Shown in pieces: positions 1 to 64,000 of a stretch of DNA of 64,000 bases. The first letter of the stretch is position 1. The number at the start of each line of letters is the position of its first letter. The notes under the pieces are model-generated. The model had not been told where the DNA came from. It did no database searches and worked only from the letters and a program-made list of their open reading frames with translations. Made by a program: the position numbers and the translations under genes. Source of the DNA: Gardnerella vaginalis ATCC 14018 = JCM 11026. Its GTDB lineage: Bacteria; Actinomycetota; Actinomycetes; Actinomycetales; Bifidobacteriaceae. The DNA lies in NCBI RefSeq assembly GCF_001042655.1, contig NZ_AP012332.1:620001-684000 (forward strand). The letters are read 5' to 3'.

Positions 1-1548
1 TCTGCTGAACCAGTTGATTTTGAATTAAATGGTTATACTGTTGCAAAGAATTGTAAAAAGTCTATTGATATTCGCTCTGAGTATGCTTTCAAAAATTACT
101 TATATTTAAAACTCACGTATAAGTATAAGTTTAATTTTGAAAGATTTAAATTTGTGTATGTTTATTGTCATCAGGCTGGGTGCAATACAAGTTATAATCG
201 TTATTTTTCTGCAGCAGATGCGCAGTTCCATTTTGTGGATGATTTGCAATATAGATCTAAGAATCCAAATGGGGTAGATAAAGATGGTAAGTTAAAGCAG
301 CGAGGAAATTCTGACACTCATCCATCTTTAACTGATGCAGACAAGAAGAAGGGTACTCTAATATCGTCGGTTCCATTTTACGAAATTGCGGGATTGGCGG
401 ATATTTCTGGTACTTCTGCTGTAATAACTGATAAAGCAGCCTTCTATCGAACAGATAGTGGTGACGGTAAGACATCTATTTTGTCTTTTGATAAAGATCC
501 AGATATAAAATATGCGAAGCGTCCTATACTTACTGATCTTACTGGTAAGAATATTCCAGGATACGTGTATTGGGATAATGACATTGATAAGCCTCAGAAC
601 AAGAATCATGAGTTTGCGAACGATAAGGATACTAAGGAAGATCCTGGTAATCACTATCTTTCCTTTGCTTATGAAATGAAGGATGGCAAGCCTGTTAAGC
701 GTCTTACACGTAAACATTATTATGTTACTTTTAGAGCAATTCCTACGCAGTTGGTCGTTAAGTATAAGAAGTCTGATGGAACATTTGAATCAAATGCAAA
801 GTACGAGCTTTTAGATTCTGGTAATGCGAAAATTGGCAATGAATTTGCTTCTACGAGTGGTGATGTTACTACAAGCAACAAAGAAGCTTTAGTTACTATG
901 ATGAAATCGTCTAGTACTACTTTCCTTAAAAGTTTTACTGGCTACTTATCTAACGGTGCTGTATATTTGTTACCTGGAAAATATACAGTAAAGCCAAATG
1001 TTAAAGCGCCTGAAGGGTACGAGTGGGTTGTAGATTCAAATAAACAGGATTCTAAAACTAGTGCAGATATTAATATCGGACTTCAAACTGGAAAGACTAC
1101 TGCTATACAATTTATTACTTTTGTATTGAAGAAGAAGCCAACTCACCCTATTCCTACGCCATCTCCAACTCCTGAACCTACACCAACTCCGACTCCAGCT
1201 CCTGAGCCAGATGTGACTCCTGAACCTGAGCCAATACCAGTTCCTGATGTTCCTAATGTGCCTGACGATTCGTGGATTCCTCTTCCTGAGATTGTTCCTG
1301 AGAATCCAGAGTATTCTGTTGTTGAGCAGCCTGTGTTGAATCCTGTTCATTCTTCGGATAAGCCAGTGGAGCATTCTGTTGAGCAGAGTTTTAAAGCTGT
1401 TGATGCTGGTGAGGATTACAATGCTAAGGCTCCTGCTAAGCATTTGCCTGATACTGGTGTTTCACTGGTTATGTCTATAAGTACTTTGTTTGTGTCTTTG
1501 TTTGCTGGTTTTGGTTTGTCTATGTTCAAGTCTCGCCGCAAGCATTAA
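1..1548 (+). CDS. LPXTG wall-anchored surface protein, 5' end outside window
   Basis: The frame is open from base 1, so the N-terminus lies upstream and a start at the GTG at 154 is not credible. The visible part has a module with an AQFHFVDDLQY segment that is closely matched in the protein at 7593-10247, then a Pro/Thr/Glu-rich wall-spanning stretch (about 1138-1260), the sortase signal LPDTG (1444-1458), a hydrophobic segment and a basic SRRKH tail. Sortase is expected to link the Thr of LPDTG to peptidoglycan, giving a surface-exposed adhesin-like protein; its ligand cannot be read from the sequence. Unlike the two later paralogues it lacks an InlB-type beta repeat before the proline-rich stretch. 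Its last 348 bases are nearly identical to 9909-10247. A poly-G switch like those of its paralogues may exist upstream but cannot be seen. Confidence 0.9.
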   Translation, partial: SAEPVDFELNGYTVAKNCKKSIDIRSEYAFKNYLYLKLTYKYKFNFERFKFVYVYCHQAGCNTSYNRYFSAADAQFHFVDDLQYRSKNPNGVDKDGKLKQRGNSDTHPSLTDADKKKGTLISSVPFYEIAGLADISGTSAVITDKAAFYRTDSGDGKTSILSFDKDPDIKYAKRPILTDLTGKNIPGYVYWDNDIDKPQNKNHEFANDKDTKEDPGNHYLSFAYEMKDGKPVKRLTRKHYYVTFRAIPTQLVVKYKKSDGTFESNAKYELLDSGNAKIGNEFASTSGDVTTSNKEALVTMMKSSSTTFLKSFTGYLSNGAVYLLPGKYTVKPNVKAPEGYEWVVDSNKQDSKTSADINIGLQTGKTTAIQFITFVLKKKPTHPIPTPSPTPEPTPTPTPAPEPDVTPEPEPIPVPDVPNVPDDSWIPLPEIVPENPEYSVVEQPVLNPVHSSDKPVEHSVEQSFKAVDAGEDYNAKAPAKHLPDTGVSLVMSISTLFVSLFAGFGLSMFKSRRKH

Positions 1549-1683
1549 ATATGCATGTAGTAGGTTGATTTTATGTAAGAATCTAAGTTATGTTGTGTTG
1601 ATATTGTGATTCAAGAATTCCCCCTGTTGTGTAACTCGTATGGTTGTTTGCAGGGGGAATTTGATTTTATTGTGTTTTGTTTC
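1201..1683 (+). repeat. Segmental duplication, copy A (surface-gene 3' end plus terminator)
   Basis: This stretch covers the wall-spanning and LPDTG region of the first surface gene, its 3' flank and its terminator. It is nearly identical to 9909-10374. The visible differences are a 9-base indel in the proline-rich part, a one-base indel in the flank and scattered substitutions. In copy A the duplication continues, after a segment missing from copy B, into the antitoxin gene at about 1796-1910. Confidence 0.85.
1617..1660 (+). terminator. Terminator-like hairpin after first surface gene
   Basis: The arms ATTCCCCCTG (1617-1626) and CAGGGGGAAT (1651-1660) pair perfectly around a 24-base loop and are followed by a T-rich stretch. 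Equivalent hairpins follow the two other surface genes (7386-7420 and 10315-10358). It probably also bounds the antitoxin gene converging from the other strand. Confidence 0.65.
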
Positions 1684-1692
1684 TGTTTCGCT

Positions 1693-2802
1693 TTATTTAC
1701 TGGCAAACATATCTTTCGCATACTGGCGAATATCATCTGGATTTATCATATTGTATTTTTCTTTTATTTTTGTGAAGTATTCGCCAATTATCTTTTTGCT
1801 GATTATTTTATTTGATGAATCATTAGTTTTTAGATTTCCGCGAGTAAGTATCCAAGGCTCCTCATGATGCGTAAATCGTTCAAGTTCTTTACCGCTGTAG
1901 CAGCAAAGATTATCAATAACGCTATCGCATACTGCTTTTTCGGTAGCTGATAGTGTGGTTGTTAGTTCTGATGTAAATAATGTCACATCACTTTTTTGAA
2001 CATGTTTGTAATCCGCTAATTTTTCTGATGATTTAATTCCTGATATTTCTGTTGTCGGTGAATCTATTGGAGTAAAAGTGTAGTCTTTATAACGCAAATA
2101 GACGTCTTTATATACAGGTCCATGAATCCATGCTTGACAATCATCGGTAAATATGAATGATTTATAAAAAGCGAAATAAAAACCCTGAATGTAGTATAAG
2201 GATTTTTGCAAGGCTAGGGTAGTTATATCCTCACACTTTATAAGCAAGTATTGTATTACATTGTTTATTTTGTCACTCGACTTATTGCCATCAAAGTTAT
2301 TGTTTGCAAAGTTATTTTGTAATTCGCGTATTAGTTTTTGTGTTGCTTTATAACTTTTTTCGTAACTAATTGCAGATTTCAGATTATCCTTATTGCTGAT
2401 TAATAATTGCAAGTAATATTTCGGATCATTATAAATGCGTAGCAAAATATCAGAATATTGTTTTGAAGGAATGTCTCCGTCTGCAAATCTAGAAAACGTT
2501 TGTTCACCCCAACCGAGAAGCAGTGAAAGTGGACGCTTGCCTATTGAGTATTTAGCAGGTATTTCGTTGATTTTGTCAAGCGGAATAATATTGTTTTCTT
2601 TACGATACTCGTCATACAATGCTCTAAGATTCGCGTCAATAATTTCGGGTACATATACAGCAGAGCCGCATTCTTTGCAGTGCGCTTCTGTGCCAGTGTA
2701 GGAATATTGTTTTCCTTTAATAGATGCAGTCATTGGAACGGATTTTGTTGAGTACTCAACATTATTCCTGCATTCTTCGCAAAATGTCTTATTATCTTTC
2801 AT
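1693..2802 (-). CDS. Antitoxin: MqsA-like zinc finger, HTH and Panacea (SocA/DUF4065) domain
   Basis: This 369-residue protein has three parts. Residues 1-55 carry two CxxC pairs (CEEC, CKEC), as in the zinc-binding domain of MqsA/YgiT. A helix-turn-helix follows around residues 85-130 (LLLGWGEQTFSRF). The C-terminal half, from about residue 185, resembles Panacea/SocA (YYIQGFYFAFY, AWIHGPVYKDVY). Such proteins neutralise a partner toxin and repress their own operon. The gene lies 57 bases downstream of the candidate toxin on the same strand, giving a toxin-first order. The promoter at 3285-3313 probably serves both. A broken copy of its 3' part lies at 10376-10487. The family assignment is strong; neutralisation of this specific toxin is inferred. 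Confidence 0.85.
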   Translation of the reverse strand: MKDNKTFCEECRNNVEYSTKSVPMTASIKGKQYSYTGTEAHCKECGSAVYVPEIIDANLRALYDEYRKENNIIPLDKINEIPAKYSIGKRPLSLLLGWGEQTFSRFADGDIPSKQYSDILLRIYNDPKYYLQLLISNKDNLKSAISYEKSYKATQKLIRELQNNFANNNFDGNKSSDKINNVIQYLLIKCEDITTLALQKSLYYIQGFYFAFYKSFIFTDDCQAWIHGPVYKDVYLRYKDYTFTPIDSPTTEISGIKSSEKLADYKHVQKSDVTLFTSELTTTLSATEKAVCDSVIDNLCCYSGKELERFTHHEEPWILTRGNLKTNDSSNKIISKKIIGEYFTKIKEKYNMINPDDIRQYAKDMFASK

Positions 2803-2859
2803 TATGAGCCTTTTATTGAAAATTAGCAGATTTATTATCTTTTTGAGTTGTTTATTAGA

Positions 2860-3267
2860 TTATTTAAATAAATAATCTATCTGTTTATTTGCTTTATGGA
2901 ATGAAATAACAACTGTTCTATTTTGCTGAGAAATAGTAATGATATTAAACTTCGTGTAAATGTTTACCATCTCACATTTACCTACGTGTGATAGTTTTAC
3001 GCGTGGTGCGAATACGTAAAGCGTTTCATATTCATAGCCTCTTTTTTTGTTTTTTAACGAATGACAAAAATCTTCCACTTCTATGTTGAGAAGTATATTT
3101 TTCTGAATATCTGATCGTATGTTGTATTCTCGAATGAAGTTTATGTTTTCTTGACGATTTTCGTTTAACGAGATGGTAAAACGGTCATTCCTTATGCAGT
3201 CTTTTATCTTTGCAAGTATTGCTGAAATTTCTTCTTTTGTGTAATTCTGATTATAGTTCTTGTTCAT
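2860..3267 (-). CDS. Candidate toxin of the Panacea-type toxin-antitoxin pair
   Basis: This is a 135-residue soluble, basic protein. I recognise it mainly by context: it is the first gene of a two-gene unit ending in a Panacea/MqsA-type antitoxin. The segment VEDFCHSLKN followed by ETLYVFAPRVKL resembles small proteins, often annotated as MqsR- or RelE-like, that accompany such antitoxins, which would make it a ribosome-dependent or free mRNA endonuclease. No catalytic residue can be assigned from the sequence alone. The ATG at 3267 follows an AGGTGATGT Shine-Dalgarno-like stretch. It could instead be an uncharacterised Panacea-associated toxin with another target. Confidence 0.6.
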   Translation of the reverse strand: MNKNYNQNYTKEEISAILAKIKDCIRNDRFTISLNENRQENINFIREYNIRSDIQKNILLNIEVEDFCHSLKNKKRGYEYETLYVFAPRVKLSHVGKCEMVNIYTKFNIITISQQNRTVVISFHKANKQIDYLFK

Positions 3268-3284
3268 ACATCACCTCTAGTCGT

Positions 3285-3313
3285 ATGATACAAAAAATAG
3301 GTGCATTTATCAA
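3285..3313 (-). promoter_or_regulatory. Promoter of the toxin-antitoxin operon
   Basis: Reading the minus strand, a -35 box TTGATA (3308-3313) and a -10 box TATCAT (3285-3290) are separated by exactly 17 bases and lie 17 bases upstream of the toxin ATG at 3267. This is a good sigma-70-type match. Confidence 0.6.
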
Positions 3314-3318
3314 GAAAA

Positions 3319-3336
3319 ATGCATCTATTGATGCAT
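3319..3336. promoter_or_regulatory. Candidate operator palindrome of the toxin-antitoxin operon
   Basis: ATGCATC-TATT-GATGCAT is a perfect 7-base inverted repeat with a 4-base spacer just upstream of the -35 box. A third TGCAT half-site lies at 3302-3306, next to the -35 box. The antitoxin has an HTH domain, so autorepression through this site is a reasonable inference. Confidence 0.45.
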
Positions 3337-3576
3337 AAATAATTTCTAAGCATTCTAGAATAAAATTTATTAGCCTTATTAATGTATTTGGCTTGTTTTT
3401 ATCCTTTAAGATTATCTTCAATAAAATGTAAATTTGAAACTTTTATTTAGTTTAAATAAGACGTTGAACTCATTTGGTCACTTACAGTATTGCTTATGCT
3501 GTTGAATATTGTATCATTTTTATTGTTGCTAATTTTTGTCTTTCCTAGTAACACATATTTGCAGTAGGAGTGTTGC
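3337..3576. other. AT-rich intergenic stretch
   Basis: This part of the 309-base gap between the toxin gene and the RelB-like remnant is very AT-rich. A possible plus-strand promoter is TTGCTT, a 16-base gap, then TATCAT (about 3493-3520). I see no gene in it, and no N-terminal ribbon-helix-helix part of the RelB-like remnant in any plus-strand frame. Confidence 0.4.
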
Positions 3577-3753
3577 ATGACTGATTTAGATGCTATTTTT
3601 GATCTCTCTACAACAGATTGTGCTCTTTGCAAGAAATATAATATTCCCAATTCTGATACGCTTGCTGCACTTGAAGAAGCTGAGCAAATGAAATATGATC
3701 CTAATACAAAAACTTATAACTCGTTTAATGAATTAATATGTGAATATGATTAA
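3577..3753 (+). pseudogene. RelB/DinJ-like antitoxin remnant
   Basis: This 58-codon ORF starts at an ATG preceded by AGTAGGAG. Its second half (IPNSDTLAALEEAEQMK, then TKTYNSFNEL) matches the C-terminal toxin-binding part of RelB/DinJ antitoxins. The N-terminal ribbon-helix-helix DNA-binding half (about 45 residues) is missing, and no RelE/YafQ toxin follows. Its 3' end overlaps the start of the MFS gene, which suggests a deletion joined the antitoxin tail to the transporter region. It could still be translated as a free toxin-binding peptide. Confidence 0.5.
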
Positions 3754-4924
3754 TCTTCTTCTTGCAATTATTTATCTAGCATTTATCAGTTTGGGTTTGC
3801 CTGATGCTCTTTTAGGATCTGCTTGGCCGACTATGAGTCACGATATTGGCGCGCAAATTTCTTGGGCTGGCGGAATATCAATGGTTATTTCTGCAGGAAC
3901 TATTGTTTCTGCTCTACTGAGTGACAGGATGACTAAGCGTTTTGGTGCAGGCAAAGTTACGTTTGTGTCTGTTGCTTTAACTGCATTGGCATTGTTGGGT
4001 TTTTCTTTTGCGCCGAATTATATTGTGCTTATTTTGTTAGCAATCCCGTACGGGCTAGGTGCTGGAGGGGTAGACGCTGCTCTTAATAATTATGTTGCTT
4101 TGCACTACGAAAGCCGTCATATGAGCTGGCTTCACTGCATGTGGGGTATTGGAGCTTCAGCTGGACCTTACGTTATGGGTTTTGCGCTTTCTCACGTATT
4201 GGGATGGTCCGCAGGATATCAGTATATTGCGATTGTTCAAGTGATATTAACTGTAATATTGTTTATAAGTTTGCCATTGTGGAATAATCGTAAAGCACAT
4301 GAATTACAGAAATCTATTCAGATATCTAAAGAATATTCTAAAACGCTATCTTTTGCGGAAGTTTTGCGCATTCCTGGAGCTAAAAATATTCTTATAATGT
4401 TCTTCTGCTACTGTGCTATTGAACAGACTGCAGGATTATGGGCTAGTAGTTACATGGTTTTGTATGGGTCCGTTAGCCGTGTTGTTGCAGCGGGATGGGC
4501 AAGTTTATTTTATGTTGGTATTACAGCAGGACGATTTATAAGCGGATTTTTGACAATGCGTTTTAATGACGAAACCATGATTCGTCTTGGACAACTAGTG
4601 ATGATTCTAGGCATTCTTGTGTTGTTATTGCCATTGCCAAATCATATAGCATTAGTTGCAGGATTTGTGATTATTGGTTTAGGGTGTGCGCCTATTTATC
4701 CATGTGTTATTCACTCTACACCGCATTATTTTGGAGCTGATAAATCACAAGCGATTGTTGGCATGCAAATGGCTAGCGCGTATATTGGATCAATGTTGAT
4801 GCCTGCAATCTTTGGGTTTATTGGTCAAAACGTGTCTATGTCTTTGCTTCCAGTATATTTGATTATTTTGCTATCTATAATGGCGTTTATGCATATGCAA
4901 TTGCTTCGGACTTGCAAAAGTTGA
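3746..4924 (+). CDS. MFS transporter (fucose-permease-like type)
   Basis: This is a protein of about 392 residues with twelve predicted hydrophobic segments, organised as two six-helix halves around a hydrophilic loop near residues 185-205. The loop between helices 2 and 3 carries DRMTKRFGAGK, a major-facilitator signature. The overall pattern (SLGLPDALLGSAWP at the start, GAGGVDAALNNY in helix 4) resembles MFS proteins annotated as sugar or fucose permeases, but the substrate cannot be inferred. I chose the ATG at 3746; a GTG at 3740 is possible. Neither has a clear Shine-Dalgarno, and both lie within the RelB-like remnant, so translation may depend on that upstream ORF. Confidence 0.8.
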   Translation: MINLLLAIIYLAFISLGLPDALLGSAWPTMSHDIGAQISWAGGISMVISAGTIVSALLSDRMTKRFGAGKVTFVSVALTALALLGFSFAPNYIVLILLAIPYGLGAGGVDAALNNYVALHYESRHMSWLHCMWGIGASAGPYVMGFALSHVLGWSAGYQYIAIVQVILTVILFISLPLWNNRKAHELQKSIQISKEYSKTLSFAEVLRIPGAKNILIMFFCYCAIEQTAGLWASSYMVLYGSVSRVVAAGWASLFYVGITAGRFISGFLTMRFNDETMIRLGQLVMILGILVLLLPLPNHIALVAGFVIIGLGCAPIYPCVIHSTPHYFGADKSQAIVGMQMASAYIGSMLMPAIFGFIGQNVSMSLLPVYLIILLSIMAFMHMQLLRTCKS

Positions 4925-5142
4925 GTATGAGAATGTTTTTGTGTGATTGTTGGCTTAATGGTTGTTTGTTTAAGATTTATTAAGCTTATTGTGAGTTTGG
5001 TTACATTTTGTTGAGATTGAAGTTGTAAGTTGTAGAATGTCTGAAGATTCAATGCTGTTAAATGCCTGTATTATACTTGTTTTGGTGTTGATTCCGTTAT
5101 TTTGGTAATTATTCTAGAAAATTTGGTTTTGCGGGAGGAAAA

Positions 5143-7349
5143 ATGAGTAAGAGAACTAACATAATTTTGACTAGCACTATGATGGGTATTGCTACTGCTG
5201 CGTGTGCTTTTTGTGTAGCACAAAGTGCAAATGCTGCCGATACCTCAGTGAGTGATGGTATTAATACAACTGTAAATTCTTCTAACGCAAACTCTTATGC
5301 TACAAATCCTAGTAAAAACCAGCATGGGGGGGGGCTGCTTCCGATAGCACTTCCGTAAAATCCTCTGGAAATATTGTACCTTCTAAGTCTACTGAATCTG
5401 CAAAACCTGCCGAAACCACAAAATCTACTAAATCTTCTAAAGCTTCTGAATCTGTAACTGATGCTGAAAATTCTGAAAATGCTATACTTACACAAACTCT
5501 TATAGATGTAAGCAATACTAATCTTCAAACAAATAATCGTGAATATAGAAGCGTACACGCATCTGCAGAATCTAGGGCAGCTTCAACTGATTCGGGTACT
5601 ATAGATGATGCATCTTTAACTTGGACTCGTGAGGATTTTAATATTACCAAAGATGGGAAGCAGATTGGATATAGACAAGACATTAGTACTCCTACTGGTA
5701 CTGTTAATGAAGTTGTTCCAGGTCTTAACGAAAAAGGACTTGCCAAGCTTAAGAAAAATCCACATATTGTAATTCCAGAAGGTATAGAAGTAATTGGAGA
5801 AGTTGCTTTTACGGGTAAAGCGAAACAAGTTGGCAAAAATCATGAGCATATCGAGGGTGAACATTATATAGAAAGTGTCACTCTTCCGCAATCTCTTAAA
5901 ATCATCGAATACGGTGCGTTCGGCTGGAACAAAATTAAGGGAACTGTTACTATTCCGAAAAGTGTAATTTCAATACATAATGGTGCTTTTGTAGCTAATG
6001 AAATTGAAAAAGTTGTGTTTGAAGGCGTAATTGATGACAAGGGCAAAGAGCACGATTCAGACTCTAAGCCGTATTATCTTTCTGGAATTGGTAGCGATGC
6101 TTTCCAAGGTAATAAAATTACTGAAATTGATGTAAAAGATAATTTGGCTAAGTATCAATTATTCCCATCTAATAATCCGCAGAAGGGCGATTCTGTGTTC
6201 GATAACCAGAATCCTGGAACTTTCACTATTGAAGTAGGAGACGAATATAAAAGTCCTATTAAAATTACGAAAGAAGGTGTCAATCAGAGTATTAATGTAG
6301 TGGAAGGATTCAAAGAAGATGGTACTCCAGTACAGATTGAAAATTCATCTTATTTTAAGAAGAATAAAGAAGGCAAATATATAGCAGTAAAATCTGGCAA
6401 GCTTGAAGGTCAGTGCCTGTTTTACGATATTATCAACGGACAATTTAGGATAATTGGTATTTCGCACTTTACCTACAACATTGTTCCTAAAACTAAGATC
6501 TACAAAGTCACTTTTGTGAATGATAGCAATGAAAATTATGCTTCTGTGCAAGTTAAGGAAAACAAAAGCATAAGTGAAAATAGTGTTGACAATCAGAAAA
6601 TGCCTAAGAATCCTTCTAAGAAAGGTTACACTTTTAGAGAGTGGAATGCAGATTCTACAGGTAAGGATAAAAGCAAAATATTTACTGAAAAAACTACAGT
6701 AAAGGGTGACATAACAGTTTATGCTATTTATGATTTAAATGCGACTGTTATGAATGTTGCTCCAACTCTTACATTGCAGGATAAAACTATTACCGTTGGT
6801 GATTCTCTTGATTTAAATAGTCTTGTTGTATCTGCTACAGATCCTGAAGATGGAGACCTAAAAAATGAGGTTAAGATTACTGATAATGGTGGTTTTGATA
6901 ATACAAAGCTTGGCGTTTATGAAGTGACATTTACTTTATCTGATAAAGGGAAGGCAAGTGTAACTAAGACTGCTACTGTTACAGTTGTTAAGAAACCAAC
7001 GCCATCTCCTGTTCCAACACCGACCCCAGATCCTGAGTCAATACCAGTTCCTGATGTTCCTGGTGGTTTGTGGATTCCTCTTCCTGAGATTGTTCCTGAG
7101 AATCCAGAGTATTCTGTTGTTGAGCAGCCTGTGTTGAATCCTGTTCATTCTTCGGATAAGCCTGTGGAGCATTCTGTTGAGCAGCATTTTAAAGCTGTTG
7201 ATGCTGGTGAAGCTTATAATGCTAAGGCTCCTGCTAAGCATTTGCCTGATACTGGTGTTTCAGCAACTTCAACATTTGTGATTTCAATCATATCCCTTTT
7301 CGCTGGTTTTTCTAGTTTGCTTGCTGGAATAGCTAAACGCAAAAATTAG
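5143..7349 (+). CDS. Phase-variable LPXTG surface protein with BspA-type LRR, currently out of frame (OFF)
   Basis: The gene starts with a Sec signal peptide (MSKRTNIILTS ... AQSANA) behind a GGGAGG Shine-Dalgarno. A G9 tract at codons 62-64 then shifts the frame and translation ends at 5358 (71 residues). The other frame is open without a stop from the tract to 7349 and contains no ATG, GTG or TTG before 6015, so restart is unlikely. With G10 or G7 the product would be about 735 residues: signal peptide, Ser/Lys/Thr-rich linker, BspA-like leucine-rich repeats (about 180-350 of the ON protein), an InlB-type beta repeat (YKVTFVNDSN to YAIYDL), a DUF5011-like domain, a proline-rich wall-spanner, the LPDTG anchor (7245-7259) and a membrane tail. 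The rest of the gene shows no decay, so I read it as a contingency gene in the OFF state rather than a dead pseudogene. Confidence 0.85.
5326..5334 (+). repeat. Poly-G tract, G9 (OFF state)
   Basis: Nine consecutive G lie 183 bases after the ATG of the surface gene. Tract lengths with n = 1 modulo 3 (7, 10) restore the long frame; nine gives the early stop at 5356-5358. Homopolymer tracts of this length are classic substrates for slipped-strand mispairing. Confidence 0.9.
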
Positions 7350-7385
7350 TATTGCATTTATGAATGTTTTGAGCGAATGCTGATA

Positions 7386-7420
7386 ATTTCCCTCTGATGT
7401 TTTATATATCAGGGGGAAAT
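7386..7420 (+). terminator. Terminator-like hairpin after second surface gene
   Basis: The arms ATTTCCCTCTGAT (7386-7398) and ATCAGGGGGAAAT (7408-7420) form a 13-base stem with one wobble pair and a 9-base loop. The poly-U tail is weak. Its CAGGGGGAA core matches the hairpins after the other two surface genes. Confidence 0.65.
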
Positions 7421-7592
7421 TCGTTACTATCGTATTGTCTACTTTCAAGCAAATATTGTGTGCATCTACTTATATTTAATGTTTATTTATTGTATAATCA
7501 AAAGTGTTTATAAGTTTTGTGGATTTAAGCTTTGCTTAATGGTTGTTTGTACAATTTATGTAATTTTATGAGTTTTTAGTGAAGAGGCTAAA

Positions 7593-10247
7593 ATGAATAA
7601 AAAAACTGCAATCGTGTTGTCAACGACGATGATGAGTATTGCTACTGCGGCTTGCGCTTTTTGCATGGCTCAAACTGCGAATGCGTCTGAAAATAATTCT
7701 GCATCAGATGTGAAGCAGAATGTCACTAGTGTTGATTTTTCTAATGGGGGGGGGGCTTTCCCTGGTGATTTAGCAAAGTCACAAAAATCTGTAAAATCAC
7801 AAGAAAATGTGCAGAATGATATATCTGCAAAGTCGCGCGATTTGGCGCAGTCACATGCTTCTAAACAGTCACAAGAAATTATTAGAAAACAGAAGTCTGA
7901 TTCTGAAGATCATGAATCTAACTTTGCTAATGCTGATCCTTCCAGTAGTGAAACTAGGTTGACATCTTCCTCTGACTATAGTGGTTCTGTTGCCGATAAC
8001 AAAGCTGATAAAAGAAATGATCCTACTGATGCGGATAAACCAAAAAACGATGAAGTAAGTACACAAAAATCAGTTAAAGCAGCAAAAGATGATAGGGCGT
8101 CAACAGATTCTACAAATAATGGCGAGAAGAAAAGCGAAGTTAAGCCTAATAAAGATGGCATATATGATTTTAGTAATGACAAGAATGTAACCAATCCGTT
8201 CCCGAATGTTATTACACCTGCTGAAGTCAAAGAGCTGCAGGATAAAACAACATCTGTTAGACCTCTGCCTTCTATTCAAAAGATTTTTTATACGCCTTAT
8301 GGCAAGAAATTTTCTGTAGAGAATGGTCAAGCATCTGGCGATACTAGAAGTATTAATGAGATTATCAATACATATAATGGCAGGCTTGGAAGAGTTGATA
8401 CATTCATATTTTTCCCGCGGGTTGATAAAGAAAGTGTATATACTGCCGATGGTCAATTTTACCCATACAGATCATCCCGCGAGCTAAAAAATCCAGATGG
8501 ATCAGCAGATTTTGACTTTAATAAAGCTCCCGACAATAAGATCTCATACAGGCTCGAGGTAAATGGGAAGCTTATTGGATCCAATTTGGCTGATAAGACA
8601 AATATCACAGTATATATGAGAAAGAACCAAACGTTTATTCATGTTGTTATGGAGGGTGACAACACTCATGAAGCTATTTTTGGCTATGAAGGATTTAATC
8701 ATGAAGACTCATCTGGAATTTTTGGATATGTCGCCTTTCTACCTGAATGTGGCGCGCAATTTCACTTTGTAGATGATTTGCAATATCGCAAGGCAGCAAA
8801 CATTAAAGGGAATGATGATCTTCCACAACGTAGTTCTGGTGAAGCTGATAGGTTCTCTACTAAACCGTTTACCAAGTTGGATTTATCCGATTTGTCTGAC
8901 GCGAAAAATATTTCCAAAGTTAGGTTTGGTAATAATCAGGTTGTCAGAAATATGTATACGCCTCTTCTAAGCTACGAAGGCGATCCCAAGAAAGATTCTA
9001 TTAAGCGCCCAACTATGGAAGAGCTTAAAAACACGCAAATCACTGGTTATTTGTATTACAGTAATGATATAGACACGCCAAAAGACGGTACTTTTACTAC
9101 TAAAAATGCTGACAAAAAACCTGGAAATTTCAATTACGGTATTGTTCGAGATAAAGATGACAATCAACTAAATACAAAGCATTATTATGTGACATTTAGA
9201 CCAATTCCTACTCAGCTTGTTGTGCGATACAAAGATTTGCAAAACAAGATCGAGAGTGGTAAGAAATTTGGACTTTACGTTGGCGATAAGCAAATTGCTG
9301 GTGATTTCAAGTCATCTGAGTCTAGCGCAGCTCCAGAGTTAAACGCATTACAATCAATGATAACAAATAAAAATACGGCTTTGCTTAGTGAAGCTGCTGG
9401 TTATCTTTCCAATGGTTTTGCTTATTTGTCTCCTGGAAACTACATCGTAAAGTCTGCTGCTGAAGCGCCTACAAACTATGAGTGGGTTGTTGAACCAGAA
9501 AATTCAGCAGATATTAATAGCGCTACAATTGATGCAAAATTTAATATTGCGATTCATAAGGATAACTCAATTTCTACTCAAAAAGTTGTTACTTTTGTGT
9601 TGAGAAGAAAGATTGCTACCGTCAAATTTATAAATGATGATGACAAGAAACCGTATGCTACTGTGAAAGTTCAGCAAGGTCTCTCTATTAGTGGTGATGG
9701 TTTAACTGATCAGTCTATGCCAGCTAATCCTACTAAAGCTGGTTTTACTTTTAATGGTTGGTATAAGGATAAAAATGGAACTGGGGATGCGTTTACTGCG
9801 TCCACAATTGTAAGCGAGGATACTACTGTTTACGCTATTTATACGCAAATACCTCCTGCACCTACACCTGAGCCAACTCCTGAACCAACGCCAACGCCGA
9901 CTCCTATGCCTGAGCCAGATGTGACTCCTGAATCTGAGCCGAAGCCTGTTCCTGATGTTCCTGACGATTCGTGGATTCCTGTTCCTGAGATTGTTCCTGA
10001 GAATCCAGAGTATTCTGTTGTTGAGCAGCCTGTGTTGAATCCTGTTCATTCTTCGGATAAGCCGGTGGAGCATTCTGTTGAGCAGAGTTTTAAAGCTGTT
10101 GATGCTGGTGAGGATTACAATGTTAAGGCTCCTGCTAAGCATTTGCCTGATACTGGTGTTTCACTGGTTATGTCTATAAGTGCTTTGTTTGTGTCTTTGT
10201 TTGCTGGTTTTGGTTTGTCTATGTTCAAGTCTCGCCGCAAGCATTAA
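7593..10247 (+). CDS. Phase-variable LPXTG surface protein, in frame (ON)
   Basis: This 884-residue protein starts with a signal peptide nearly identical to that of the gene at 5143 (MNKKTAIVLSTTMM ... AQTANA). A G10 tract at codons 52-55 reads through as GGGA. A long Ser/Lys/Asp-rich, probably disordered region follows (to about residue 190), then a globular part shared with the first surface protein (AQFHFVDDLQYRK near residue 390; KHYYVTFRPIPTQL near 527). An InlB-type beta repeat lies at about 669-750, then a Pro-rich wall-spanner, LPDTG (10144-10158) and a membrane anchor with basic tail. It should be exported by Sec and linked to the wall by sortase. No sortase gene lies in the window. 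Binding target unknown. Confidence 0.9.
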   Translation: MNKKTAIVLSTTMMSIATAACAFCMAQTANASENNSASDVKQNVTSVDFSNGGGAFPGDLAKSQKSVKSQENVQNDISAKSRDLAQSHASKQSQEIIRKQKSDSEDHESNFANADPSSSETRLTSSSDYSGSVADNKADKRNDPTDADKPKNDEVSTQKSVKAAKDDRASTDSTNNGEKKSEVKPNKDGIYDFSNDKNVTNPFPNVITPAEVKELQDKTTSVRPLPSIQKIFYTPYGKKFSVENGQASGDTRSINEIINTYNGRLGRVDTFIFFPRVDKESVYTADGQFYPYRSSRELKNPDGSADFDFNKAPDNKISYRLEVNGKLIGSNLADKTNITVYMRKNQTFIHVVMEGDNTHEAIFGYEGFNHEDSSGIFGYVAFLPECGAQFHFVDDLQYRKAANIKGNDDLPQRSSGEADRFSTKPFTKLDLSDLSDAKNISKVRFGNNQVVRNMYTPLLSYEGDPKKDSIKRPTMEELKNTQITGYLYYSNDIDTPKDGTFTTKNADKKPGNFNYGIVRDKDDNQLNTKHYYVTFRPIPTQLVVRYKDLQNKIESGKKFGLYVGDKQIAGDFKSSESSAAPELNALQSMITNKNTALLSEAAGYLSNGFAYLSPGNYIVKSAAEAPTNYEWVVEPENSADINSATIDAKFNIAIHKDNSISTQKVVTFVLRRKIATVKFINDDDKKPYATVKVQQGLSISGDGLTDQSMPANPTKAGFTFNGWYKDKNGTGDAFTASTIVSEDTTVYAIYTQIPPAPTPEPTPEPTPTPTPMPEPDVTPESEPKPVPDVPDDSWIPVPEIVPENPEYSVVEQPVLNPVHSSDKPVEHSVEQSFKAVDAGEDYNVKAPAKHLPDTGVSLVMSISALFVSLFAGFGLSMFKSRRKH
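7746..7755 (+). repeat. Poly-G tract, G10 (ON state)
   Basis: Ten consecutive G lie 153 bases after the ATG. Codons 52-54 are GGG and the last G begins the Ala codon GCT. Loss or gain of one G would end translation early. It sits at the equivalent place to the G9 tract of the neighbouring paralogue. Confidence 0.9.
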
Positions 10248-10374
10248 ATATGTGTGTAGTAGGTTGATTTTATGTAAGAATCTAGTTATGTTGTGTTGAT
10301 ATTGTGATTCAAGAATTCCCCCTGTTGTGTAACTTGTATGGTTGTTTGCAGGGGGAATTTGATTTTATTGTGTT
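9909..10374 (+). repeat. Segmental duplication, copy B (surface-gene 3' end plus terminator)
   Basis: This is nearly identical to 1201-1683: wall-spanning region, LPDTG tail, 3' flank and hairpin. It then joins, with a deletion of about 118 bases relative to copy A at a short T-run, to a fragment of the antitoxin gene (10376-10487). Confidence 0.85.
10315..10358 (+). terminator. Terminator-like hairpin after third surface gene
   Basis: The arms ATTCCCCCTG (10315-10324) and CAGGGGGAAT (10349-10358) pair perfectly with a 24-base loop and a T-rich 3' flank. It is part of the duplicated segment. It may also terminate topoisomerase transcription arriving from the other strand. Confidence 0.6.
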
Positions 10375-10375
10375 T

Positions 10376-10487
10376 TTGCTGATTATTTTATTTGATGAAT
10401 CATCAGTTTTTAGATTGCCGCGAGTAAGTATCCAAGGCTCCTCATGATGTGTGAATCGTTCAAGTTCTTTACCACTGTAGCAACAAA
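10376..10487 (-). pseudogene. Fragment of the Panacea-type antitoxin gene
   Basis: On the minus strand this encodes YSGKELERFTHHEEPW followed by LTRGNLKTDDSSNKI, almost identical to residues near 300-340 of the antitoxin at 1693-2802. The fragment has no 5' part and has lost about 33 C-terminal codons through a deletion whose junction lies in a T-run. It ends 26 bases from the topoisomerase stop codon. It is a by-product of the surface-gene duplication and very unlikely to be functional. Confidence 0.8.
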
Positions 10488-10512
10488 ATCGCAACTATAG
10501 CAGTAAAGATGA

Positions 10513-13182
10513 TTACCCAATATGCGCAATTGGGGAAACTAACTCGGTTCCTGAAGCGTCTCTTCGCATATCTGGCTTAGGTAGCTCTACGTTCGCTCCA
10601 CGTTGTGTAGTCGCGTAAAGCGGATAGTTTCCAACGTATGCTGCCAAAATCGTGTTTTGCCCCTTAAGGAATCGCTGTGATCGCACGCCTCCGGTGCCGC
10701 GACCCTTTGTAGGGTACATTTCTAGCGGCGTAATCTTTGCAGCTCCGTTTTCTGTTCCAGCAAGCGCGTCGCTATCTCCAGCAAGAGTGAATACTACGCT
10801 TCCAGAAGCAGAAAATAGACCATTTTCGCCCTCTTCGTAATTCCATTCAACATCATTTTTAGCAACTACAGCAAAAGCAGAAACAGTGCATTCTTCATTA
10901 AGCCTAATTCCTGCCATTCCTGCAGAGCTTCGCCCCTGCGCACGCACTTGCTTTGCATCGAATGTAAGTAGGGAAGAATCGCTGCTTATAAACACAAGCC
11001 TATCTTCATCATTAGCAAGTGCTGCATTAATTACTGAATCGTTGTCTTTTAAGTCAATAATGCTCCAAGAATCCATTGTTGTTGGTGATTCAAAATTCCA
11101 TCGTTTTACAACGCCATTCTTTGTTCCGATTGCGAGAGGAGTTTTAGAATCAGATTCGCTCAACGCAATAGCAGCTACGACTTTCTCTCCTCTAATTGGG
11201 TCTGTGCTTTGAGTAGAAGTTAATAATTCGCTTGCTTTAACACCATTGGAAAGAGATTCCGAAACGTTTTCATCTCCTTGATTTAAATGTGGCAAGTCTG
11301 CAACATGCGCTATTACTAATCGCCCTGCGGATGTTATTAAAGCGTATGTTGCTCGCGTAGTAGTAGTAAACACGTTTAAGCATGGAGTGTCAAAGATATT
11401 TGAAGAATGTGATTGCCATCTATTGAATGTTTCAACACTAGTTCTTGCTATAAGCCCAGATGTGCTCAAAGCTACGGCACACGGTTCGTCGCTTAATTGC
11501 AAAGCCGCTGAGGTTGCGTCAGTGTCTCCAGACTTACGAGCGGCGCTTGCGGCTGCTGCAACATCTGCCTGGGCATTTGTCAATTGATTTGCTGCAATAA
11601 CTGCGTCCATAGCTGAATCAGAATTAACTTCTTTACTGTTTTTAGTGCAAACAGGCGTAAAGCTGCCGTCTTCTTGTTCGTCTAAAAGAATAGTTCTGCG
11701 CGGAGTATCCCACTGTTTTACAGCGTAATCCATTTCTGCAATCACAACTTTGTCTAGCTGGCTTGCGGAGCTTAGAATCTCGTTAAGTTCATCTATTTTT
11801 TGCAATAAGTCGTTTTTTTCGCCTTCTAGCTCGATTCGACTCATTTTTGTAAGTCTTCTAAGTCTTAAGTCAAGAATGTATTGCGCTTGAATCTCGTCTA
11901 AATCAAATACGCTAATAAGCTTTGATTTTGCGGTTTCTGCATCTTCGGAAGACCTAATTACTTGAATTACTTCGTCAATGTCTAGCATTGCAAGAAGCAA
12001 TCCTTCTACAAGGTGCAGTCTCTCTTTGGCTTTGTTTAGTCTAAATTCGCTGCGCCTTCTAATAACGGTTCTTCTGTGCAAAATCCACACGTCTAGAAGC
12101 TCTCGAAGACCCATTGTGTGAGGTCTTCCATCAACTAGTGCAACGTTGTTAATCGTAAAGCTTTCTTGCAGCGGAGTGTGCTTAAAAAGTTGCGCAAGAA
12201 CCGCGTTTGGGTCGAATCCTGTTTTTATTTCGATTACGATTCGCGTTCCGTTATGTCTATCTGTTAAGTCTATTGCTCCAGATATTCCGTCTAGTTTGCG
12301 CGCTTTTATGCCTTGAGATATGCGTTCGAGCACGCGCTCTGGTCCAACCATAAATGGTAATTCGGTAACAATAATCGCCTTTTTGCGCGCTGTAACGTTT
12401 TCAATATGCGTTTTCGATCTAGTTGTAAAAGCGCCTCTTCCAGTTTCGTACGCTTCGCGGATTCCACTTCGCCCAATAATTATGCCGCCGCCAGGCCAGT
12501 CTGGTCCTGGAACTATTTGCATTAAATCGTCTAGAGTAGCATTTGGATGCTTCATAACGTATTTTGCTGCAGCTACGACTTCGCCAAGATTGTGAGTAGC
12601 CATATTTGTGGCCATTCCAACTGCGATTCCAGAAGCTCCGTTTACAAGCAAGTTTGGTATAGCGGCAGGCAGAACAGTTGGTTCTTTTAGCTTATTGTCA
12701 TAGTTTGGAGCAAAGTCAACAGTGTCTTCGTTTATATCTGCATTCATTCCAAGTGCTGCTGGAGCTAGTCGCGCTTCCGTGTACCTAGATGCTGCAGGAC
12801 CGTCGTCTAAGGAACCAAAGTTTCCATGACCGTCAACCAGAGGGAGTCTAAGAGAAAATGGCTGAGCCAAACGCACCATTGCCTCGTAAATTGCGGAATC
12901 TCCATGCGGATGCAGTTTTCCCATAACTTCGCCTACAACGCGAGCAGACTTCATGTATGCGTGTTCTGGGGTAAGGTTCATGTTTCCCATTTGATACACG
13001 ATTCGGCGCTGTACAGGCTTCATTCCATCTCTAGCGTCTGGCAATGCGCGCGCGTAAATCACCGAGTATGCGTATTCGAGGAATGATTTGCTCATTTCTT
13101 CGTTAAGCGGCGTTTCAACAATGTTTTCCTTAACCTTTCTAGGGTCGAAGGTTTGTTTTGCTGATTTGCTGCGTGAAGGCAT
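10513..13182 (-). CDS. parC: DNA topoisomerase IV / gyrase-type subunit A
   Basis: This 889-residue type IIA topoisomerase A subunit cuts and rejoins duplex DNA to decatenate or relax chromosomes with a B subunit encoded elsewhere. The catalytic tyrosine is Tyr134 (AASRYTEAR). The quinolone-determining region reads [12 protein letters not shown] with Ser96 and Glu100, the residues expected in quinolone-susceptible enzymes. The winged-helix and tower regions occupy about 30-480, with a beta-pinwheel C-terminal domain after about 520. The gyrase box is degenerate (KGRGTGGV), which favours a ParC-type over a GyrA-type role. The ATG at 13182 follows AAGGAG. Its 3' end abuts the antitoxin fragment, so the surface-gene duplication was inserted right next to this core gene. 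Confidence 0.85.
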
Positions 13183-13329
13183 GGTTTTGAACTCCTTGAA
13201 GTGATTTACAAGCCTTTATAATACCAATTTATGTGCACAAAACTTTATTAAATGCTTATTTTATGCTTATTTTACTCATAGTCTGTTATGCATTATTCAT
13301 GATTTTGTATAGTTTGTGTTTTGACTACA

Positions 13330-14532
13330 ATGTTGCTTATGAGTATTGAGATTCCGTCTGTGGATGATTTGCTGAATTTTGTTGATGATTCGTGTAACTC
13401 CAATCTTCGTTTGTCTGCGATTCTTCCAGCAGTAAGCTCTTCGATTGATGCTTCGATTAGTACAGCTGTTTATAATGATCCTGATACTGCGCGCATTAGT
13501 CTTGGATTTCCGAAGTCACAGAGTGCTGTTGTTGTGCTTGTAGACGGACTTGGCTATTGGAATCTTGCTATTAGAAAAGGTCATGCTCCTTATTTGCGCT
13601 ATCTTCTTAACGATTGCGCAAATCAGCGTCCAATAAAGACTTGTATTCCGAGTACTACGGTTGCAGCAATGGCAACTTTTGGCACTGGAACATGCCCTGG
13701 TCTTACTGCAATGACGGGATACACGCAAAAAAATCCTAAAACGGGGGCATTATGTCAATTAATCCAATTTAGGGATGCTCCAGATCCATTAGATTTGCAA
13801 CGCCAGCCTACAATATTTGAGTCGCTTTCTAATTTAGGTGTTAGAGCGAATCATGTAAGTCTTTCAAAATTTGAGGATTCTCCTCTAACTCAAGCAGCTT
13901 TTAGGGGAGCTAAATTCATAAGTGGATCAACTCCTAGAGCAAGAATTATGAATGCTGCCAATAGTACTAAAACGCCTGGTTTAACATATTTGTACCTTAG
14001 AGATATTGATAAAGTTGGTCACAATTACGGTTGGAAATCTGAGAATTGGGTTTCAGCTTTTGAGCAGATAGACGCGCAACTGAGTCTTTTAAAAAAGAAT
14101 TGTCAAAAAGGCACTTTGATTGTTATTACTGCAGACCATGGAATGATTGAATCAAATCCAGATTTGAAAATAGATATTGCAAAAGATAGTCGTCTTACTA
14201 AAGGAGTGAAGCTTGTTGGGGGAGAGCCTAGGTCTGTTATGCTTTACGCGGAAGATGGCGAAAATCCAGATGACATTGCGTTAAGATGGTCTAACGTTTT
14301 GCAAGATAAAGCGCGTGTAAGAACTAAAGAGCAAGCTGTTAAAGATGGTGTTTTTGGGAAAGTCAGTCCGTTAGCATTAAGCGTCATAGGTGATGTTCTT
14401 GTTCAAGCAAAGTCATCTGTAACTATAGTGGATTCCAGGATAGAAACAGAAAAAGCCATGAACTTACCAAGCGTTCATGGCTCTATGAGTCACATGGAAA
14501 TGGATATTCCATGCTTAGTTGATATAGCTTGA
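13330..14532 (+). CDS. Alkaline-phosphatase-fold enzyme (nucleotide pyrophosphatase/phosphodiesterase family)
   Basis: This is a protein of about 400 residues with the metal-binding pattern of the superfamily: VDGLG near the N-terminus, the catalytic Thr in PSTTVAAM, the pair DIDKVGHNYG, TADHGM, and a final VHGS. It should hydrolyse phosphodiester or phosphomonoester bonds using two metal ions; substrate unknown. No signal peptide is visible, so it is probably cytoplasmic. The start is uncertain (TTG 13321, ATG 13330, ATG 13339), none with a good Shine-Dalgarno. It is divergent from the topoisomerase gene and converges with sepH after an 11-base gap. Confidence 0.8.
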   Translation: MLLMSIEIPSVDDLLNFVDDSCNSNLRLSAILPAVSSSIDASISTAVYNDPDTARISLGFPKSQSAVVVLVDGLGYWNLAIRKGHAPYLRYLLNDCANQRPIKTCIPSTTVAAMATFGTGTCPGLTAMTGYTQKNPKTGALCQLIQFRDAPDPLDLQRQPTIFESLSNLGVRANHVSLSKFEDSPLTQAAFRGAKFISGSTPRARIMNAANSTKTPGLTYLYLRDIDKVGHNYGWKSENWVSAFEQIDAQLSLLKKNCQKGTLIVITADHGMIESNPDLKIDIAKDSRLTKGVKLVGGEPRSVMLYAEDGENPDDIALRWSNVLQDKARVRTKEQAVKDGVFGKVSPLALSVIGDVLVQAKSSVTIVDSRIETEKAMNLPSVHGSMSHMEMDIPCLVDIA

Positions 14533-14543
14533 TTTATGATAAA

Positions 14544-15875
14544 TTAAGCCTCTCCAAAAAGAATCTCATCCCAACTAGGAACAGCAGCTCTCGTGCTCTT
14601 CTTAGCCCTAGTATGCTCGTTCATATGCTGTTTTGGTTCAGTTTTTGGAGTTTCTATAGCAACTGTTTTATCTGCTTGAACATGCGCATCTTCAGAATCT
14701 GATCCAAAAGTGTTTGATTTAGAATTTGCATATTTGCTTTTTGCAGAAGCAGAATTGGAAGAATCGACTACCGCATTTTCACTAGAATTATCTTGTGAAA
14801 TGTTTGCGCTCGCATTTTCGCTACTATCTTCATTTTCTGAATTTTCTTTAGACTTATAGATTCCAGAATTAGAAGAAGAGTTTGCAATATTTGCAGCAGT
14901 TTCTGCGGCTTCTATGTTTTTTACGTTTGCAGAAGACTGTTCTGTATTATCTGGATTGTTAGATGGAGTAGAGTTTGATACCAAATCGCTTAGAATTGGA
15001 TTTTCTGTATAACCATCTAAAGAATTATTAGTATTGTTGCTGTTTTGTTCTTTTTGTGCAGCCTCTGTTTGAATAGCAACATTTGCAAGATTAACGCTAT
15101 TCCTTGATTCCCACTGACTCACAGCACGTTCTATTCTTGCAGAACGAATCGAATTTCCTGGAAGCTCATCATTTGCGAATGGGAAGTTTATGCTTACTGT
15201 GTCTCTATAAGCTCCTCCAAACTGTGATTTTTTAGAAGAAGAATCATTGTTCATAACTTCTTCGCCAAGCAACAATCTAGATGAAGGGTTTGCGCACGTA
15301 ATAGAGTTGTCGTGCATATTCCAAGTCCACTCTGCTTTTATTGTTCGAGTAGCAGTGTTGAACTCTGCTGTTATAAGCCATGGTTCAAGTCCGCGTCTTG
15401 TGGCACGCCATTTTACAGTTTCCATTCCAATGTGTGCTTTTGCGAGAGTTCGTTCAATCAAATCTGAAATAGTTCTCATATTGCTTTGTTTTGGAGCTGG
15501 AACTGTTAAGAATTGCTCAATAGCATACTGTTTTTCTGTTTCAACGCCACTAGAGAATCTTTTAACTTGAGATTCGCTTACGTTATATCGCTTTGCAACA
15601 TGTTCTGGATCGACGCCAGCACGTATCAGTGCTTGTATCTGAGATATAGGTAGTGTTGCCGTGGTAGCAGCTGGCGAATCATCAGATTTACTAATAGAAT
15701 TAACTGTGTTTTGATTATCGCCACCAACATTTGTTAGTTTTTTTGATTCGGCAATCGCGCGCTCCAGCGTGTCGTCAACATGAATTTTTAACGGCGTGTT
15801 TTCAAAAATAAAAATTAAATCGCCATTATTATCCACATGATCGAAACTCGCCTCTTTTGGCGGATTTTCAAGCAT
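14544..15875 (-). CDS. sepH: Septation protein SepH (DUF3071)
   Basis: This 443-residue protein has an N-terminal DUF3071 domain (about 10-210) containing a helix-turn-helix (IQALIRAGVDPEHVAKRY ... SESQVKRF) and the conserved WKATRRGLEPW-like block, here WRATRRGLEPW. A long Ser/Asn/Glu-rich disordered region follows (about 260-420), with a short conserved C-terminal tail (AAVPSWDEILFG). In actinobacteria SepH binds FtsZ and stimulates its assembly at the septum. The ATG at 15875 is used. The gene is divergent from the DUF4193 gene; the 205-base gap should hold promoters for both. Confidence 0.85.
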   Translation of the reverse strand: MLENPPKEASFDHVDNNGDLIFIFENTPLKIHVDDTLERAIAESKKLTNVGGDNQNTVNSISKSDDSPAATTATLPISQIQALIRAGVDPEHVAKRYNVSESQVKRFSSGVETEKQYAIEQFLTVPAPKQSNMRTISDLIERTLAKAHIGMETVKWRATRRGLEPWLITAEFNTATRTIKAEWTWNMHDNSITCANPSSRLLLGEEVMNNDSSSKKSQFGGAYRDTVSINFPFANDELPGNSIRSARIERAVSQWESRNSVNLANVAIQTEAAQKEQNSNNTNNSLDGYTENPILSDLVSNSTPSNNPDNTEQSSANVKNIEAAETAANIANSSSNSGIYKSKENSENEDSSENASANISQDNSSENAVVDSSNSASAKSKYANSKSNTFGSDSEDAHVQADKTVAIETPKTEPKQHMNEHTRAKKSTRAAVPSWDEILFGEA

Positions 15876-16080
15876 TGTGCACCACTTTCCTCGCTTTTAA
15901 CGCTACTTATAACATACTTTAGTCCATAGTCTGCCTTCTTTGCCATTTTCTATGAATAAAAAAGCGAGTATTCTATGCGGGGTAGCTTTCATGTATGCTA
16001 TGCGCGTAGGTAGCTTTTATTAGATAGCTAAAAGTATAAAAGTAGATTTAGTAAGTAGTTTTAAAAACGAAAGGACCATA

Positions 16081-16374
16081 ATGGCACAGGATTATGATTC
16101 TCCTCGTAGTAAAGACGAAGACGAGGAGTCATTGGAAGCGTTGAGTAAGGGTTCACAAAGCTCTGCTAACGATATAGACGATGATGAGAATGCTATTGCA
16201 GAAGATTACGAGTTGCCAGGTGCAGATTTAAGCAATGAAGATGCGTCTGTTACAGTAATACCAATGCAGGGTGATGAATTTATTTGCTCAGAGTGTTTCC
16301 TCGTAAAGCATCGTAGTCAGCTTGCACAAATGTCTCAAGATGGTCAGCCAGTTTGTAAGGAGTGCGCAGCCTAA
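16081..16374 (+). CDS. DUF4193 domain protein
   Basis: This 97-residue acidic protein has an Asp/Glu/Ser-rich N-terminal half and a C-terminal part with two CxxC pairs (FICSECFLVKHRSQL ... CKEC) that probably bind one zinc ion. DUF4193 proteins are conserved in actinobacteria next to dut and sepH; no molecular function is established to my knowledge. Shine-Dalgarno GAAAGGA precedes the ATG. Its stop overlaps the dut start (TAATG), so the two are translationally coupled. Confidence 0.85.
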   Translation: MAQDYDSPRSKDEDEESLEALSKGSQSSANDIDDDENAIAEDYELPGADLSNEDASVTVIPMQGDEFICSECFLVKHRSQLAQMSQDGQPVCKECAA

Positions 16375-16871
16375 TGTCTTATGACGAGACCTACACTGGT
16401 CCAGAACAGGTAGAAGTTCTTATCAAGTATTTGGATAATTTGAATGATACTGATAGTAATCAGCCTGCTATGGAACATATTTCTTACGCTCATGCTGGAG
16501 ATGCTGGGGCGGATTTACGAACTACGCAAGATGTGACTTTGCGCCCATTTGAACGTGCTCTGGTTCCAACTGGTGTTGCTATAGCTTTGCCAGCTGGATA
16601 CGTTGCTCTAGTTCATCCGCGTTCTGGTCTCGCTGTAAAACAAGGTGTTACAGTTCTTAACGCGCCAGGAACCGTTGATGCTGGGTATCGCGGTGAAATT
16701 AAGGTTCCGTTGATAAATATGGATCCGAACAATACTGTGCAGTTCCATCGTGGAGATCGTATAGCTCAACTAGTTATCCAGCGTTATGTTGAAGCTAATT
16801 TTATTGAAGCAAATAAGCTTCCAGGATCAGATAGATCTACAAAAGGATTTGGATCTACTGGAGTGCAATAA
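16374..16871 (+). CDS. dut: dUTP diphosphatase
   Basis: This 165-residue trimeric-type dUTPase converts dUTP to dUMP and pyrophosphate, keeping uracil out of DNA and supplying dUMP for dTMP synthesis. All five motifs are visible: AGDAGADL (1), HPRSGLA (2), GTVDAGYRG (3), GDRIAQLVI (4) and the C-terminal RSTKGFGSTG lid (5). I chose the ATG at 16374, which overlaps the preceding stop; a GTG at 16362 inside the DUF4193 gene is less likely. The uracil-DNA glycosylase at 50061 acts in the same uracil-exclusion task. Confidence 0.92.
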   Translation: MSYDETYTGPEQVEVLIKYLDNLNDTDSNQPAMEHISYAHAGDAGADLRTTQDVTLRPFERALVPTGVAIALPAGYVALVHPRSGLAVKQGVTVLNAPGTVDAGYRGEIKVPLINMDPNNTVQFHRGDRIAQLVIQRYVEANFIEANKLPGSDRSTKGFGSTGVQ

Positions 16872-16877
16872 ATTACA

Positions 16878-16920
16878 TAAATCCGGCCAGAGCTAAGTTT
16901 ATTAGACTGAGTCGGATTTA
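16878..16920 (+). terminator. Hairpin after dut
   Basis: The arms TAAATCCG (16878-16885) and CGGATTTA (16913-16920) are followed by a T-rich segment. The loop is long with partial internal pairing, so this is a weak terminator. Confidence 0.45.
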
Positions 16921-17031
16921 TTGTATTTAATATTAAGTTTATTGTGTTTAATATTAGACATGTAGATTATTGTATGATTTAGCTTGTTTTACAATGTAGG
17001 ATAGTAACTATAAATCGGGAGGTGATATTCG

Positions 17032-19371
17032 ATGGGTGAAAATCAAGACGACATTAAGGGCGCTAACATGCTCGGATGTGAAATTAGCGAAGATATGCGA
17101 GACCCATTGTGCCCAATATTGCGAATGTGTAAGTGGCATCATCCCGATGAGAATATGGAGATTTTGCACAAAGCTTATGCTAGAGCCGTAAAACAGCATA
17201 CTGGTCAAAGGCGTAAATCAGGCGAACCATATATTATTCATCCTCTTGCTGTTGCTCAGATTTTAGCTGACCTAGGAATGGGTCCTATAGTTGTTGCTGC
17301 AGGATTATTACACGATACTGTTGAAGATACGGATTACACGCTAGAAGAGTGTAGGGCTGATTTTGGTGATACTGTTGCAGGATTAGTCGACGGTGTTACA
17401 AAAATATCAAACATGGAATATGGAGAAAGCGCTCAGGCGGAAACAATCAGAAAAATGGTTGTTGCAATGAGCCGAGATGTGCGAGTGTTGGTGGTAAAAC
17501 TTGCAGATCGTTTGCATAACGCTCGTACATGGAGATACGTTAAGCCATCTAGCTCGCATAAAAAGGCTCGTGAAACTCTAGATGTTTACGCTCCTCTTGC
17601 AAATCGACTCGGTATGAACGCAATTAAGACAGAGCTTGAAGAGCTAAGTTTTAAGGTTTTATATCCAAAAATTTATAACGAAATAGTAGTTTTAGTTGCT
17701 CGTAGAGCTGGTCAACGTGAAGTTTATTTGCGTCAAATTCTAGAAGAAATCAATGAAGATTTAAACCAGCAACATGTAAAAGCTTCTGTTAAGGGGCGTC
17801 CAAAAGATTATTTTTCAATCTATCAAAAGATGATTGTTCGCGGTCATAATTTTGAAAATATTTACGATCTTGTAGGTGTGCGAATAATCGTTGATTCTAT
17901 TCGGGACTGTTATGCTGCATTAGGTGCAGTTCATGCGCGCTGGAGTCCTGTTCCTGGACGTTTTAAGGACTATATAGCAACGCCTAAGCTAAATATGTAT
18001 CAAAGCTTGCACACTACTGTTGTAGGTCCTGGTGGAAAGCCTGTGGAGATTCAGATTCGCACATGGGACATGCATAGGCGTGCTGAATTTGGTATTGCTG
18101 CTCACTGGAAGTATAAGGCAAACGGACAAGCTGGTCGCGCTTTAAGTAAGCCAGATAAAGGTGATGTTAAGCGTGAACAAGAAGAAAACAAAGAGCTTAG
18201 CGAATTAGATAATTTAAAGTGGATTCAGCAGCTTGCAGATTGGACCAGTGAAACGCCAGATTCTGACGAATTCTTGGGTTCCTTAAAGCAAGATCTTGGA
18301 GCTTCGGAAGTCTACGTGTTTACTCCAAAGGGAAGTATTGTTGCTCTTCCGCAAGATGCAACTCCAGTTGACTTTGCTTATTCTGTGCATACTGAGGTTG
18401 GTCACAGAATGATGGGCGCTCGCGTAAATGGAAAGCTTGTGCCACTTGACACTAAGCTTAACAATGGCGATACTGTAGAAGTTCTTACATCAAAGTCTGA
18501 TACTGCTGGTCCTTCAAGAGATTGGCTCAGCTTTGTAAAAAGCCCTAGAGCTAGAAATAAGATTCGTCAATGGTTTAGCAAGGAACGCCGTTCGGAGGCG
18601 ATTGAAGAGGGTAAAGACGAGCTTACGCGAGCTATGCGTAAACGTAATTTGCCTTTATCTACTTTACTTACTCCACAAGCGTTAATAGGTGTTGCAGAAG
18701 AGCTTAATATAACTGCTAATGTAGAAGCTGTTTACGCTGCAATTGGCGAAGGTCAAGTTTCCACTCAAAACGTTATTTCTCGTCTTGTTAAAGATGCTGG
18801 TAGTGAAGAAGTAGCTGAAGAAGCTCAGGAAGAAGCACTTCCGCTTAGGAGAGTTGAGCGTAATCGCAAATCTAATGGTGTTCTTGGTGTTTCCGTAAAG
18901 GGCGTTGGAGATGTGTGGGTTAAACTTGCTCGCTGTTGCATGCCTGTTCCTGGAGATGACATTGTTGGTTTTATAACTAGAAATCAGGGTGTTTCTGTTC
19001 ATAGAACGGATTGCCAGAATATGATTGATTTGCAAAAGTCACAGTCGGAGCGTGTTATTCCTGTTCAATGGACTAGCGATAAAGGCTTGTTCCTTGTTAA
19101 AGTTCAAGTAGAAGCTTTGGATCGTCAGCATTTGCTTTCGGATGTTACGCGAGTTCTTTCGGATCATGGTGTAAACATTCTTTCGGGAACGATTGCTACT
19201 GGAGATGACCGCGTTGCTACAAGTCAATTTACGTTTGAAATGGCAGATCCTCAGCATTTGAACACTCTTCTTGCTGCAATTCGTAAGATTGATGGCGTTT
19301 TTGACGTTTATAGAATTACGGGCGCAAAAGATAGTGCGGAACCGCGACTCAGAAAAATGGAACGCGACTAA
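17032..19371 (+). CDS. relA: Bifunctional (p)ppGpp synthetase/hydrolase, Rel
   Basis: This 779-residue long Rel/SpoT homologue makes and degrades the stringent-response alarmone. Domains in order: HD hydrolase (about 50-200) with the intact HDTVED metal site; synthetase (about 240-390) with GRPKDYFSIYQKM and the RFKD motif seen in bifunctional enzymes (EXDD marks synthetase-only RelA); TGS (about 425-485, VYVFTPKGSIVALP); a helical/zinc-finger region with ARCCMPVPGD; ACT (about 695-765). Both active sites look intact. ATG with GGGAGGTGA upstream. It is monocistronic, followed by a strong terminator. Confidence 0.92.
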   Translation: MGENQDDIKGANMLGCEISEDMRDPLCPILRMCKWHHPDENMEILHKAYARAVKQHTGQRRKSGEPYIIHPLAVAQILADLGMGPIVVAAGLLHDTVEDTDYTLEECRADFGDTVAGLVDGVTKISNMEYGESAQAETIRKMVVAMSRDVRVLVVKLADRLHNARTWRYVKPSSSHKKARETLDVYAPLANRLGMNAIKTELEELSFKVLYPKIYNEIVVLVARRAGQREVYLRQILEEINEDLNQQHVKASVKGRPKDYFSIYQKMIVRGHNFENIYDLVGVRIIVDSIRDCYAALGAVHARWSPVPGRFKDYIATPKLNMYQSLHTTVVGPGGKPVEIQIRTWDMHRRAEFGIAAHWKYKANGQAGRALSKPDKGDVKREQEENKELSELDNLKWIQQLADWTSETPDSDEFLGSLKQDLGASEVYVFTPKGSIVALPQDATPVDFAYSVHTEVGHRMMGARVNGKLVPLDTKLNNGDTVEVLTSKSDTAGPSRDWLSFVKSPRARNKIRQWFSKERRSEAIEEGKDELTRAMRKRNLPLSTLLTPQALIGVAEELNITANVEAVYAAIGEGQVSTQNVISRLVKDAGSEEVAEEAQEEALPLRRVERNRKSNGVLGVSVKGVGDVWVKLARCCMPVPGDDIVGFITRNQGVSVHRTDCQNMIDLQKSQSERVIPVQWTSDKGLFLVKVQVEALDRQHLLSDVTRVLSDHGVNILSGTIATGDDRVATSQFTFEMADPQHLNTLLAAIRKIDGVFDVYRITGAKDSAEPRLRKMERD

Positions 19372-19388
19372 ACAAGAAAACCTAAACA

Positions 19389-19430
19389 ATAAAACTTCCA
19401 GTCAAATAATGTTTTGGCTGGAAGTTTTAT
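19389..19430 (+). terminator. Rho-independent terminator after rel
   Basis: The arm at 19390-19406 (TAAAACTTCCAGTCAAA) pairs with 19412-19429 through one wobble. The stem is flanked by A-rich and T-rich ends, so it could act for both rel and the converging cyclophilin gene. Confidence 0.8.
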
Positions 19431-19474
19431 TATTGCAATTTTATATTATTTATGCTTTATTTTAATTAATGTTA

Positions 19475-20014
19475 TTACTTAATAACCTCAATAGATATAA
19501 TTCCAACTGGCTCTAGTGGGGCATCAGACCTATCTGTTGGAACAGATTCGAGCTTATCTACAACAGCTTTAGATTCATCATCCACGACTTCTCCAAAAAT
19601 GGTGTGATGACCATCAAGCCAAGGAGTTGGCACGGTAGTTATAAAGAACTGAGATCCATTCGTGCCGTGTAAGCGTCCGTCTCGTCCGCGCTGTTTTCCA
19701 GCATTTGCCATTGCAAGAAGATACGGTTTATCAAACTTTAAGGATGGGTCAATCTCATCGTCAAATTCGTAGCCAGGACCACCCATTCCGTTTCCAAGAG
19801 GGCATCCGCCTTGAATCATAAAGTCTTTGATAATACGATGGAATGTCAAACCGTCATAGAATGGTTCGTTGGATTTTTCTCCCGTAAAAGGATTCATCCA
19901 CTCTTTTGAACCAGTCGCCAAGTCAACGAAATTTTTTACTGTAATAGGCGCTTTATCGTCAAAAAGATTAATCTTTATATCGCCTTCGGACGTATGCATA
20001 TTGATAAGTGTCAT
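19475..20014 (-). CDS. ppiB: Cyclophilin-type peptidyl-prolyl cis-trans isomerase
   Basis: This 179-residue single-domain cyclophilin speeds cis-trans isomerisation of X-Pro bonds in folding proteins. Active-site signatures are [23 protein letters not shown] and [12 protein letters not shown]. There is no signal peptide, so it is cytoplasmic. The whole length is the conserved catalytic domain, starting at the ATG at 20014 ([18 protein letters not shown]). ppiA is an equally usable symbol in actinobacteria. Confidence 0.9.
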
Positions 20015-20049
20015 AATGCGATTTTCCCATATGTTAAAGACTGTTCAAA

Positions 20050-20079
20050 ACTGTTGCAAATAAAACTGTTGCAAATAAA
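20050..20079. repeat. Two tandem 15-base repeats
   Basis: ACTGTTGCAAATAAA occurs twice in direct succession (20050-20064 and 20065-20079) between the cyclophilin gene and the thiC terminator. A partial copy (GACTGTTCAAA) precedes it. No function is apparent. Confidence 0.7.
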
Positions 20080-20127
20080 AATAAGGCGAGCTTGAGCAGG
20101 ATTAATCTTGCATTAACTCGCCTTATT
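20080..20127 (-). terminator. Rho-independent terminator of thiE-thiC
   Basis: The arms AATAAGGCGAG (20080-20090) and CTCGCCTTATT (20117-20127) form a perfect 11-base stem. On the minus strand it is followed by a T-rich tail. It lies 34 bases past the thiC stop codon. Confidence 0.85.
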
Positions 20128-20161
20128 TTCGTAATATCAAAACTTTAGAAACATAGATACT

Positions 20162-22904
<2,743 letters not shown>

Positions 22905-22991
22905 AAATGTTGTGACTCAGACATTCTACATTATTTGGTATCTTTTTAATAAATCGTAGGCATGTTGAATGGTTGATCATTTGATAAATAG

Positions 22992-23045
22992 AAAATCCTA
23001 GAAGCGATTAATAGATTTTACTGTATCTTACGCTACTAGGATTTT
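22992..23045 (-). terminator. Terminator after metI
   Basis: The arms AAAATCCTAG (22992-23001) and CTAGGATTTT (23036-23045) pair perfectly, with an inner AGCG/CGCT extension. The flanks are T-rich on the minus strand. It lies 38 bases past the metI stop. Confidence 0.7.
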
Positions 23046-23082
23046 ATTTGTGACTTTTTTATTTGTGACTTTTTATTGGATA

Positions 23083-23766
23083 TTATCGACGTTCATGATG
23101 GTTGATTTTATTGGATATTAAATCTCCAACAGTTTGTACTACTTGCACAAGAAGAATACAGAAAATAACAGCAACACTCATAACATCGTATTGGTAACGC
23201 TGATATCCGTAGCGAATTGCAATATCTCCTAGACCGCCTGCGCCAACAGTTCCAGCCATTGCAGAGAATCCAAAAAGTGTAATGAAAGTCAATGCCGCTC
23301 CACGAATTAATGAAGGCAAGCTTTCAAAAAGCAATACTTTGAATACTATTTGCGTATTGCTTGCGCCAAAACTTTGTGCAGCTTCTATAAGACTTCCATC
23401 AACTTCTGCAAGAGATTGCTCAACAATTCGCGCTACGAATGGTGCAGCTGTTAAAACAAGAGGAACAATAGCGCCAGAAACTCCCAAAGACGTTCCAACA
23501 ATAAGTCTAGTAAGTGGAATTATTGCAACAAGTAGGATTATAAACGGTATTGAGCGAACAATATTTACAATCCAACCTAAAACCGCATTCAAATATGAGT
23601 TAGGACGTATTCCTTGTTTTGCGCTTGTTATAAGAAGAACTCCTATTGGTAATCCTATTACGTATGCGAATAGTGTAGATATTGAAGTCATAGATATTGT
23701 ATCTTTTGTGCCTTCAATAAGTAGTTCTCCATATTCGTCTATAAATTGTGAAATATTTTCTGGCAT
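23083..23766 (-). CDS. metI: Methionine ABC transporter permease
   Basis: This 227-residue inner-membrane permease of the MetNIQ importer has five or so hydrophobic segments and the EAA loop that contacts the ATPase (EVDGSLIEAAQSFGASN). MetI dimers form the pore for methionine. It starts 2 bases after the metN stop, the last gene of the metQ-metN-metI operon, and ends in a terminator. Confidence 0.9.
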   Translation of the reverse strand: MPENISQFIDEYGELLIEGTKDTISMTSISTLFAYVIGLPIGVLLITSAKQGIRPNSYLNAVLGWIVNIVRSIPFIILLVAIIPLTRLIVGTSLGVSGAIVPLVLTAAPFVARIVEQSLAEVDGSLIEAAQSFGASNTQIVFKVLLFESLPSLIRGAALTFITLFGFSAMAGTVGAGGLGDIAIRYGYQRYQYDVMSVAVIFCILLVQVVQTVGDLISNKINHHERR

Positions 23767-23768
23767 TT

Positions 23769-24593
23769 TTATTTCACCCCATTGTTTGTTGCGCTATTAG
23801 TGGTTATTCCATTTTCGGAATTACTATTATTGGATTTAGTTCCCCTATGGTTTTCAACATGTTCGTCTGCAATAAGCGTTTTTAAAATATTGCTTTGAGG
23901 ATTTTTGAAAAGTGTTGAAGTGTCACCGATCTCTACGATTTTTCCGCCGTCAATCATAGCAACCCTATCGCAAATATTTCTTGCTACTGCTAACGAGTGA
24001 GTAATAATAACCAGTGTTACGTTAAGATCTCGGTTGATTCTTCTAAGCAAGTCAAGTATTTGTGCTGTAGTTGTTGAATCCAAGGCGCTTGTTGCTTCGT
24101 CACAAAGCATTATAGAAGGATTATTAGCAAGTGCTCTCGCTATTGCAACTCTTTGCTGTTGTCCGCCAGAAAGCTGAACAGGGTAGCGGTTTGCTAAATC
24201 TTTTAATCCAACTAAATCGAGTAAATACTTTGCTCGTTCTTCTCTTTTTTCTTTAGGAGTGTTGTTTAGTTCCAAAGGAAAAGTCACATTTTGTAACACA
24301 GTTCGCTGTTGAAAAAGACTAAAGTTTTGGAAAATCATTCCAATATTCGATCTTATTTTAGATAAATCTCTATTTTTGGCGTCCGTAATATCTTTTCCGT
24401 CTATTAGCACTCTTCCAGATGTTGGACGTTCTAACAAGTTCATGCATCTGACTAATGATGATTTTCCAGCTCCAGAAGATCCCAAAATACCAAATACTTC
24501 GCCTGATTCAATAGTTAAATTAATATCGTTAAGTGCTTCGTGCGATTGCTTACCACTTGAGTAAGTTTTATAAAGATGCTCAATTTGAATCAT
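23769..24593 (-). CDS. metN: Methionine ABC transporter ATP-binding protein
   Basis: This 274-residue ATPase drives methionine import. Walker A GSSGAGKSS, Q-loop, signature LSGGQQQR and Walker B IMLCDEATSALD are all present, followed by the H-loop (IITHSLAV). I chose the ATG at 24593 (MIQIEHLYKTY), matching the family start; a GTG at 24632 would lie inside the hairpin between metQ and metN. Compared with the E. coli protein the regulatory C-terminal ACT-like domain is largely missing (only about 50 low-complexity residues after the ATPase), so trans-inhibition by methionine may be absent. Confidence 0.9.
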   Translation of the reverse strand: MIQIEHLYKTYSSGKQSHEALNDINLTIESGEVFGILGSSGAGKSSLVRCMNLLERPTSGRVLIDGKDITDAKNRDLSKIRSNIGMIFQNFSLFQQRTVLQNVTFPLELNNTPKEKREERAKYLLDLVGLKDLANRYPVQLSGGQQQRVAIARALANNPSIMLCDEATSALDSTTTAQILDLLRRINRDLNVTLVIITHSLAVARNICDRVAMIDGGKIVEIGDTSTLFKNPQSNILKTLIADEHVENHRGTKSNNSNSENGITTNSATNNGVK

Positions 24594-24617
24594 ATTATCT
24601 CTCACTGATTTTGAAAA

Positions 24618-24672
24618 GCAAATATGAGGCACGTGCCTCTATGCTTTTGTGAGGCACATGTCTCATATTTGC
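24618..24672 (-). promoter_or_regulatory. Large hairpin between metQ and metN
   Basis: The 22-base arms 24618-24639 and 24651-24672 pair with only two non-Watson-Crick positions around an 11-base loop. The arms contain GAGGCAC repeats and begin or end with GCAAATATGAG. It lies between the metQ stop and the metN Shine-Dalgarno. The following T-run is short, so it fits a partial terminator or an RNA-stabilising hairpin that lets the binding protein be made in excess over the ATPase. Confidence 0.7.
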
Positions 24673-24697
24673 TTAAGGTTAGAACAATGCAATCATC

Positions 24698-25546
24698 TTA
24701 GAAAACTGGCAAAACAGCGCCGTTGTAGTTTTTCTTTATAAAATCACGAACTGCATCTGTTTTTAACGCTTTTACAAGAGCCTTGATTTTAGCAAGCTTT
24801 TCGGATCCTTTCTTAACAGCAATAATGTTTTCGTATGTCTTAGCAGCTACGCCTCCAACTTTTTCGCTTGTAAGAGGATCTTTAGTTGGGTTAAATCCAG
24901 CTTGAATAGCGTAGTTTCCGTTTAGAGCAGCTAAATCAACGTCCTTAACAACTGTTGGAACCAAAGCAGCGTCTATTTCCTTAAACTTTAGATTCTTTGG
25001 ATTAGAAACAATATCTTTCTTTGTTGCGTTAACATCCTTTGGATTCTTTAGCTTAAGAAGACCTGCATCTTGCAAAAGAAGAAGTGCGCGAGCTTCGTTG
25101 GTTGGGTCGCTAGGAACCGCAACTGTTGCGCCATCTTTTAAGTCCTTAATTGTTTTAGTCTTTCCTGGGTAAAGTCCAAATGGTTCAAAGTGGATTCCAG
25201 CAATAGAAATAATATGCGTTCCTCTTTCTTTATTAAAGTTATCTAAGTATGGCAAATGCTGATGGTAGTTTGCGTCTGCTTCGCCTTCTTCTACAGCAGT
25301 ATTTGGTTGCACGTAGTCAGTAAATTCCTTAACAACCAACTTATAGCCTTGTTTTTGCAAAATTGGCTTAACTACTTTGTTCAAAATATCGCTGTGAGGA
25401 GTTGGGGAAGCTGCAACCTTAATCACCTTATCGTCTTTAGTTGCTCCATTTGCAGAAGATCCGCATGCGCTTAGTGAAAGCCCCAAAATCGCAGTTAGTG
25501 CTGTAAAAGCTGCAATAATCTTTGTGTTCTTCTTTGTGATTTTCAT
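24698..25546 (-). CDS. metQ: Methionine-binding lipoprotein
   Basis: This 282-residue substrate-binding protein has a lipoprotein signal with lipobox LSAC (Cys28), so it is tethered to the outer face of the membrane. The mature part is a NlpA/MetQ-type periplasmic-binding fold (YHQHLPYLDNF, VAVPSDPTNEARALLLLQ). It delivers methionine to MetNI. ATG with AAGGGG upstream. It is the first gene of the operon. I looked for a SAM riboswitch or S-box upstream and see none. Confidence 0.92.
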   Translation of the reverse strand: MKITKKNTKIIAAFTALTAILGLSLSACGSSANGATKDDKVIKVAASPTPHSDILNKVVKPILQKQGYKLVVKEFTDYVQPNTAVEEGEADANYHQHLPYLDNFNKERGTHIISIAGIHFEPFGLYPGKTKTIKDLKDGATVAVPSDPTNEARALLLLQDAGLLKLKNPKDVNATKKDIVSNPKNLKFKEIDAALVPTVVKDVDLAALNGNYAIQAGFNPTKDPLTSEKVGGVAAKTYENIIAVKKGSEKLAKIKALVKALKTDAVRDFIKKNYNGAVLPVF

Positions 25547-25854
25547 ATTTTTCCCCTTGTCCTTTAATGTTTTTTGTTCGTTGATGTTTTGTTTCTTAGC
25601 AACGGAATATCAATATATGCGATTTTGTATCTTCTTCGCTACCTATTTTCTATTTGTATAATTTATGACGAGTTAGCAATACTAATGAAATCAGGCAGAT
25701 ATGTGACAATTAATTTTTTATACTTGCGATTGATTTTTTGTTTTTCGCTTGTTTTTTATGATTGGCGTTTTGCGATTTTTCTGTTTAGTGGATGCTTTTA
25801 TTGCAATATGACTTTATACAATGCGGCTTATGCAACATGGATTATAATAAAAAC
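25547..25854. other. Divergent promoter region between metQ and nadE
   Basis: This 308-base AT-rich stretch separates two divergent genes and should hold both promoters. The best single box is TATAAT at 25657-25662 on the plus strand, without a good -35. No riboswitch, palindromic operator or small gene is evident. Confidence 0.5.
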
Positions 25855-27552
25855 ATGACTTCTTTGCGTTTAGCTTTAGCTCAAATTGACACTTGCGTTG
25901 GAAACATAAGCAAAAATACGGATGAAATATTGCGATTTTGCAAAGATGCAAGTAGTGGAAACGCTGATATTGTTGTGTTTCCAGAAATGACACTAACAGG
26001 GTATCCAATCGAAGACCTTGCTTTGCGTGCAACATTTAGAAAAGCAGCTAGCGACGCTGCTTACAGTCTTGCAAAAATCTTAAAAGATAGCGGATTAGCT
26101 GACTTATACGTTGTTGTTGGAACAGTTGGTGTAGACGATGAATTAGGTAAGCCAAGAAATCGTTTACTTGTTATTCATGATGGAAAAGTGGAGCTTGTTT
26201 ATGACAAGCATTTCTTACCAAATTATGGCGTTTTTGACGAATTTAGAATTTTCTCTTCTGGAGATGATTGCGGAATTCTAAACGTTAAAGGCGCAAAATT
26301 AGGATTTGCGATTTGCGAAGACATTTGGCAAGATGGCGGCCCAGTTGCGCGTCTTTCTAAAGAGGGGATTGATGTTTTAGTAACAATCAACGGTTCTCCG
26401 TACGAAGAAGGCAAAACGGATATTCGCTTAAAGCTGGCGCAAAAGCGTGCAAAAGAGCTTAATGCTCCTCTTGTTTACGTAAATCAAGTTGGTGCTCAAG
26501 ATGATCTTGTTTTTGATGGCGGCAGTTTTGTAGTAAACGCAGATGGATCCCTGATCGAGCGTTCTAAAATGTTTGATCAAGACTTAAGTTTTGTTGATTT
26601 TAATACAGATTTAGATGCACAAAAGTGCTCAACGATTGCTCAAAAATTAGACCCAGACGAAGAAGTTTATTGCGCATGTGTTTTGGGACTTAGAGATTAC
26701 ATGCGCAAAAACGGATTTAAGGGCGTTTGCTTAGGACTTTCTGGCGGAATTGACTCTGCGCTAGTTGCAACTATGGCGGCAGATGCTTGCGGAGGGCAAA
26801 ACGTTTGGGGAATCTCAATGCCAAGCATGTATTCTTCGCTTGGTTCTAAAGACGACGCTTGCGATTTAGCTAAGCGACTTGGAGCACATTACGATATTCA
26901 GCCCATTGAGCCACTTTTTAAGTCATTCCAAAATCAGCTTGATTTACAAGGTGTTGCTGCAGAAAATTTGCAAGCGCGAGTTAGAGGCGTGATTGTTATG
27001 GCGTACTCTAATTCAAAAGGATTGCTGGCACTAGCTACTGGCAATAAGTCGGAGCTTGCATGCGGTTATTCTACGATTTATGGAGATGCAGTAGGAGGGT
27101 ATGCTCCTATTAAAGATTTGTTTAAGACTCGCGTTTGGGCGCTTTCTAGATGGCGAAATCGTGCTGCTCAAAATGGAGTAGGTCTTGGAATGTTACCTAT
27201 TGCTGGCAGTGAAGATTTTCCTAAAGACAATGCTCCAAAAGATAGCATTCTTATACCTGTAAACTCGATTATTAAGCCTCCAAGCGCAGAGCTAAGACCA
27301 GGGCAAAAGGATTCTGATTCTTTGCCAGAATACGATTTGCTAGATAAAGTGTTGGAAGCTCATATTGAGCTTGCTCACGGTCGCGCAGATTTGCTTGCAG
27401 ACGGTTTTGATGAGCGCACAGTTGATACAGTTATTAGGCTTGTAGACCGCGCAGAATGGAAGCGTAGGCAGTATCCGTTAGGGCCAAAAGTTAGTGCGAT
27501 TGCGTTTGGAAGAGATAGGCGAATTCCAGTAACAACCGCGTTTAGAGAGTAG
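25855..27552 (+). CDS. nadE: Glutamine-dependent NAD+ synthase
   Basis: This 565-residue two-domain enzyme makes NAD from deamido-NAD, ATP and glutamine. The N-terminal nitrilase-type glutaminase domain carries the Glu-Lys-Cys triad (FPEMTLTGYP, DKHFLPNYGVFDE, FAICEDIW with Cys154). The C-terminal synthetase domain has the SGGIDSALVATM pyrophosphatase loop. I chose the ATG at 25855 (MTSLRLALAQ), where family similarity begins; the frame extends to an ATG at 25792 but those residues look non-coding. It ends in a clear terminator. Confidence 0.92.
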   Translation: MTSLRLALAQIDTCVGNISKNTDEILRFCKDASSGNADIVVFPEMTLTGYPIEDLALRATFRKAASDAAYSLAKILKDSGLADLYVVVGTVGVDDELGKPRNRLLVIHDGKVELVYDKHFLPNYGVFDEFRIFSSGDDCGILNVKGAKLGFAICEDIWQDGGPVARLSKEGIDVLVTINGSPYEEGKTDIRLKLAQKRAKELNAPLVYVNQVGAQDDLVFDGGSFVVNADGSLIERSKMFDQDLSFVDFNTDLDAQKCSTIAQKLDPDEEVYCACVLGLRDYMRKNGFKGVCLGLSGGIDSALVATMAADACGGQNVWGISMPSMYSSLGSKDDACDLAKRLGAHYDIQPIEPLFKSFQNQLDLQGVAAENLQARVRGVIVMAYSNSKGLLALATGNKSELACGYSTIYGDAVGGYAPIKDLFKTRVWALSRWRNRAAQNGVGLGMLPIAGSEDFPKDNAPKDSILIPVNSIIKPPSAELRPGQKDSDSLPEYDLLDKVLEAHIELAHGRADLLADGFDERTVDTVIRLVDRAEWKRRQYPLGPKVSAIAFGRDRRIPVTTAFRE

Positions 27553-27618
27553 ACGAAATCTTGGATACGTCTTGGGAAAAGTCGCAAGCATCCGTTGATT
27601 AACTACATATTGCATATG

Positions 27619-27650
27619 CGCTAGTTTGAGTATTCAAACTAGCGTTTTTT
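27619..27650 (+). terminator. Rho-independent terminator after nadE
   Basis: CGCTAGTTTG (27619-27628) pairs perfectly with CAAACTAGCG (27635-27644), loop of six, followed by six T. Confidence 0.9.
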
Positions 27651-27793
27651 ACTAAATTGAATACATAAAAGCATAAAATGTGAGGTAACTCACTTTAAAA
27701 TAGTAAAAAATCGACGTGTACTGTTTAAACATTGCTTTAACATAGTAGAGAAGACGGCGTGAAGAAGCGTCGTGGATACGAAAGGAGTCAAAT

Positions 27794-30169
27794 ATGGCAT
27801 CAGTGGATGCATCCGTTCTCACCGAAGAGGATCTTCGTGCAAAAGCGTGGGATGGATTTACAAGCGGCAATTGGGAAAAAGATATTGACGTACGCGACTT
27901 TATTTTAAAGAACTACACCCCATACGAAGGCGACGAATCCTTCTTGGCGAATGCTACCGAGAAAACGAAGCATATGTGGAAGTATCTCGATGACAATTAC
28001 TTGGCAGTTGAGCGTGAGCGCCGCGTATACGACGTTGAAACTCATATTCCAGCAGGCATTGACGCAATGCCAGCAGGCTACATTGAAAGCCCAGAAGTAG
28101 ATAACGTAATCGTTGGTTTGCAAACTGACGAACCTTGCAAGCGCGCTATGATGCCAAACGGTGGTTGGCGAATGGTTGAGCAGGCTATTAAGGAAGCCGG
28201 CAAGGAAGTAGATCCAGAAATTAAGAAGATTTTCACCGTTTATCGCAAGACTCATAACGATGGCGTGTTTGGTGTTTACACCAAGAATATTAAGATTGCT
28301 CGCCACAATAAGATTTTGACTGGTTTGCCAGACGCTTATGGTCGTGGTCGTATTATCGGTGATTATCGTCGCGTGGCTCTTTACGGCGTAAATATGCTTA
28401 TTGAGTTCAAGAAGCGCGATAAGGATTCGATTCCATACCGCAACGACTTTACTGAGACCTAGATTGAGCATTGGATTCGCTTCCGCGAAGAGCATGATGA
28501 GCAAATCAAGGCTTTGAAGCAGCTTATTAACCTGGGCAACGAGTATGGCTTGGATTTGAGCCGACCAGCTCAAACCGCTAAGGAAGCTGTTCAGTGGACT
28601 TACATGGGCTATCTTGCTTCTGTTAAGAGCCAGGATGGTGCTGCAATGAGCTTCGGTCGTGTTTCCGCATTCTTCGATTGCTACTTTGAGCGTGATTTGA
28701 AGGCTGGATTAATCAACGAAACCGATGCTCAGGAAATCATTGATGCTTTGGTTATGAAGCTTCGTATTGTTCGCTTCTTGCGTACTAAGGATTACGACGC
28801 AATCTTCTCTGGAGATCCATATTGGGCAACTTGGTCCGATGCTGGCTTCAGCGATGATGGTCGCACATTTGTTACTAAGACTTCGTTCCGTTTGCTCAAC
28901 ACTTTGACTCTTGAGCATCTTGGGCCAGGTCCTGAGCCAAACATCACTATTTTCTGGGATCCAAAGCTTCCAGAAGCCTACAAGCGTTTCTGCGCACAAA
29001 TCTCTATCGACACTTCTGCAATTCAGTACGAGTCCGATAAAGATATTCGTGAGCACTGGGGCGATGACGCTGCTATTGCTTGCTGCGTTTCCCCAATGCG
29101 CGTTGGTAAGCAAATGCAGTTCTTCGCTGCACGCGTTAACTCCGCAAAGGCATTGCTTTACGCGATTAACGGTGGCCGCGATGAAATGACTGGCATGCAG
29201 GTTATTGATAAGGGTGTTATTGACCCAATCAAGCCAGAAGCCGACGGAACTCTTGACTACGAGAAGGTTAAGGCCAATTACGAGAAGGCTTTGGAATGGC
29301 TTTCCGAAACCTACATTGAGGCTTTGAACATCATCCACTATATGCATGATAAGTACGCGTACGAGTCCATTGAGATGGCTTTGCACGATAGGGAAGTCTA
29401 TCGTACACTCGGCTGCGGTATGTCTGGCTTGTCTATTGCTGCAGATTCCTTGGCTGCTTTGAAGTATGCAAAGGTTTACCCAATCTACAACAAGGATGCT
29501 AAGACCACTGAAGGTCATGAGTATGAGTACATCGAAGGCGCAGAAGACGACTTAATCGTTGGCTACAAGACGGTTGGAGAGTTCCCAATCTACGGTAATG
29601 ATGACGATCGTGCTGATGACTTGGCAAAGTGGGTTGTAAGCACTGTTATGGGTCAGGTAAAGCGTTTGCCTGTGTACCGTAATGCTGTTCCAACTCAGTC
29701 TATCTTGACTATTACTTCTAACGTTGAATACGGCAAGAACACTGGTTCCTTCCCATCTGGCCACAAGAAGGGCACTCCTTACGCTCCAGGCGCAAACCCA
29801 GAAAATGGTATGGATTCTCACGGTATGCTTCCATCCATGTTCTCCGTTGGCAAGATTGACTATGACGATGCTCTCGATGGTATTTCTTTGACCAACACCA
29901 TTACGCCAGATGGTTTGGGAAGAGATGAAGACGAGCGTATAACGAATTTGGTTGGTATTTTGGACGCTGGCAACGGTCACGGCTTGTACCACGCAAACAT
30001 CAACGTTTTGCGCAAGGAACAGCTTGAAGACGCTGTTGAGCACCCAGAAAAGTACCCACACCTTACGGTTCGCGTTTCTGGCTACGCAGTGAACTTCGTA
30101 AAGCTCACTAAGGAGCAGCAGCTCGACGTTATTTCTCGTACATTCCACCAGGGTTCAGTTACTGACTGA
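27794..30169 (+). pseudogene. pflB: Formate C-acetyltransferase (pyruvate formate-lyase) interrupted by an in-frame TAG
   Basis: The gene would encode 791 residues, the usual bifid length, converting pyruvate and CoA to acetyl-CoA and formate. Codon 223 (28460-28462) is TAG; the same frame stays open on both sides and family sequence continues directly ([20 protein letters not shown]). A single base change from GAG would explain it. Downstream, the catalytic Cys430-Cys431 pair and the glycyl-radical site RVSGYA (Gly763) are intact, and codon choice stays that of a highly expressed gene. The ATG at 27794 follows AAAGGAG. The activase gene lies downstream. A fresh mutation, readthrough or a sequencing error are all possible; no good internal start is present for the C-terminal part. 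Confidence 0.88.
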
Positions 30170-30187
30170 TTCTGATTGATTGCGAAT

Positions 30188-30226
30188 GCCGCCGGGAGTG
30201 AGTAGGTTTTGCTCCTGGCGGCTTTT
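30188..30226 (+). terminator. Rho-independent terminator after pflB
   Basis: GCCGCCGGGAG (30188-30198) pairs with CTCCTGGCGGC (30212-30222) with one wobble, followed by TTTT. It separates pflB from pflA, so pflA is expressed either by leak-through or from its own promoter. Confidence 0.85.
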
Positions 30227-30290
30227 AAAATAAACGTAGTTTTTAAAATCGAATAAATTAAACCAAAGACGGTTATAGGAGGGCATATAG

Positions 30291-31172
30291 ATGGTTGAAA
30301 ACACAGCATTTCGTACCACGACTCAGCACATGTTAAAGGAGTCAAAAGAGTATGCCCGACAAACTTTAATGGGTGGTCTTTCTGGTTTTGAATCTCCAAT
30401 TGGATTAGACAGAAAAGACCGCTTAGTTGCTCTTAAAACTGGCGATATTGGATTTGTACATTCTTGGGATATTAATACTTCTGTTGATGGCCCTGGCACT
30501 CGTATGACTGTTTTTATGAGCGGCTGCCCACTTCGCTGCCAATATTGCCAAAATCCAGATACTTGGAAAATGCGCGATGGCAAGCCAGTCTACTTAGATG
30601 CAATGATTAAAAAAGTAGACCGTTATCAAAGTCTTTTTAAGGCAACTGGTGGCGGAATCACATTTTCTGGCGGCGAATCCATGATGCAACCAGCTTTTGT
30701 ATCTAGAGTATTTCGTGCAGCAAAAGAAATGGGCGTGCATACTTGCTTAGATACTTCGGGCTTTTTGAATCGCAATTATACAGACGAAATGATTGACGAC
30801 ATTGATCTTTGCTTGCTAGATGTTAAATCTGGTATTGAAGAAACGTATAAAAAAGTAACTGGCGGCTTGCTTCAGCCAACTATTGACTTTGGTCAGCGCT
30901 TAGCGAAGGCTGGTAAGAAGATTTGGGTGCGTTTTGTGCTCGTTCCAGGTCTTACAGACAGTGAAGAAAATGTTGAAAAAGTTGCTGAGATTTGCGATTC
31001 GTTTGGAGATGCTGTTGAGCATATTGACGTGCTTGGATTCCATCAACTAGGCCGTCCAAAGTGGCATGAGCTTAGGATTCCGTACCCACTTGAGAATCAA
31101 AAAGGACCTTCTAGAGCATTAAAAGAGCGAGTTGTAAATCAGTTCAAAGACCACGGTTTTGTAGTGTATTAG
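30291..31172 (+). CDS. pflA: Pyruvate formate-lyase activating enzyme
   Basis: This 293-residue radical-SAM enzyme installs the glycyl radical on PflB using S-adenosylmethionine and a 4Fe-4S cluster held by Cys-x3-Cys-x2-Cys (GCPLRCQYCQNP). The GGE motif (SGGES) and DLCLLDVKS that follow are typical. The N-terminus is about 45 residues longer than the E. coli enzyme. The ATG at 30291 has a strong GGAGGG Shine-Dalgarno. It appears intact although its substrate gene has a nonsense codon. Confidence 0.92.
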   Translation: MVENTAFRTTTQHMLKESKEYARQTLMGGLSGFESPIGLDRKDRLVALKTGDIGFVHSWDINTSVDGPGTRMTVFMSGCPLRCQYCQNPDTWKMRDGKPVYLDAMIKKVDRYQSLFKATGGGITFSGGESMMQPAFVSRVFRAAKEMGVHTCLDTSGFLNRNYTDEMIDDIDLCLLDVKSGIEETYKKVTGGLLQPTIDFGQRLAKAGKKIWVRFVLVPGLTDSEENVEKVAEICDSFGDAVEHIDVLGFHQLGRPKWHELRIPYPLENQKGPSRALKERVVNQFKDHGFVVY

Positions 31173-31271
31173 ACTGAACCTCGATGCGTTTTAGGCAATC
31201 TTTGTGTATTGTATTTTTTTGAAGGATTTTGTATAATTATACAAATACCCTTTTTAGAGAAAGGATACGCA

Positions 31272-31643
31272 ATGAAGCGCAGAATAGGTTGTTGGATTGC
31301 ATTAGCTTTTGCATTAGCGTTAGCTATTTTTGCACGGTGTAACGATCAGTTTGGCTTTGGCACAGCGCTTATTATTTTAATTGTTTTGCCGATAATTTTG
31401 TTGCCGATAAATATCGTTGCGGCTTTCGATAAGAAACCTCTTATTGAAGTGCCGATAATATCTATTGCTATAACTATTGCTACGGAACTTGCCACTTTCC
31501 CAATAAGAGATTTAGGTTTACATGCTCTCTACGTTATCCCAACAGTTTTAGTTTCGGCAGTCGCATTTACTCTTACTAGATTCCTTAAAACTAAACTTGT
31601 TAAGCGCATAAATGGAGAAATAGTAAATAATAAAACAGATTGA
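31272..31643 (+). CDS. Small membrane protein of unknown function
   Basis: This is a 123-residue protein with four predicted hydrophobic segments (about 6-22, 27-48, 58-75, 83-105) and a basic C-terminal tail. I do not recognise a family. The ATG at 31272 follows AAAGGA; an earlier in-frame GTG or TTG region is unlikely. A terminator follows, so it is monocistronic. Confidence 0.65.
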   Translation: MKRRIGCWIALAFALALAIFARCNDQFGFGTALIILIVLPIILLPINIVAAFDKKPLIEVPIISIAITIATELATFPIRDLGLHALYVIPTVLVSAVAFTLTRFLKTKLVKRINGEIVNNKTD

Positions 31644-31706
31644 TTATCTAAATGATTATTTAATTGATTATTTATTTTGATTAGTCGTAGTTGTGTGCGA
31701 AAGTTG

Positions 31707-31755
31707 AAGCCGTGTTAAAAGATGCACAATCTATAACACGGCTTAAATATTTTTT
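31707..31755 (+). terminator. Rho-independent terminator after the small membrane protein
   Basis: AAGCCGTGTTA (31707-31717) pairs perfectly with TAACACGGCTT (31734-31744), followed by AAATATTTTTT. It ends only about 10 bases before the first in-frame TTG of rnd, an argument for the downstream start of that gene. Confidence 0.85.
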
Positions 31756-31836
31756 ACGGATATTTTGCAAAAAATTGCAAGGCAAGATGCAAAAAGCGTA
31801 AGACTTTGGCTAGAGCATGCAAATCGGGAGGCGTTC

Positions 31837-33210
31837 TTGAATAAGGAACCAAAGCTCTTAAAAGAGCCTAGAGAAGGAGTTCCAGAAGTCATTGATACGC
31901 TTGAAGCATATAAAGAATATTGTAATTTGTTAGCAGCAGGGTCGGGGCCTTTGGCTGCAGACGCAGAGCGCGCATCTGGTTTTAGATATGGTCACGAAGA
32001 TTGGCTGATTCAGTTCAAACGCAAAGGTGCAGGAATTGGATTGCTGGACCCAATAGCGTTAGGAAAACTTGGCGTTGATTGGCATGAATTTAATGAGGCA
32101 GTAGGAGACGCGCCTTGGATTATTCACGATTCTATGCAAGATTTGCCAGGATTTTTCGATATTGGTTTGCGTCCGCGTGCTTTATTTGATACAGAAATCG
32201 CAGCTAAATTGCTTGGTAGAAAGCGCTTTGGATTAAGCTCTGTAACTGAATATTATTTGGGATTGACTCTTGCAAAAGAACATTCTGCAGCGGATTGGTC
32301 TTATAGGCCCCTTCCTAGAGATTGGCGAAATTACGCGGCTTTAGACGTTGAGTTGCTAATCGAATTAGAAGAAGTAATGAGCGGCGAGTTAAAAAAGCAA
32401 GGCAAGCTTTTATGGGCAAATCAAGAGTTTGCACACTTATTAAGTAAAGGTGCTCAAAAGAAGTCTCCTCACCCAAATCCTTGGCTTAGAATATCTCATA
32501 TAAGCGTTCTTATGCACGATAAAGTCGGCTTAATGATTGCAAAAGAGCTTTGGCAAAAGCGAGATGAGCTTGCTTGTCAATACGATATTGCGCCAACTCT
32601 ATTGCTTTCGGATGCTGCGATTATTGAAGCAGGAAAGCGAAAACCAAGTAATTCTAGGGAGTTTCGCTCAATTCGCATTCTTAACGAACGCGTTAGGATT
32701 CACACGGGCAGCGAGCAAGACAAGATGTTTGAACGTTATGCTCCGATTCAGCGCAAAATCAAGCCAAATGTGTGGAAAGTTGTTATAGAAGACGCGATTA
32801 GTCGCGCTAAAAGTGGGGAAGTTGCTATTGTTTCTAAGCTTGATGATTCAAGTAGTAAATATGGCAATTACAACGATTCTGGCGATTCTGACAATTCTGC
32901 GGATGCTGGCGATTCTGCGGATTCTAGCGACGCACAAGAATCGCAAGCAGCTCCACGATCTATGAAGTATTGGCGTGATCATCATCCCAAAAGATATGAG
33001 CGCTTACAAAATGTAAAGCAGTCTTTAATCAAGATTGCAGAAGATACGCATACTCCTACAGAAATCATTATTAAACCGCAAATTATTCGCAATCTTTGTT
33101 GGCAAGATAATATTGAGCATATTAACGTTAAGGAGTTTCTTGTAGAGCAGGGCGCAAGAACGTGGCAAAGCGATTTAATTGCAGAGTCCGTAACTCGCGC
33201 TATTATGTAA
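31837..33210 (+). CDS. rnd: Ribonuclease D
   Basis: This 457-residue 3'-5' exonuclease trims tRNA and other stable RNA 3' ends. The DEDD catalytic residues are visible: Asp and Glu in LAADAERASG, Asp in IIHDSMQDLPG, and the last Asp with its Tyr in NYAALDVELL. HRDC-type regions follow, separated by a Ser/Asp-rich linker encoded by degenerate GATTCTGGC-like repeats (32875-32931). I chose the TTG at 31837 because GGGAGG lies 5 bases before it and family similarity begins there (PKLLKEPREGVP). The longest frame would start at a TTG at 31765, right after a terminator. Confidence 0.85.
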   Translation: MNKEPKLLKEPREGVPEVIDTLEAYKEYCNLLAAGSGPLAADAERASGFRYGHEDWLIQFKRKGAGIGLLDPIALGKLGVDWHEFNEAVGDAPWIIHDSMQDLPGFFDIGLRPRALFDTEIAAKLLGRKRFGLSSVTEYYLGLTLAKEHSAADWSYRPLPRDWRNYAALDVELLIELEEVMSGELKKQGKLLWANQEFAHLLSKGAQKKSPHPNPWLRISHISVLMHDKVGLMIAKELWQKRDELACQYDIAPTLLLSDAAIIEAGKRKPSNSREFRSIRILNERVRIHTGSEQDKMFERYAPIQRKIKPNVWKVVIEDAISRAKSGEVAIVSKLDDSSSKYGNYNDSGDSDNSADAGDSADSSDAQESQAAPRSMKYWRDHHPKRYERLQNVKQSLIKIAEDTHTPTEIIIKPQIIRNLCWQDNIEHINVKEFLVEQGARTWQSDLIAESVTRAIM

Positions 33211-33262
33211 CGGTTGTGCCATATGGCAGAAGCTAGAAAACGTAATTTCAGGAGCATGAAGC

Positions 33263-34621
33263 GTGAAAATCAGCGTCAGGAATCTTGAGCCAACTAAGGT
33301 TAAGCTCACCATTACCGCAGATCTCGAAGATTTTGAGCCATTTATGGATCAGGCTCGTAAAGAGATCGCAAAGCAAATCAACGTGCCAGGTTTCCGTAAG
33401 GGACACGTACCAGGCAAGATTGTAGATCAGCGAGTTGGCTTCGGAGCTGTTGCCGGTGAAGCTGTAAATTCTGCTGTTCCAGAGCTTTATTCTAAGGCTT
33501 TGGAAGAAAAGAAGATTCGCCCAATGGATCAGCCAGAATTTGATGTTCAGGAAGTCCCAGAATCTGCTAAAGACGAACTTAAGCTTAAGTTTGTTGCAAC
33601 TGTTGAGCGTCGTCCAGAGTTCAAGCTTAACAAGTTCAAGGGTGTAGAAATCGAAGTAGAAAAGCCAGAAGTTACAGACGAAGATGTTAATGCTCGTCTT
33701 GAGGCTTTGCGTCAGCGCTTCGGTACTCTTGTTGGTGTTGATCGCCCAGCTAAGAAGGGTGATTTTGCTAACATTGATTTGGAAGCTCGAATCGACGATG
33801 AGGTTGCTGATTCTCAGAATGGCGTGAGCTATGAGCTTGGTTCCAACACCATGCTTGATGGTTTGGATGAAGCTTTGGAAGGTCTTTCCGCTGGCGAAGA
33901 GACCACTTTTGAAGGCACTCTTGAGGCTGGAAAGAACCAGGGTAAAAAAGCTCAGGTTAAGGTGAAGGTTAACTCTGTTAAGACTCAGGAATTGCCAGAG
34001 CTTAATGATGACTTCGCTCAGGAAGCTTCTGAGTTTGATACTTTCGAAGAGCTTAAAGCTGATGTTCGTAAGTCTTGCGAGCAGGCAAATGAAGGCCGTC
34101 AGGCTACTATGGCTCGCGATGCCTTTATTGCTAAGATTCAGGAAGAGGTTGAGATTCCTGTACCAAAGGGTGTTAAAGAAAAGGCTGTTGCTGAACATCT
34201 TAAGGGTATGACTCCAGATCCTGAAAAGGCTACTAAAGAGCAGAAGGAAGAAGCTGAGAAGGCTGCAGAAAAGGAGCTTCGTGACCAAATGGTTCTCGAC
34301 GCTTTGGCAGAAAGCCTCGATGTTTCTGTATCTCAGGCAGATGTCACTAACTTCTTGGTTTCTGTTGCTCAGCAGTATGGTATGGATCCAAGCCAGTTTA
34401 TTAACGCTATTGTTCGTAATGGTCAGCTTGGTTCCGCTGTTCAGGAAGTTGCTCGTTCTAAGGGCTTGCTTGCTGGTATGCGTGCTGTGAAATTCGTTGC
34501 TGGTGGAGAGGCTATAGACTTGAGTGCTTTCTTAACGGAAGAAGAGGAGCCAGAAGACGAAAGCGTTAAAGCTGCTTCCGCTGCTGCTGCAGTAGCTGAT
34601 GAGCTTACCTCTGAAAAGTAA
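33263..34621 (+). CDS. tig: Trigger factor
   Basis: This 452-residue ribosome-bound chaperone and prolyl isomerase receives nascent chains at the exit tunnel. The N-terminal ribosome-binding domain carries the signature GFRKGHVPGKI (about residue 46); a FKBP-like domain lies at about 160-245; the substrate-cradling C-terminal domain follows. A short acidic, Ala-rich tail ends the protein. GTG start with CAGGAG upstream. It stands as a single gene ahead of a terminator, with clpP1P2 1.6 kb further on. Confidence 0.95.
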   Translation: MKISVRNLEPTKVKLTITADLEDFEPFMDQARKEIAKQINVPGFRKGHVPGKIVDQRVGFGAVAGEAVNSAVPELYSKALEEKKIRPMDQPEFDVQEVPESAKDELKLKFVATVERRPEFKLNKFKGVEIEVEKPEVTDEDVNARLEALRQRFGTLVGVDRPAKKGDFANIDLEARIDDEVADSQNGVSYELGSNTMLDGLDEALEGLSAGEETTFEGTLEAGKNQGKKAQVKVKVNSVKTQELPELNDDFAQEASEFDTFEELKADVRKSCEQANEGRQATMARDAFIAKIQEEVEIPVPKGVKEKAVAEHLKGMTPDPEKATKEQKEEAEKAAEKELRDQMVLDALAESLDVSVSQADVTNFLVSVAQQYGMDPSQFINAIVRNGQLGSAVQEVARSKGLLAGMRAVKFVAGGEAIDLSAFLTEEEEPEDESVKAASAAAAVADELTSEK

Positions 34622-34649
34622 GTTAGTATCTTCTATTAGATTTTAATCT

Positions 34650-34682
34650 AAGACCTAGTGGAGTTTAGCTCCGCTGGGTCTT
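34650..34682 (+). terminator. Hairpin terminator after tig
   Basis: AAGACCTAGTGGAG (34650-34663) pairs with CTCCGCTGGGTCTT (34669-34682) with two wobble pairs and a 5-base loop. The 3' side is T-rich but interrupted. Confidence 0.75.
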
Positions 34683-34743
34683 ACTTATATCTAATTAAAT
34701 AATTACGATTATTATAGGAAAATCTTAAGAATTGCGAGACATT

Positions 34744-36207
34744 ATGGATAATAGTGCTAAAACTAAGCATGAAGCTTGTTGCAGATTTGGCAGATTCGGT
34801 AAATCTTGCAAGTTATTTAGTTTTGCAATTCGTCTAGCGTGTTTTATTGCAGTCTCTGTTGCCCTTGGCGTTCTTATTGGCCTAGGAGCTACAGTTCTTA
34901 CGCTTATTTTTTATGCTGTACAATACCTTGCTTTTGGCTCAATTGAATCTGCTAAAAACACTGTATTTTCAGCTCTTCCTTGGTATCGATACGTGCTACC
35001 TGGCACAATTGCTATGACTATTGCTGCACTGGCTTGGTATTTTTTGCGAAAAAGAGAAAATCCTCCTCGAATCGTTACTATTCCACAAGCCGTTAGTGGC
35101 AGTAGAATGCCAATTTTTTCTACTATTGCACATGTTTTATTGCAAATCGGCATTGTTGGCTCTGGAATTTCAATCGGAAGGGAAGTAGCTCCTAGAGAAT
35201 TAGCTGCAATGATTGCTCAGCGTTGCAGCAGTATTTTTCATATGTCTGTTAAGACTCAGCGTATACTAGTTGCGTCTGCTGCAGGTGCTGGCTTGGCTGC
35301 AGTGTACCACGCGCCTTTAGCTGGCACCGTGCTTTCTTTAGGTTTGCTTAGTAAAACTCAAGGTTTTGGTTTTTATGCGTGGCTAAATCGCGAGAATGGC
35401 TCGCTAATAGATAATGCAGCTAAAAATATTGCGCGCTCGGAGCGTTTGCATTGCTTGCCTTTTGCTCTTGTTATGAATTATGTTGCTGCGTTTGTTGTTG
35501 AATTTTTATTGCATCATTCTAGATACTACAATATTTCGCAATTTTCTTGCGTGATTTCTTGGCAAATTTGCGTTTTAACTGTTGTTGTTGGTGCAGCGTG
35601 CGGCTTAGTTGGTTACGTTTTTCGCTTGGGTATTATTTGGTGTAGAACTCATGCTTTGCGTGGCATACAAATGCTGTGTTTTATGCCTGTAGCTGGCTTA
35701 GTTATTGGTGTTGCGGCTTGTTGGTTTCCGCATATTATGGGGAATGGTAGGTCGCTTTCTCAGCTTGCTTTTTCTGTAGCTAGTTTTCCGTATTTGGCAG
35801 AAAGTTCACATATTGTGACTATTTTATTGCTTCTTGCAATGATGAAAATGCTTGCGACTTTGTTGGTTTTGCGTTACGGTGCCTCTGGAGGCGTTTTGCA
35901 GCCGAGTATTTCGACTGGCGCTTGCTTTGGTGTGATTTTATACGCTATTTTTTCAACGTCTGCGCTTTCGCAAGTTTTTGACATTTCGCAAGTTTCTGCA
36001 ATTTCTGTATCTATTATTGGCGCTGTTTCTTTACTTGCATCTTCCAGAAAAGCTCCAATTATGGCTTGGCTTTTAGTTGCTGAATTAGTAAATGCGCCGT
36101 TTGCATTACTTTTTCTTATGCTATTTGCTGCAATTGTGTCCAATTGCGTAGCTAATTGTGTTGAGCGATTTATTTCGCATTTTTTTGCGGTCACACGCAC
36201 ACGATAG
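34744..36207 (+). CDS. ClC-family chloride channel/transporter
   Basis: This 487-residue membrane protein has about ten to twelve hydrophobic helices. ClC selectivity-filter motifs are GSGIS, GREVAPRE and GAGLAAVYHAPLAGT. The gating glutamate position of GREGP is kept (GRE), but the following GP is replaced by VAP. It lacks a CBS-domain tail. ClC proteins exchange chloride for protons or conduct it passively; which applies here cannot be said. The ATG at 34744 is preferred over a TTG at 34732. The gene lies just ahead of clpP1 (35-base gap) and may be co-transcribed with it. Confidence 0.85.
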   Translation: MDNSAKTKHEACCRFGRFGKSCKLFSFAIRLACFIAVSVALGVLIGLGATVLTLIFYAVQYLAFGSIESAKNTVFSALPWYRYVLPGTIAMTIAALAWYFLRKRENPPRIVTIPQAVSGSRMPIFSTIAHVLLQIGIVGSGISIGREVAPRELAAMIAQRCSSIFHMSVKTQRILVASAAGAGLAAVYHAPLAGTVLSLGLLSKTQGFGFYAWLNRENGSLIDNAAKNIARSERLHCLPFALVMNYVAAFVVEFLLHHSRYYNISQFSCVISWQICVLTVVVGAACGLVGYVFRLGIIWCRTHALRGIQMLCFMPVAGLVIGVAACWFPHIMGNGRSLSQLAFSVASFPYLAESSHIVTILLLLAMMKMLATLLVLRYGASGGVLQPSISTGACFGVILYAIFSTSALSQVFDISQVSAISVSIIGAVSLLASSRKAPIMAWLLVAELVNAPFALLFLMLFAAIVSNCVANCVERFISHFFAVTRTR

Positions 36208-36242
36208 TCTAGATATATTCAAAATGTTTGTAAGGAGATAAG

Positions 36243-36854
36243 GTGACTGAGCTGTTTACGGCTTCTCCCATTATGCAAGAAGGGGAGCCACAAAATCCAA
36301 TGGATTCGATTTTTAATCAACTTTTAAAGGATCGTATTATTTGGCTTGGTTCTGAAGTCAAGGATGAAAATGCTAATATCATCTGTGCACAGATGCTTAT
36401 GCTAGCTGCGCAAGATCCTAAAAAAGATATTTGGCTTTATATAAATTCGCCTGGAGGGTCTATTACGGCAGGAATGGCGATTTATGATACTATGCAGCTT
36501 ATTGAGCCAGATGTGGCTACTATTGCTGTGGGAATGGCTGCTTCTATGGGTCAGTTCTTACTGAGTTCTGGTACTCCTGGTAAGCGTTTTATTACATCTC
36601 ATGCACGTGTTCTTATGCACCAGCCTTCTGGTGGCGTTGGCGGTACTGCAACTGATGTGCGTATTAATGCTGAGTTAATTATGGATATGAAGAAGACTCT
36701 TTCTGAGCTTACTGCGCAGCAGACTGGTCATACAGTTGAAGAAATTTACCGTGACAATGAGTATGATCATTGGTTTACTGCGCAGCAGGCTTTGGAGTAT
36801 GGTTTTGTGGATAAGATTGTCACCACTCCAGCTTCTATGCGTGGGGAGGAGTGA
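36243..36854 (+). CDS. clpP: ATP-dependent Clp protease proteolytic subunit 1
   Basis: This 203-residue serine protease forms one ring of the mixed ClpP1P2 peptidase. The catalytic triad is visible: Ser in GMAASMGQF, His in [10 protein letters not shown], Asp in the [14 protein letters not shown] region. Substrates are fed by ClpC (59588-62077) or ClpX. GTG start with AAGGAG. The stop is 6 bases before clpP2. Confidence 0.93.
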
Positions 36855-36860
36855 TTTTAT

Positions 36861-37529
36861 ATGGCAAGTGAAGAAGCAAAGTTTGTTGCACGCGCCCAGC
36901 GCTTGGGTGGATTTGGTCAAACCAGTGGTGTGTTTACGAATCGTTATGTTTTGCCTCAATTTGGCGAGCAGACTCCTTATGGTATGAAAACTCAAGATCC
37001 GTACACTAAGCTTTTTGAAGATCGTATTATTTTCATGGGTGTACAAGTTGATGACACTTCTGCTGATGACATTATGGCTCAGCTCTTGGTTCTAGAAAGC
37101 ATGGATCCAAATAGGGATGTAATGATGTACATTAACTCTCCAGGCGGTTCTATGACAGCTATGACGGCAATTTACGACACTATGCAGTATATTAAGCCAG
37201 ATGTTCAAACGGTGTGTTTAGGGCAAGCTGCTTCGGCTGCTGCGATTTTGCTTGCAGCTGGTTCTGCTGGTAAGCGTATGATTCTGCCAAATGCTCGTGT
37301 TCTTATTCATCAGCCTGCTATGGGTCAGGATTTTGGTAAGGCTACTGAGATAGAGCTTCAGGCTAAGGAAATGTTGCGTTTGCGCGAATGGTTGGAATCC
37401 ACTCTTGCAAAGCATACTGGTCAGGATATTGAGCGTATTCGTAAAGATATTGAGGTGGATACGATTCTTACAGCTCCTCAGGCTAAAGAATACGGTATGG
37501 TAGATGAAGTTCTTGAACATAGGTCTTAA
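36861..37529 (+). CDS. clpP: ATP-dependent Clp protease proteolytic subunit 2
   Basis: This 222-residue partner of ClpP1 has a longer N-terminal arm (about 25 residues). Catalytic Ser lies in GQAASAAAIL and His in RVLIHQPAMG; the Asp is in a C-terminal segment matching that of ClpP1. It is in an operon with clpP1, separated by 6 bases with GGGGAGGAG as Shine-Dalgarno inside the clpP1 end. Actinobacterial ClpP1 and ClpP2 usually work only as a hetero-tetradecamer. Terminator follows. Confidence 0.93.
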   Translation: MASEEAKFVARAQRLGGFGQTSGVFTNRYVLPQFGEQTPYGMKTQDPYTKLFEDRIIFMGVQVDDTSADDIMAQLLVLESMDPNRDVMMYINSPGGSMTAMTAIYDTMQYIKPDVQTVCLGQAASAAAILLAAGSAGKRMILPNARVLIHQPAMGQDFGKATEIELQAKEMLRLREWLESTLAKHTGQDIERIRKDIEVDTILTAPQAKEYGMVDEVLEHRS

Positions 37530-37565
37530 GTAGTTTTTACTTTTTAGATTTTTATGTTTTAGCTG

Positions 37566-37600
37566 CAACCCTTGGCGACACGCCAAGGGTTGTGTTTTTG
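37566..37600 (+). terminator. Rho-independent terminator after clpP2
   Basis: CAACCCTTGGCG (37566-37577) and CGCCAAGGGTTG (37581-37592) form a perfect 12-base stem with a 3-base loop, then TGTTTTTG. Confidence 0.92.
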
Positions 37601-37668
37601 TGAATATGGTTGTATATTAGTCAAGTTGCCGAAAACAAGGGAACGATTTCCTAAGGCTTCGGAAACAT

Positions 37669-37742
37669 GCGCCAGTAGCCCAACGGATTAGAGCATCTGA
37701 CTACGGATCAGAAGGTTGCAGGTTCGAATCCTGTCTGGCGCA
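37669..37742 (+). tRNA. tRNA-Arg (anticodon ACG)
   Basis: Acceptor arms GCGCCAG and CTGGCGC pair over seven bases with discriminator A. The D arm, the anticodon stem TCTGA/TCAGA with loop CTACGGA (anticodon ACG) and the T arm with GGTTCGAATCC are all canonical. ACG is read as ICG and decodes CGU, CGC and CGA. CCA is not encoded. Confidence 0.96.
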
Positions 37743-37749
37743 CAGGTGG

Positions 37750-37777
37750 CGCGGTGATTTTCACCGCGTTTTTTTTT
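37750..37777 (+). terminator. Terminator after tRNA-Arg
   Basis: CGCGGTGA (37750-37757) pairs with TCACCGCG (37761-37768), followed by nine T. Confidence 0.93.
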
Positions 37778-37819
37778 ATTCTGTTTTCCGCTTAACGCAT
37801 ACAAAATCATATTAGGTAT

Positions 37820-37863
37820 AAAAAAACGAGGAACAAATCCAAAATTGGGAGCGTTCCTCGTTT
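37820..37863 (-). terminator. Terminator of the HU gene
   Basis: AAACGAGGAAC (37824-37834) pairs with GTTCCTCGTTT (37853-37863). On the minus strand the stem is followed by a T-run, so it ends the HU transcript. Confidence 0.85.
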
Positions 37864-37893
37864 GCTTGTAAGTCTTACGCTTATCGTTTAAAC

Positions 37894-38175
37894 CTACTCA
37901 GTAACTGCCTTCTTGAGCAAAGAACCAGCGGAGATTCTAACACCGTAAGATGCAGGAATCTTAATGGTTTCGCCAGTGCGTGGGTTGCGGCCAGTGCGCT
38001 CAGCGCGCTTTACACGCTCAGCGGAGAACAGGCCAGTGAGCTTCAAGCCTTCACCAGACTGCAAAGCCTCAACGAACACATCCTGGAATGCGTTGACAGC
38101 GGCCTCGGCCTGTGCCTTGGTAAGGTTGGACTTCTGAGCGATCTTCGAAACGAGATCAGACTTGTTGTATGCCAT
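37894..38175 (-). CDS. hup: HU family nucleoid DNA-binding protein
   Basis: This 93-residue histone-like protein bends and compacts DNA as a dimer. It has the full family pattern: N-terminal helices (MAYNKSDLVSKIAQK), the RxGRNPxTG arm (TGRNPRTGE) and C-terminal KKAV. I chose the ATG at 38175 with AAAGGATG upstream; the frame extends 12 codons further but those residues are not part of the family. The 289-base upstream region to 38464 is extremely AT-rich, with several A-tracts (bent DNA or UP-element-like) and no gene. Confidence 0.95.
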   Translation of the reverse strand: MAYNKSDLVSKIAQKSNLTKAQAEAAVNAFQDVFVEALQSGEGLKLTGLFSAERVKRAERTGRNPRTGETIKIPASYGVRISAGSLLKKAVTE

Positions 38176-38464
38176 ACAAGCATCCTTTGTGTTAGGGGCC
38201 TTCTCTTCCAAAGACCACTTTCACTCATAGATATTAATACATTTTCCCTACAAATGCGCGGTTTTTCGCCGTTTTTCCGAGATTTTTTTACGATTTTTTA
38301 GATTTTTTGCTTGATAAAATACTTTAAAATCGTAGAAATGCCTTATATAGGTTTATTTATACTATTATCAACTAAATAATCTTATATAATAAGAAAGTTG
38401 GTTTTTCAAGATTTTAAGCAGACCATACTAAGCTGTCTAGCTTTTTAAGCATATGTTACATGGT

Positions 38465-40906
38465 CTAAACTAATCCGCGGTTACTAAGACTTTTCATAGC
38501 AAAAGCGCCTATTGGTATTCTTAGCCAGTAGAACATGAGTCTGTAAAGTAGGGTAGCAGATAATGCGATAGTTGGATGAATTCCAACTGAGGTAAAAGCA
38601 AAAGTAAGTGAAGCTTCAACAGCTCCCAATCCACCTGGTGTAGGAACAGCGGAACCAGCAGTATTGGCAACTAGGAACAGTAGCACTGTTTCCCAAGGGT
38701 TTGCATAGTAGCCGAAAGCAAGAAGAGCTACCCAATATCCCAGTCCTGTTGCAAAAACAAGAATAAGACCGCCTACAGTGCCTTTAATGAGCTGTTTAGG
38801 GCTACTTATTAGCTCTTTAATCTGTTTACCATAATCTGAAAGAATAGGAAGATATCTTTTACGTATAAATTTTCGAATAGGTGTAATAATCATAAAAGTG
38901 CATATGATTAGCGTTACTATTCCTATTACTGTTATGAGCATGTGTGTAGGAATCATTCCAGAAAGCACATTTTTACCAGTAAAAATGCCTACGCAGAACA
39001 TAACTAAAGCTGTAACAAGTGCTTGTAAAAGCCAAACTGCACTTGTAATGGCTGTGGCTTGAGCAGCCGAATACCCATTCTTTTTTATAATTTGCATGTT
39101 CACAAAGGCTGGTCCTACGCCAGCTGGCATGGAAACAGCTGTAAACCCAGAAGCAGCTTGTGATGTAAACAGAACGCCAGCAGAAGGGCGTGAATCGTCC
39201 ATAAAAGATCCAACTGTAATCGCAGAACCTACCCAAGCTAGCAAGCTGAATGCAAAGCATAATAGAACCATTAATGTATCCGCGCGTTTAAGAGCAGATA
39301 CAATTTCTTGAGGATGCCACTGTGTTGCAATAGCAGCCAGAGCTGCAACAATAAGAATCAGCGTAACGAAGAATCTAATATTAAAACGGGCTAATCGCAC
39401 TGTATCATAATCTTCGTCATCTGTGTGCTCGCATACCTTTTCACCTAGCTTAGTTTTAAGTTCTTCAAACAATTTCTTATTCCAAGACGTTAATGCTCTA
39501 GTTGATGAAGGAATAGCAGCTTTTTGCATAAAAGGCATTATTTGAGCTAGCTTATCTGCGCCCCAAGTATTCATAGCAGCGTCTATAGCGCTACTTGTAT
39601 CAATGCATGTTGCGATTATTGATAACAGTTGTACTTTGTCTAAAGCAATATTGGTGTCGTCGCTAGCAACATCACCATTTTGCCATCCTGCAATAACCGG
39701 AGTTCCATCTTCTAGCCTTGCAAGTGTTTCTGGGCTTATTCTTCTATGTGTTATTCCTCGATTGTTTGCAATATCGAGGTAGCGCATAAGTCTTTCCGCA
39801 TCTTTAATTGTAAGCGTGTTTAAATTGCATGGCACAAGTACATTATCGGTGTGGAATACCATTATTGAAGATTTTCCACAATCTGTTACTCCATAAACGT
39901 TTGCTGTAGCTAAGTGCAAGCTCCTAAGAACAAGAAGCATTGAAAGATGATGATGTATGGAGTGTCTTGCAGAACGATCTCGTCTAACTGGTATATCTAT
40001 TAGCTTAATCCATTGCCATAGCTGATTTAGATATCCTGGCAAGTGAACCTGATTATCTAGAACCGAAATCACGTATCTTGTTCCATGAATATCAATCGCA
40101 TCGTATAGCCTTGAATTTTCAATCAGATCGTCATCAAGGCTAGATTTCAGAACACCATTATGGTCTGTAGTTAGTGTACGTCTGTTTAATTGAACAAGAT
40201 GAGTAATTCCAATATTTTCTAATGCGTCAACTATATCTTTTCCCCAAGCACCTTTGCTGCGAGTGCCTTTAATAAATCTGATTATTGTACCTATAGCGCG
40301 ACCAATACACCAAGATGTTAAAACACCTGTTAGTGAATGCCATGATGTGACTATTAGTATAGGTGAAGCAATTATTAATGCTTGCCAAGATATTCTTACG
40401 ACTTTACTATCTCGTCTAGGTCCACTAACGGTTAAAAAAGCAACTATTACCGCGTATATGTCTGGCAATAATTCAGTACCGTGACTGCTGGAAATTGAGT
40501 TAAATGATGTAAATAGTGGAGCATTATTTAAAGCAGTGAGAAGATAAGAAATATACCATACGAGAGGATATGTTAATAGCAAGGTTAGTGTAGATATCGT
40601 TGTGTCAATCCAACGTCTTGCGTTAATCATAGAAATTACTACGCTAGCTACTATGGCGATTGTAATTGCTTGCTGGAAAAGAGAAGATGGTAATCCAGTT
40701 ACAATCCACACAATAATTTTTCCAGCATTTTTTGCATCGTGCTCTACGCCTGCGGTTGTGCCAGAAAAACACATTGTAAACAGCACAACCGCAGTTCCTA
40801 GTGCAATAGATATAATCGCGTAAATCAAGTCAGCCCAATTACGAACTAATTTAGGCCTCGTGTCATTAATAACCAAATTTTCTTCTACTTGCGATTGCAT
40901 AAACAC
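38465..40906 (-). CDS. Large membrane protein with C-terminal flippase-like (LPG synthase TM) domain
   Basis: The protein has about 813 residues. An N-terminal membrane block (about 20-215) is followed by a cytoplasmic middle region (about 225-500), whose DVASDDTNIALDKVQLL segment and overall arrangement loosely resemble the degenerate kinase-like region of related actinobacterial proteins. The C-terminal block of about eight helices (510-800) matches the lysylphosphatidylglycerol-synthase transmembrane / UPF0104 family (MPAGVGPAFVNMQII, PTPGGLGAVEASL). Such domains flip or transfer lipid-linked groups; the substrate here is unknown and no LPG synthase catalytic domain follows. It lies 22 bases after purB on the same strand, so probably one transcript. 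Confidence 0.75.
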   Translation of the reverse strand: MFMQSQVEENLVINDTRPKLVRNWADLIYAIISIALGTAVVLFTMCFSGTTAGVEHDAKNAGKIIVWIVTGLPSSLFQQAITIAIVASVVISMINARRWIDTTISTLTLLLTYPLVWYISYLLTALNNAPLFTSFNSISSSHGTELLPDIYAVIVAFLTVSGPRRDSKVVRISWQALIIASPILIVTSWHSLTGVLTSWCIGRAIGTIIRFIKGTRSKGAWGKDIVDALENIGITHLVQLNRRTLTTDHNGVLKSSLDDDLIENSRLYDAIDIHGTRYVISVLDNQVHLPGYLNQLWQWIKLIDIPVRRDRSARHSIHHHLSMLLVLRSLHLATANVYGVTDCGKSSIMVFHTDNVLVPCNLNTLTIKDAERLMRYLDIANNRGITHRRISPETLARLEDGTPVIAGWQNGDVASDDTNIALDKVQLLSIIATCIDTSSAIDAAMNTWGADKLAQIMPFMQKAAIPSSTRALTSWNKKLFEELKTKLGEKVCEHTDDEDYDTVRLARFNIRFFVTLILIVAALAAIATQWHPQEIVSALKRADTLMVLLCFAFSLLAWVGSAITVGSFMDDSRPSAGVLFTSQAASGFTAVSMPAGVGPAFVNMQIIKKNGYSAAQATAITSAVWLLQALVTALVMFCVGIFTGKNVLSGMIPTHMLITVIGIVTLIICTFMIITPIRKFIRKRYLPILSDYGKQIKELISSPKQLIKGTVGGLILVFATGLGYWVALLAFGYYANPWETVLLFLVANTAGSAVPTPGGLGAVEASLTFAFTSVGIHPTIALSATLLYRLMFYWLRIPIGAFAMKSLSNRGLV

Positions 40907-40928
40907 ACCGTTTATTTATTAAATAAAA

Positions 40929-42371
40929 TTATCGAATAAAATCAACCAGCCTAGATGCAATACCAGTATAAGATTCTGGTGTAAGAGCTTTCAACCTATT
41001 TGCTGTTTCTCTATCAAAGTTTCTAGAAGATATAAACTCTTCAACATTTTGTCTAGAAATACTATGACCGCGCATTAATTCTTTAACCTGCTCATATGGG
41101 CGTTCCATTCCTTCTACGCCAGCAATTTCTTGAGCTCTCATAGCAGTTTGGATTGGTTCTCCAAGAACTTCCCAATTGCTGTTAAGCTCTTCGCTCATCA
41201 TTTGCGTGTTTGGATGAATCGACTTTAAGCCGCCAAGAAGATTGTTCAAAGCAAGAAGAGCATAACCGAATGCGGAACCAACGTTTCGTTGAGTAGTTGA
41301 ATCTGTTAAGTCTCGCTGCCAACGGCTCTCGGTAAGTGTTGCGCAAAGAGTGTCGAAAAGTGCGCAAGAAATCTCAAGATTTGCTTCCGCGTTTTCGAAT
41401 CGAATAGGATTCACTTTGTGAGGCATTGTGGAAGATCCTGTAGCTCCTTTAACTGGAACTTGTACAAAAACTCCGCGAGAAATGTACATCCACACGTCTA
41501 CAGCAAGATTGTGAAGAATATGATTAATGTGACTTACTGTGCTATAAAGCTCTGCTTGCCAATCGTGGCTTTCGATTTGCGTTGTAAGAGGATTGAAGCA
41601 AAGACCCATTCTATTTTCTACAAATTCTTTAGAAACGCTAAGCCAATCAACATTAGGGAAAGCAGCAAGATGAGCGCCAAAAGTTCCAGTAGCACCATTT
41701 ATCTTTCCAAGATACTCTTGGGAGTTAAGGTGTTTTAGCTGGCGATTTAGTCTATAAACAAACACTGCAAGCTCTTTACCTAAAGTTGTAGGAGTGGCAG
41801 GCTGACCGTGAGTGAGAGATAGCATTGGCATATCTCTATACTCTTGTGCTTTTTGGGTTAGGTAATCAACAATAGCTTTCAAATTTGGCGTGTATACGTT
41901 TTCAACCGCGTTTTTTACGCACCTCGCTATAGAAAGATTGTTTATATCTTCACTCGTGCATGCAAAATGAACTAATGTTTTAAGATTGCTAAGCTGGGTT
42001 TTATGCCCTAATACTTGCTCTGCTTTGTCTAACTCGTCGTCAATGTAGTATTCAACAGCTTTAACGTCGTGATGTGTTATAGCTTCGTGAGCTGCATGGC
42101 GTTTTATTCCTTCTGCTCCAAAATTTTCTGGAATTGCACGCAAATAATCGCATTCTTCATCTATTAAAGGATTTACGCCGTCTACAATGGTTTTGAATCC
42201 GTTTCCCTTGTATCCGTTTGCTAAAAGGATCATCCATTCAACCTCTACGCGCATGCGCTCGCGGTTTAAGGCTGGTTCGCTTAGAAATTCTACAAGATCA
42301 ACAGTTTGATTGTGGTATCTTCCGTCTAGCGGAGTCAAAGCAATAGCAGGGCAAATATCAGTAAGCTTCAT
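40929..42371 (-). CDS. purB: Adenylosuccinate lyase
   Basis: This 480-residue enzyme of the fumarase/aspartase superfamily cleaves SAICAR and adenylosuccinate in purine synthesis, releasing fumarate. The signature loop is SSTMPHKVNPIRFEN; the general acid region is THGQPATPTTLGKE with its His, and TSEDINN binds substrate. Length and motifs correspond to the long PurB form as in E. coli. ATG at 42371. It is followed by the flippase-like gene. Confidence 0.95.
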   Translation of the reverse strand: MKLTDICPAIALTPLDGRYHNQTVDLVEFLSEPALNRERMRVEVEWMILLANGYKGNGFKTIVDGVNPLIDEECDYLRAIPENFGAEGIKRHAAHEAITHHDVKAVEYYIDDELDKAEQVLGHKTQLSNLKTLVHFACTSEDINNLSIARCVKNAVENVYTPNLKAIVDYLTQKAQEYRDMPMLSLTHGQPATPTTLGKELAVFVYRLNRQLKHLNSQEYLGKINGATGTFGAHLAAFPNVDWLSVSKEFVENRMGLCFNPLTTQIESHDWQAELYSTVSHINHILHNLAVDVWMYISRGVFVQVPVKGATGSSTMPHKVNPIRFENAEANLEISCALFDTLCATLTESRWQRDLTDSTTQRNVGSAFGYALLALNNLLGGLKSIHPNTQMMSEELNSNWEVLGEPIQTAMRAQEIAGVEGMERPYEQVKELMRGHSISRQNVEEFISSRNFDRETANRLKALTPESYTGIASRLVDFIR

Positions 42372-42440
42372 ACTTTAAAGGTTACAGCATGGCATGAAAC
42401 TACTAGGTGTTTTGAGCGGTTATTAGTTAATGGCGCATAG

Positions 42441-44111
42441 TTAATGGCTCATAATTCCTTGCCATAGTGTTGTTTCTTCTAATTCGTCACCTAGTGTTTT
42501 TCTAAAATGCTCTTCTTGCATTCGTATCTCTTTAGATCCAAGTTGATGAGCGTCTTCATAAGCTGCTTTATGATAATTCAAATCATGTGTGAGCGTTCCT
42601 TCTTCTGGTACATTTTTTACTAAGATTCCATCTTTTTCAAAAAGTTTTTCATTTTTATAACTTTTAGTTCTGTATTGTTTATTGTTTTTCTTATTATTTT
42701 CTTTATTTTTGTTTTGCGATTTTATTCCATTTACAACAAGTGAATTGTATATTGCATTATGAGCTGTTTTAGGGGCGATTGTGCCATTGTGAGCAGTAGC
42801 GCTTTTCTTTGCAGTTCCATGTATTGTAACCCAATTATTTCTATTTGGATTAGATGCGCCATCTAAGGTAGGAACTAGTTCGTCTTCCATTTCTATGCTT
42901 GTGACCCAAGTTTTATTTGGTATTGGATGGTTTGCTATTGGAGATCCAGCAGTTACTATGTGTTTTATGTTGTATTGTTTTGAGTAATCGCTAGCTATGC
43001 TTGCAGCTACAATTCCTCCTTGTGAATGTCCAACAAGAATAACTGAGTCTTTTGCTTTAATTCCGCTTTTTCTCATGGCTTCTATAACCATTCTTGTGCT
43101 GTCTGCATTTTGTCTTACGTTTTTAGAACTACTCATAACTTCTGCGTTTTGTGGCCATCCAAAAGGAGATTTTGGTTTGCCATCTGTTCCAGGTATTGTA
43201 ACAAGCCAAGATATGCTACCGTCTTTTTTCTTAAAGCGTTGTATTGTTATTGTTGCTGCATCTGCGTTTATTTTAGGCGGTTTTACGCCAAGGTTTCCAT
43301 TTGAAAGATCTGTTAGATTTCCAAGAGCTTGACTAATATTACTTCCTCTGTAATGAAATATTTTTGAATATTCTCTGTGAGGTAATCTAATTTTTATTAC
43401 TTTAAGATTATTCCCTTGTTTTGCATCGTTGATTTTTGCGCTAAACAAGCTTAATGCACTTGCAAGCTTAGAAACTGGATCGTTTGAATGCTTATTTGAA
43501 TTTCTTTCTTGAATACTAGAAATAAAATGCACAGGAATTCCCGTTACGGGGTTTATTAGAAAATGCTTAGAAAAGCCTCTAATAAAGCCTTGTTGAATTG
43601 GTGCAGTTTCATGACTCCATTTAGAAAAGTTTTTCATACCGCTTTTTTGAGTCATATCTAAAAGTATGCTAAATCCTACGCTTGCAAAGAATGGTACTGC
43701 TGTAATAGGAAAGATACTTGTACCAATCGATACAAGATTATCTAAGTTTTCTCTATTTTTGTATTCTGCGTTAGCATATAGATTATTTGCTCTGATTATT
43801 AGAGAAGATAATTCATCAAGTTTATTTGATAACGATTCGCATTGGCTTGATTTTATTCTGCATTCTGCAGGATCCAATAGCGGTTGTAAAGAATCGTCGT
43901 TAAAATAACCATTAAAATTTTTGTTATTTTCAGAGAAAACAGATGATTTTTGGCTTTCAATCTGCATCGCAGCTTGCATCCAGCTTGTGCTTAACGAGTG
44001 GAAATCGTTGGATAGTTCTTGTAATTTTGCGGATTTTGTTTTGTATTCGCTAGCATCAGCTACGCTAATGGTTTTCCCACCTGTTATTGTTGATTTAACT
44101 CTCCAAGGCAT
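42441..44111 (-). CDS. Candidate type VII-secreted lipase-like protein with N-terminal WXG-type helical region
   Basis: This 556-residue protein starts with two predicted helical hairpins (about 15-125; ELSNDFHSLSTSWMQAAMQIES, then a second block), a pattern like the WXG/LXG modules that guide T7SS export. A hydrophobic segment lies near 130-155. An alpha/beta-hydrolase domain follows with the nucleophile elbow GHSQGG (Ser363), Asp candidates in EMEDELVP and a His in TIHG or AHN. The C-terminal 60 residues are charged and helical. The ATG at 44111 is preceded by GGAGGTGA, whose TGA is the stop codon of the small WXG gene, so the pair is tightly coupled. Substrate, export route and toxicity are inferred; no immunity gene is evident nearby. 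Confidence 0.6.
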   Translation of the reverse strand: MPWRVKSTITGGKTISVADASEYKTKSAKLQELSNDFHSLSTSWMQAAMQIESQKSSVFSENNKNFNGYFNDDSLQPLLDPAECRIKSSQCESLSNKLDELSSLIIRANNLYANAEYKNRENLDNLVSIGTSIFPITAVPFFASVGFSILLDMTQKSGMKNFSKWSHETAPIQQGFIRGFSKHFLINPVTGIPVHFISSIQERNSNKHSNDPVSKLASALSLFSAKINDAKQGNNLKVIKIRLPHREYSKIFHYRGSNISQALGNLTDLSNGNLGVKPPKINADAATITIQRFKKKDGSISWLVTIPGTDGKPKSPFGWPQNAEVMSSSKNVRQNADSTRMVIEAMRKSGIKAKDSVILVGHSQGGIVAASIASDYSKQYNIKHIVTAGSPIANHPIPNKTWVTSIEMEDELVPTLDGASNPNRNNWVTIHGTAKKSATAHNGTIAPKTAHNAIYNSLVVNGIKSQNKNKENNKKNNKQYRTKSYKNEKLFEKDGILVKNVPEEGTLTHDLNYHKAAYEDAHQLGSKEIRMQEEHFRKTLGDELEETTLWQGIMSH

Positions 44112-44116
44112 TAAAT

Positions 44117-44317
44117 TCACCTCCATAAGTTGATTTTTGAGTTAATAGAGCCAATTTCGCATGCTTTTTTGGCAGCATTAAACATTTCTTCATTGAACGC
44201 GTTTGCGGCTTTTCCATGCCAATCTTTAAGAGTATTTGAATGTGCTTCGCCAAGCACGCTGTTAGAACATTGTTCTGTTCTTGCTATCAGCCAGTAATAA
44301 TTATTAAATGTATGCAT
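44117..44317 (-). CDS. Small WXG-like protein upstream of the lipase-like gene
   Basis: This is a 66-residue protein with WHGKAANAF, the WxG turn and following helix seen in WXG100 proteins. The helix before the turn is short (about 32 residues against about 40), so it is either a compact variant or starts further upstream. Its stop codon lies within the Shine-Dalgarno of the lipase-like gene, 5 bases before that start. It is probably a secretion partner for that protein, as small helical partners are for LXG toxins. No clear Shine-Dalgarno precedes the chosen ATG at 44317. Confidence 0.55.
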   Translation of the reverse strand: MHTFNNYYWLIARTEQCSNSVLGEAHSNTLKDWHGKAANAFNEEMFNAAKKACEIGSINSKINLWR

Positions 44318-44435
44318 ACAAAGTATTACACACAATGTTTTTTAAATAGTCACGAAAAATCTTTTAATGTGGTTAAAGGTTCCAAAATATTGAAATATAA
44401 GGGTTTATATTCTATTAGATATTTTTTTATTACCT

Positions 44436-45050
44436 TTACCACGGCTTGTTACTTGAATCTTCTTGTTTAGAAGACTTTATTTTTCCGGACTTACTATTTG
44501 AATCATTATTGCTGTAATCTTTTTCGGATTGGTTTATTTGATTCTGGTCTTGATCTTTTTGATTGTTTTGTTTTAATAAGTCTTCGACCTTCTTTTTTTG
44601 AGAATCGCTTAAACTAGAATTCCCAGATTTGTCCTGCAAATTATTTTTTTGGTTTCGGTCATTATAGTTGGATTGTGCACTAGAATCAGTATTTTTTTTA
44701 TCTTCATCAATTTGTTTTTGTAAGAATCTAGTAAGTCTTTTAGATATTAGTGCGTTGTGCTCAATACTATTTTTTATGTGAGGTAAAAGAATAGTGTATG
44801 GCGATTTTGCTTCGCTAAATTGATCATCAACCTGTTTTTGAGATACGAGCAATATTTCTCTATCTGCATCAACTTTTTTTGACGCTTTTATGTTATTTAT
44901 TAGTGATTTTGTGGCAGAATTATACGTTGATTCTGCTTTAAGATTAGTAATAGACAAATAAGCTGATATAGCGCATAAGGCTATAACAATAGAAGATAAA
45001 GTAACAAGAGAAAATCTTAGGAGTGACTTAGGTGTGATTCTGCTAATCAT
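44436..45050 (-). CDS. Membrane-anchored protein of unknown function, last gene of the MoxR/VWA operon
   Basis: This 204-residue protein has one N-terminal membrane segment (about 11-33), a helical extracellular part (about 35-120) and a long Asn/Gln/Lys/Asp/Ser-rich low-complexity tail. I think it resembles bifid proteins annotated as DUF6466, but cannot confirm this. The ATG overlaps the preceding stop (ATGA), as do most junctions in this operon, so it is co-translated with the VWA proteins. Confidence 0.65.
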   Translation of the reverse strand: MISRITPKSLLRFSLVTLSSIVIALCAISAYLSITNLKAESTYNSATKSLINNIKASKKVDADREILLVSQKQVDDQFSEAKSPYTILLPHIKNSIEHNALISKRLTRFLQKQIDEDKKNTDSSAQSNYNDRNQKNNLQDKSGNSSLSDSQKKKVEDLLKQNNQKDQDQNQINQSEKDYSNNDSNSKSGKIKSSKQEDSSNKPW

Positions 45051-46084
45051 ATAAGCTTCCTTGATTTTGTAATCCAGCATGATAATTCCCAAAGAATCAA
45101 TATGCTTGCAAGAATAGCAAAAGGCCAAACGATTGGCTCAGGTCTAAGTCTCGGCTTAACAGTATTGTTCTGTCTCCATTGTTTAGAAAGAATATTTTTT
45201 GCTTCTAATCCAATAGAGTGATTTTTGCTAGAGTCAACATATTTTCCACTAACCTCATCAGCTATATTCTTAAGATTCTGCGGATCCATCTTAGATATTC
45301 CAGGTTTTCCAGTAGATGGGTCAATAATCCATTTACCAGATTGTTTTGTAGAAGAATCTGTAGAATTTATATCATCTAAATCATTTAGCTTAGTGGTGGT
45401 ATTTGGGATTTTCCCGCCATTTTTAGAACCTACGCCAATAACATAAGCATGATTCACGTATCCGCGTAGAGATGAGAATGTTCTACGCTTTCTAGAAGTT
45501 GTTTCTTCTCCATCGCTTATTAAATATAAAACTGTAACGTCTTGCGGATGAGCGTCATGAATTGCCTTAGCTTCAAGAAGAGTTTTATCTAGGGGAGCAT
45601 CCAAACTAGTTCCATTTGAAACTCCAACAGGTTCAGTGTTGATAGTATCAACCCAATTTTCAATTGCATTAGAATCTGGCGTAAGTGGAACATCAACACT
45701 AGAAGACGCTCCAAACCTAATAGCAGTAAAACTTGCGTTTATGTAATTATTTGTAATTTGTTTTATTATTTGTTTTGCAGAATTAAACCTAGTGGTTGTG
45801 TTGTTGTTTAAATCCTTAGAATCATTAACATTCATAGAGCCAGTAACATCTAAAACAAATATAACATTTGTAGCATTAAGAGAGCGTTGCAAGGTGCTTT
45901 TCATAACACAAGGGCATAATGCGCAAATAGCTAGAAGAATGCATATCAACACTCTTCGAACCCTCATATAAATTGTTTCGTCCGAACTAAGGTTTTTGCG
46001 ATTAATTGGGAAAATTTCATATAATGCCAAAATGCCAAGAATTGCAATAGCAACTAGCGAAATCCAACTAAAAGATATTTTCAT
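45047..46084 (-). CDS. VWA-domain membrane protein (BatB-like)
   Basis: This 345-residue protein has two N-terminal membrane helices, a von Willebrand A domain (about 75-270) with the metal-ion-dependent adhesion motif DVTGSM and SDGEETTS, and a C-terminal membrane helix. VWA proteins beside MoxR ATPases (aerotolerance Bat-type operons) are thought to act as metal-dependent assembly chaperones at the membrane. ATGA overlaps at both ends couple it to its neighbours. Confidence 0.85.
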   Translation of the reverse strand: MKISFSWISLVAIAILGILALYEIFPINRKNLSSDETIYMRVRRVLICILLAICALCPCVMKSTLQRSLNATNVIFVLDVTGSMNVNDSKDLNNNTTTRFNSAKQIIKQITNNYINASFTAIRFGASSSVDVPLTPDSNAIENWVDTINTEPVGVSNGTSLDAPLDKTLLEAKAIHDAHPQDVTVLYLISDGEETTSRKRRTFSSLRGYVNHAYVIGVGSKNGGKIPNTTTKLNDLDDINSTDSSTKQSGKWIIDPSTGKPGISKMDPQNLKNIADEVSGKYVDSSKNHSIGLEAKNILSKQWRQNNTVKPRLRPEPIVWPFAILASILILWELSCWITKSRKLI

Positions 46085-47271
46085 CGTTTTATCCTTCTCG
46101 CTGAAATAAGCCAGAGAGTTACAAAAATAACCGCAAATATTGTTGCAATACTAGGATCGTCGCTTAAAGCAGATTGTGTAGAGTCCTTTTGCATAATTGT
46201 GTGCTGCTGTTCAATTTTACGTACCAAAGCTAAAACAGAATCAGAATTATGCTGAGTTAAGAAAATGCCACCATTTTTTTCAATAAGTTCACGCATCTGA
46301 TTAGTAGTGTTCTCATTTTCGCTTTGAGTAGATCCAGAATACAATCCATCGACTTGAATATTAGCTCGTTTTGTTAGATCTAAAGCTTGCTTAAGAGAGT
46401 AAACTGGTTTCCCAGAAACAACATTATCTGTAGCTAAAACAATAGATGCACTACGATTAAGACGATTATGAGGTTTTTGGGAGTTGCTAGAAGAACCATA
46501 TACAACTCCAGGAATCATTGCAGCGCAACTAACAAGACCATCGCCAATTAACGATGTTGCTTCTTTTCGGTTTTGCGTACCATCAAGCCACGTGGAAATC
46601 TGCTGATACTGCTTTTGTTGCATATTGTCGATTTTGTCTTGTGTTTGAACTCCATCCAACAGCTTAGAAGCGTACTGCAACTGTTTTTTAACAAGTGAAT
46701 AATCGTCTGTAAGAGGAAAAACAGTTCTAGAAGTTGAATTAAAAATACTCAAACCAATGCGCTCGCCTTGAAAATGCTCAACAAATTTCAAATAAGCGTT
46801 AATAACTTCCAAATCATACGGCAGAGTAGATCCAGAAACATCTAAGCATAAAACAATATCTCTAGAGCTTGATTGTTCGTTTGCGTTTAAAACTCTTGAA
46901 GGTCTAGAGCTGAGAATTGTAGTGCATATAAGAGCTAGGATAAGCATTATAAAAGAGAATTTGCGAAGAATATTCCATAGTCTCCATTTTCTAGCACATA
47001 AACTTCCTTGCAAATCCTCGTCTAAAGTAAATGTTCTCAAAAAGCTTGATTCTAAAATGTTTTTTGAATTGTACGAATGATTCTTTAAGTTGTGTCGTTT
47101 AACCTCGCTAATCACTAATACAGTTATAAGAATTATTACGCTTGCTAAAACACCAAAAAACAGGACTATTGGCCATTTAAGTCGCATAGAGAAAATAGAT
47201 GAAACGAGTGTTGAATAATTATATATTTGGCAGTTACATAATGTTGAGAATGATAATGTGGAGAATGTCAT
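46081..47271 (-). CDS. VWA-domain membrane protein (BatA-like)
   Basis: This 396-residue protein has a membrane helix after a short N-terminal stretch, a VWA domain with MIDAS motif DVSGST (about residue 145) and ATDNVV, and a C-terminal membrane helix followed by a basic tail. The ATG at 47271 overlaps the previous stop (ATGA); an internal ATG at 47187 (MRLKWPIVLFF) would give a more typical N-terminus. It is paired with the BatB-like gene next to it. Confidence 0.82.
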   Translation of the reverse strand: MTFSTLSFSTLCNCQIYNYSTLVSSIFSMRLKWPIVLFFGVLASVIILITVLVISEVKRHNLKNHSYNSKNILESSFLRTFTLDEDLQGSLCARKWRLWNILRKFSFIMLILALICTTILSSRPSRVLNANEQSSSRDIVLCLDVSGSTLPYDLEVINAYLKFVEHFQGERIGLSIFNSTSRTVFPLTDDYSLVKKQLQYASKLLDGVQTQDKIDNMQQKQYQQISTWLDGTQNRKEATSLIGDGLVSCAAMIPGVVYGSSSNSQKPHNRLNRSASIVLATDNVVSGKPVYSLKQALDLTKRANIQVDGLYSGSTQSENENTTNQMRELIEKNGGIFLTQHNSDSVLALVRKIEQQHTIMQKDSTQSALSDDPSIATIFAVIFVTLWLISARRIKR

Positions 47272-47801
47272 CTTTTATTCTCCTTTGTTTTCCAACTTTC
47301 TAGCAGAATAAGAACCCATCTTGCACCCTGATCCACATCTGTATTTTTAGCTTGATTATTATATGTGCTATCTGCAAATTCAGGAGGATATAATGCTGCG
47401 ATTGTTTGTCTTAAAAGATCTGCTCCATGAGTGTTTTTCCAAGATTTTCTAAGTGAACTGATTTCTCCAAGTGTATGCGATTTAATGTTTTCGCCACTCA
47501 TTATGGAAACATATTGTCTAGCTATTTGCGCTAATTTTGCAAAAGCCTGATCTTTCTCAATTTTATTTTCATGATATTGGCTTACCACTAAATCAATCTT
47601 TTTACGCCATTCTTGTTTATTTGCATTCAATGTATGAGCAGCATTTTTAACTTTTTGCTTAGAATCCCCTTTAGTGTTTATTTTATAAATTGCAGCATAT
47701 AGAACTACGAAAGCAGCGCATGCGATTATTAGACTTAAGCCAATAAATGCAAATAGCATTGAATCATCGTTTAGAATTTTATTAACATCAAGAATACTCA
47801 T
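47268..47801 (-). CDS. Single-pass membrane protein of the MoxR/VWA operon
   Basis: This 177-residue protein has one membrane segment (about 15-38) followed by a helical cytoplasmic domain (KQEWRKKIDLVVSQYHENKI ... AKLAQIARQYV). In position it matches the DUF4381-like or BatD-related small protein that often sits between the DUF58 and VWA genes, but I cannot assign a family securely. Its stop overlaps the next start. Confidence 0.65.
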   Translation of the reverse strand: MSILDVNKILNDDSMLFAFIGLSLIIACAAFVVLYAAIYKINTKGDSKQKVKNAAHTLNANKQEWRKKIDLVVSQYHENKIEKDQAFAKLAQIARQYVSIMSGENIKSHTLGEISSLRKSWKNTHGADLLRQTIAALYPPEFADSTYNNQAKNTDVDQGARWVLILLESWKTKENKR

Positions 47802-47813
47802 CGACTTACCCCA

Positions 47814-48848
47814 CTAACTCAAGCGTAAATCTTTATTGCTTTTAGCGCCAGAAAACATACTCTGTAAGGTAGCTTTCGATATAAATTTCGTCGAAGAATG
47901 GAATATTTGTTCACTAGAAGAACCGCGTATAAGCGATGATCCTGTGTTATTTAGAATTTCGTGCAATGCGTTATTGACAAAAGCTCTATGTGTATTAACT
48001 TCTTTAGCGCAAGAATCATCTTTTAAGAATGCTGGAATTTCTCGCATTGTTGTACCGTCAATTATTGGCGTAACTTTATATGAATTAAATGGATTAATTG
48101 GACATATTGTTACCACGATCAATGAGTGTAGTCTTGAAATTTTTTGCAAATCATCAAAATGTTTTGACGAAATTGCATATTCATCCGTGATAATTACTAT
48201 TAATCCGCGTGATTGATTAATTGAATTAGCAAAATTTATGATCGTATTTGTATCTCTAAGTTTTTTACGTGTTTTATATATATTTTTATCCAAATTACGT
48301 TCAAAATCAGGAAGATTCCTAGATGAAGGAATCTTTATAATATCGTTACCGTCAAATAAAACGCAGTTTAATGAATCGTTACGTTTTATACTTAAAGACG
48401 CAAAGAAACACGCTGAATTAGAAGCTGCCTCGTACAAATACTCGTTAAGTCCATTACAAGAACATGAAGCATTCATGTTCGCGCTAGAATCTACAAGAAT
48501 CCAAGTCTTAGAAGAACAGTTTCTTTCTCTAGAAGAGACCATTGGCTCGCCAAGTCTAGCGCTAGCTTTCCAGTTCATCATTCTAGCTTCATCACCAGGC
48601 TGCCATGAGTGAATGTCAACTAAATCACCATTTCCAAAGTTATGATTGGACGGATGCTCTCCTTCAAAAACACCCAACGATTTTTTGGCTACAGGTAAAT
48701 TCAGACGATTATCTAATTCTTCAATCTTTCGCCTAATCTTTTTAGCAGAATTTGAAACTAATAAGCTTCTTTTAGTATCTTGTACCACAAAATCAGATTT
48801 TGTAAAAGATTTTAACATTCTTGTAAAAAACGGATTTGCAAAGATCAT
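47814..48848 (-). CDS. DUF58 domain protein
   Basis: This 344-residue protein carries the DUF58 core (GDLVDIHSWQPGDEARMMNWKASARLG is the recognisable block, about residues 73-100), followed by a VWA-like fold with LVDSSANM. Unlike most DUF58 proteins there is no N-terminal membrane pair. DUF58 proteins accompany MoxR ATPases. Its start overlaps the MoxR stop by 4 bases (ATGA). Confidence 0.88.
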   Translation of the reverse strand: MIFANPFFTRMLKSFTKSDFVVQDTKRSLLVSNSAKKIRRKIEELDNRLNLPVAKKSLGVFEGEHPSNHNFGNGDLVDIHSWQPGDEARMMNWKASARLGEPMVSSRERNCSSKTWILVDSSANMNASCSCNGLNEYLYEAASNSACFFASLSIKRNDSLNCVLFDGNDIIKIPSSRNLPDFERNLDKNIYKTRKKLRDTNTIINFANSINQSRGLIVIITDEYAISSKHFDDLQKISRLHSLIVVTICPINPFNSYKVTPIIDGTTMREIPAFLKDDSCAKEVNTHRAFVNNALHEILNNTGSSLIRGSSSEQIFHSSTKFISKATLQSMFSGAKSNKDLRLS

Positions 48849-50008
48849 GGTGCAGGAACCGTTTTCACTATTGCGTCAATAATCTGATCACTTGTAATAG
48901 AATCAGCTAAAGCTTCAAAAGTAAGAAGAATCCTGTGTCTAAGAACATCATGAGCAAACTTTTTAACGTCTTCCGGTATTACGTAATCCCTTCCAGCAAG
49001 AAGAGCCTGTGCCTGACCGATACGGATTAACGCGATAGAAGCTCTAGGGCTTGCGCCCATTCTAACTAGAGAAGAAATAGTTTTAAGAGGGTGACTACCT
49101 TCTCCTCTAGAAGTTGCAACAATATCTACTGCATACTTCATAACTGCTTCCGAAACATGTACTCTGCGAGTTGCCGATCTTAAGAAAGTGACATCCTGAA
49201 GGCTAATCTTTTGATTATTTAAAGATTCTGGATTGAAAACGTCGCTGCCTCTATTGGTTAAAAGCTTAAGCATACTAACTTCTTCGTTGAAGGAAGGATA
49301 CGACATAATTGCTTTAATCATAAAGCGATCCATTTGTGCTTCTGGAAGATTAAAAGTTCCTTCTTCTTCAATAGGGTTTTGTGTAGCGATAACCATAAAA
49401 GGCTGAGGAAGATTAATGCGTTCTCCACCAATAGTTGTGGCGCCTTCTGCCATTGCTTCAAGCATAGCGGATTGTGTTTTTGCGTTAGAACGATTAATTT
49501 CATCTAGAAGAATTACGTTAGCGTGAATAGGTCCAATTTGTGTTGTGAATCTTTGAGAAGCGAAGTCAAAAACTTGTGTTCCAACCAAATCTGCTGGCAT
49601 TAAATCAGGAGTGCATTGCACTCTTTTGAAACTTCCAGACATTGCTGTAGCAAGAGTTTGAGCCGCTGTGGTTTTAGCCAATCCAGGAACGGACTCAATA
49701 AGAATATGTCCTCCAGCAGCAAGAGTTAAAATAAGTGATTCTCTGAGAGAATCTTGCCCAACAAGTGTTTGTGCAAACCTAGAACGAAGAATATCAGCGA
49801 TCTGTTGAGCTCGTTTAATATCTTCATTAGAAACACCAGCAGATACTGGTTGATTTATAGAGTCAACAATTTGATTAGCTATTGTATTGCTGACCATTGT
49901 ATTGTTAGGTGTAACTGCACGTGGTTGTGGAGGAAGATTAAATACGCCAGTATTAGCGTTATCGTTTTGTTTGCTTGGTTGTGGAGGGAATAATGCCATG
50001 CGTTTCAT
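48845..50008 (-). CDS. MoxR-family AAA+ ATPase
   Basis: This 387-residue protein has a disordered N-terminus (about 1-50) and an AAA+ module: Walker A ESVPGLAKTT, Walker B VILLDEINRS, sensor VIATQNPIEEEG, arginine-finger region MDRFMIKAI, and a lid domain. MoxR ATPases act with VWA proteins to activate or assemble partner complexes by metal insertion or remodelling. It is the first gene of the six-gene minus-strand operon. The start may be the ATG at 50008 or 49999. Confidence 0.9.
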   Translation of the reverse strand: MKRMALFPPQPSKQNDNANTGVFNLPPQPRAVTPNNTMVSNTIANQIVDSINQPVSAGVSNEDIKRAQQIADILRSRFAQTLVGQDSLRESLILTLAAGGHILIESVPGLAKTTAAQTLATAMSGSFKRVQCTPDLMPADLVGTQVFDFASQRFTTQIGPIHANVILLDEINRSNAKTQSAMLEAMAEGATTIGGERINLPQPFMVIATQNPIEEEGTFNLPEAQMDRFMIKAIMSYPSFNEEVSMLKLLTNRGSDVFNPESLNNQKISLQDVTFLRSATRRVHVSEAVMKYAVDIVATSRGEGSHPLKTISSLVRMGASPRASIALIRIGQAQALLAGRDYVIPEDVKKFAHDVLRHRILLTFEALADSITSDQIIDAIVKTVPAP

Positions 50009-50060
50009 TCTAACTGATGTTTACTACTTTAGATGATTTTACTACTTTAAATAATCTTTA

Positions 50061-50771
50061 CTATTCGCTAGGGAGAGTCCAATCTATTGGTGTTGATCCT
50101 AACGATATTAAAGCCTGGTTTGCTCTTGAAAATGGACGAGAACCAAAGAATCCTCTAGAGGCAGAAAGAGGACTTGGGTGAGGGGATTGAATAATGATTG
50201 CGTTTGTAAGAAGAGGAGCAAGACTTTGAGCATTTCTTCCCCACAAAATTGCAACCAGAGGAATATGCTTGCCGTTATTATCTACACGGTTATTCAATGC
50301 GGTAATAGCTGCATCGGTAATTTCTTCCCAGCCCTTTCCCTGATGACTATTAGGTCTACCTACTTCAACGCTAAGGCACCTGTTTAGTAGCATAACGCCT
50401 TTTTGAGTCCACGGTGTTAAGTCACCATTCTTTGGCATTGGTACATTTAAATCACTAACTAATTCTTTATAAATATTAATAAGACTTTTAGGTAATGGTT
50501 TAACGTTTGGAGCAACGCAGAAACTAAGTCCTACAGGATGACCTGGAGTAGGATATGGGTCTTGACCAACAATAAGAACCTTTATTTCTTTAAAAGGTAT
50601 TGTAAAAGCTCTGAGAATATTGTGACTTTCTGGCAGGAATCGCCTCCCGTTAGATAGTTCATCTCTTAAAAAGTCTCCCATTTTGTGAACTTGTGGTTCT
50701 ACTGGTTCAAGAGCGTCTGCCCAATCTGGGTCTATTAAATCGTGTAAAGACTTTCGCTGTTTAATCTCCAT
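50061..50771 (-). CDS. ung: Uracil-DNA glycosylase
   Basis: This 236-residue family 1 UDG removes uracil from DNA at the start of base excision repair. The water-activating loop GQDPYPTPG and the DNA-intercalating loop SPHPSPLSA are intact. I chose the ATG at 50771 ([17 protein letters not shown]); the frame extends 31 codons upstream but that part is hydrophobic and not family-like. It acts in the same uracil-exclusion task as dut at 16374. Confidence 0.93.
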
Positions 50772-50917
50772 GGTTAATAACTTTAAAACATAAATGACAA
50801 ATATGTGCAGCAAATAATAATAATTTTTTATATTTCCATTTATCTTATGTTTTGTGCGAGGCATTCGCTAGTATGTATTCCATACTGTTTTAATGATTTT
50901 TTGGAAGGGATACAATT

Positions 50918-51601
50918 ATGGCGAACAATAGCCAGAACGTGTCATTCACGACTGATGATTTCGATAATCCACCAGAAGGTCCTGTTGGAGTACATCGTGG
51001 AAATCGCGCGTGGTATGCTGTATTGTTCCCATATGTTGTTGTGCTAGTTGTTGCTGTTGTGTTGGGTCTTCTGGCATGGGCGGTTATGTCTGGAGAGATC
51101 AACAATATTCGTATGCCTTGGAGTGCAAATAATTCAGCAATTTCCAAGTCTTCTAATGGCAATAAAAATGGCAAAATTGATGAGAGCAAGAGTAAATCTG
51201 ACAAAGCTGATGGCGATGATTCAGACGAGGATAAGGACCCAGAAGAAACAAATAAGTCAGATAAAAAGCAAGATAAAGAAGATAAGAATTCTTCTAAAGA
51301 CTCTAATGCTAACAATGACTCTTCGACAGCAGATATTAACAAGACAGTTCAAGTAAAAGTTGTTAATGCAACTAAAATTCAGGGTCATGCAGCTCAAGAA
51401 GCTGGAAAGCTTAAGCAAGCTGGTTATGCAAATGTAGAAGCTGCAAATCCTAAAGGTAATGTTCCTTCGGATTCTGTTGTTTGGTACAAGGGAGATGAAA
51501 ATCGTGCTGCTGCACAAGACGTCGCTAAAACTTTGGGTATTAGCAATGTTGAGGCAACTAGTGAAATAACTACCACAATAGTTGTTGTTTTGTGCAAGTA
51601 A
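50918..51601 (+). CDS. Membrane protein with LytR C-terminal domain
   Basis: This 227-residue protein has a short cytoplasmic N-terminus, one membrane helix (about 35-62), a Lys/Asp/Ser-rich linker (about 75-140) and a LytR_C domain (about 145-225; VKVVNATKIQGHAAQEAGKL). LytR_C domains occur in envelope proteins, often with LytR-CpsA-Psr ligases, and may bind cell-wall polymers; here the catalytic LCP domain is missing. It lies directly upstream of groEL, but the CIRCE region lies in between, so they are separate units. Confidence 0.85.
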   Translation: MANNSQNVSFTTDDFDNPPEGPVGVHRGNRAWYAVLFPYVVVLVVAVVLGLLAWAVMSGEINNIRMPWSANNSAISKSSNGNKNGKIDESKSKSDKADGDDSDEDKDPEETNKSDKKQDKEDKNSSKDSNANNDSSTADINKTVQVKVVNATKIQGHAAQEAGKLKQAGYANVEAANPKGNVPSDSVVWYKGDENRAAAQDVAKTLGISNVEATSEITTTIVVVLCK

Positions 51602-51742
51602 ATTGCTATTTACTCATTTTGCAATAAATTTCAATAATAAATAATTTCTTAAATAGTCGAGTAGAAAGTCGTATAGAGTGGCTTTTTGCTTGGCTATTTT
51701 TGATTTTGCTTATAGATTTTTTCTATATATTTTTGAATATAG

Positions 51743-51785
51743 TTGGCACTCGGGCACTTAGAGTGCTAATCTTCATTTAGCACTC
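51743..51785 (+). promoter_or_regulatory. CIRCE element (HrcA operator) of groEL with an extra half-site
   Basis: TTGGCACTC (51743-51751), a 9-base spacer and GAGTGCTAA (51761-51769) match the CIRCE consensus with one mismatch. A further perfect TTAGCACTC half lies at 51777-51785 and can pair with the GAGTGCTAA arm in RNA or DNA. HrcA should repress groEL here. The remaining upstream gap (51602-51742) is AT-rich, with TATA-like boxes near 51700-51735 that probably form the promoter. Confidence 0.92.
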
Positions 51786-51802
51786 TAATGTTGCAGGTTT
51801 AA

Positions 51803-53500
<1,698 letters not shown>

Positions 53501-53544
53501 ATAAAAGTTAGACGTATTGCTTAGCTTTTAGCTAGTTGTTATAT

Positions 53545-53592
53545 GTGAGCGGTGAGTTGTTTTAAAATACAAATCGCCGCTCACGTTTTTTA
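53545..53592 (+). terminator. Terminator after groEL
   Basis: GTGAGCGG (53545-53552) pairs with CCGCTCAC (53577-53584), followed by GTTTTTTA. It also faces the end of the convergent WXG100 gene. Confidence 0.8.
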
Positions 53593-53618
53593 TTTATTCT
53601 ATTGTTTAATTATTTTGT

Positions 53619-53912
53619 TTATCCCATTGCAAACAAAGATGTAGCTTGCGCTTCTGTATCCATGTAAATGTTAGAAGCATTTTGCATAGCGAGTTGAATG
53701 GATTGCAATGATTGTTCCATTTGTTGGTGTGCTGCACGCCATTGCCCAGCTGTTGATGCAAATTGTGTAGCGGCAGGACCAGTCCATACGCTTTGCAATT
53801 GTTGGAGATTTGCGTACATTCCATTTGTGGCGTCTCGAATCGCATTAATCGAAGATGCAACTGCTGCAGCAGATTGCTGAATTTGTTCTGAATCAACTCT
53901 AAATTGTGTCAT
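53619..53912 (-). CDS. WXG100 family (ESAT-6-like) protein
   Basis: This 97-residue protein has the canonical shape: helix, WTG turn (VWTGPAATQF, near residue 43), helix. WXG100 proteins are secreted as dimers through type VII systems. The ATG at 53912 follows GAGGAG. No ESX ATPase (EccC), EccD or mycosin gene lies in this window. It stands alone, convergent with groEL and divergent from the TPM protein gene. Confidence 0.92.
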   Translation of the reverse strand: MTQFRVDSEQIQQSAAAVASSINAIRDATNGMYANLQQLQSVWTGPAATQFASTAGQWRAAHQQMEQSLQSIQLAMQNASNIYMDTEAQATSLFAMG

Positions 53913-54098
53913 TTTTTCTCCTCATTTAGTGTAGTTAATTTTCTTATAGTTATTCATTTAGTTTTTGCCGTGCAAACTTATCTTTTGTATAAATTAATTT
54001 GTATAAATCAAATTTATAATTTTTTAACTTTTGTTTTGCCTAAATTGCTCTATTTTGCGCTTGTTTCTTGTAATCTAAAAACACGGTATTATGAATAT

Positions 54099-54833
54099 AT
54101 GCCGTCGAGAAAGTTTATAAAAGATTTTTTTATCAATGTGGTTAAAGGCTTATCTGCTTTTGTAATTATTGTATTTTTGAGCGAAAGTGTTTTGTTTCCA
54201 ACAACAGCTTTTGCTAATGATGGATTATCAAAAGCGGATTCTCAGAATAAAAGCACTAAGAATTTGGGTATTGTTGCAACAGATTCTATTACGGATACAG
54301 AAAATCTTCTTGGAGATTCTGTTACAAAAGTTTCAGATATGATTTCAATAACCAAAAAACAAACAGGTGTATTGGTTAAATTACTTTATTTATCTAATTT
54401 TACTGGAAATAAAAATCCGTCAAAATGGGCTAGTGATTTACTTACAAGCACTAATCCAGATCGTAATACTGTTCTTCTTGCTGTTGCTACTCATGATGGA
54501 AAGCTTGTAGTAGCAGTTTCATCTAATTCTGATGAATGGCTTAAAAGAAAAACAACCGTGGATTTGCTTTCTGATGCGGCGTATCGTCCTCTTATTAGTT
54601 CTCAAGGTGCTGATTGGTCTCAATCTGCAATCATGCTTATGAAGCAGATTGCTCGGTCTAAGAAAACTTCTGTAACTTCCAGAACAAGTGTAGTTTCAAC
54701 AATCGTTATGGTTGTTATTATTGTTGCTTTGTTTGTTCTTGTTGCATTTATTTTGTGGAGAAGAAACTATATTCTAAAACAAGTATCACTAGGGTTGAGA
54801 AGAGCTAAGAGACGCCATGCGGCGCGTAAATAA
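54099..54833 (+). CDS. TPM-domain secreted/membrane protein
   Basis: This 244-residue protein has an N-terminal signal sequence (about 12-42, ending in TTAFAND), an extracellular TPM-type domain (about 80-190; TVLLAVATHDGKLVVAVSS) and a C-terminal membrane helix (about 203-228) with a basic tail. TPM (DUF477) domains are found in envelope proteins of poorly known function. I chose the ATG at 54099 (MPSRKFIKDFF); the open frame reaches back to 53904 but the extra residues look like non-coding sequence. Confidence 0.75.
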   Translation: MPSRKFIKDFFINVVKGLSAFVIIVFLSESVLFPTTAFANDGLSKADSQNKSTKNLGIVATDSITDTENLLGDSVTKVSDMISITKKQTGVLVKLLYLSNFTGNKNPSKWASDLLTSTNPDRNTVLLAVATHDGKLVVAVSSNSDEWLKRKTTVDLLSDAAYRPLISSQGADWSQSAIMLMKQIARSKKTSVTSRTSVVSTIVMVVIIVALFVLVAFILWRRNYILKQVSLGLRRAKRRHAARK

Positions 54834-54845
54834 ATCGATTTTTTT

Positions 54846-54867
54846 CAGGAAACACTCAGGAAACATT
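54846..54867 (+). repeat. Two 11-base direct repeats upstream of the response regulator
   Basis: CAGGAAACACT and CAGGAAACATT follow each other directly and a further CAG begins a third unit. One unit is one helical turn, as in OmpR/PhoB-family sites. The pair lies 26 bases before the chosen response regulator start and 12 bases after the TPM gene stop. Autoregulation is inferred. Confidence 0.5.
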
Positions 54868-54893
54868 CAGTTTTATAAGTGATGCTAATCAGT

Positions 54894-55634
54894 ATGGGTA
54901 AGAATGTAGAAGCATCTATTGTTGTGGTCGATGACGAACCTTCAATTCGTGAGCTTTTGGTAGCATCGCTACACTTTGCAGGATTTGATGTAGAAACAGC
55001 AGCTTCTGGATCAGAAGCTATTGATGTTATTGAGCGTGTACATCCAGATCTTATTGTTATGGACGTTATGCTCCCAGATATAGACGGATTTACGGTTACA
55101 AGGCGAATTCGCCAGAATGGTGTTGCTGTTCCTGTGTTATTCCTTACTGCTAGAGACGACACTCAGGATAAGATTATGGGTCTTACTGTTGGTGGCGACG
55201 ATTATGTTACAAAGCCTTTTAGTCTAGAAGAAGTAGTTGCGAGAATTCGTGCAATATTGCGTAGAACTCAAGATCCAGATGAAGATACTCCTGTTGTGCG
55301 CGTTGCTGATTTGGAAATTAATGAGGATTCGCATGATGTTTCCAGATCTGGTGTTCCAATTGAATTAAGTCCTACGGAGTATAAACTGCTTCATTATTTG
55401 ATGGACAATGAAGGTAGAGTATTGTCTAAGAGTCAGATTCTCAATCATGTTTGGCAATATGATTGGGGTGGAGATGCGGCAATCGTAGAATCCTATATTT
55501 CTTATCTTCGTAAAAAGATTGATGGTATTGAAATTAAAAATGAGGATGGAAGCTTAAAGAAGGTTGTTCCTCTTATTGAAACGAAGCGTGGTATTGGCTA
55601 TATGATTCGCGTTCCGAAAGCAGGTCAAGCCTGA
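54894..55634 (+). CDS. OmpR/PhoB-family response regulator
   Basis: This protein of about 246 residues has a receiver domain (about 8-120) with acidic pocket Asp13-Asp14, phosphoacceptor Asp57 (VMDVMLPDIDG), Thr in LTARDD and Lys in TKPF. A winged-helix DNA-binding domain follows (about 140-240; LSPTEYKLLHYLM). It works with the histidine kinase 2 bases downstream. Starts at 54879 (GTG) and 54882 (ATG) are also possible; 54894 fits the family best. It resembles actinobacterial TrcR/PhoP-type regulators, but I do not assign a symbol. Confidence 0.9.
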   Translation: MGKNVEASIVVVDDEPSIRELLVASLHFAGFDVETAASGSEAIDVIERVHPDLIVMDVMLPDIDGFTVTRRIRQNGVAVPVLFLTARDDTQDKIMGLTVGGDDYVTKPFSLEEVVARIRAILRRTQDPDEDTPVVRVADLEINEDSHDVSRSGVPIELSPTEYKLLHYLMDNEGRVLSKSQILNHVWQYDWGGDAAIVESYISYLRKKIDGIEIKNEDGSLKKVVPLIETKRGIGYMIRVPKAGQA

Positions 55635-55636
55635 TT

Positions 55637-57670
55637 ATGCGTGAGAGCAAATCTGTGGATGGTTCGCTTTACAATAATGGTTCCAAAACATCTGGTTCTG
55701 ATAACAGCGGATTAAATCAGTCCGAAGTTAGTGCTGATCGAAATGTTAAAGCCGAATTAGTGACTTATTCTGGTGATAATCCTAAAAAAACTAAGAATAA
55801 ATCTAAGTCCAAATGGTTGCGGAGGCATATTGATGCTATACCGTTGAGTACTCGTTTGGTGGCGTGTACTTTGGTTGTTCTTACAATTGCTGCATTGTGT
55901 ATTTCTCTTTCTATTAGGCAATTAGTTGGCAGTTATCTTCTGGATAAAACCGATGCTCAGCTTACAGATCAGGCTCAGCTTATTTACGACAATATAGATT
56001 TACTTCGTAGTAAGGATTCTGGAGAACAGGCTGCAGGTCCTAATGATTATTTCTTGCAGATTAGAGACACTAATAACAAGATTATTACTACACCTTTGAT
56101 TCCAAAACTTAAAGGTGATGTTGTTTCTATGCCAACTCTTCCAGAAGATGGAGAAATTAATAATGTTGTTGTAAGACGTAGGCCTTTTACTGCTCCAGCG
56201 CGTGTACATGGAGATGTAAAAAGCATTGATGAAACAACTGCAAAAGCTGCGGAATCTCCTTGGCGAGTTCTTGTTCTTACATGGGGTCAGCGAAGCGGAT
56301 ATAATTCCGAAATGCATGTTAGAGGGTATGTTTATATAGCTCTTTCTTTAAGTGACCAATTAGATACTGTTAATACGCTTACACGCTATTGTGTGATGGT
56401 TAGTATAACAGTTATCCTTCTTGGTGCTGTTTTAGCCGCTCTTATTATTCAATCTACTCTTGTTCCACTAAAGAGAATAGAAAAAACTGCGTCGAAGATT
56501 GCTTCAGGAGATTTAAGTAGGCGAGTACCTTCCGCACCAGAGAACACGGAGGTTGGATCTTTAGCTGCTTCGTTGAACTCTATGCTTTCTAAGATTGAAC
56601 AAGGATTTAACGACCAGGAAGCAATGACTGAGAAAATGAAACAATTTGTTTCTGATGCAAGTCATGAACTCCGTACTCCATTAGCTGCTATTCATGGATA
56701 CGCTGAATTGTACTACATGTGGAGAGGTGTGCCTGGTCAGCAAGAAAAAGCTGATGATTCTATTGCTCATATTAAGGCTTCTAGTGAAAGAATGACGGAA
56801 CTTGTAGAAGATTTGCTTTCGCTGGCACGATTTGACGAGGGTAGAGGAATAAATGTTTCTCAGACAGTTAAAGTAACTCCTATTCTTTCTGATGCGGCAA
56901 ATGATTTGAGAGCGTTAGATCCAGTTCGAGTTATTCAGCAAGGCACTTTGCATTTAGCTGATGACTGGAAGTTGATGAATTGCTCTAAGCCAACAAATTG
57001 CAGTCTTGATAGAAAGTTTATTTTTACTCCAGGTGAGTTACCTAAAGTCACTTTAAAGGGTGACGGAGCTAGATTGCGACAAGTTCTTACAAATATTGTT
57101 GGAAACATTCATCGCTATACTCCAAGCGATTCTCCAGTAGAGATAGGTATGGGTGTTCTCAAGGCTTCTATTACTCCTGAAGCTCTTCAAAAAATGGGAT
57201 CTGTATCTCGTTCATTGAAAGACTTTTTAGAAGCTGCGGAAGTGAGCCAATCTACTGGAACAGGCAGCTCATTTGTGGTTATTCGAGTGGTAGATCATGG
57301 ACCTGGCGTACCTGAAGAATCTTTATCTCACATATTTGAGCGATTCTATATTGCAGATCCATCTCGTGCTAGAGAAAAGGGTGGTACTGGCTTAGGTATG
57401 TCTATTGCTCAGTCTGTTGTTAAAGCTCATCGTGGTTTTATATGTGCTACTACGTCTTGTGCATCTAGGACCAGCAGTGATCAGCTTATTGATGATACAA
57501 TGGCAGGAAGCGAATCGTCTGAATCTAAGCCTCATGGTTTAACTCTTACGGTTGTGTTGCCGAATGTGATATTTGACGATGAGAATAATAAGAAGGTTAA
57601 GAATACAGATACTTCTAGCATGGTTACCGATAATAATATTGTAAAAATCGATAATAGTTTAAATTATTAA
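55637..57670 (+). CDS. Sensor histidine kinase
   Basis: This 677-residue membrane kinase has a long cytoplasmic N-terminus (about 1-70), a first membrane helix (about 75-95), an extracellular sensor region (about 100-245), a second helix (about 250-275) and HAMP (about 275-325). The dimerisation domain carries phospho-acceptor His343 (SHELRTPLAAIHGY), and the ATPase domain N (VLTNIVGNIHRYTP), DHGPGVP and GGTGLGMSIA boxes. The ATPase domain carries an insertion. Operon with the response regulator. The signal sensed is unknown. Confidence 0.92.
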   Translation: MRESKSVDGSLYNNGSKTSGSDNSGLNQSEVSADRNVKAELVTYSGDNPKKTKNKSKSKWLRRHIDAIPLSTRLVACTLVVLTIAALCISLSIRQLVGSYLLDKTDAQLTDQAQLIYDNIDLLRSKDSGEQAAGPNDYFLQIRDTNNKIITTPLIPKLKGDVVSMPTLPEDGEINNVVVRRRPFTAPARVHGDVKSIDETTAKAAESPWRVLVLTWGQRSGYNSEMHVRGYVYIALSLSDQLDTVNTLTRYCVMVSITVILLGAVLAALIIQSTLVPLKRIEKTASKIASGDLSRRVPSAPENTEVGSLAASLNSMLSKIEQGFNDQEAMTEKMKQFVSDASHELRTPLAAIHGYAELYYMWRGVPGQQEKADDSIAHIKASSERMTELVEDLLSLARFDEGRGINVSQTVKVTPILSDAANDLRALDPVRVIQQGTLHLADDWKLMNCSKPTNCSLDRKFIFTPGELPKVTLKGDGARLRQVLTNIVGNIHRYTPSDSPVEIGMGVLKASITPEALQKMGSVSRSLKDFLEAAEVSQSTGTGSSFVVIRVVDHGPGVPEESLSHIFERFYIADPSRAREKGGTGLGMSIAQSVVKAHRGFICATTSCASRTSSDQLIDDTMAGSESSESKPHGLTLTVVLPNVIFDDENNKKVKNTDTSSMVTDNNIVKIDNSLNY

Positions 57671-57696
57671 TTATTTTATTTATAATTTTGCTTGTT

Positions 57697-57725
57697 TTGA
57701 CATGTTTTTTCGGATAATTTATTGC
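57697..57725 (+). promoter_or_regulatory. Possible promoter ahead of the cold-shock gene
   Basis: A perfect -35 box TTGACA (57697-57702) and a poor -10 TATTGC (57720-57725) are 17 bases apart, in the 189-base gap between the kinase and cold-shock genes. The poor -10 keeps confidence low. Confidence 0.3.
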
Positions 57726-57859
57726 TTATAGTTTTTGTTTTAGATTGTTCGGGATTCATGCGCTACAATTGATAAAGCGTGAGCCGAGTGAATGTTATGT
57801 GGATTATAGTAGAATATGATGATTCGCATAGAATTTAATGAATTCGAGTGAGGTGTGTT

Positions 57860-58249
57860 ATGCCCAACGGGCGTGTTCGTTGGTACGATTCTAAAAAAGG
57901 ATATGGCTTTATATGCGATGAGGATGGCAAAGATGTATTCTTACCATCTTCTGCGCTGCCAGAATCAGTGAAAGAGCTGCGTAAAGGTACGCGTGTTGAA
58001 TTCTCTGTTGTTGAAGGTCGTAAAGGGCCACAGGCAATGGGTCTCACTGTTGTGGCTTCTGCGCCTTCGCTAGTAAAAGCCACAAGACCAAAAGCTGAAG
58101 ATATGGCTGCAATAGTAGAAGACCTTATTAAGCTTTTAGATTCTGCAGGCAATGGTTTACGACGTCGTCATTATCCGTCTACTGCTGAGAGTAAGAAACT
58201 TGCGCATTTGTTGCGTGCTGTAGCAGACAATTTTGACGTGCAGGACTGA
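57860..58249 (+). CDS. Cold-shock domain protein with C-terminal extension
   Basis: This 129-residue protein has an N-terminal cold-shock OB fold with RNP1-like KKGYGFI and RNP2-like KDVFLP, plus a C-terminal helical extension (about 75-129) found in actinobacterial homologues next to DUF3027 genes. It should bind single-stranded RNA or DNA. The ATG at 57860 has GAGG upstream; a GTG at 57848 is possible. The stop lies 18 bases before the DUF3027 gene. Confidence 0.88.
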   Translation: MPNGRVRWYDSKKGYGFICDEDGKDVFLPSSALPESVKELRKGTRVEFSVVEGRKGPQAMGLTVVASAPSLVKATRPKAEDMAAIVEDLIKLLDSAGNGLRRRHYPSTAESKKLAHLLRAVADNFDVQD

Positions 58250-58267
58250 TATTTAACAGGATTTTTT

Positions 58268-59518
58268 ATGGCAGATGAAGTAATTAATCCTCAGGAGCTT
58301 GCATATAGTATTGCTGTGGAAACTTCAGAGCGTGAAAACGCTGTTGGAGATTTCGTAAGTGCTACAGATCTTGGTAGTGATGTTACCGATTTTAGATTTG
58401 TTTGCAATATGCCTGGGTATGAAGGTTGGCAGTGGTCAGTAACGCTGTACCACGATGCTGATGTTGATCGTTGGACAGTTAATGAGTCAACTCTTGCCCC
58501 AACTGAGGATTCTTTACTACCTCCACCTTGGATTCCTTGGAAAGATAGACTTAAGCCAACGGATCTTTCGGTTATGGACTCTATTGGTACAGCCGAAGAT
58601 GATGAAAGGCTTGAGTCTGGAGTTAATCCAGAAGATTTAGATTATAAAAAATCTAAAGCAAATGTTTCTGAAGATTCTGTAGAAACTGAATGCTCTGAAT
58701 CGGAAAAGTCGCCAGCAACCGAACAGGATGGCGAAACAGAGCAAAATAATGAATCTAAAGAAGATAATGAGTCTAAAGAATCTCAAGAAGATTTTGAAGA
58801 AGCAGTTGAGACTTTTAGATTAACTCGTAAGAGGGTTATGACTGCTGAGGCAATAGCTCAAACGGCGAAGCGATGGTATTCGGGACAACATGGTCCTAAA
58901 TCGCTTTCTACTAAAATTGCGGATGGTAAAGCGTGTTCATCCTGCGGATTTATGATTCCGCTAGCTGGCAGCTTAGGAAACATGTTTGGAGTTTGCGCAA
59001 ATATGTGGAGCCCAGACGATGGGAGAGTGGTGGCATTAGATCACGGGTGTGGAGAGCATTCCGAAATAGAGCCACCAGAGCCATCACAACTTTGGATTCA
59101 ATCGACTCCAGCCTATGACGATTATCATATTGAGATAGCTCCTCAAGCTCCTAGAGACGAGAGAGCAGATGTAGAGCTTATCGAAGAAGCGATTGAAGAT
59201 AGTAAGGAAAATCGTAAAAAACATCGCAGGTTGATAATTGAAGACGAGTCTGACGAGTTCAGTGAAAATAGCGAAAATAGCGAAAATAGCGATTCTGCAG
59301 AAATTGATTCAATTGATAGAAGTAATAATAAAGATAATAAAGCTAATGAAGATATTGAATCAGAAGATTTTGCAGATAGCACTGATAATTCTGATGATGT
59401 TGATAAGAGTGATGTTTCGGATGATGCAGATAGCGCAGATTATGCAGAATCTGGCGATGACTCGGATTCTGCAGACAATTCTGAAGATTTAAATAAGTCG
59501 TCATTAACCAATGAGTAA
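58268..59518 (+). CDS. DUF3027 domain protein
   Basis: This 416-residue protein is built of two DUF3027 parts (GYEGWQWSVTLYHD near 55-75; CSSCGFMIPLAGSLG ... DHGCGEHSE near 225-265) split by an acidic insert, with a very acidic Ser/Asp/Glu-rich tail after about 310. The CSSC and related residues could bind zinc. Function unknown; conserved in actinobacteria with the cold-shock gene. The tail includes three exact 9-base tandem repeats GAAAATAGC (59264-59290). Confidence 0.85.
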   Translation: MADEVINPQELAYSIAVETSERENAVGDFVSATDLGSDVTDFRFVCNMPGYEGWQWSVTLYHDADVDRWTVNESTLAPTEDSLLPPPWIPWKDRLKPTDLSVMDSIGTAEDDERLESGVNPEDLDYKKSKANVSEDSVETECSESEKSPATEQDGETEQNNESKEDNESKESQEDFEEAVETFRLTRKRVMTAEAIAQTAKRWYSGQHGPKSLSTKIADGKACSSCGFMIPLAGSLGNMFGVCANMWSPDDGRVVALDHGCGEHSEIEPPEPSQLWIQSTPAYDDYHIEIAPQAPRDERADVELIEEAIEDSKENRKKHRRLIIEDESDEFSENSENSENSDSAEIDSIDRSNNKDNKANEDIESEDFADSTDNSDDVDKSDVSDDADSADYAESGDDSDSADNSEDLNKSSLTNE

Positions 59519-59587
59519 CACTAAAAATAGTGTTAGAGTCATGGCAACTCGTTACCATAGAACGAAGGATAAGAACGGAAGGCAATT

Positions 59588-62077
59588 ATGTTTGAACGGT
59601 TCACTGACCGCGCTCGGCGTGTGATTGTGCTAGCTCAGGAAGAAGCGCGCTCTCTTCAGCATAACTATATTGGTACCGAGCATATTCTCTTAGGTCTTAT
59701 TAGAGAAGGCGAAGGAATAGCAGCAAAAGCTTTAAACGCCAAAGGCGTAGAATTAGACAATACTCGTAAACAAATAAAAGAAATGATTGGCACTGGTACT
59801 GTCTCGCCTAGTGGACACATACCTTTTACTCCGCATGCTAAACAAGTGCTTGAGCTTAGTTTGCGTGAAGCATTGCAATTGGGGCACAGCTATATTGGTA
59901 CCGAGCATATTCTCTTAGGTCTTATTAGAGAAGGCGAAGGTGTTGGAACGCAGGTGCTTATTAAGATGGAGGTCGATTTAGGAGATCTTCGTAGCACTGC
60001 AATGGATTTGATTCGAGGAAATTCTGGATTACCAGAAGACGGTCAGAAGGGTGATTTGGCTAATGCTGGAGGAGTGCAGGATAAGAGGAATCAGTCTGGT
60101 TCTGCGCTGCTAGATCAGTTCGGAAGGAATCTTACTACAGAAGCTGAGCAAGGGAAGCTTGATCCTGTTATTGGTCGTTCAAAAGAGATTGAGCGCGTTA
60201 TGGTTGTGCTTTCTCGCAGAACTAAGAATAATCCTGTTCTTATAGGTGAACCTGGTGTTGGTAAAACAGCTGTTGTGGAAGGTCTTGCACAGAAGATTGT
60301 TGCTGGAGATGTGCCAGAAACGTTAAAGGGCAAGCAGGTTTATTCTCTTGACTTGGGTTCGATGGTTGCTGGATCTCGTTATCGTGGCGATTTTGAAGAG
60401 CGCTTAAAGAAGGTGCTTAAAGAAATTAAGACTCGTGGAGATATAGTTCTATTTATTGATGAGATTCATACTATTGTTGGTGCTGGGTCTGCAGATGGTG
60501 CTTTGGGTGCTTCTGACATGCTTAAACCTATGCTTGCGCGTGGTGAGCTACAGACGATTGGTGCTACAACTACCGATGAGTATAGAAAGTATATTGAAAA
60601 GGATGCGGCTTTGGAAAGAAGATTCCAGCCTATTCAAGTTCAAGAGCCTTCTATTGCAGAGACAATTGAGATTCTAAAAGGTTTGCGTGCACGCTACGAG
60701 AATCATCATCACGTAACTATTACGGATGCTGCTTTGCAGTCTGCAGCCGAAATGTCTGCTCGCTATATTCAAGATAGGAATTTGCCAGATAAGGCGATTG
60801 ATCTTATTGATGAAGCTGGAGCTCGCCTACGTATTAAGCGATTGACAGAGCCACCAGAGCTTAAGGAACTTGATTCTAAGATTTCTAAACTTTCAGAAAA
60901 GAAAGATGAAGCTATTAAGAATCAGGACTTTGAGAAGGCTGCCGACTTGCGAGATGAGCAGGAAAAGCTTGAGGAAGAACGTAAGAATAAAGAGCAGGCT
61001 TGGCGTGAGGGCGAGTCTAATGTGAATATGGTTGTAGACGAGGATGTTATTGCATCTGTTGTTTCTAATACAACTGGTATTCCTGTTGTTAAGCTAACTC
61101 AAGCGGAATCCAAAAAGTTGCTCGGTATGGAAGCGGAGCTTCATAAGCGTATTATTGGTCAAGATGAGGCTGTTTCTGCACTTTCTCGTTCTATTCGTCG
61201 TGCGCGAGTAGGATTGAAAGATCCAAAGCGTCCTTCTGGATCGTTTATTTTCGCTGGTCCTACGGGAGTTGGTAAGACAGAGCTTGCTAAAACCTTGGCT
61301 CAATTCCTGTTCGACGATGATGATGCTTTGATTCGTGTTGATATGTCGGAGTTTGCGGAAAAGTATGCGGCTTCTCGTCTTTTCGGTGCTCCTCCAGGAT
61401 ATGTTGGCTACGAGGAGGGTGGCGAGCTTACAGAGAAGGTTCGTAGAAAGCCATTCTCGGTGGTGCTTTTTGACGAAATTGAAAAGGCTCATCCAGATAT
61501 TTTCAACACGCTTTTGCAAGTGTTAGACGACGGTCATTTAACAGATGGCCAAGGAAGAAAAGTTGATTTTAAGAACACGATTATTATCTTGACTACAAAT
61601 CTTGGTACTCGTGATATTGCTAAGTCAGCGAATACTGGTTTTAGTCTTGGCAATAATGCGGATGCATCTTACCAGAGGATGAAGGATCAGGTTAATTCGG
61701 AATTGAAGCGTCAGTTCCGTCCGGAATTCCTAAACCGTTTGGATGATACGATTGTATTCCGTCAGCTTACTGAGCCAGAGGTTCGTCAGATTGTTGATTT
61801 GGACGTTAAGCGTTTGAATGACCGTCTGTTTGAACGTCATATGACTTTGGAGCTTACAGATGCAGCTAAGAATCTTCTTGCGCAAAAGGGCTTTGATCCT
61901 CTTCTTGGAGCAAGACCGTTGCGAAGAGTTATTCAGCGCGATATTGAGGATGCCATAAGTGAGAAGATTTTGCTTGGCGACTTAACAGATGGTGAACGCG
62001 TTGAAGTTGATGCAGAAGGAGAAGGTTTGCTGGGGGAGTTTATTTTCCGCGGCATAAAGTTTGATGTTGAGTCTTGA
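59588..62077 (+). CDS. clpC: ATP-dependent Clp protease ATP-binding subunit ClpC
   Basis: This 829-residue Hsp100 unfoldase feeds ClpP1P2. Two Clp_N repeats lie at about 1-145. The first AAA+ module carries [13 protein letters not shown] and LFIDEIHT; a UVR/coiled-coil middle domain lies at about 420-475; the second module has [14 protein letters not shown] and [13 protein letters not shown]. The tail lacks a clear degron. ATG with GGAAGG upstream. Both Clp_N repeats carry the same 51-base stretch exactly (59665-59715, 59890-59940). Confidence 0.95.
59665..59715 (+). repeat. 51-base exact direct repeat in clpC, copy 1
   Basis: Identical, base for base, to 59890-59940. It encodes [17 protein letters not shown], the conserved core of each Clp_N repeat. 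The offset is 225 bases, a multiple of three. Confidence 0.95.
59890..59940 (+). repeat. 51-base exact direct repeat in clpC, copy 2
   Basis: Second copy of the 59665-59715 sequence. Flanking parts of the two Clp_N repeats differ, so the identity is local. Confidence 0.95.
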
Positions 62078-62114
62078 TTTTGAGTTCTAACTAGTGAAAA
62101 TATTCTAAATAACG

Positions 62115-62148
62115 AAAATCCCGGTGTGTAAATCTCATCGGGATTTTT
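62115..62148 (+). terminator. Terminator after clpC
   Basis: AAAATCCCG (62115-62123) pairs with CGGGATTTT (62139-62147), followed by T. Its A-rich left flank lets it serve the convergent gene too. Confidence 0.85.
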
Positions 62149-62217
62149 GCGTTTTATGGGTTTTATAAATCACTATTGTTCCGATAAATAAAATATGTTA
62201 TTCCGATACTGTATTAT

Positions 62218-64000
62218 TCAGATAAATGAATTACGCTGAGCATCTAATAATGCTTTTTCTAATTCCGTATCTACAGCAAAAATGTAGAGTCCATTAACTC
62301 CTCGTTTTAATAACACGTTAAGCTCATTTTTAAGATTATCAATTGAATAGTCTAACGTAATTTTCTTTTTTGCTGATAAATCTTTAGTGTGCCTTTTATT
62401 AGTTGCTTTATCGTTTCTACTATTTTCTGGGCAAAAAACAACTTTACCATTACGATACTGCACTGAAGGTCCAATTATTACCCCAGCATAATTTAAATCA
62501 AATCCTTGAACTGTAAATGTAGATCCAATTTCATTTATAGTATGAGGCTGTTCTGCCCATGATTTTTTTGTTTCCTTTATTGAATGTGAATGCTTCGAGC
62601 TATCTAACGATGACAATTGATAATTCCATGGATGGCTAAAAATTTTCCCTTCTCTTTCCAAAATTTCTAACTCGGAACTACTAGCATCAGCATATTCTCC
62701 AAGTCCCATATACCATTGTCCATTACTATCACAATGTAAATCTACATTCCAAGTACCATTTACAGCAGTAGGATTATTCTTATTGTTCTTATACTCCCAA
62801 TCGTATGTTGCAACAATACGTGATAATCCGTGCCCATCGCACCCAGAAGCTTTTTCTTCAGATTTAGATTTGATAGCCTTAAACAGTTTAATAGGTGAAT
62901 CAAATACCTTGAAATCAAAAGGTTTATCTGCATTATTCGAATCTGCATTTTTTATTTCAGAATTACTACATACTGGAAGAGTGCCAATACAACCATTGTA
63001 TATAAAATTTTTAATCCATTCGAGAACATTTTTATTAGCTCTCATACGCATCTGATTTTCAAGAATAAAACGACGAACATTCACACTTATTGAATCATTT
63101 AAGGATAATGCTCCACAATCATTAGCACTATTACCAAAAGACTTCTTATCCTTGCAATATGTACCCAATAATTTTTCTAAGTCTTCTGAATTCCACCGTT
63201 GGTTACTTTGTAAAATTTGATTAGGATCAAAAGCTGCAATAACAACTCGAGACCTACATAAGATATCAGACAACATATTTGAACCAGAGTAAGCCTGATT
63301 AGCCTGTGTGTTCAGCAAGTGAGCTTCATCAATAAGAGCTACATCACAGCAACGCTTTGGTCTGTCAATAATACCACGACCTTGTTCGGTTTGCTCGCTA
63401 AAACGATTAATAAACTGAGAAGGTAGCATAACAAGTTCATCATTATTTTTTTGCAAACGTAATTTTGTTGCTATTTGATTGTATACATTCACTTGTTCTT
63501 TATGGTTTACAATTATGCAAGCAGTTTTCCTATTATTGATAGTTGAAAATTGTTTATATTCATAATCAGAATCTTCTTCGTTTTCTTCTTCAACACTATC
63601 ATAACTGTACTGGCGTAATTGATTTTTTATTTTGCTTAGCTTGTTACAAATTTTATAGAACAAATCACTAAGTAAAACTGTTTTTCCAGTACCAGCATCA
63701 CCTTCTAGCAAAATAAGCGTAGACGAATCAGAGTCACACTTATTTTTTGATTTTAAAGCTTCATTAACGATATCTATAACTTTTCTTTCAATAGTCTTCT
63801 GTTCAGAAGTCAATTTATGAAATGGTGACGCCTTGAATAAAGCTGAGTCGCGAATAATTCCTTCCTCTGGAAATAAATCTGGATCCATGTCATGAAGCTG
63901 AACCCATATTCCAGAAAAAATACGTTCGAACTCTTCTTCTGGATAATATTCACCCTGAGGATTGGTTCTGCGATTAGTAACTTCATTAATTGAATCAACA
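62218..64000 (-). CDS. DUF2075-type P-loop ATPase (Schlafen/helicase-like), 5' end outside window
   Basis: The frame is open on the minus strand to the window end, so the ATG at 63888 is internal and the start lies beyond 64000. At least 593 residues are present. Walker A is EGDAGTGKTVLLSDL, Walker B is VALIDEAHLL, then QMRMRANKNVLEW and the C-terminal block FTVQGFDLNYAGVIIG, which match DUF2075 superfamily 1 helicase-like proteins. Such proteins are often fused to an N-terminal GIY-YIG nuclease, but here the N-terminus is not visible. Many are found near mobile or defence genes. Function unproven. Confidence 0.85.
   Translation of the reverse strand, partial: VDSINEVTNRRTNPQGEYYPEEEFERIFSGIWVQLHDMDPDLFPEEGIIRDSALFKASPFHKLTSEQKTIERKVIDIVNEALKSKNKCDSDSSTLILLEGDAGTGKTVLLSDLFYKICNKLSKIKNQLRQYSYDSVEEENEEDSDYEYKQFSTINNRKTACIIVNHKEQVNVYNQIATKLRLQKNNDELVMLPSQFINRFSEQTEQGRGIIDRPKRCCDVALIDEAHLLNTQANQAYSGSNMLSDILCRSRVVIAAFDPNQILQSNQRWNSEDLEKLLGTYCKDKKSFGNSANDCGALSLNDSISVNVRRFILENQMRMRANKNVLEWIKNFIYNGCIGTLPVCSNSEIKNADSNNADKPFDFKVFDSPIKLFKAIKSKSEEKASGCDGHGLSRIVATYDWEYKNNKNNPTAVNGTWNVDLHCDSNGQWYMGLGEYADASSSELEILEREGKIFSHPWNYQLSSLDSSKHSHSIKETKKSWAEQPHTINEIGSTFTVQGFDLNYAGVIIGPSVQYRNGKVVFCPENSRNDKATNKRHTKDLSAKKKITLDYSIDNLKNELNVLLKRGVNGLYIFAVDTELEKALLDAQRNSFI

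What the first reader, a model, noticed from the sequence alone, without database searches (positions are those of the whole stretch)
5143..7349. Surface protein gene switched OFF by a G9 tract
The signal-peptide frame and the 2-kb downstream frame are joined only by a G9 tract at 5326-5334. G9 gives a 71-residue product; G10 or G7 would give about 735 residues with BspA-type LRR, InlB-type repeat, DUF5011-like domain and LPDTG anchor. The downstream frame has no stop and no start codon before 6015, so it depends on the tract. The lack of decay elsewhere points to reversible switching.
Basis: partly seen in the sequence, partly recalled or inferred. Interest (0 to 1): 0.85.

Follow-up and report, generated by a model that had tools for sequence, protein, structure and literature searches.

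The report
Phase-variable Gardnerella surface-protein gene, currently OFF
A vaginal Gardnerella bacterium carries a cell-surface protein gene that a run of nine Gs puts out of frame; it is one of four similar neighbouring genes, each with such a run, which look like independent on/off switches for what the cell shows on its surface.

Summary
A signal-peptide frame (5143-5358) and an open LPXTG-protein frame (to 7349) are separated only by a G9 tract at 5326-5334. The window is from Gardnerella. The gene is third of four LPXTG paralogues between two topoisomerase genes, each with a G or C tract shortly after a related signal peptide; three are out of frame in this assembly, one in frame.
Of 76 database relatives, 44 have the signal peptide in frame, 23 start at an ATG reading into the tract in a second frame, 7 start beyond it, 2 are partial. 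Several have identical downstream protein in different frame states. Downstream parts show dN/dS 0.22-0.41, also between out-of-frame copies. In the same interval of 11 chosen genomes, 15 tract-bearing genes were seen, 5 in frame.
Best reading: reversible slipped-strand phase variation. Tract-linked variation of Gardnerella surface proteins was published in 2024 and the same layout was tested for B. breve pili, so this is a new, well-documented member of a known kind. Switching at this tract was not measured. Side finding: most other G tracts of this genome look like promoter spacers.

The parts
5134..5138 (+). Shine-Dalgarno GGAGG, 4 nt before the start codon
5143..5358 (+). gene C upstream frame: signal peptide (MSKRTNIILTSTMMGIATAACAFCVAQSANA, by eye) and serine/asparagine-rich start, 71 aa, stops just past the tract
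5326..5334 (+). G9 tract, 183 nt after the start codon; the proposed switch
5337..7349 (+). gene C downstream frame, 670 aa, no stop, first ATG/GTG/TTG at 6015 and that without Shine-Dalgarno
5865..6152 (+). BspA-type leucine-rich repeat region (PF13306)
6501..6725 (+). Listeria-Bacteroides (InlB B-type) repeat (PF09479)
6777..6986 (+). Ig-like domain Big_3 (PF07523)
7242..7256 (+). LPDTG sorting motif, followed by membrane stretch and KRKN tail
7593..10247 (+). gene D: paralogue, 884 aa, related signal peptide and anchor, in frame (ON) in this assembly
7746..7755 (+). G10 tract of gene D, 153 nt after its start codon
1..1548 (+). gene B, 3' part; its start (genome 619354) and G9 tract (619519-619527) lie about 650 and 480 bases before the window; OFF in this assembly
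10513..13182 (-). topoisomerase subunit A gene (PF00521; parC by arrangement), downstream border of the array; the subunit B gene is the upstream border at genome 613749-616142

Best explanation
Gene C encodes a secreted, sortase-anchored surface protein (BspA-type LRR, InlB-type repeat, Ig-like domain; probably an adhesin or antigen). Strand slippage during replication of the G tract moves the signal-peptide frame in and out of register with the rest. In the state held here, translation starts at the strong site at 5143, makes a 71-residue peptide and stops, so no anchored protein is made; daughter cells with another tract length make it. Genes A-D of the array each carry their own tract and should switch independently, giving a mixed surface within a clone. 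Shown here: anatomy, frame states, selection on the downstream frame, identical downstream proteins in different frame states, recurrence in related genomes. Inferred: slippage rate, reversibility in culture, expression, binding function, independence of the four switches.
For: Only two G/C runs of 7 or more in 64 kb, both just inside LPXTG paralogues. Array: genes A (C12), B (G9), C (G9) out of frame, D (G10) in frame. Database: of the 76 best-scoring relatives (P0001-P0076, of 120 listed and 462 found), 44 have the signal peptide in frame, 23 begin at an ATG of a second frame at the tract, 7 begin at starts beyond the tract, 2 are partial; 75 of 76 keep the LPXTG end. Identical downstream protein in different classes: P0006/P0007 673 of 673, P0024 and P0025/P0027 604 of 604, P0026/P0028 606 of 606, P0067/P0069 604 of 604. 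dN/dS of the parts after the tract: 0.22-0.41 in 13 comparisons of five copies, 0.27-0.38 for gene C against two other out-of-frame copies and 0.29 between those two; gene C upstream of 6015 alone 0.22-0.32; gene A 0.27-0.30 in two comparisons. In the interval of 11 genomes: 15 tract-bearing genes in 7 genomes, 5 in frame; 9 of the 10 out-of-frame ones keep a downstream frame of 582-793 aa. The starts of A-D have GAGG or GGAGG; the internal starts checked in A, B and C have none. Four sortase matches in the genome. PMC11287997 (section 11 read): Sanger sequencing of one other tract gave 9 bases in most colonies and 10 in a few; both primers match this genome exactly, 545 bp apart, around the G11 tract at 1305822 (one of the two also matches a second place).
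Against: No reads, expression or protein data for this gene. The assembled tract length could be a sequencing error, and so could part of the database frame classes; P0073, one of the frame variants, carries a second frameshift that suggests an error-prone assembly. Database rows are cluster entries, not independent strains, and start choice is the gene caller's. dN/dS averages over long divergence and says little about the present state; its highest values (0.41) involve the copy that may be dead (G100). Counter-examples exist: G. swidsinskii (G100) has only G6 and its frame breaks upstream of it, and one of the ten OFF genes (G077, C9) has only 172 aa downstream, so some copies look locked off.
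Confidence: 0.88

Rival explanations
1. Sequencing or assembly error: the real tract of this strain has another length and the gene is simply intact here (not exclusive of switching in general).
For: Homopolymers are error-prone; natural uninterrupted copies with the same downstream protein exist (P0002); P0073 has a second frameshift.
Against: Three frame states recur across many database proteins with otherwise intact sequence; sister genes of this and another genome (G036) show in-frame and out-of-frame tracts side by side; colony Sanger data in print show variation at a similar tract.
Confidence: 0.15
2. A permanently inactivated gene (pseudogene) caught early.
For: Out of frame here; some relatives look locked off (G100; G077 C9).
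Against: No stop in 670 codons; dN/dS 0.22-0.41 including pairs of out-of-frame copies; identical downstream proteins are found in frame.
Confidence: 0.05
3. Slippage of RNA polymerase or the ribosome on the tract makes some full-length protein from the OFF gene, so the switch is leaky or not genetic.
For: A run of nine G is a plausible slippery site (inference); not testable with the tools here.
Against: Tract length itself differs between copies: Gly counts at the tract are 2, 3 or 4 in signal-peptide proteins, and 9 to 12 bases in the 15 genes of the interval. In the B. breve counterpart pili were seen in derivatives with the frames joined in DNA and not in the parent (PMC9187656, section 15).
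Confidence: 0.12
4. Two separate genes: a short secreted peptide and a 444-aa protein starting at GTG 6015.
For: Gene callers report such starts (P0001 and four other proteins starting MFEGVI among the 76).
Against: No Shine-Dalgarno found at 6015, no signal peptide there although the protein has a sorting signal, and selection on the stretch 5337-6014 as well (dN/dS 0.22-0.32).
Confidence: 0.03

Closest known systems
Gardnerella homopolymer tracts linked to surface proteins (PMC11287997, mSphere 2024; abstract, sections 11 and 12 and passages seen)
   Same: Same genus, tracts of 8 or more bases, genes with Rib, GA, InlB B-repeat and LPXTG features, slipped-strand mispairing proposed; one tract shown to vary between colonies.
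   Different: In the parts I saw, this gene, the four-gene array and the three frame classes are not described (supplements could not be read). Most G/C tracts were counted as upstream of predicted ORFs, a count that can include OFF intragenic tracts such as that of gene B here.
B. breve sortase-dependent pilus G-tract switch (PMC9187656, Sci Rep 2022; abstract, sections 15 and 21 and passages seen)
   Same: Related genus; short signal-peptide ORF and long LPXTG ORF separated by an intragenic G tract; internal starts without Shine-Dalgarno.
   Different: There the genes are pilins in clusters with a dedicated sortase; here single non-pilin surface proteins in an array, with sortase genes elsewhere.
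Slipped-strand mispairing in Gardnerella sialidase nanH3 (Infect Immun 2021; not held, known here only from its title and a citing sentence)
   Same: Same genus and mechanism by title.
   Different: An enzyme gene; details not seen.
Neisseria Opa genes (introduction passage of PMC11287997; otherwise recalled)
   Same: A family of surface proteins each switched by a repeat in the coding sequence.
   Different: Pentamer repeats at scattered loci (recalled in part) in a Gram-negative; here G/C homopolymers in an array of a Gram-positive.

Membership tests
Simple-sequence contingency (phase-variable) gene | Hypermutable repeat whose length sets the reading frame | tested here: met
   G9 between two frames, (layout; mutability itself not measured)
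Simple-sequence contingency (phase-variable) gene | Different states found in otherwise identical alleles | tested here: met
   protein level; DNA of those strains not held
Simple-sequence contingency (phase-variable) gene | OFF sequence kept under selection | tested here: met
   dN/dS 0.22-0.41
Simple-sequence contingency (phase-variable) gene | High-frequency reversible switching in a clone | not testable with these tools
   no reads or cultures; length variation between colonies shown for another tract of the genus in PMC11287997
Sortase-anchored (LPXTG) surface protein | Signal peptide, sorting motif, hydrophobic stretch, basic tail | tested here: met
   seen directly; models are marginal: Pfam Gram_pos_anchor 13.8 bits against 20, NCBIfam LPXTG_anchor 15.8 against 15.9
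Sortase-anchored (LPXTG) surface protein | Sortase in the genome | tested here: met
   4 matches over cut-off to PF04203
Bifidobacterial pilus G-tract cluster | Pilin cluster with dedicated sortase next to it | tested here: not met
   nearest sortase match is at genome 483871, over 130 kb away; neighbours are MFS, SocA-like and topoisomerase genes
Internalin | Full internalin family match | tested here: not met
   internalin models match only parts of genes A, B and D, far below cut-off, and not gene C

The most novel reading that the evidence does not exclude
The parE-parC interval of Gardnerella is a dedicated surface-variegation array: paralogues that share a signal-peptide/tract module and an anchor module but differ in the middle, each toggled by its own G or C tract, so that a clone explores up to 2^n surface states. 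It works beside a second, genome-wide class of switches in which G tracts fill promoter spacers, including a repeated promoter cassette in front of one secreted-protein family.
Probability: 0.5. Interest if true: 0.58.

Novelty: new member of a known kind. Interest (0 to 1): 0.42.

Why it matters
Surface display in Gardnerella, a key genus in bacterial vaginosis, would be heterogeneous within a clone, and genome annotation hides it: OFF genes are cut into a short peptide and a protein with a doubtful start, and their tracts can be filed as upstream of a gene. The recurring array gives a small defined set of tracts to follow in patients and cultures.

Tried and rejected
Fannyhessea: homologues of Fannyhessea type (one named so, P0119) have GG or GGG inside the signal peptide and odd starts, which hinted at a second, independent switch. 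The one G9 tract found in the eight loci checked (L100) lies in a gene without a matching signal peptide or anchor, so the idea stays untested.

The search for related loci in genome contigs gave 3 loci, one useful (G. swidsinskii). The promoter scan of 4900-7800 found 8 sites against 10.6 in shuffles, so I claim no promoter for gene C. Structure prediction was not run: it would not bear on the switch. PMC11410844 (passages only) mentions InlB B-repeat only in its reference list.

A first dN/dS run (0.23-0.34 in nine comparisons) used some frames that began before the tract; it was repeated for gene C and its counterparts with all frames cut after the tract (0.22-0.41), and the latter is quoted.

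Choice of genomes: the ten others were nine small genomes with a match plus G025, which had none; at least one further small genome of the genus (G107) was not examined, so the rate of occurrence is biased upward. The signal-peptide search used the motif ACAF, so genes with other signal peptides are missed. Rows dropped before the count of 15 tract-bearing genes (18 signal-peptide genes): one in G077 and one in G110 because N runs follow the signal peptide, and G100 because its tract is G6 and lies beyond the break. G105 and G025 have no such gene. One more row (a 33-aa frame near one end of L087) is a chance hit to the motif.

Full report
What is there. At 5143 an ATG with GGAGG four bases upstream opens a frame that encodes a signal peptide (by eye) and ends at 5358 after 71 codons. 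A G9 tract occupies 5326-5334. After it a different frame is open to 7349: 670 aa with a BspA-type LRR region, an InlB-type repeat, an Ig-like domain and an LPDTG anchor. That frame has no ATG, GTG or TTG before 6015, and no Shine-Dalgarno sequence was found before that GTG or before the other-frame ATG at 5297. Runs of nine or more G or C are expected about 0.01 times in this window; there are two, and both lie at a similar place in LPXTG genes.

Where it is. The window is bases 620001-684000 of a 1,667,406-base genome. The closest named proteins are Gardnerella vaginalis, and one comparison genome (G100) has a contig of the same length as one of Gardnerella swidsinskii GS 9838-1 with the matching gene at the same place. 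So this is Gardnerella, most likely G. vaginalis.

The array. Between a topoisomerase B-subunit gene and a topoisomerase A-subunit gene (taken as parE and parC, since a second such pair lies near genome 6-9 kb) lie four paralogues: A (genome 616361, C12), B (619354, G9), C (this finding) and D (window 7593, G10). They share the signal-peptide segment (four copies of a 114-nt repeat, 69-92% identical to the reference copy) and a C-terminal segment (four copies of 300 nt, 72-93%), and differ much in between. The tracts lie 139-183 nt after the start codons. A, B and C are out of frame and D is in frame in this assembly.

Other genomes. Ten further small genomes of the genus were chosen: nine with a match to gene C, and G025 without one. 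All ten have the two border genes on one contig. In the interval of these and the window's genome, 18 signal-peptide genes of this type were seen; 15 have a tract of nine or more G or C. The 15 lie in 7 genomes (the window's and six others); 5 are in frame and 10 are not, which is the one third expected if frame is left to chance. Nine of the ten out-of-frame genes keep a downstream frame of 582-793 aa with a sorting-signal-like end (LPXTG, or LSKTG in two); one (G077, C9) has only 172 aa. G. swidsinskii has lost the long tract and is broken upstream of what remains. So most copies look switchable and a few look dead.

Frame states in the protein database. The search with the 444-aa piece gave 462 proteins, 120 listed. 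Of the first 76 (P0001-P0076), 44 start with the signal peptide, 23 start at an ATG that reads into the tract in a second frame (MLQILVK... or MGG...), 7 start only beyond the tract, and 2 are partial; 75 keep the LPXTG end. Taking only the part after the tract, several pairs from different classes are identical over 600 or more residues (P0006/P0007, P0024/P0027, P0025/P0027, P0026/P0028, P0067/P0069). P0001 (444 aa) differs from P0002 (735 aa) at one of 443 positions. Gly counts at the tract also vary by whole codons (2, 3 or 4 in signal-peptide proteins). These are cluster entries, not independent strains; the sources of P0001, P0002 and P0073 are not shown; some frame differences may be sequencing errors, and P0073 has an extra frameshift of its own.

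Selection. Nei-Gojobori dN/dS on the parts after the tracts is 0.22-0.41 in 13 comparisons among gene C and its counterparts in G036, G058, G108 and G100; between two out-of-frame copies of different genomes (G036, G058) it is 0.29; for the stretch 5337-6014 alone, upstream of the alternative start, it is 0.22-0.32. The highest values (0.41) involve the probably dead G100. A gene never read in these lineages should drift towards 1.

Mechanism. The most likely account is slipped-strand mispairing at the tract, with translation from the 5143 start giving either a 71-residue peptide or the anchored protein. The genome has four sortase matches, so anchoring is plausible. In B. breve the same layout was tested directly: pilus-like structures were seen in derivatives with the frames joined and not in the parent (PMC9187656, section 15). 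In Gardnerella, colony Sanger sequencing of one other tract gave 9 or 10 bases (14018: nine colonies and one; AKK101: seven and two; PMC11287997, section 11). The two printed primers match this genome exactly around the G11 tract at 1305822, 545 bp apart against 546 expected in the paper; one of them also matches near 155.7 kb. That tract follows the start of another secreted-looking protein and is out of frame here. The paper calls the protein a GA-module protein; my scan of its downstream frame gave only aRib domains, a difference I could not resolve.

Known or new. Phase variation by homopolymer tracts in Gardnerella surface proteins is in print. In the searches made and the parts seen, I did not find this array, this gene or the three frame classes described; supplements could not be read. 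The paper reports about 70% of G/C tracts upstream of predicted ORFs. Gene B shows how an OFF intragenic tract can be counted so: its first internal start lies about 140 nt after the tract.

Side finding. Of 24 G/C tracts of nine or more in the genome, 5 lie inside genes by same-strand frame analysis and 19 do not. Of the 19, 15 are followed at once by TA; the mean -10 match is 3.4 of 6 against 1.8 at random places, and the best -35 match 4.1 against 3.6, the latter a small difference (five of the 19 are copies of one cassette and not independent). Those five share TTGACTTTTTTAAAC-Gn-TATGTT about 130 nt before proteins that begin MMNKKAIAAFAAGATLLAGFAMATPA, signal-peptide-like. With one mismatch allowed the cassette occurs at 19 places in 5 of 112 genomes of the genus, with none for the reversed pattern in any of the 112; G is 9, 10 or 11 (6, 11 and 2 places), and the signal peptide was found behind 16 of 19. 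This looks like spacer-length promoter switching, a kind known from Neisseria porA (recalled).

Noticed in passing
genome 51656, 244606, 301919, 1266281(-), 1529178(-) (loci L032, L034, L036, L045, L050): Repeated promoter-like cassette TTGACTTTTTTAAAC-G(9-11)-TATGTT before proteins with the same signal-peptide-like start; with variants, 19 places in 5 of 112 genomes of the genus, none for the reversed pattern. Candidate promoter-spacer phase switch.
   Followed up: partly
19 tracts of the genome outside same-strand genes (loci L032-L050): 15 of 19 abut TA directly, 13 have a TTG-starting best -35 candidate at 17-25 nt; six precede ORFs of over 1200 aa, some with signal-like starts.
   Followed up: partly
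L046 3823-3833 (genome 1305822-1305832, minus strand): G11 tract after the start of a secreted-looking aRib-domain protein, out of frame; judging by exact primer matches, it is the tract whose length varied between colonies in PMC11287997.
   Followed up: partly
proteins P0103-P0104, P0107, P0117, P0119-P0120: Fannyhessea-type homologues have GGG inside the signal peptide (P0079 has GG) and some start in odd places; possibly an independent tract switch in another vaginosis bacterium. DNA not found.
   Followed up: partly
window 1693-2802 (-) and 10309-10494 (-): SocA/Panacea antitoxin-like gene next to gene B and a 61-aa ORF next to gene D that resembles part of its end (by eye), with 93-nt (99%) and 121-nt (93%) repeats at both places; possible trace of a block duplication that built the array.
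   Followed up: partly
window 37769-37777: T9 run directly after an inverted repeat (gcggtgattttcaccgc), looks like an ordinary terminator.
   Followed up: no
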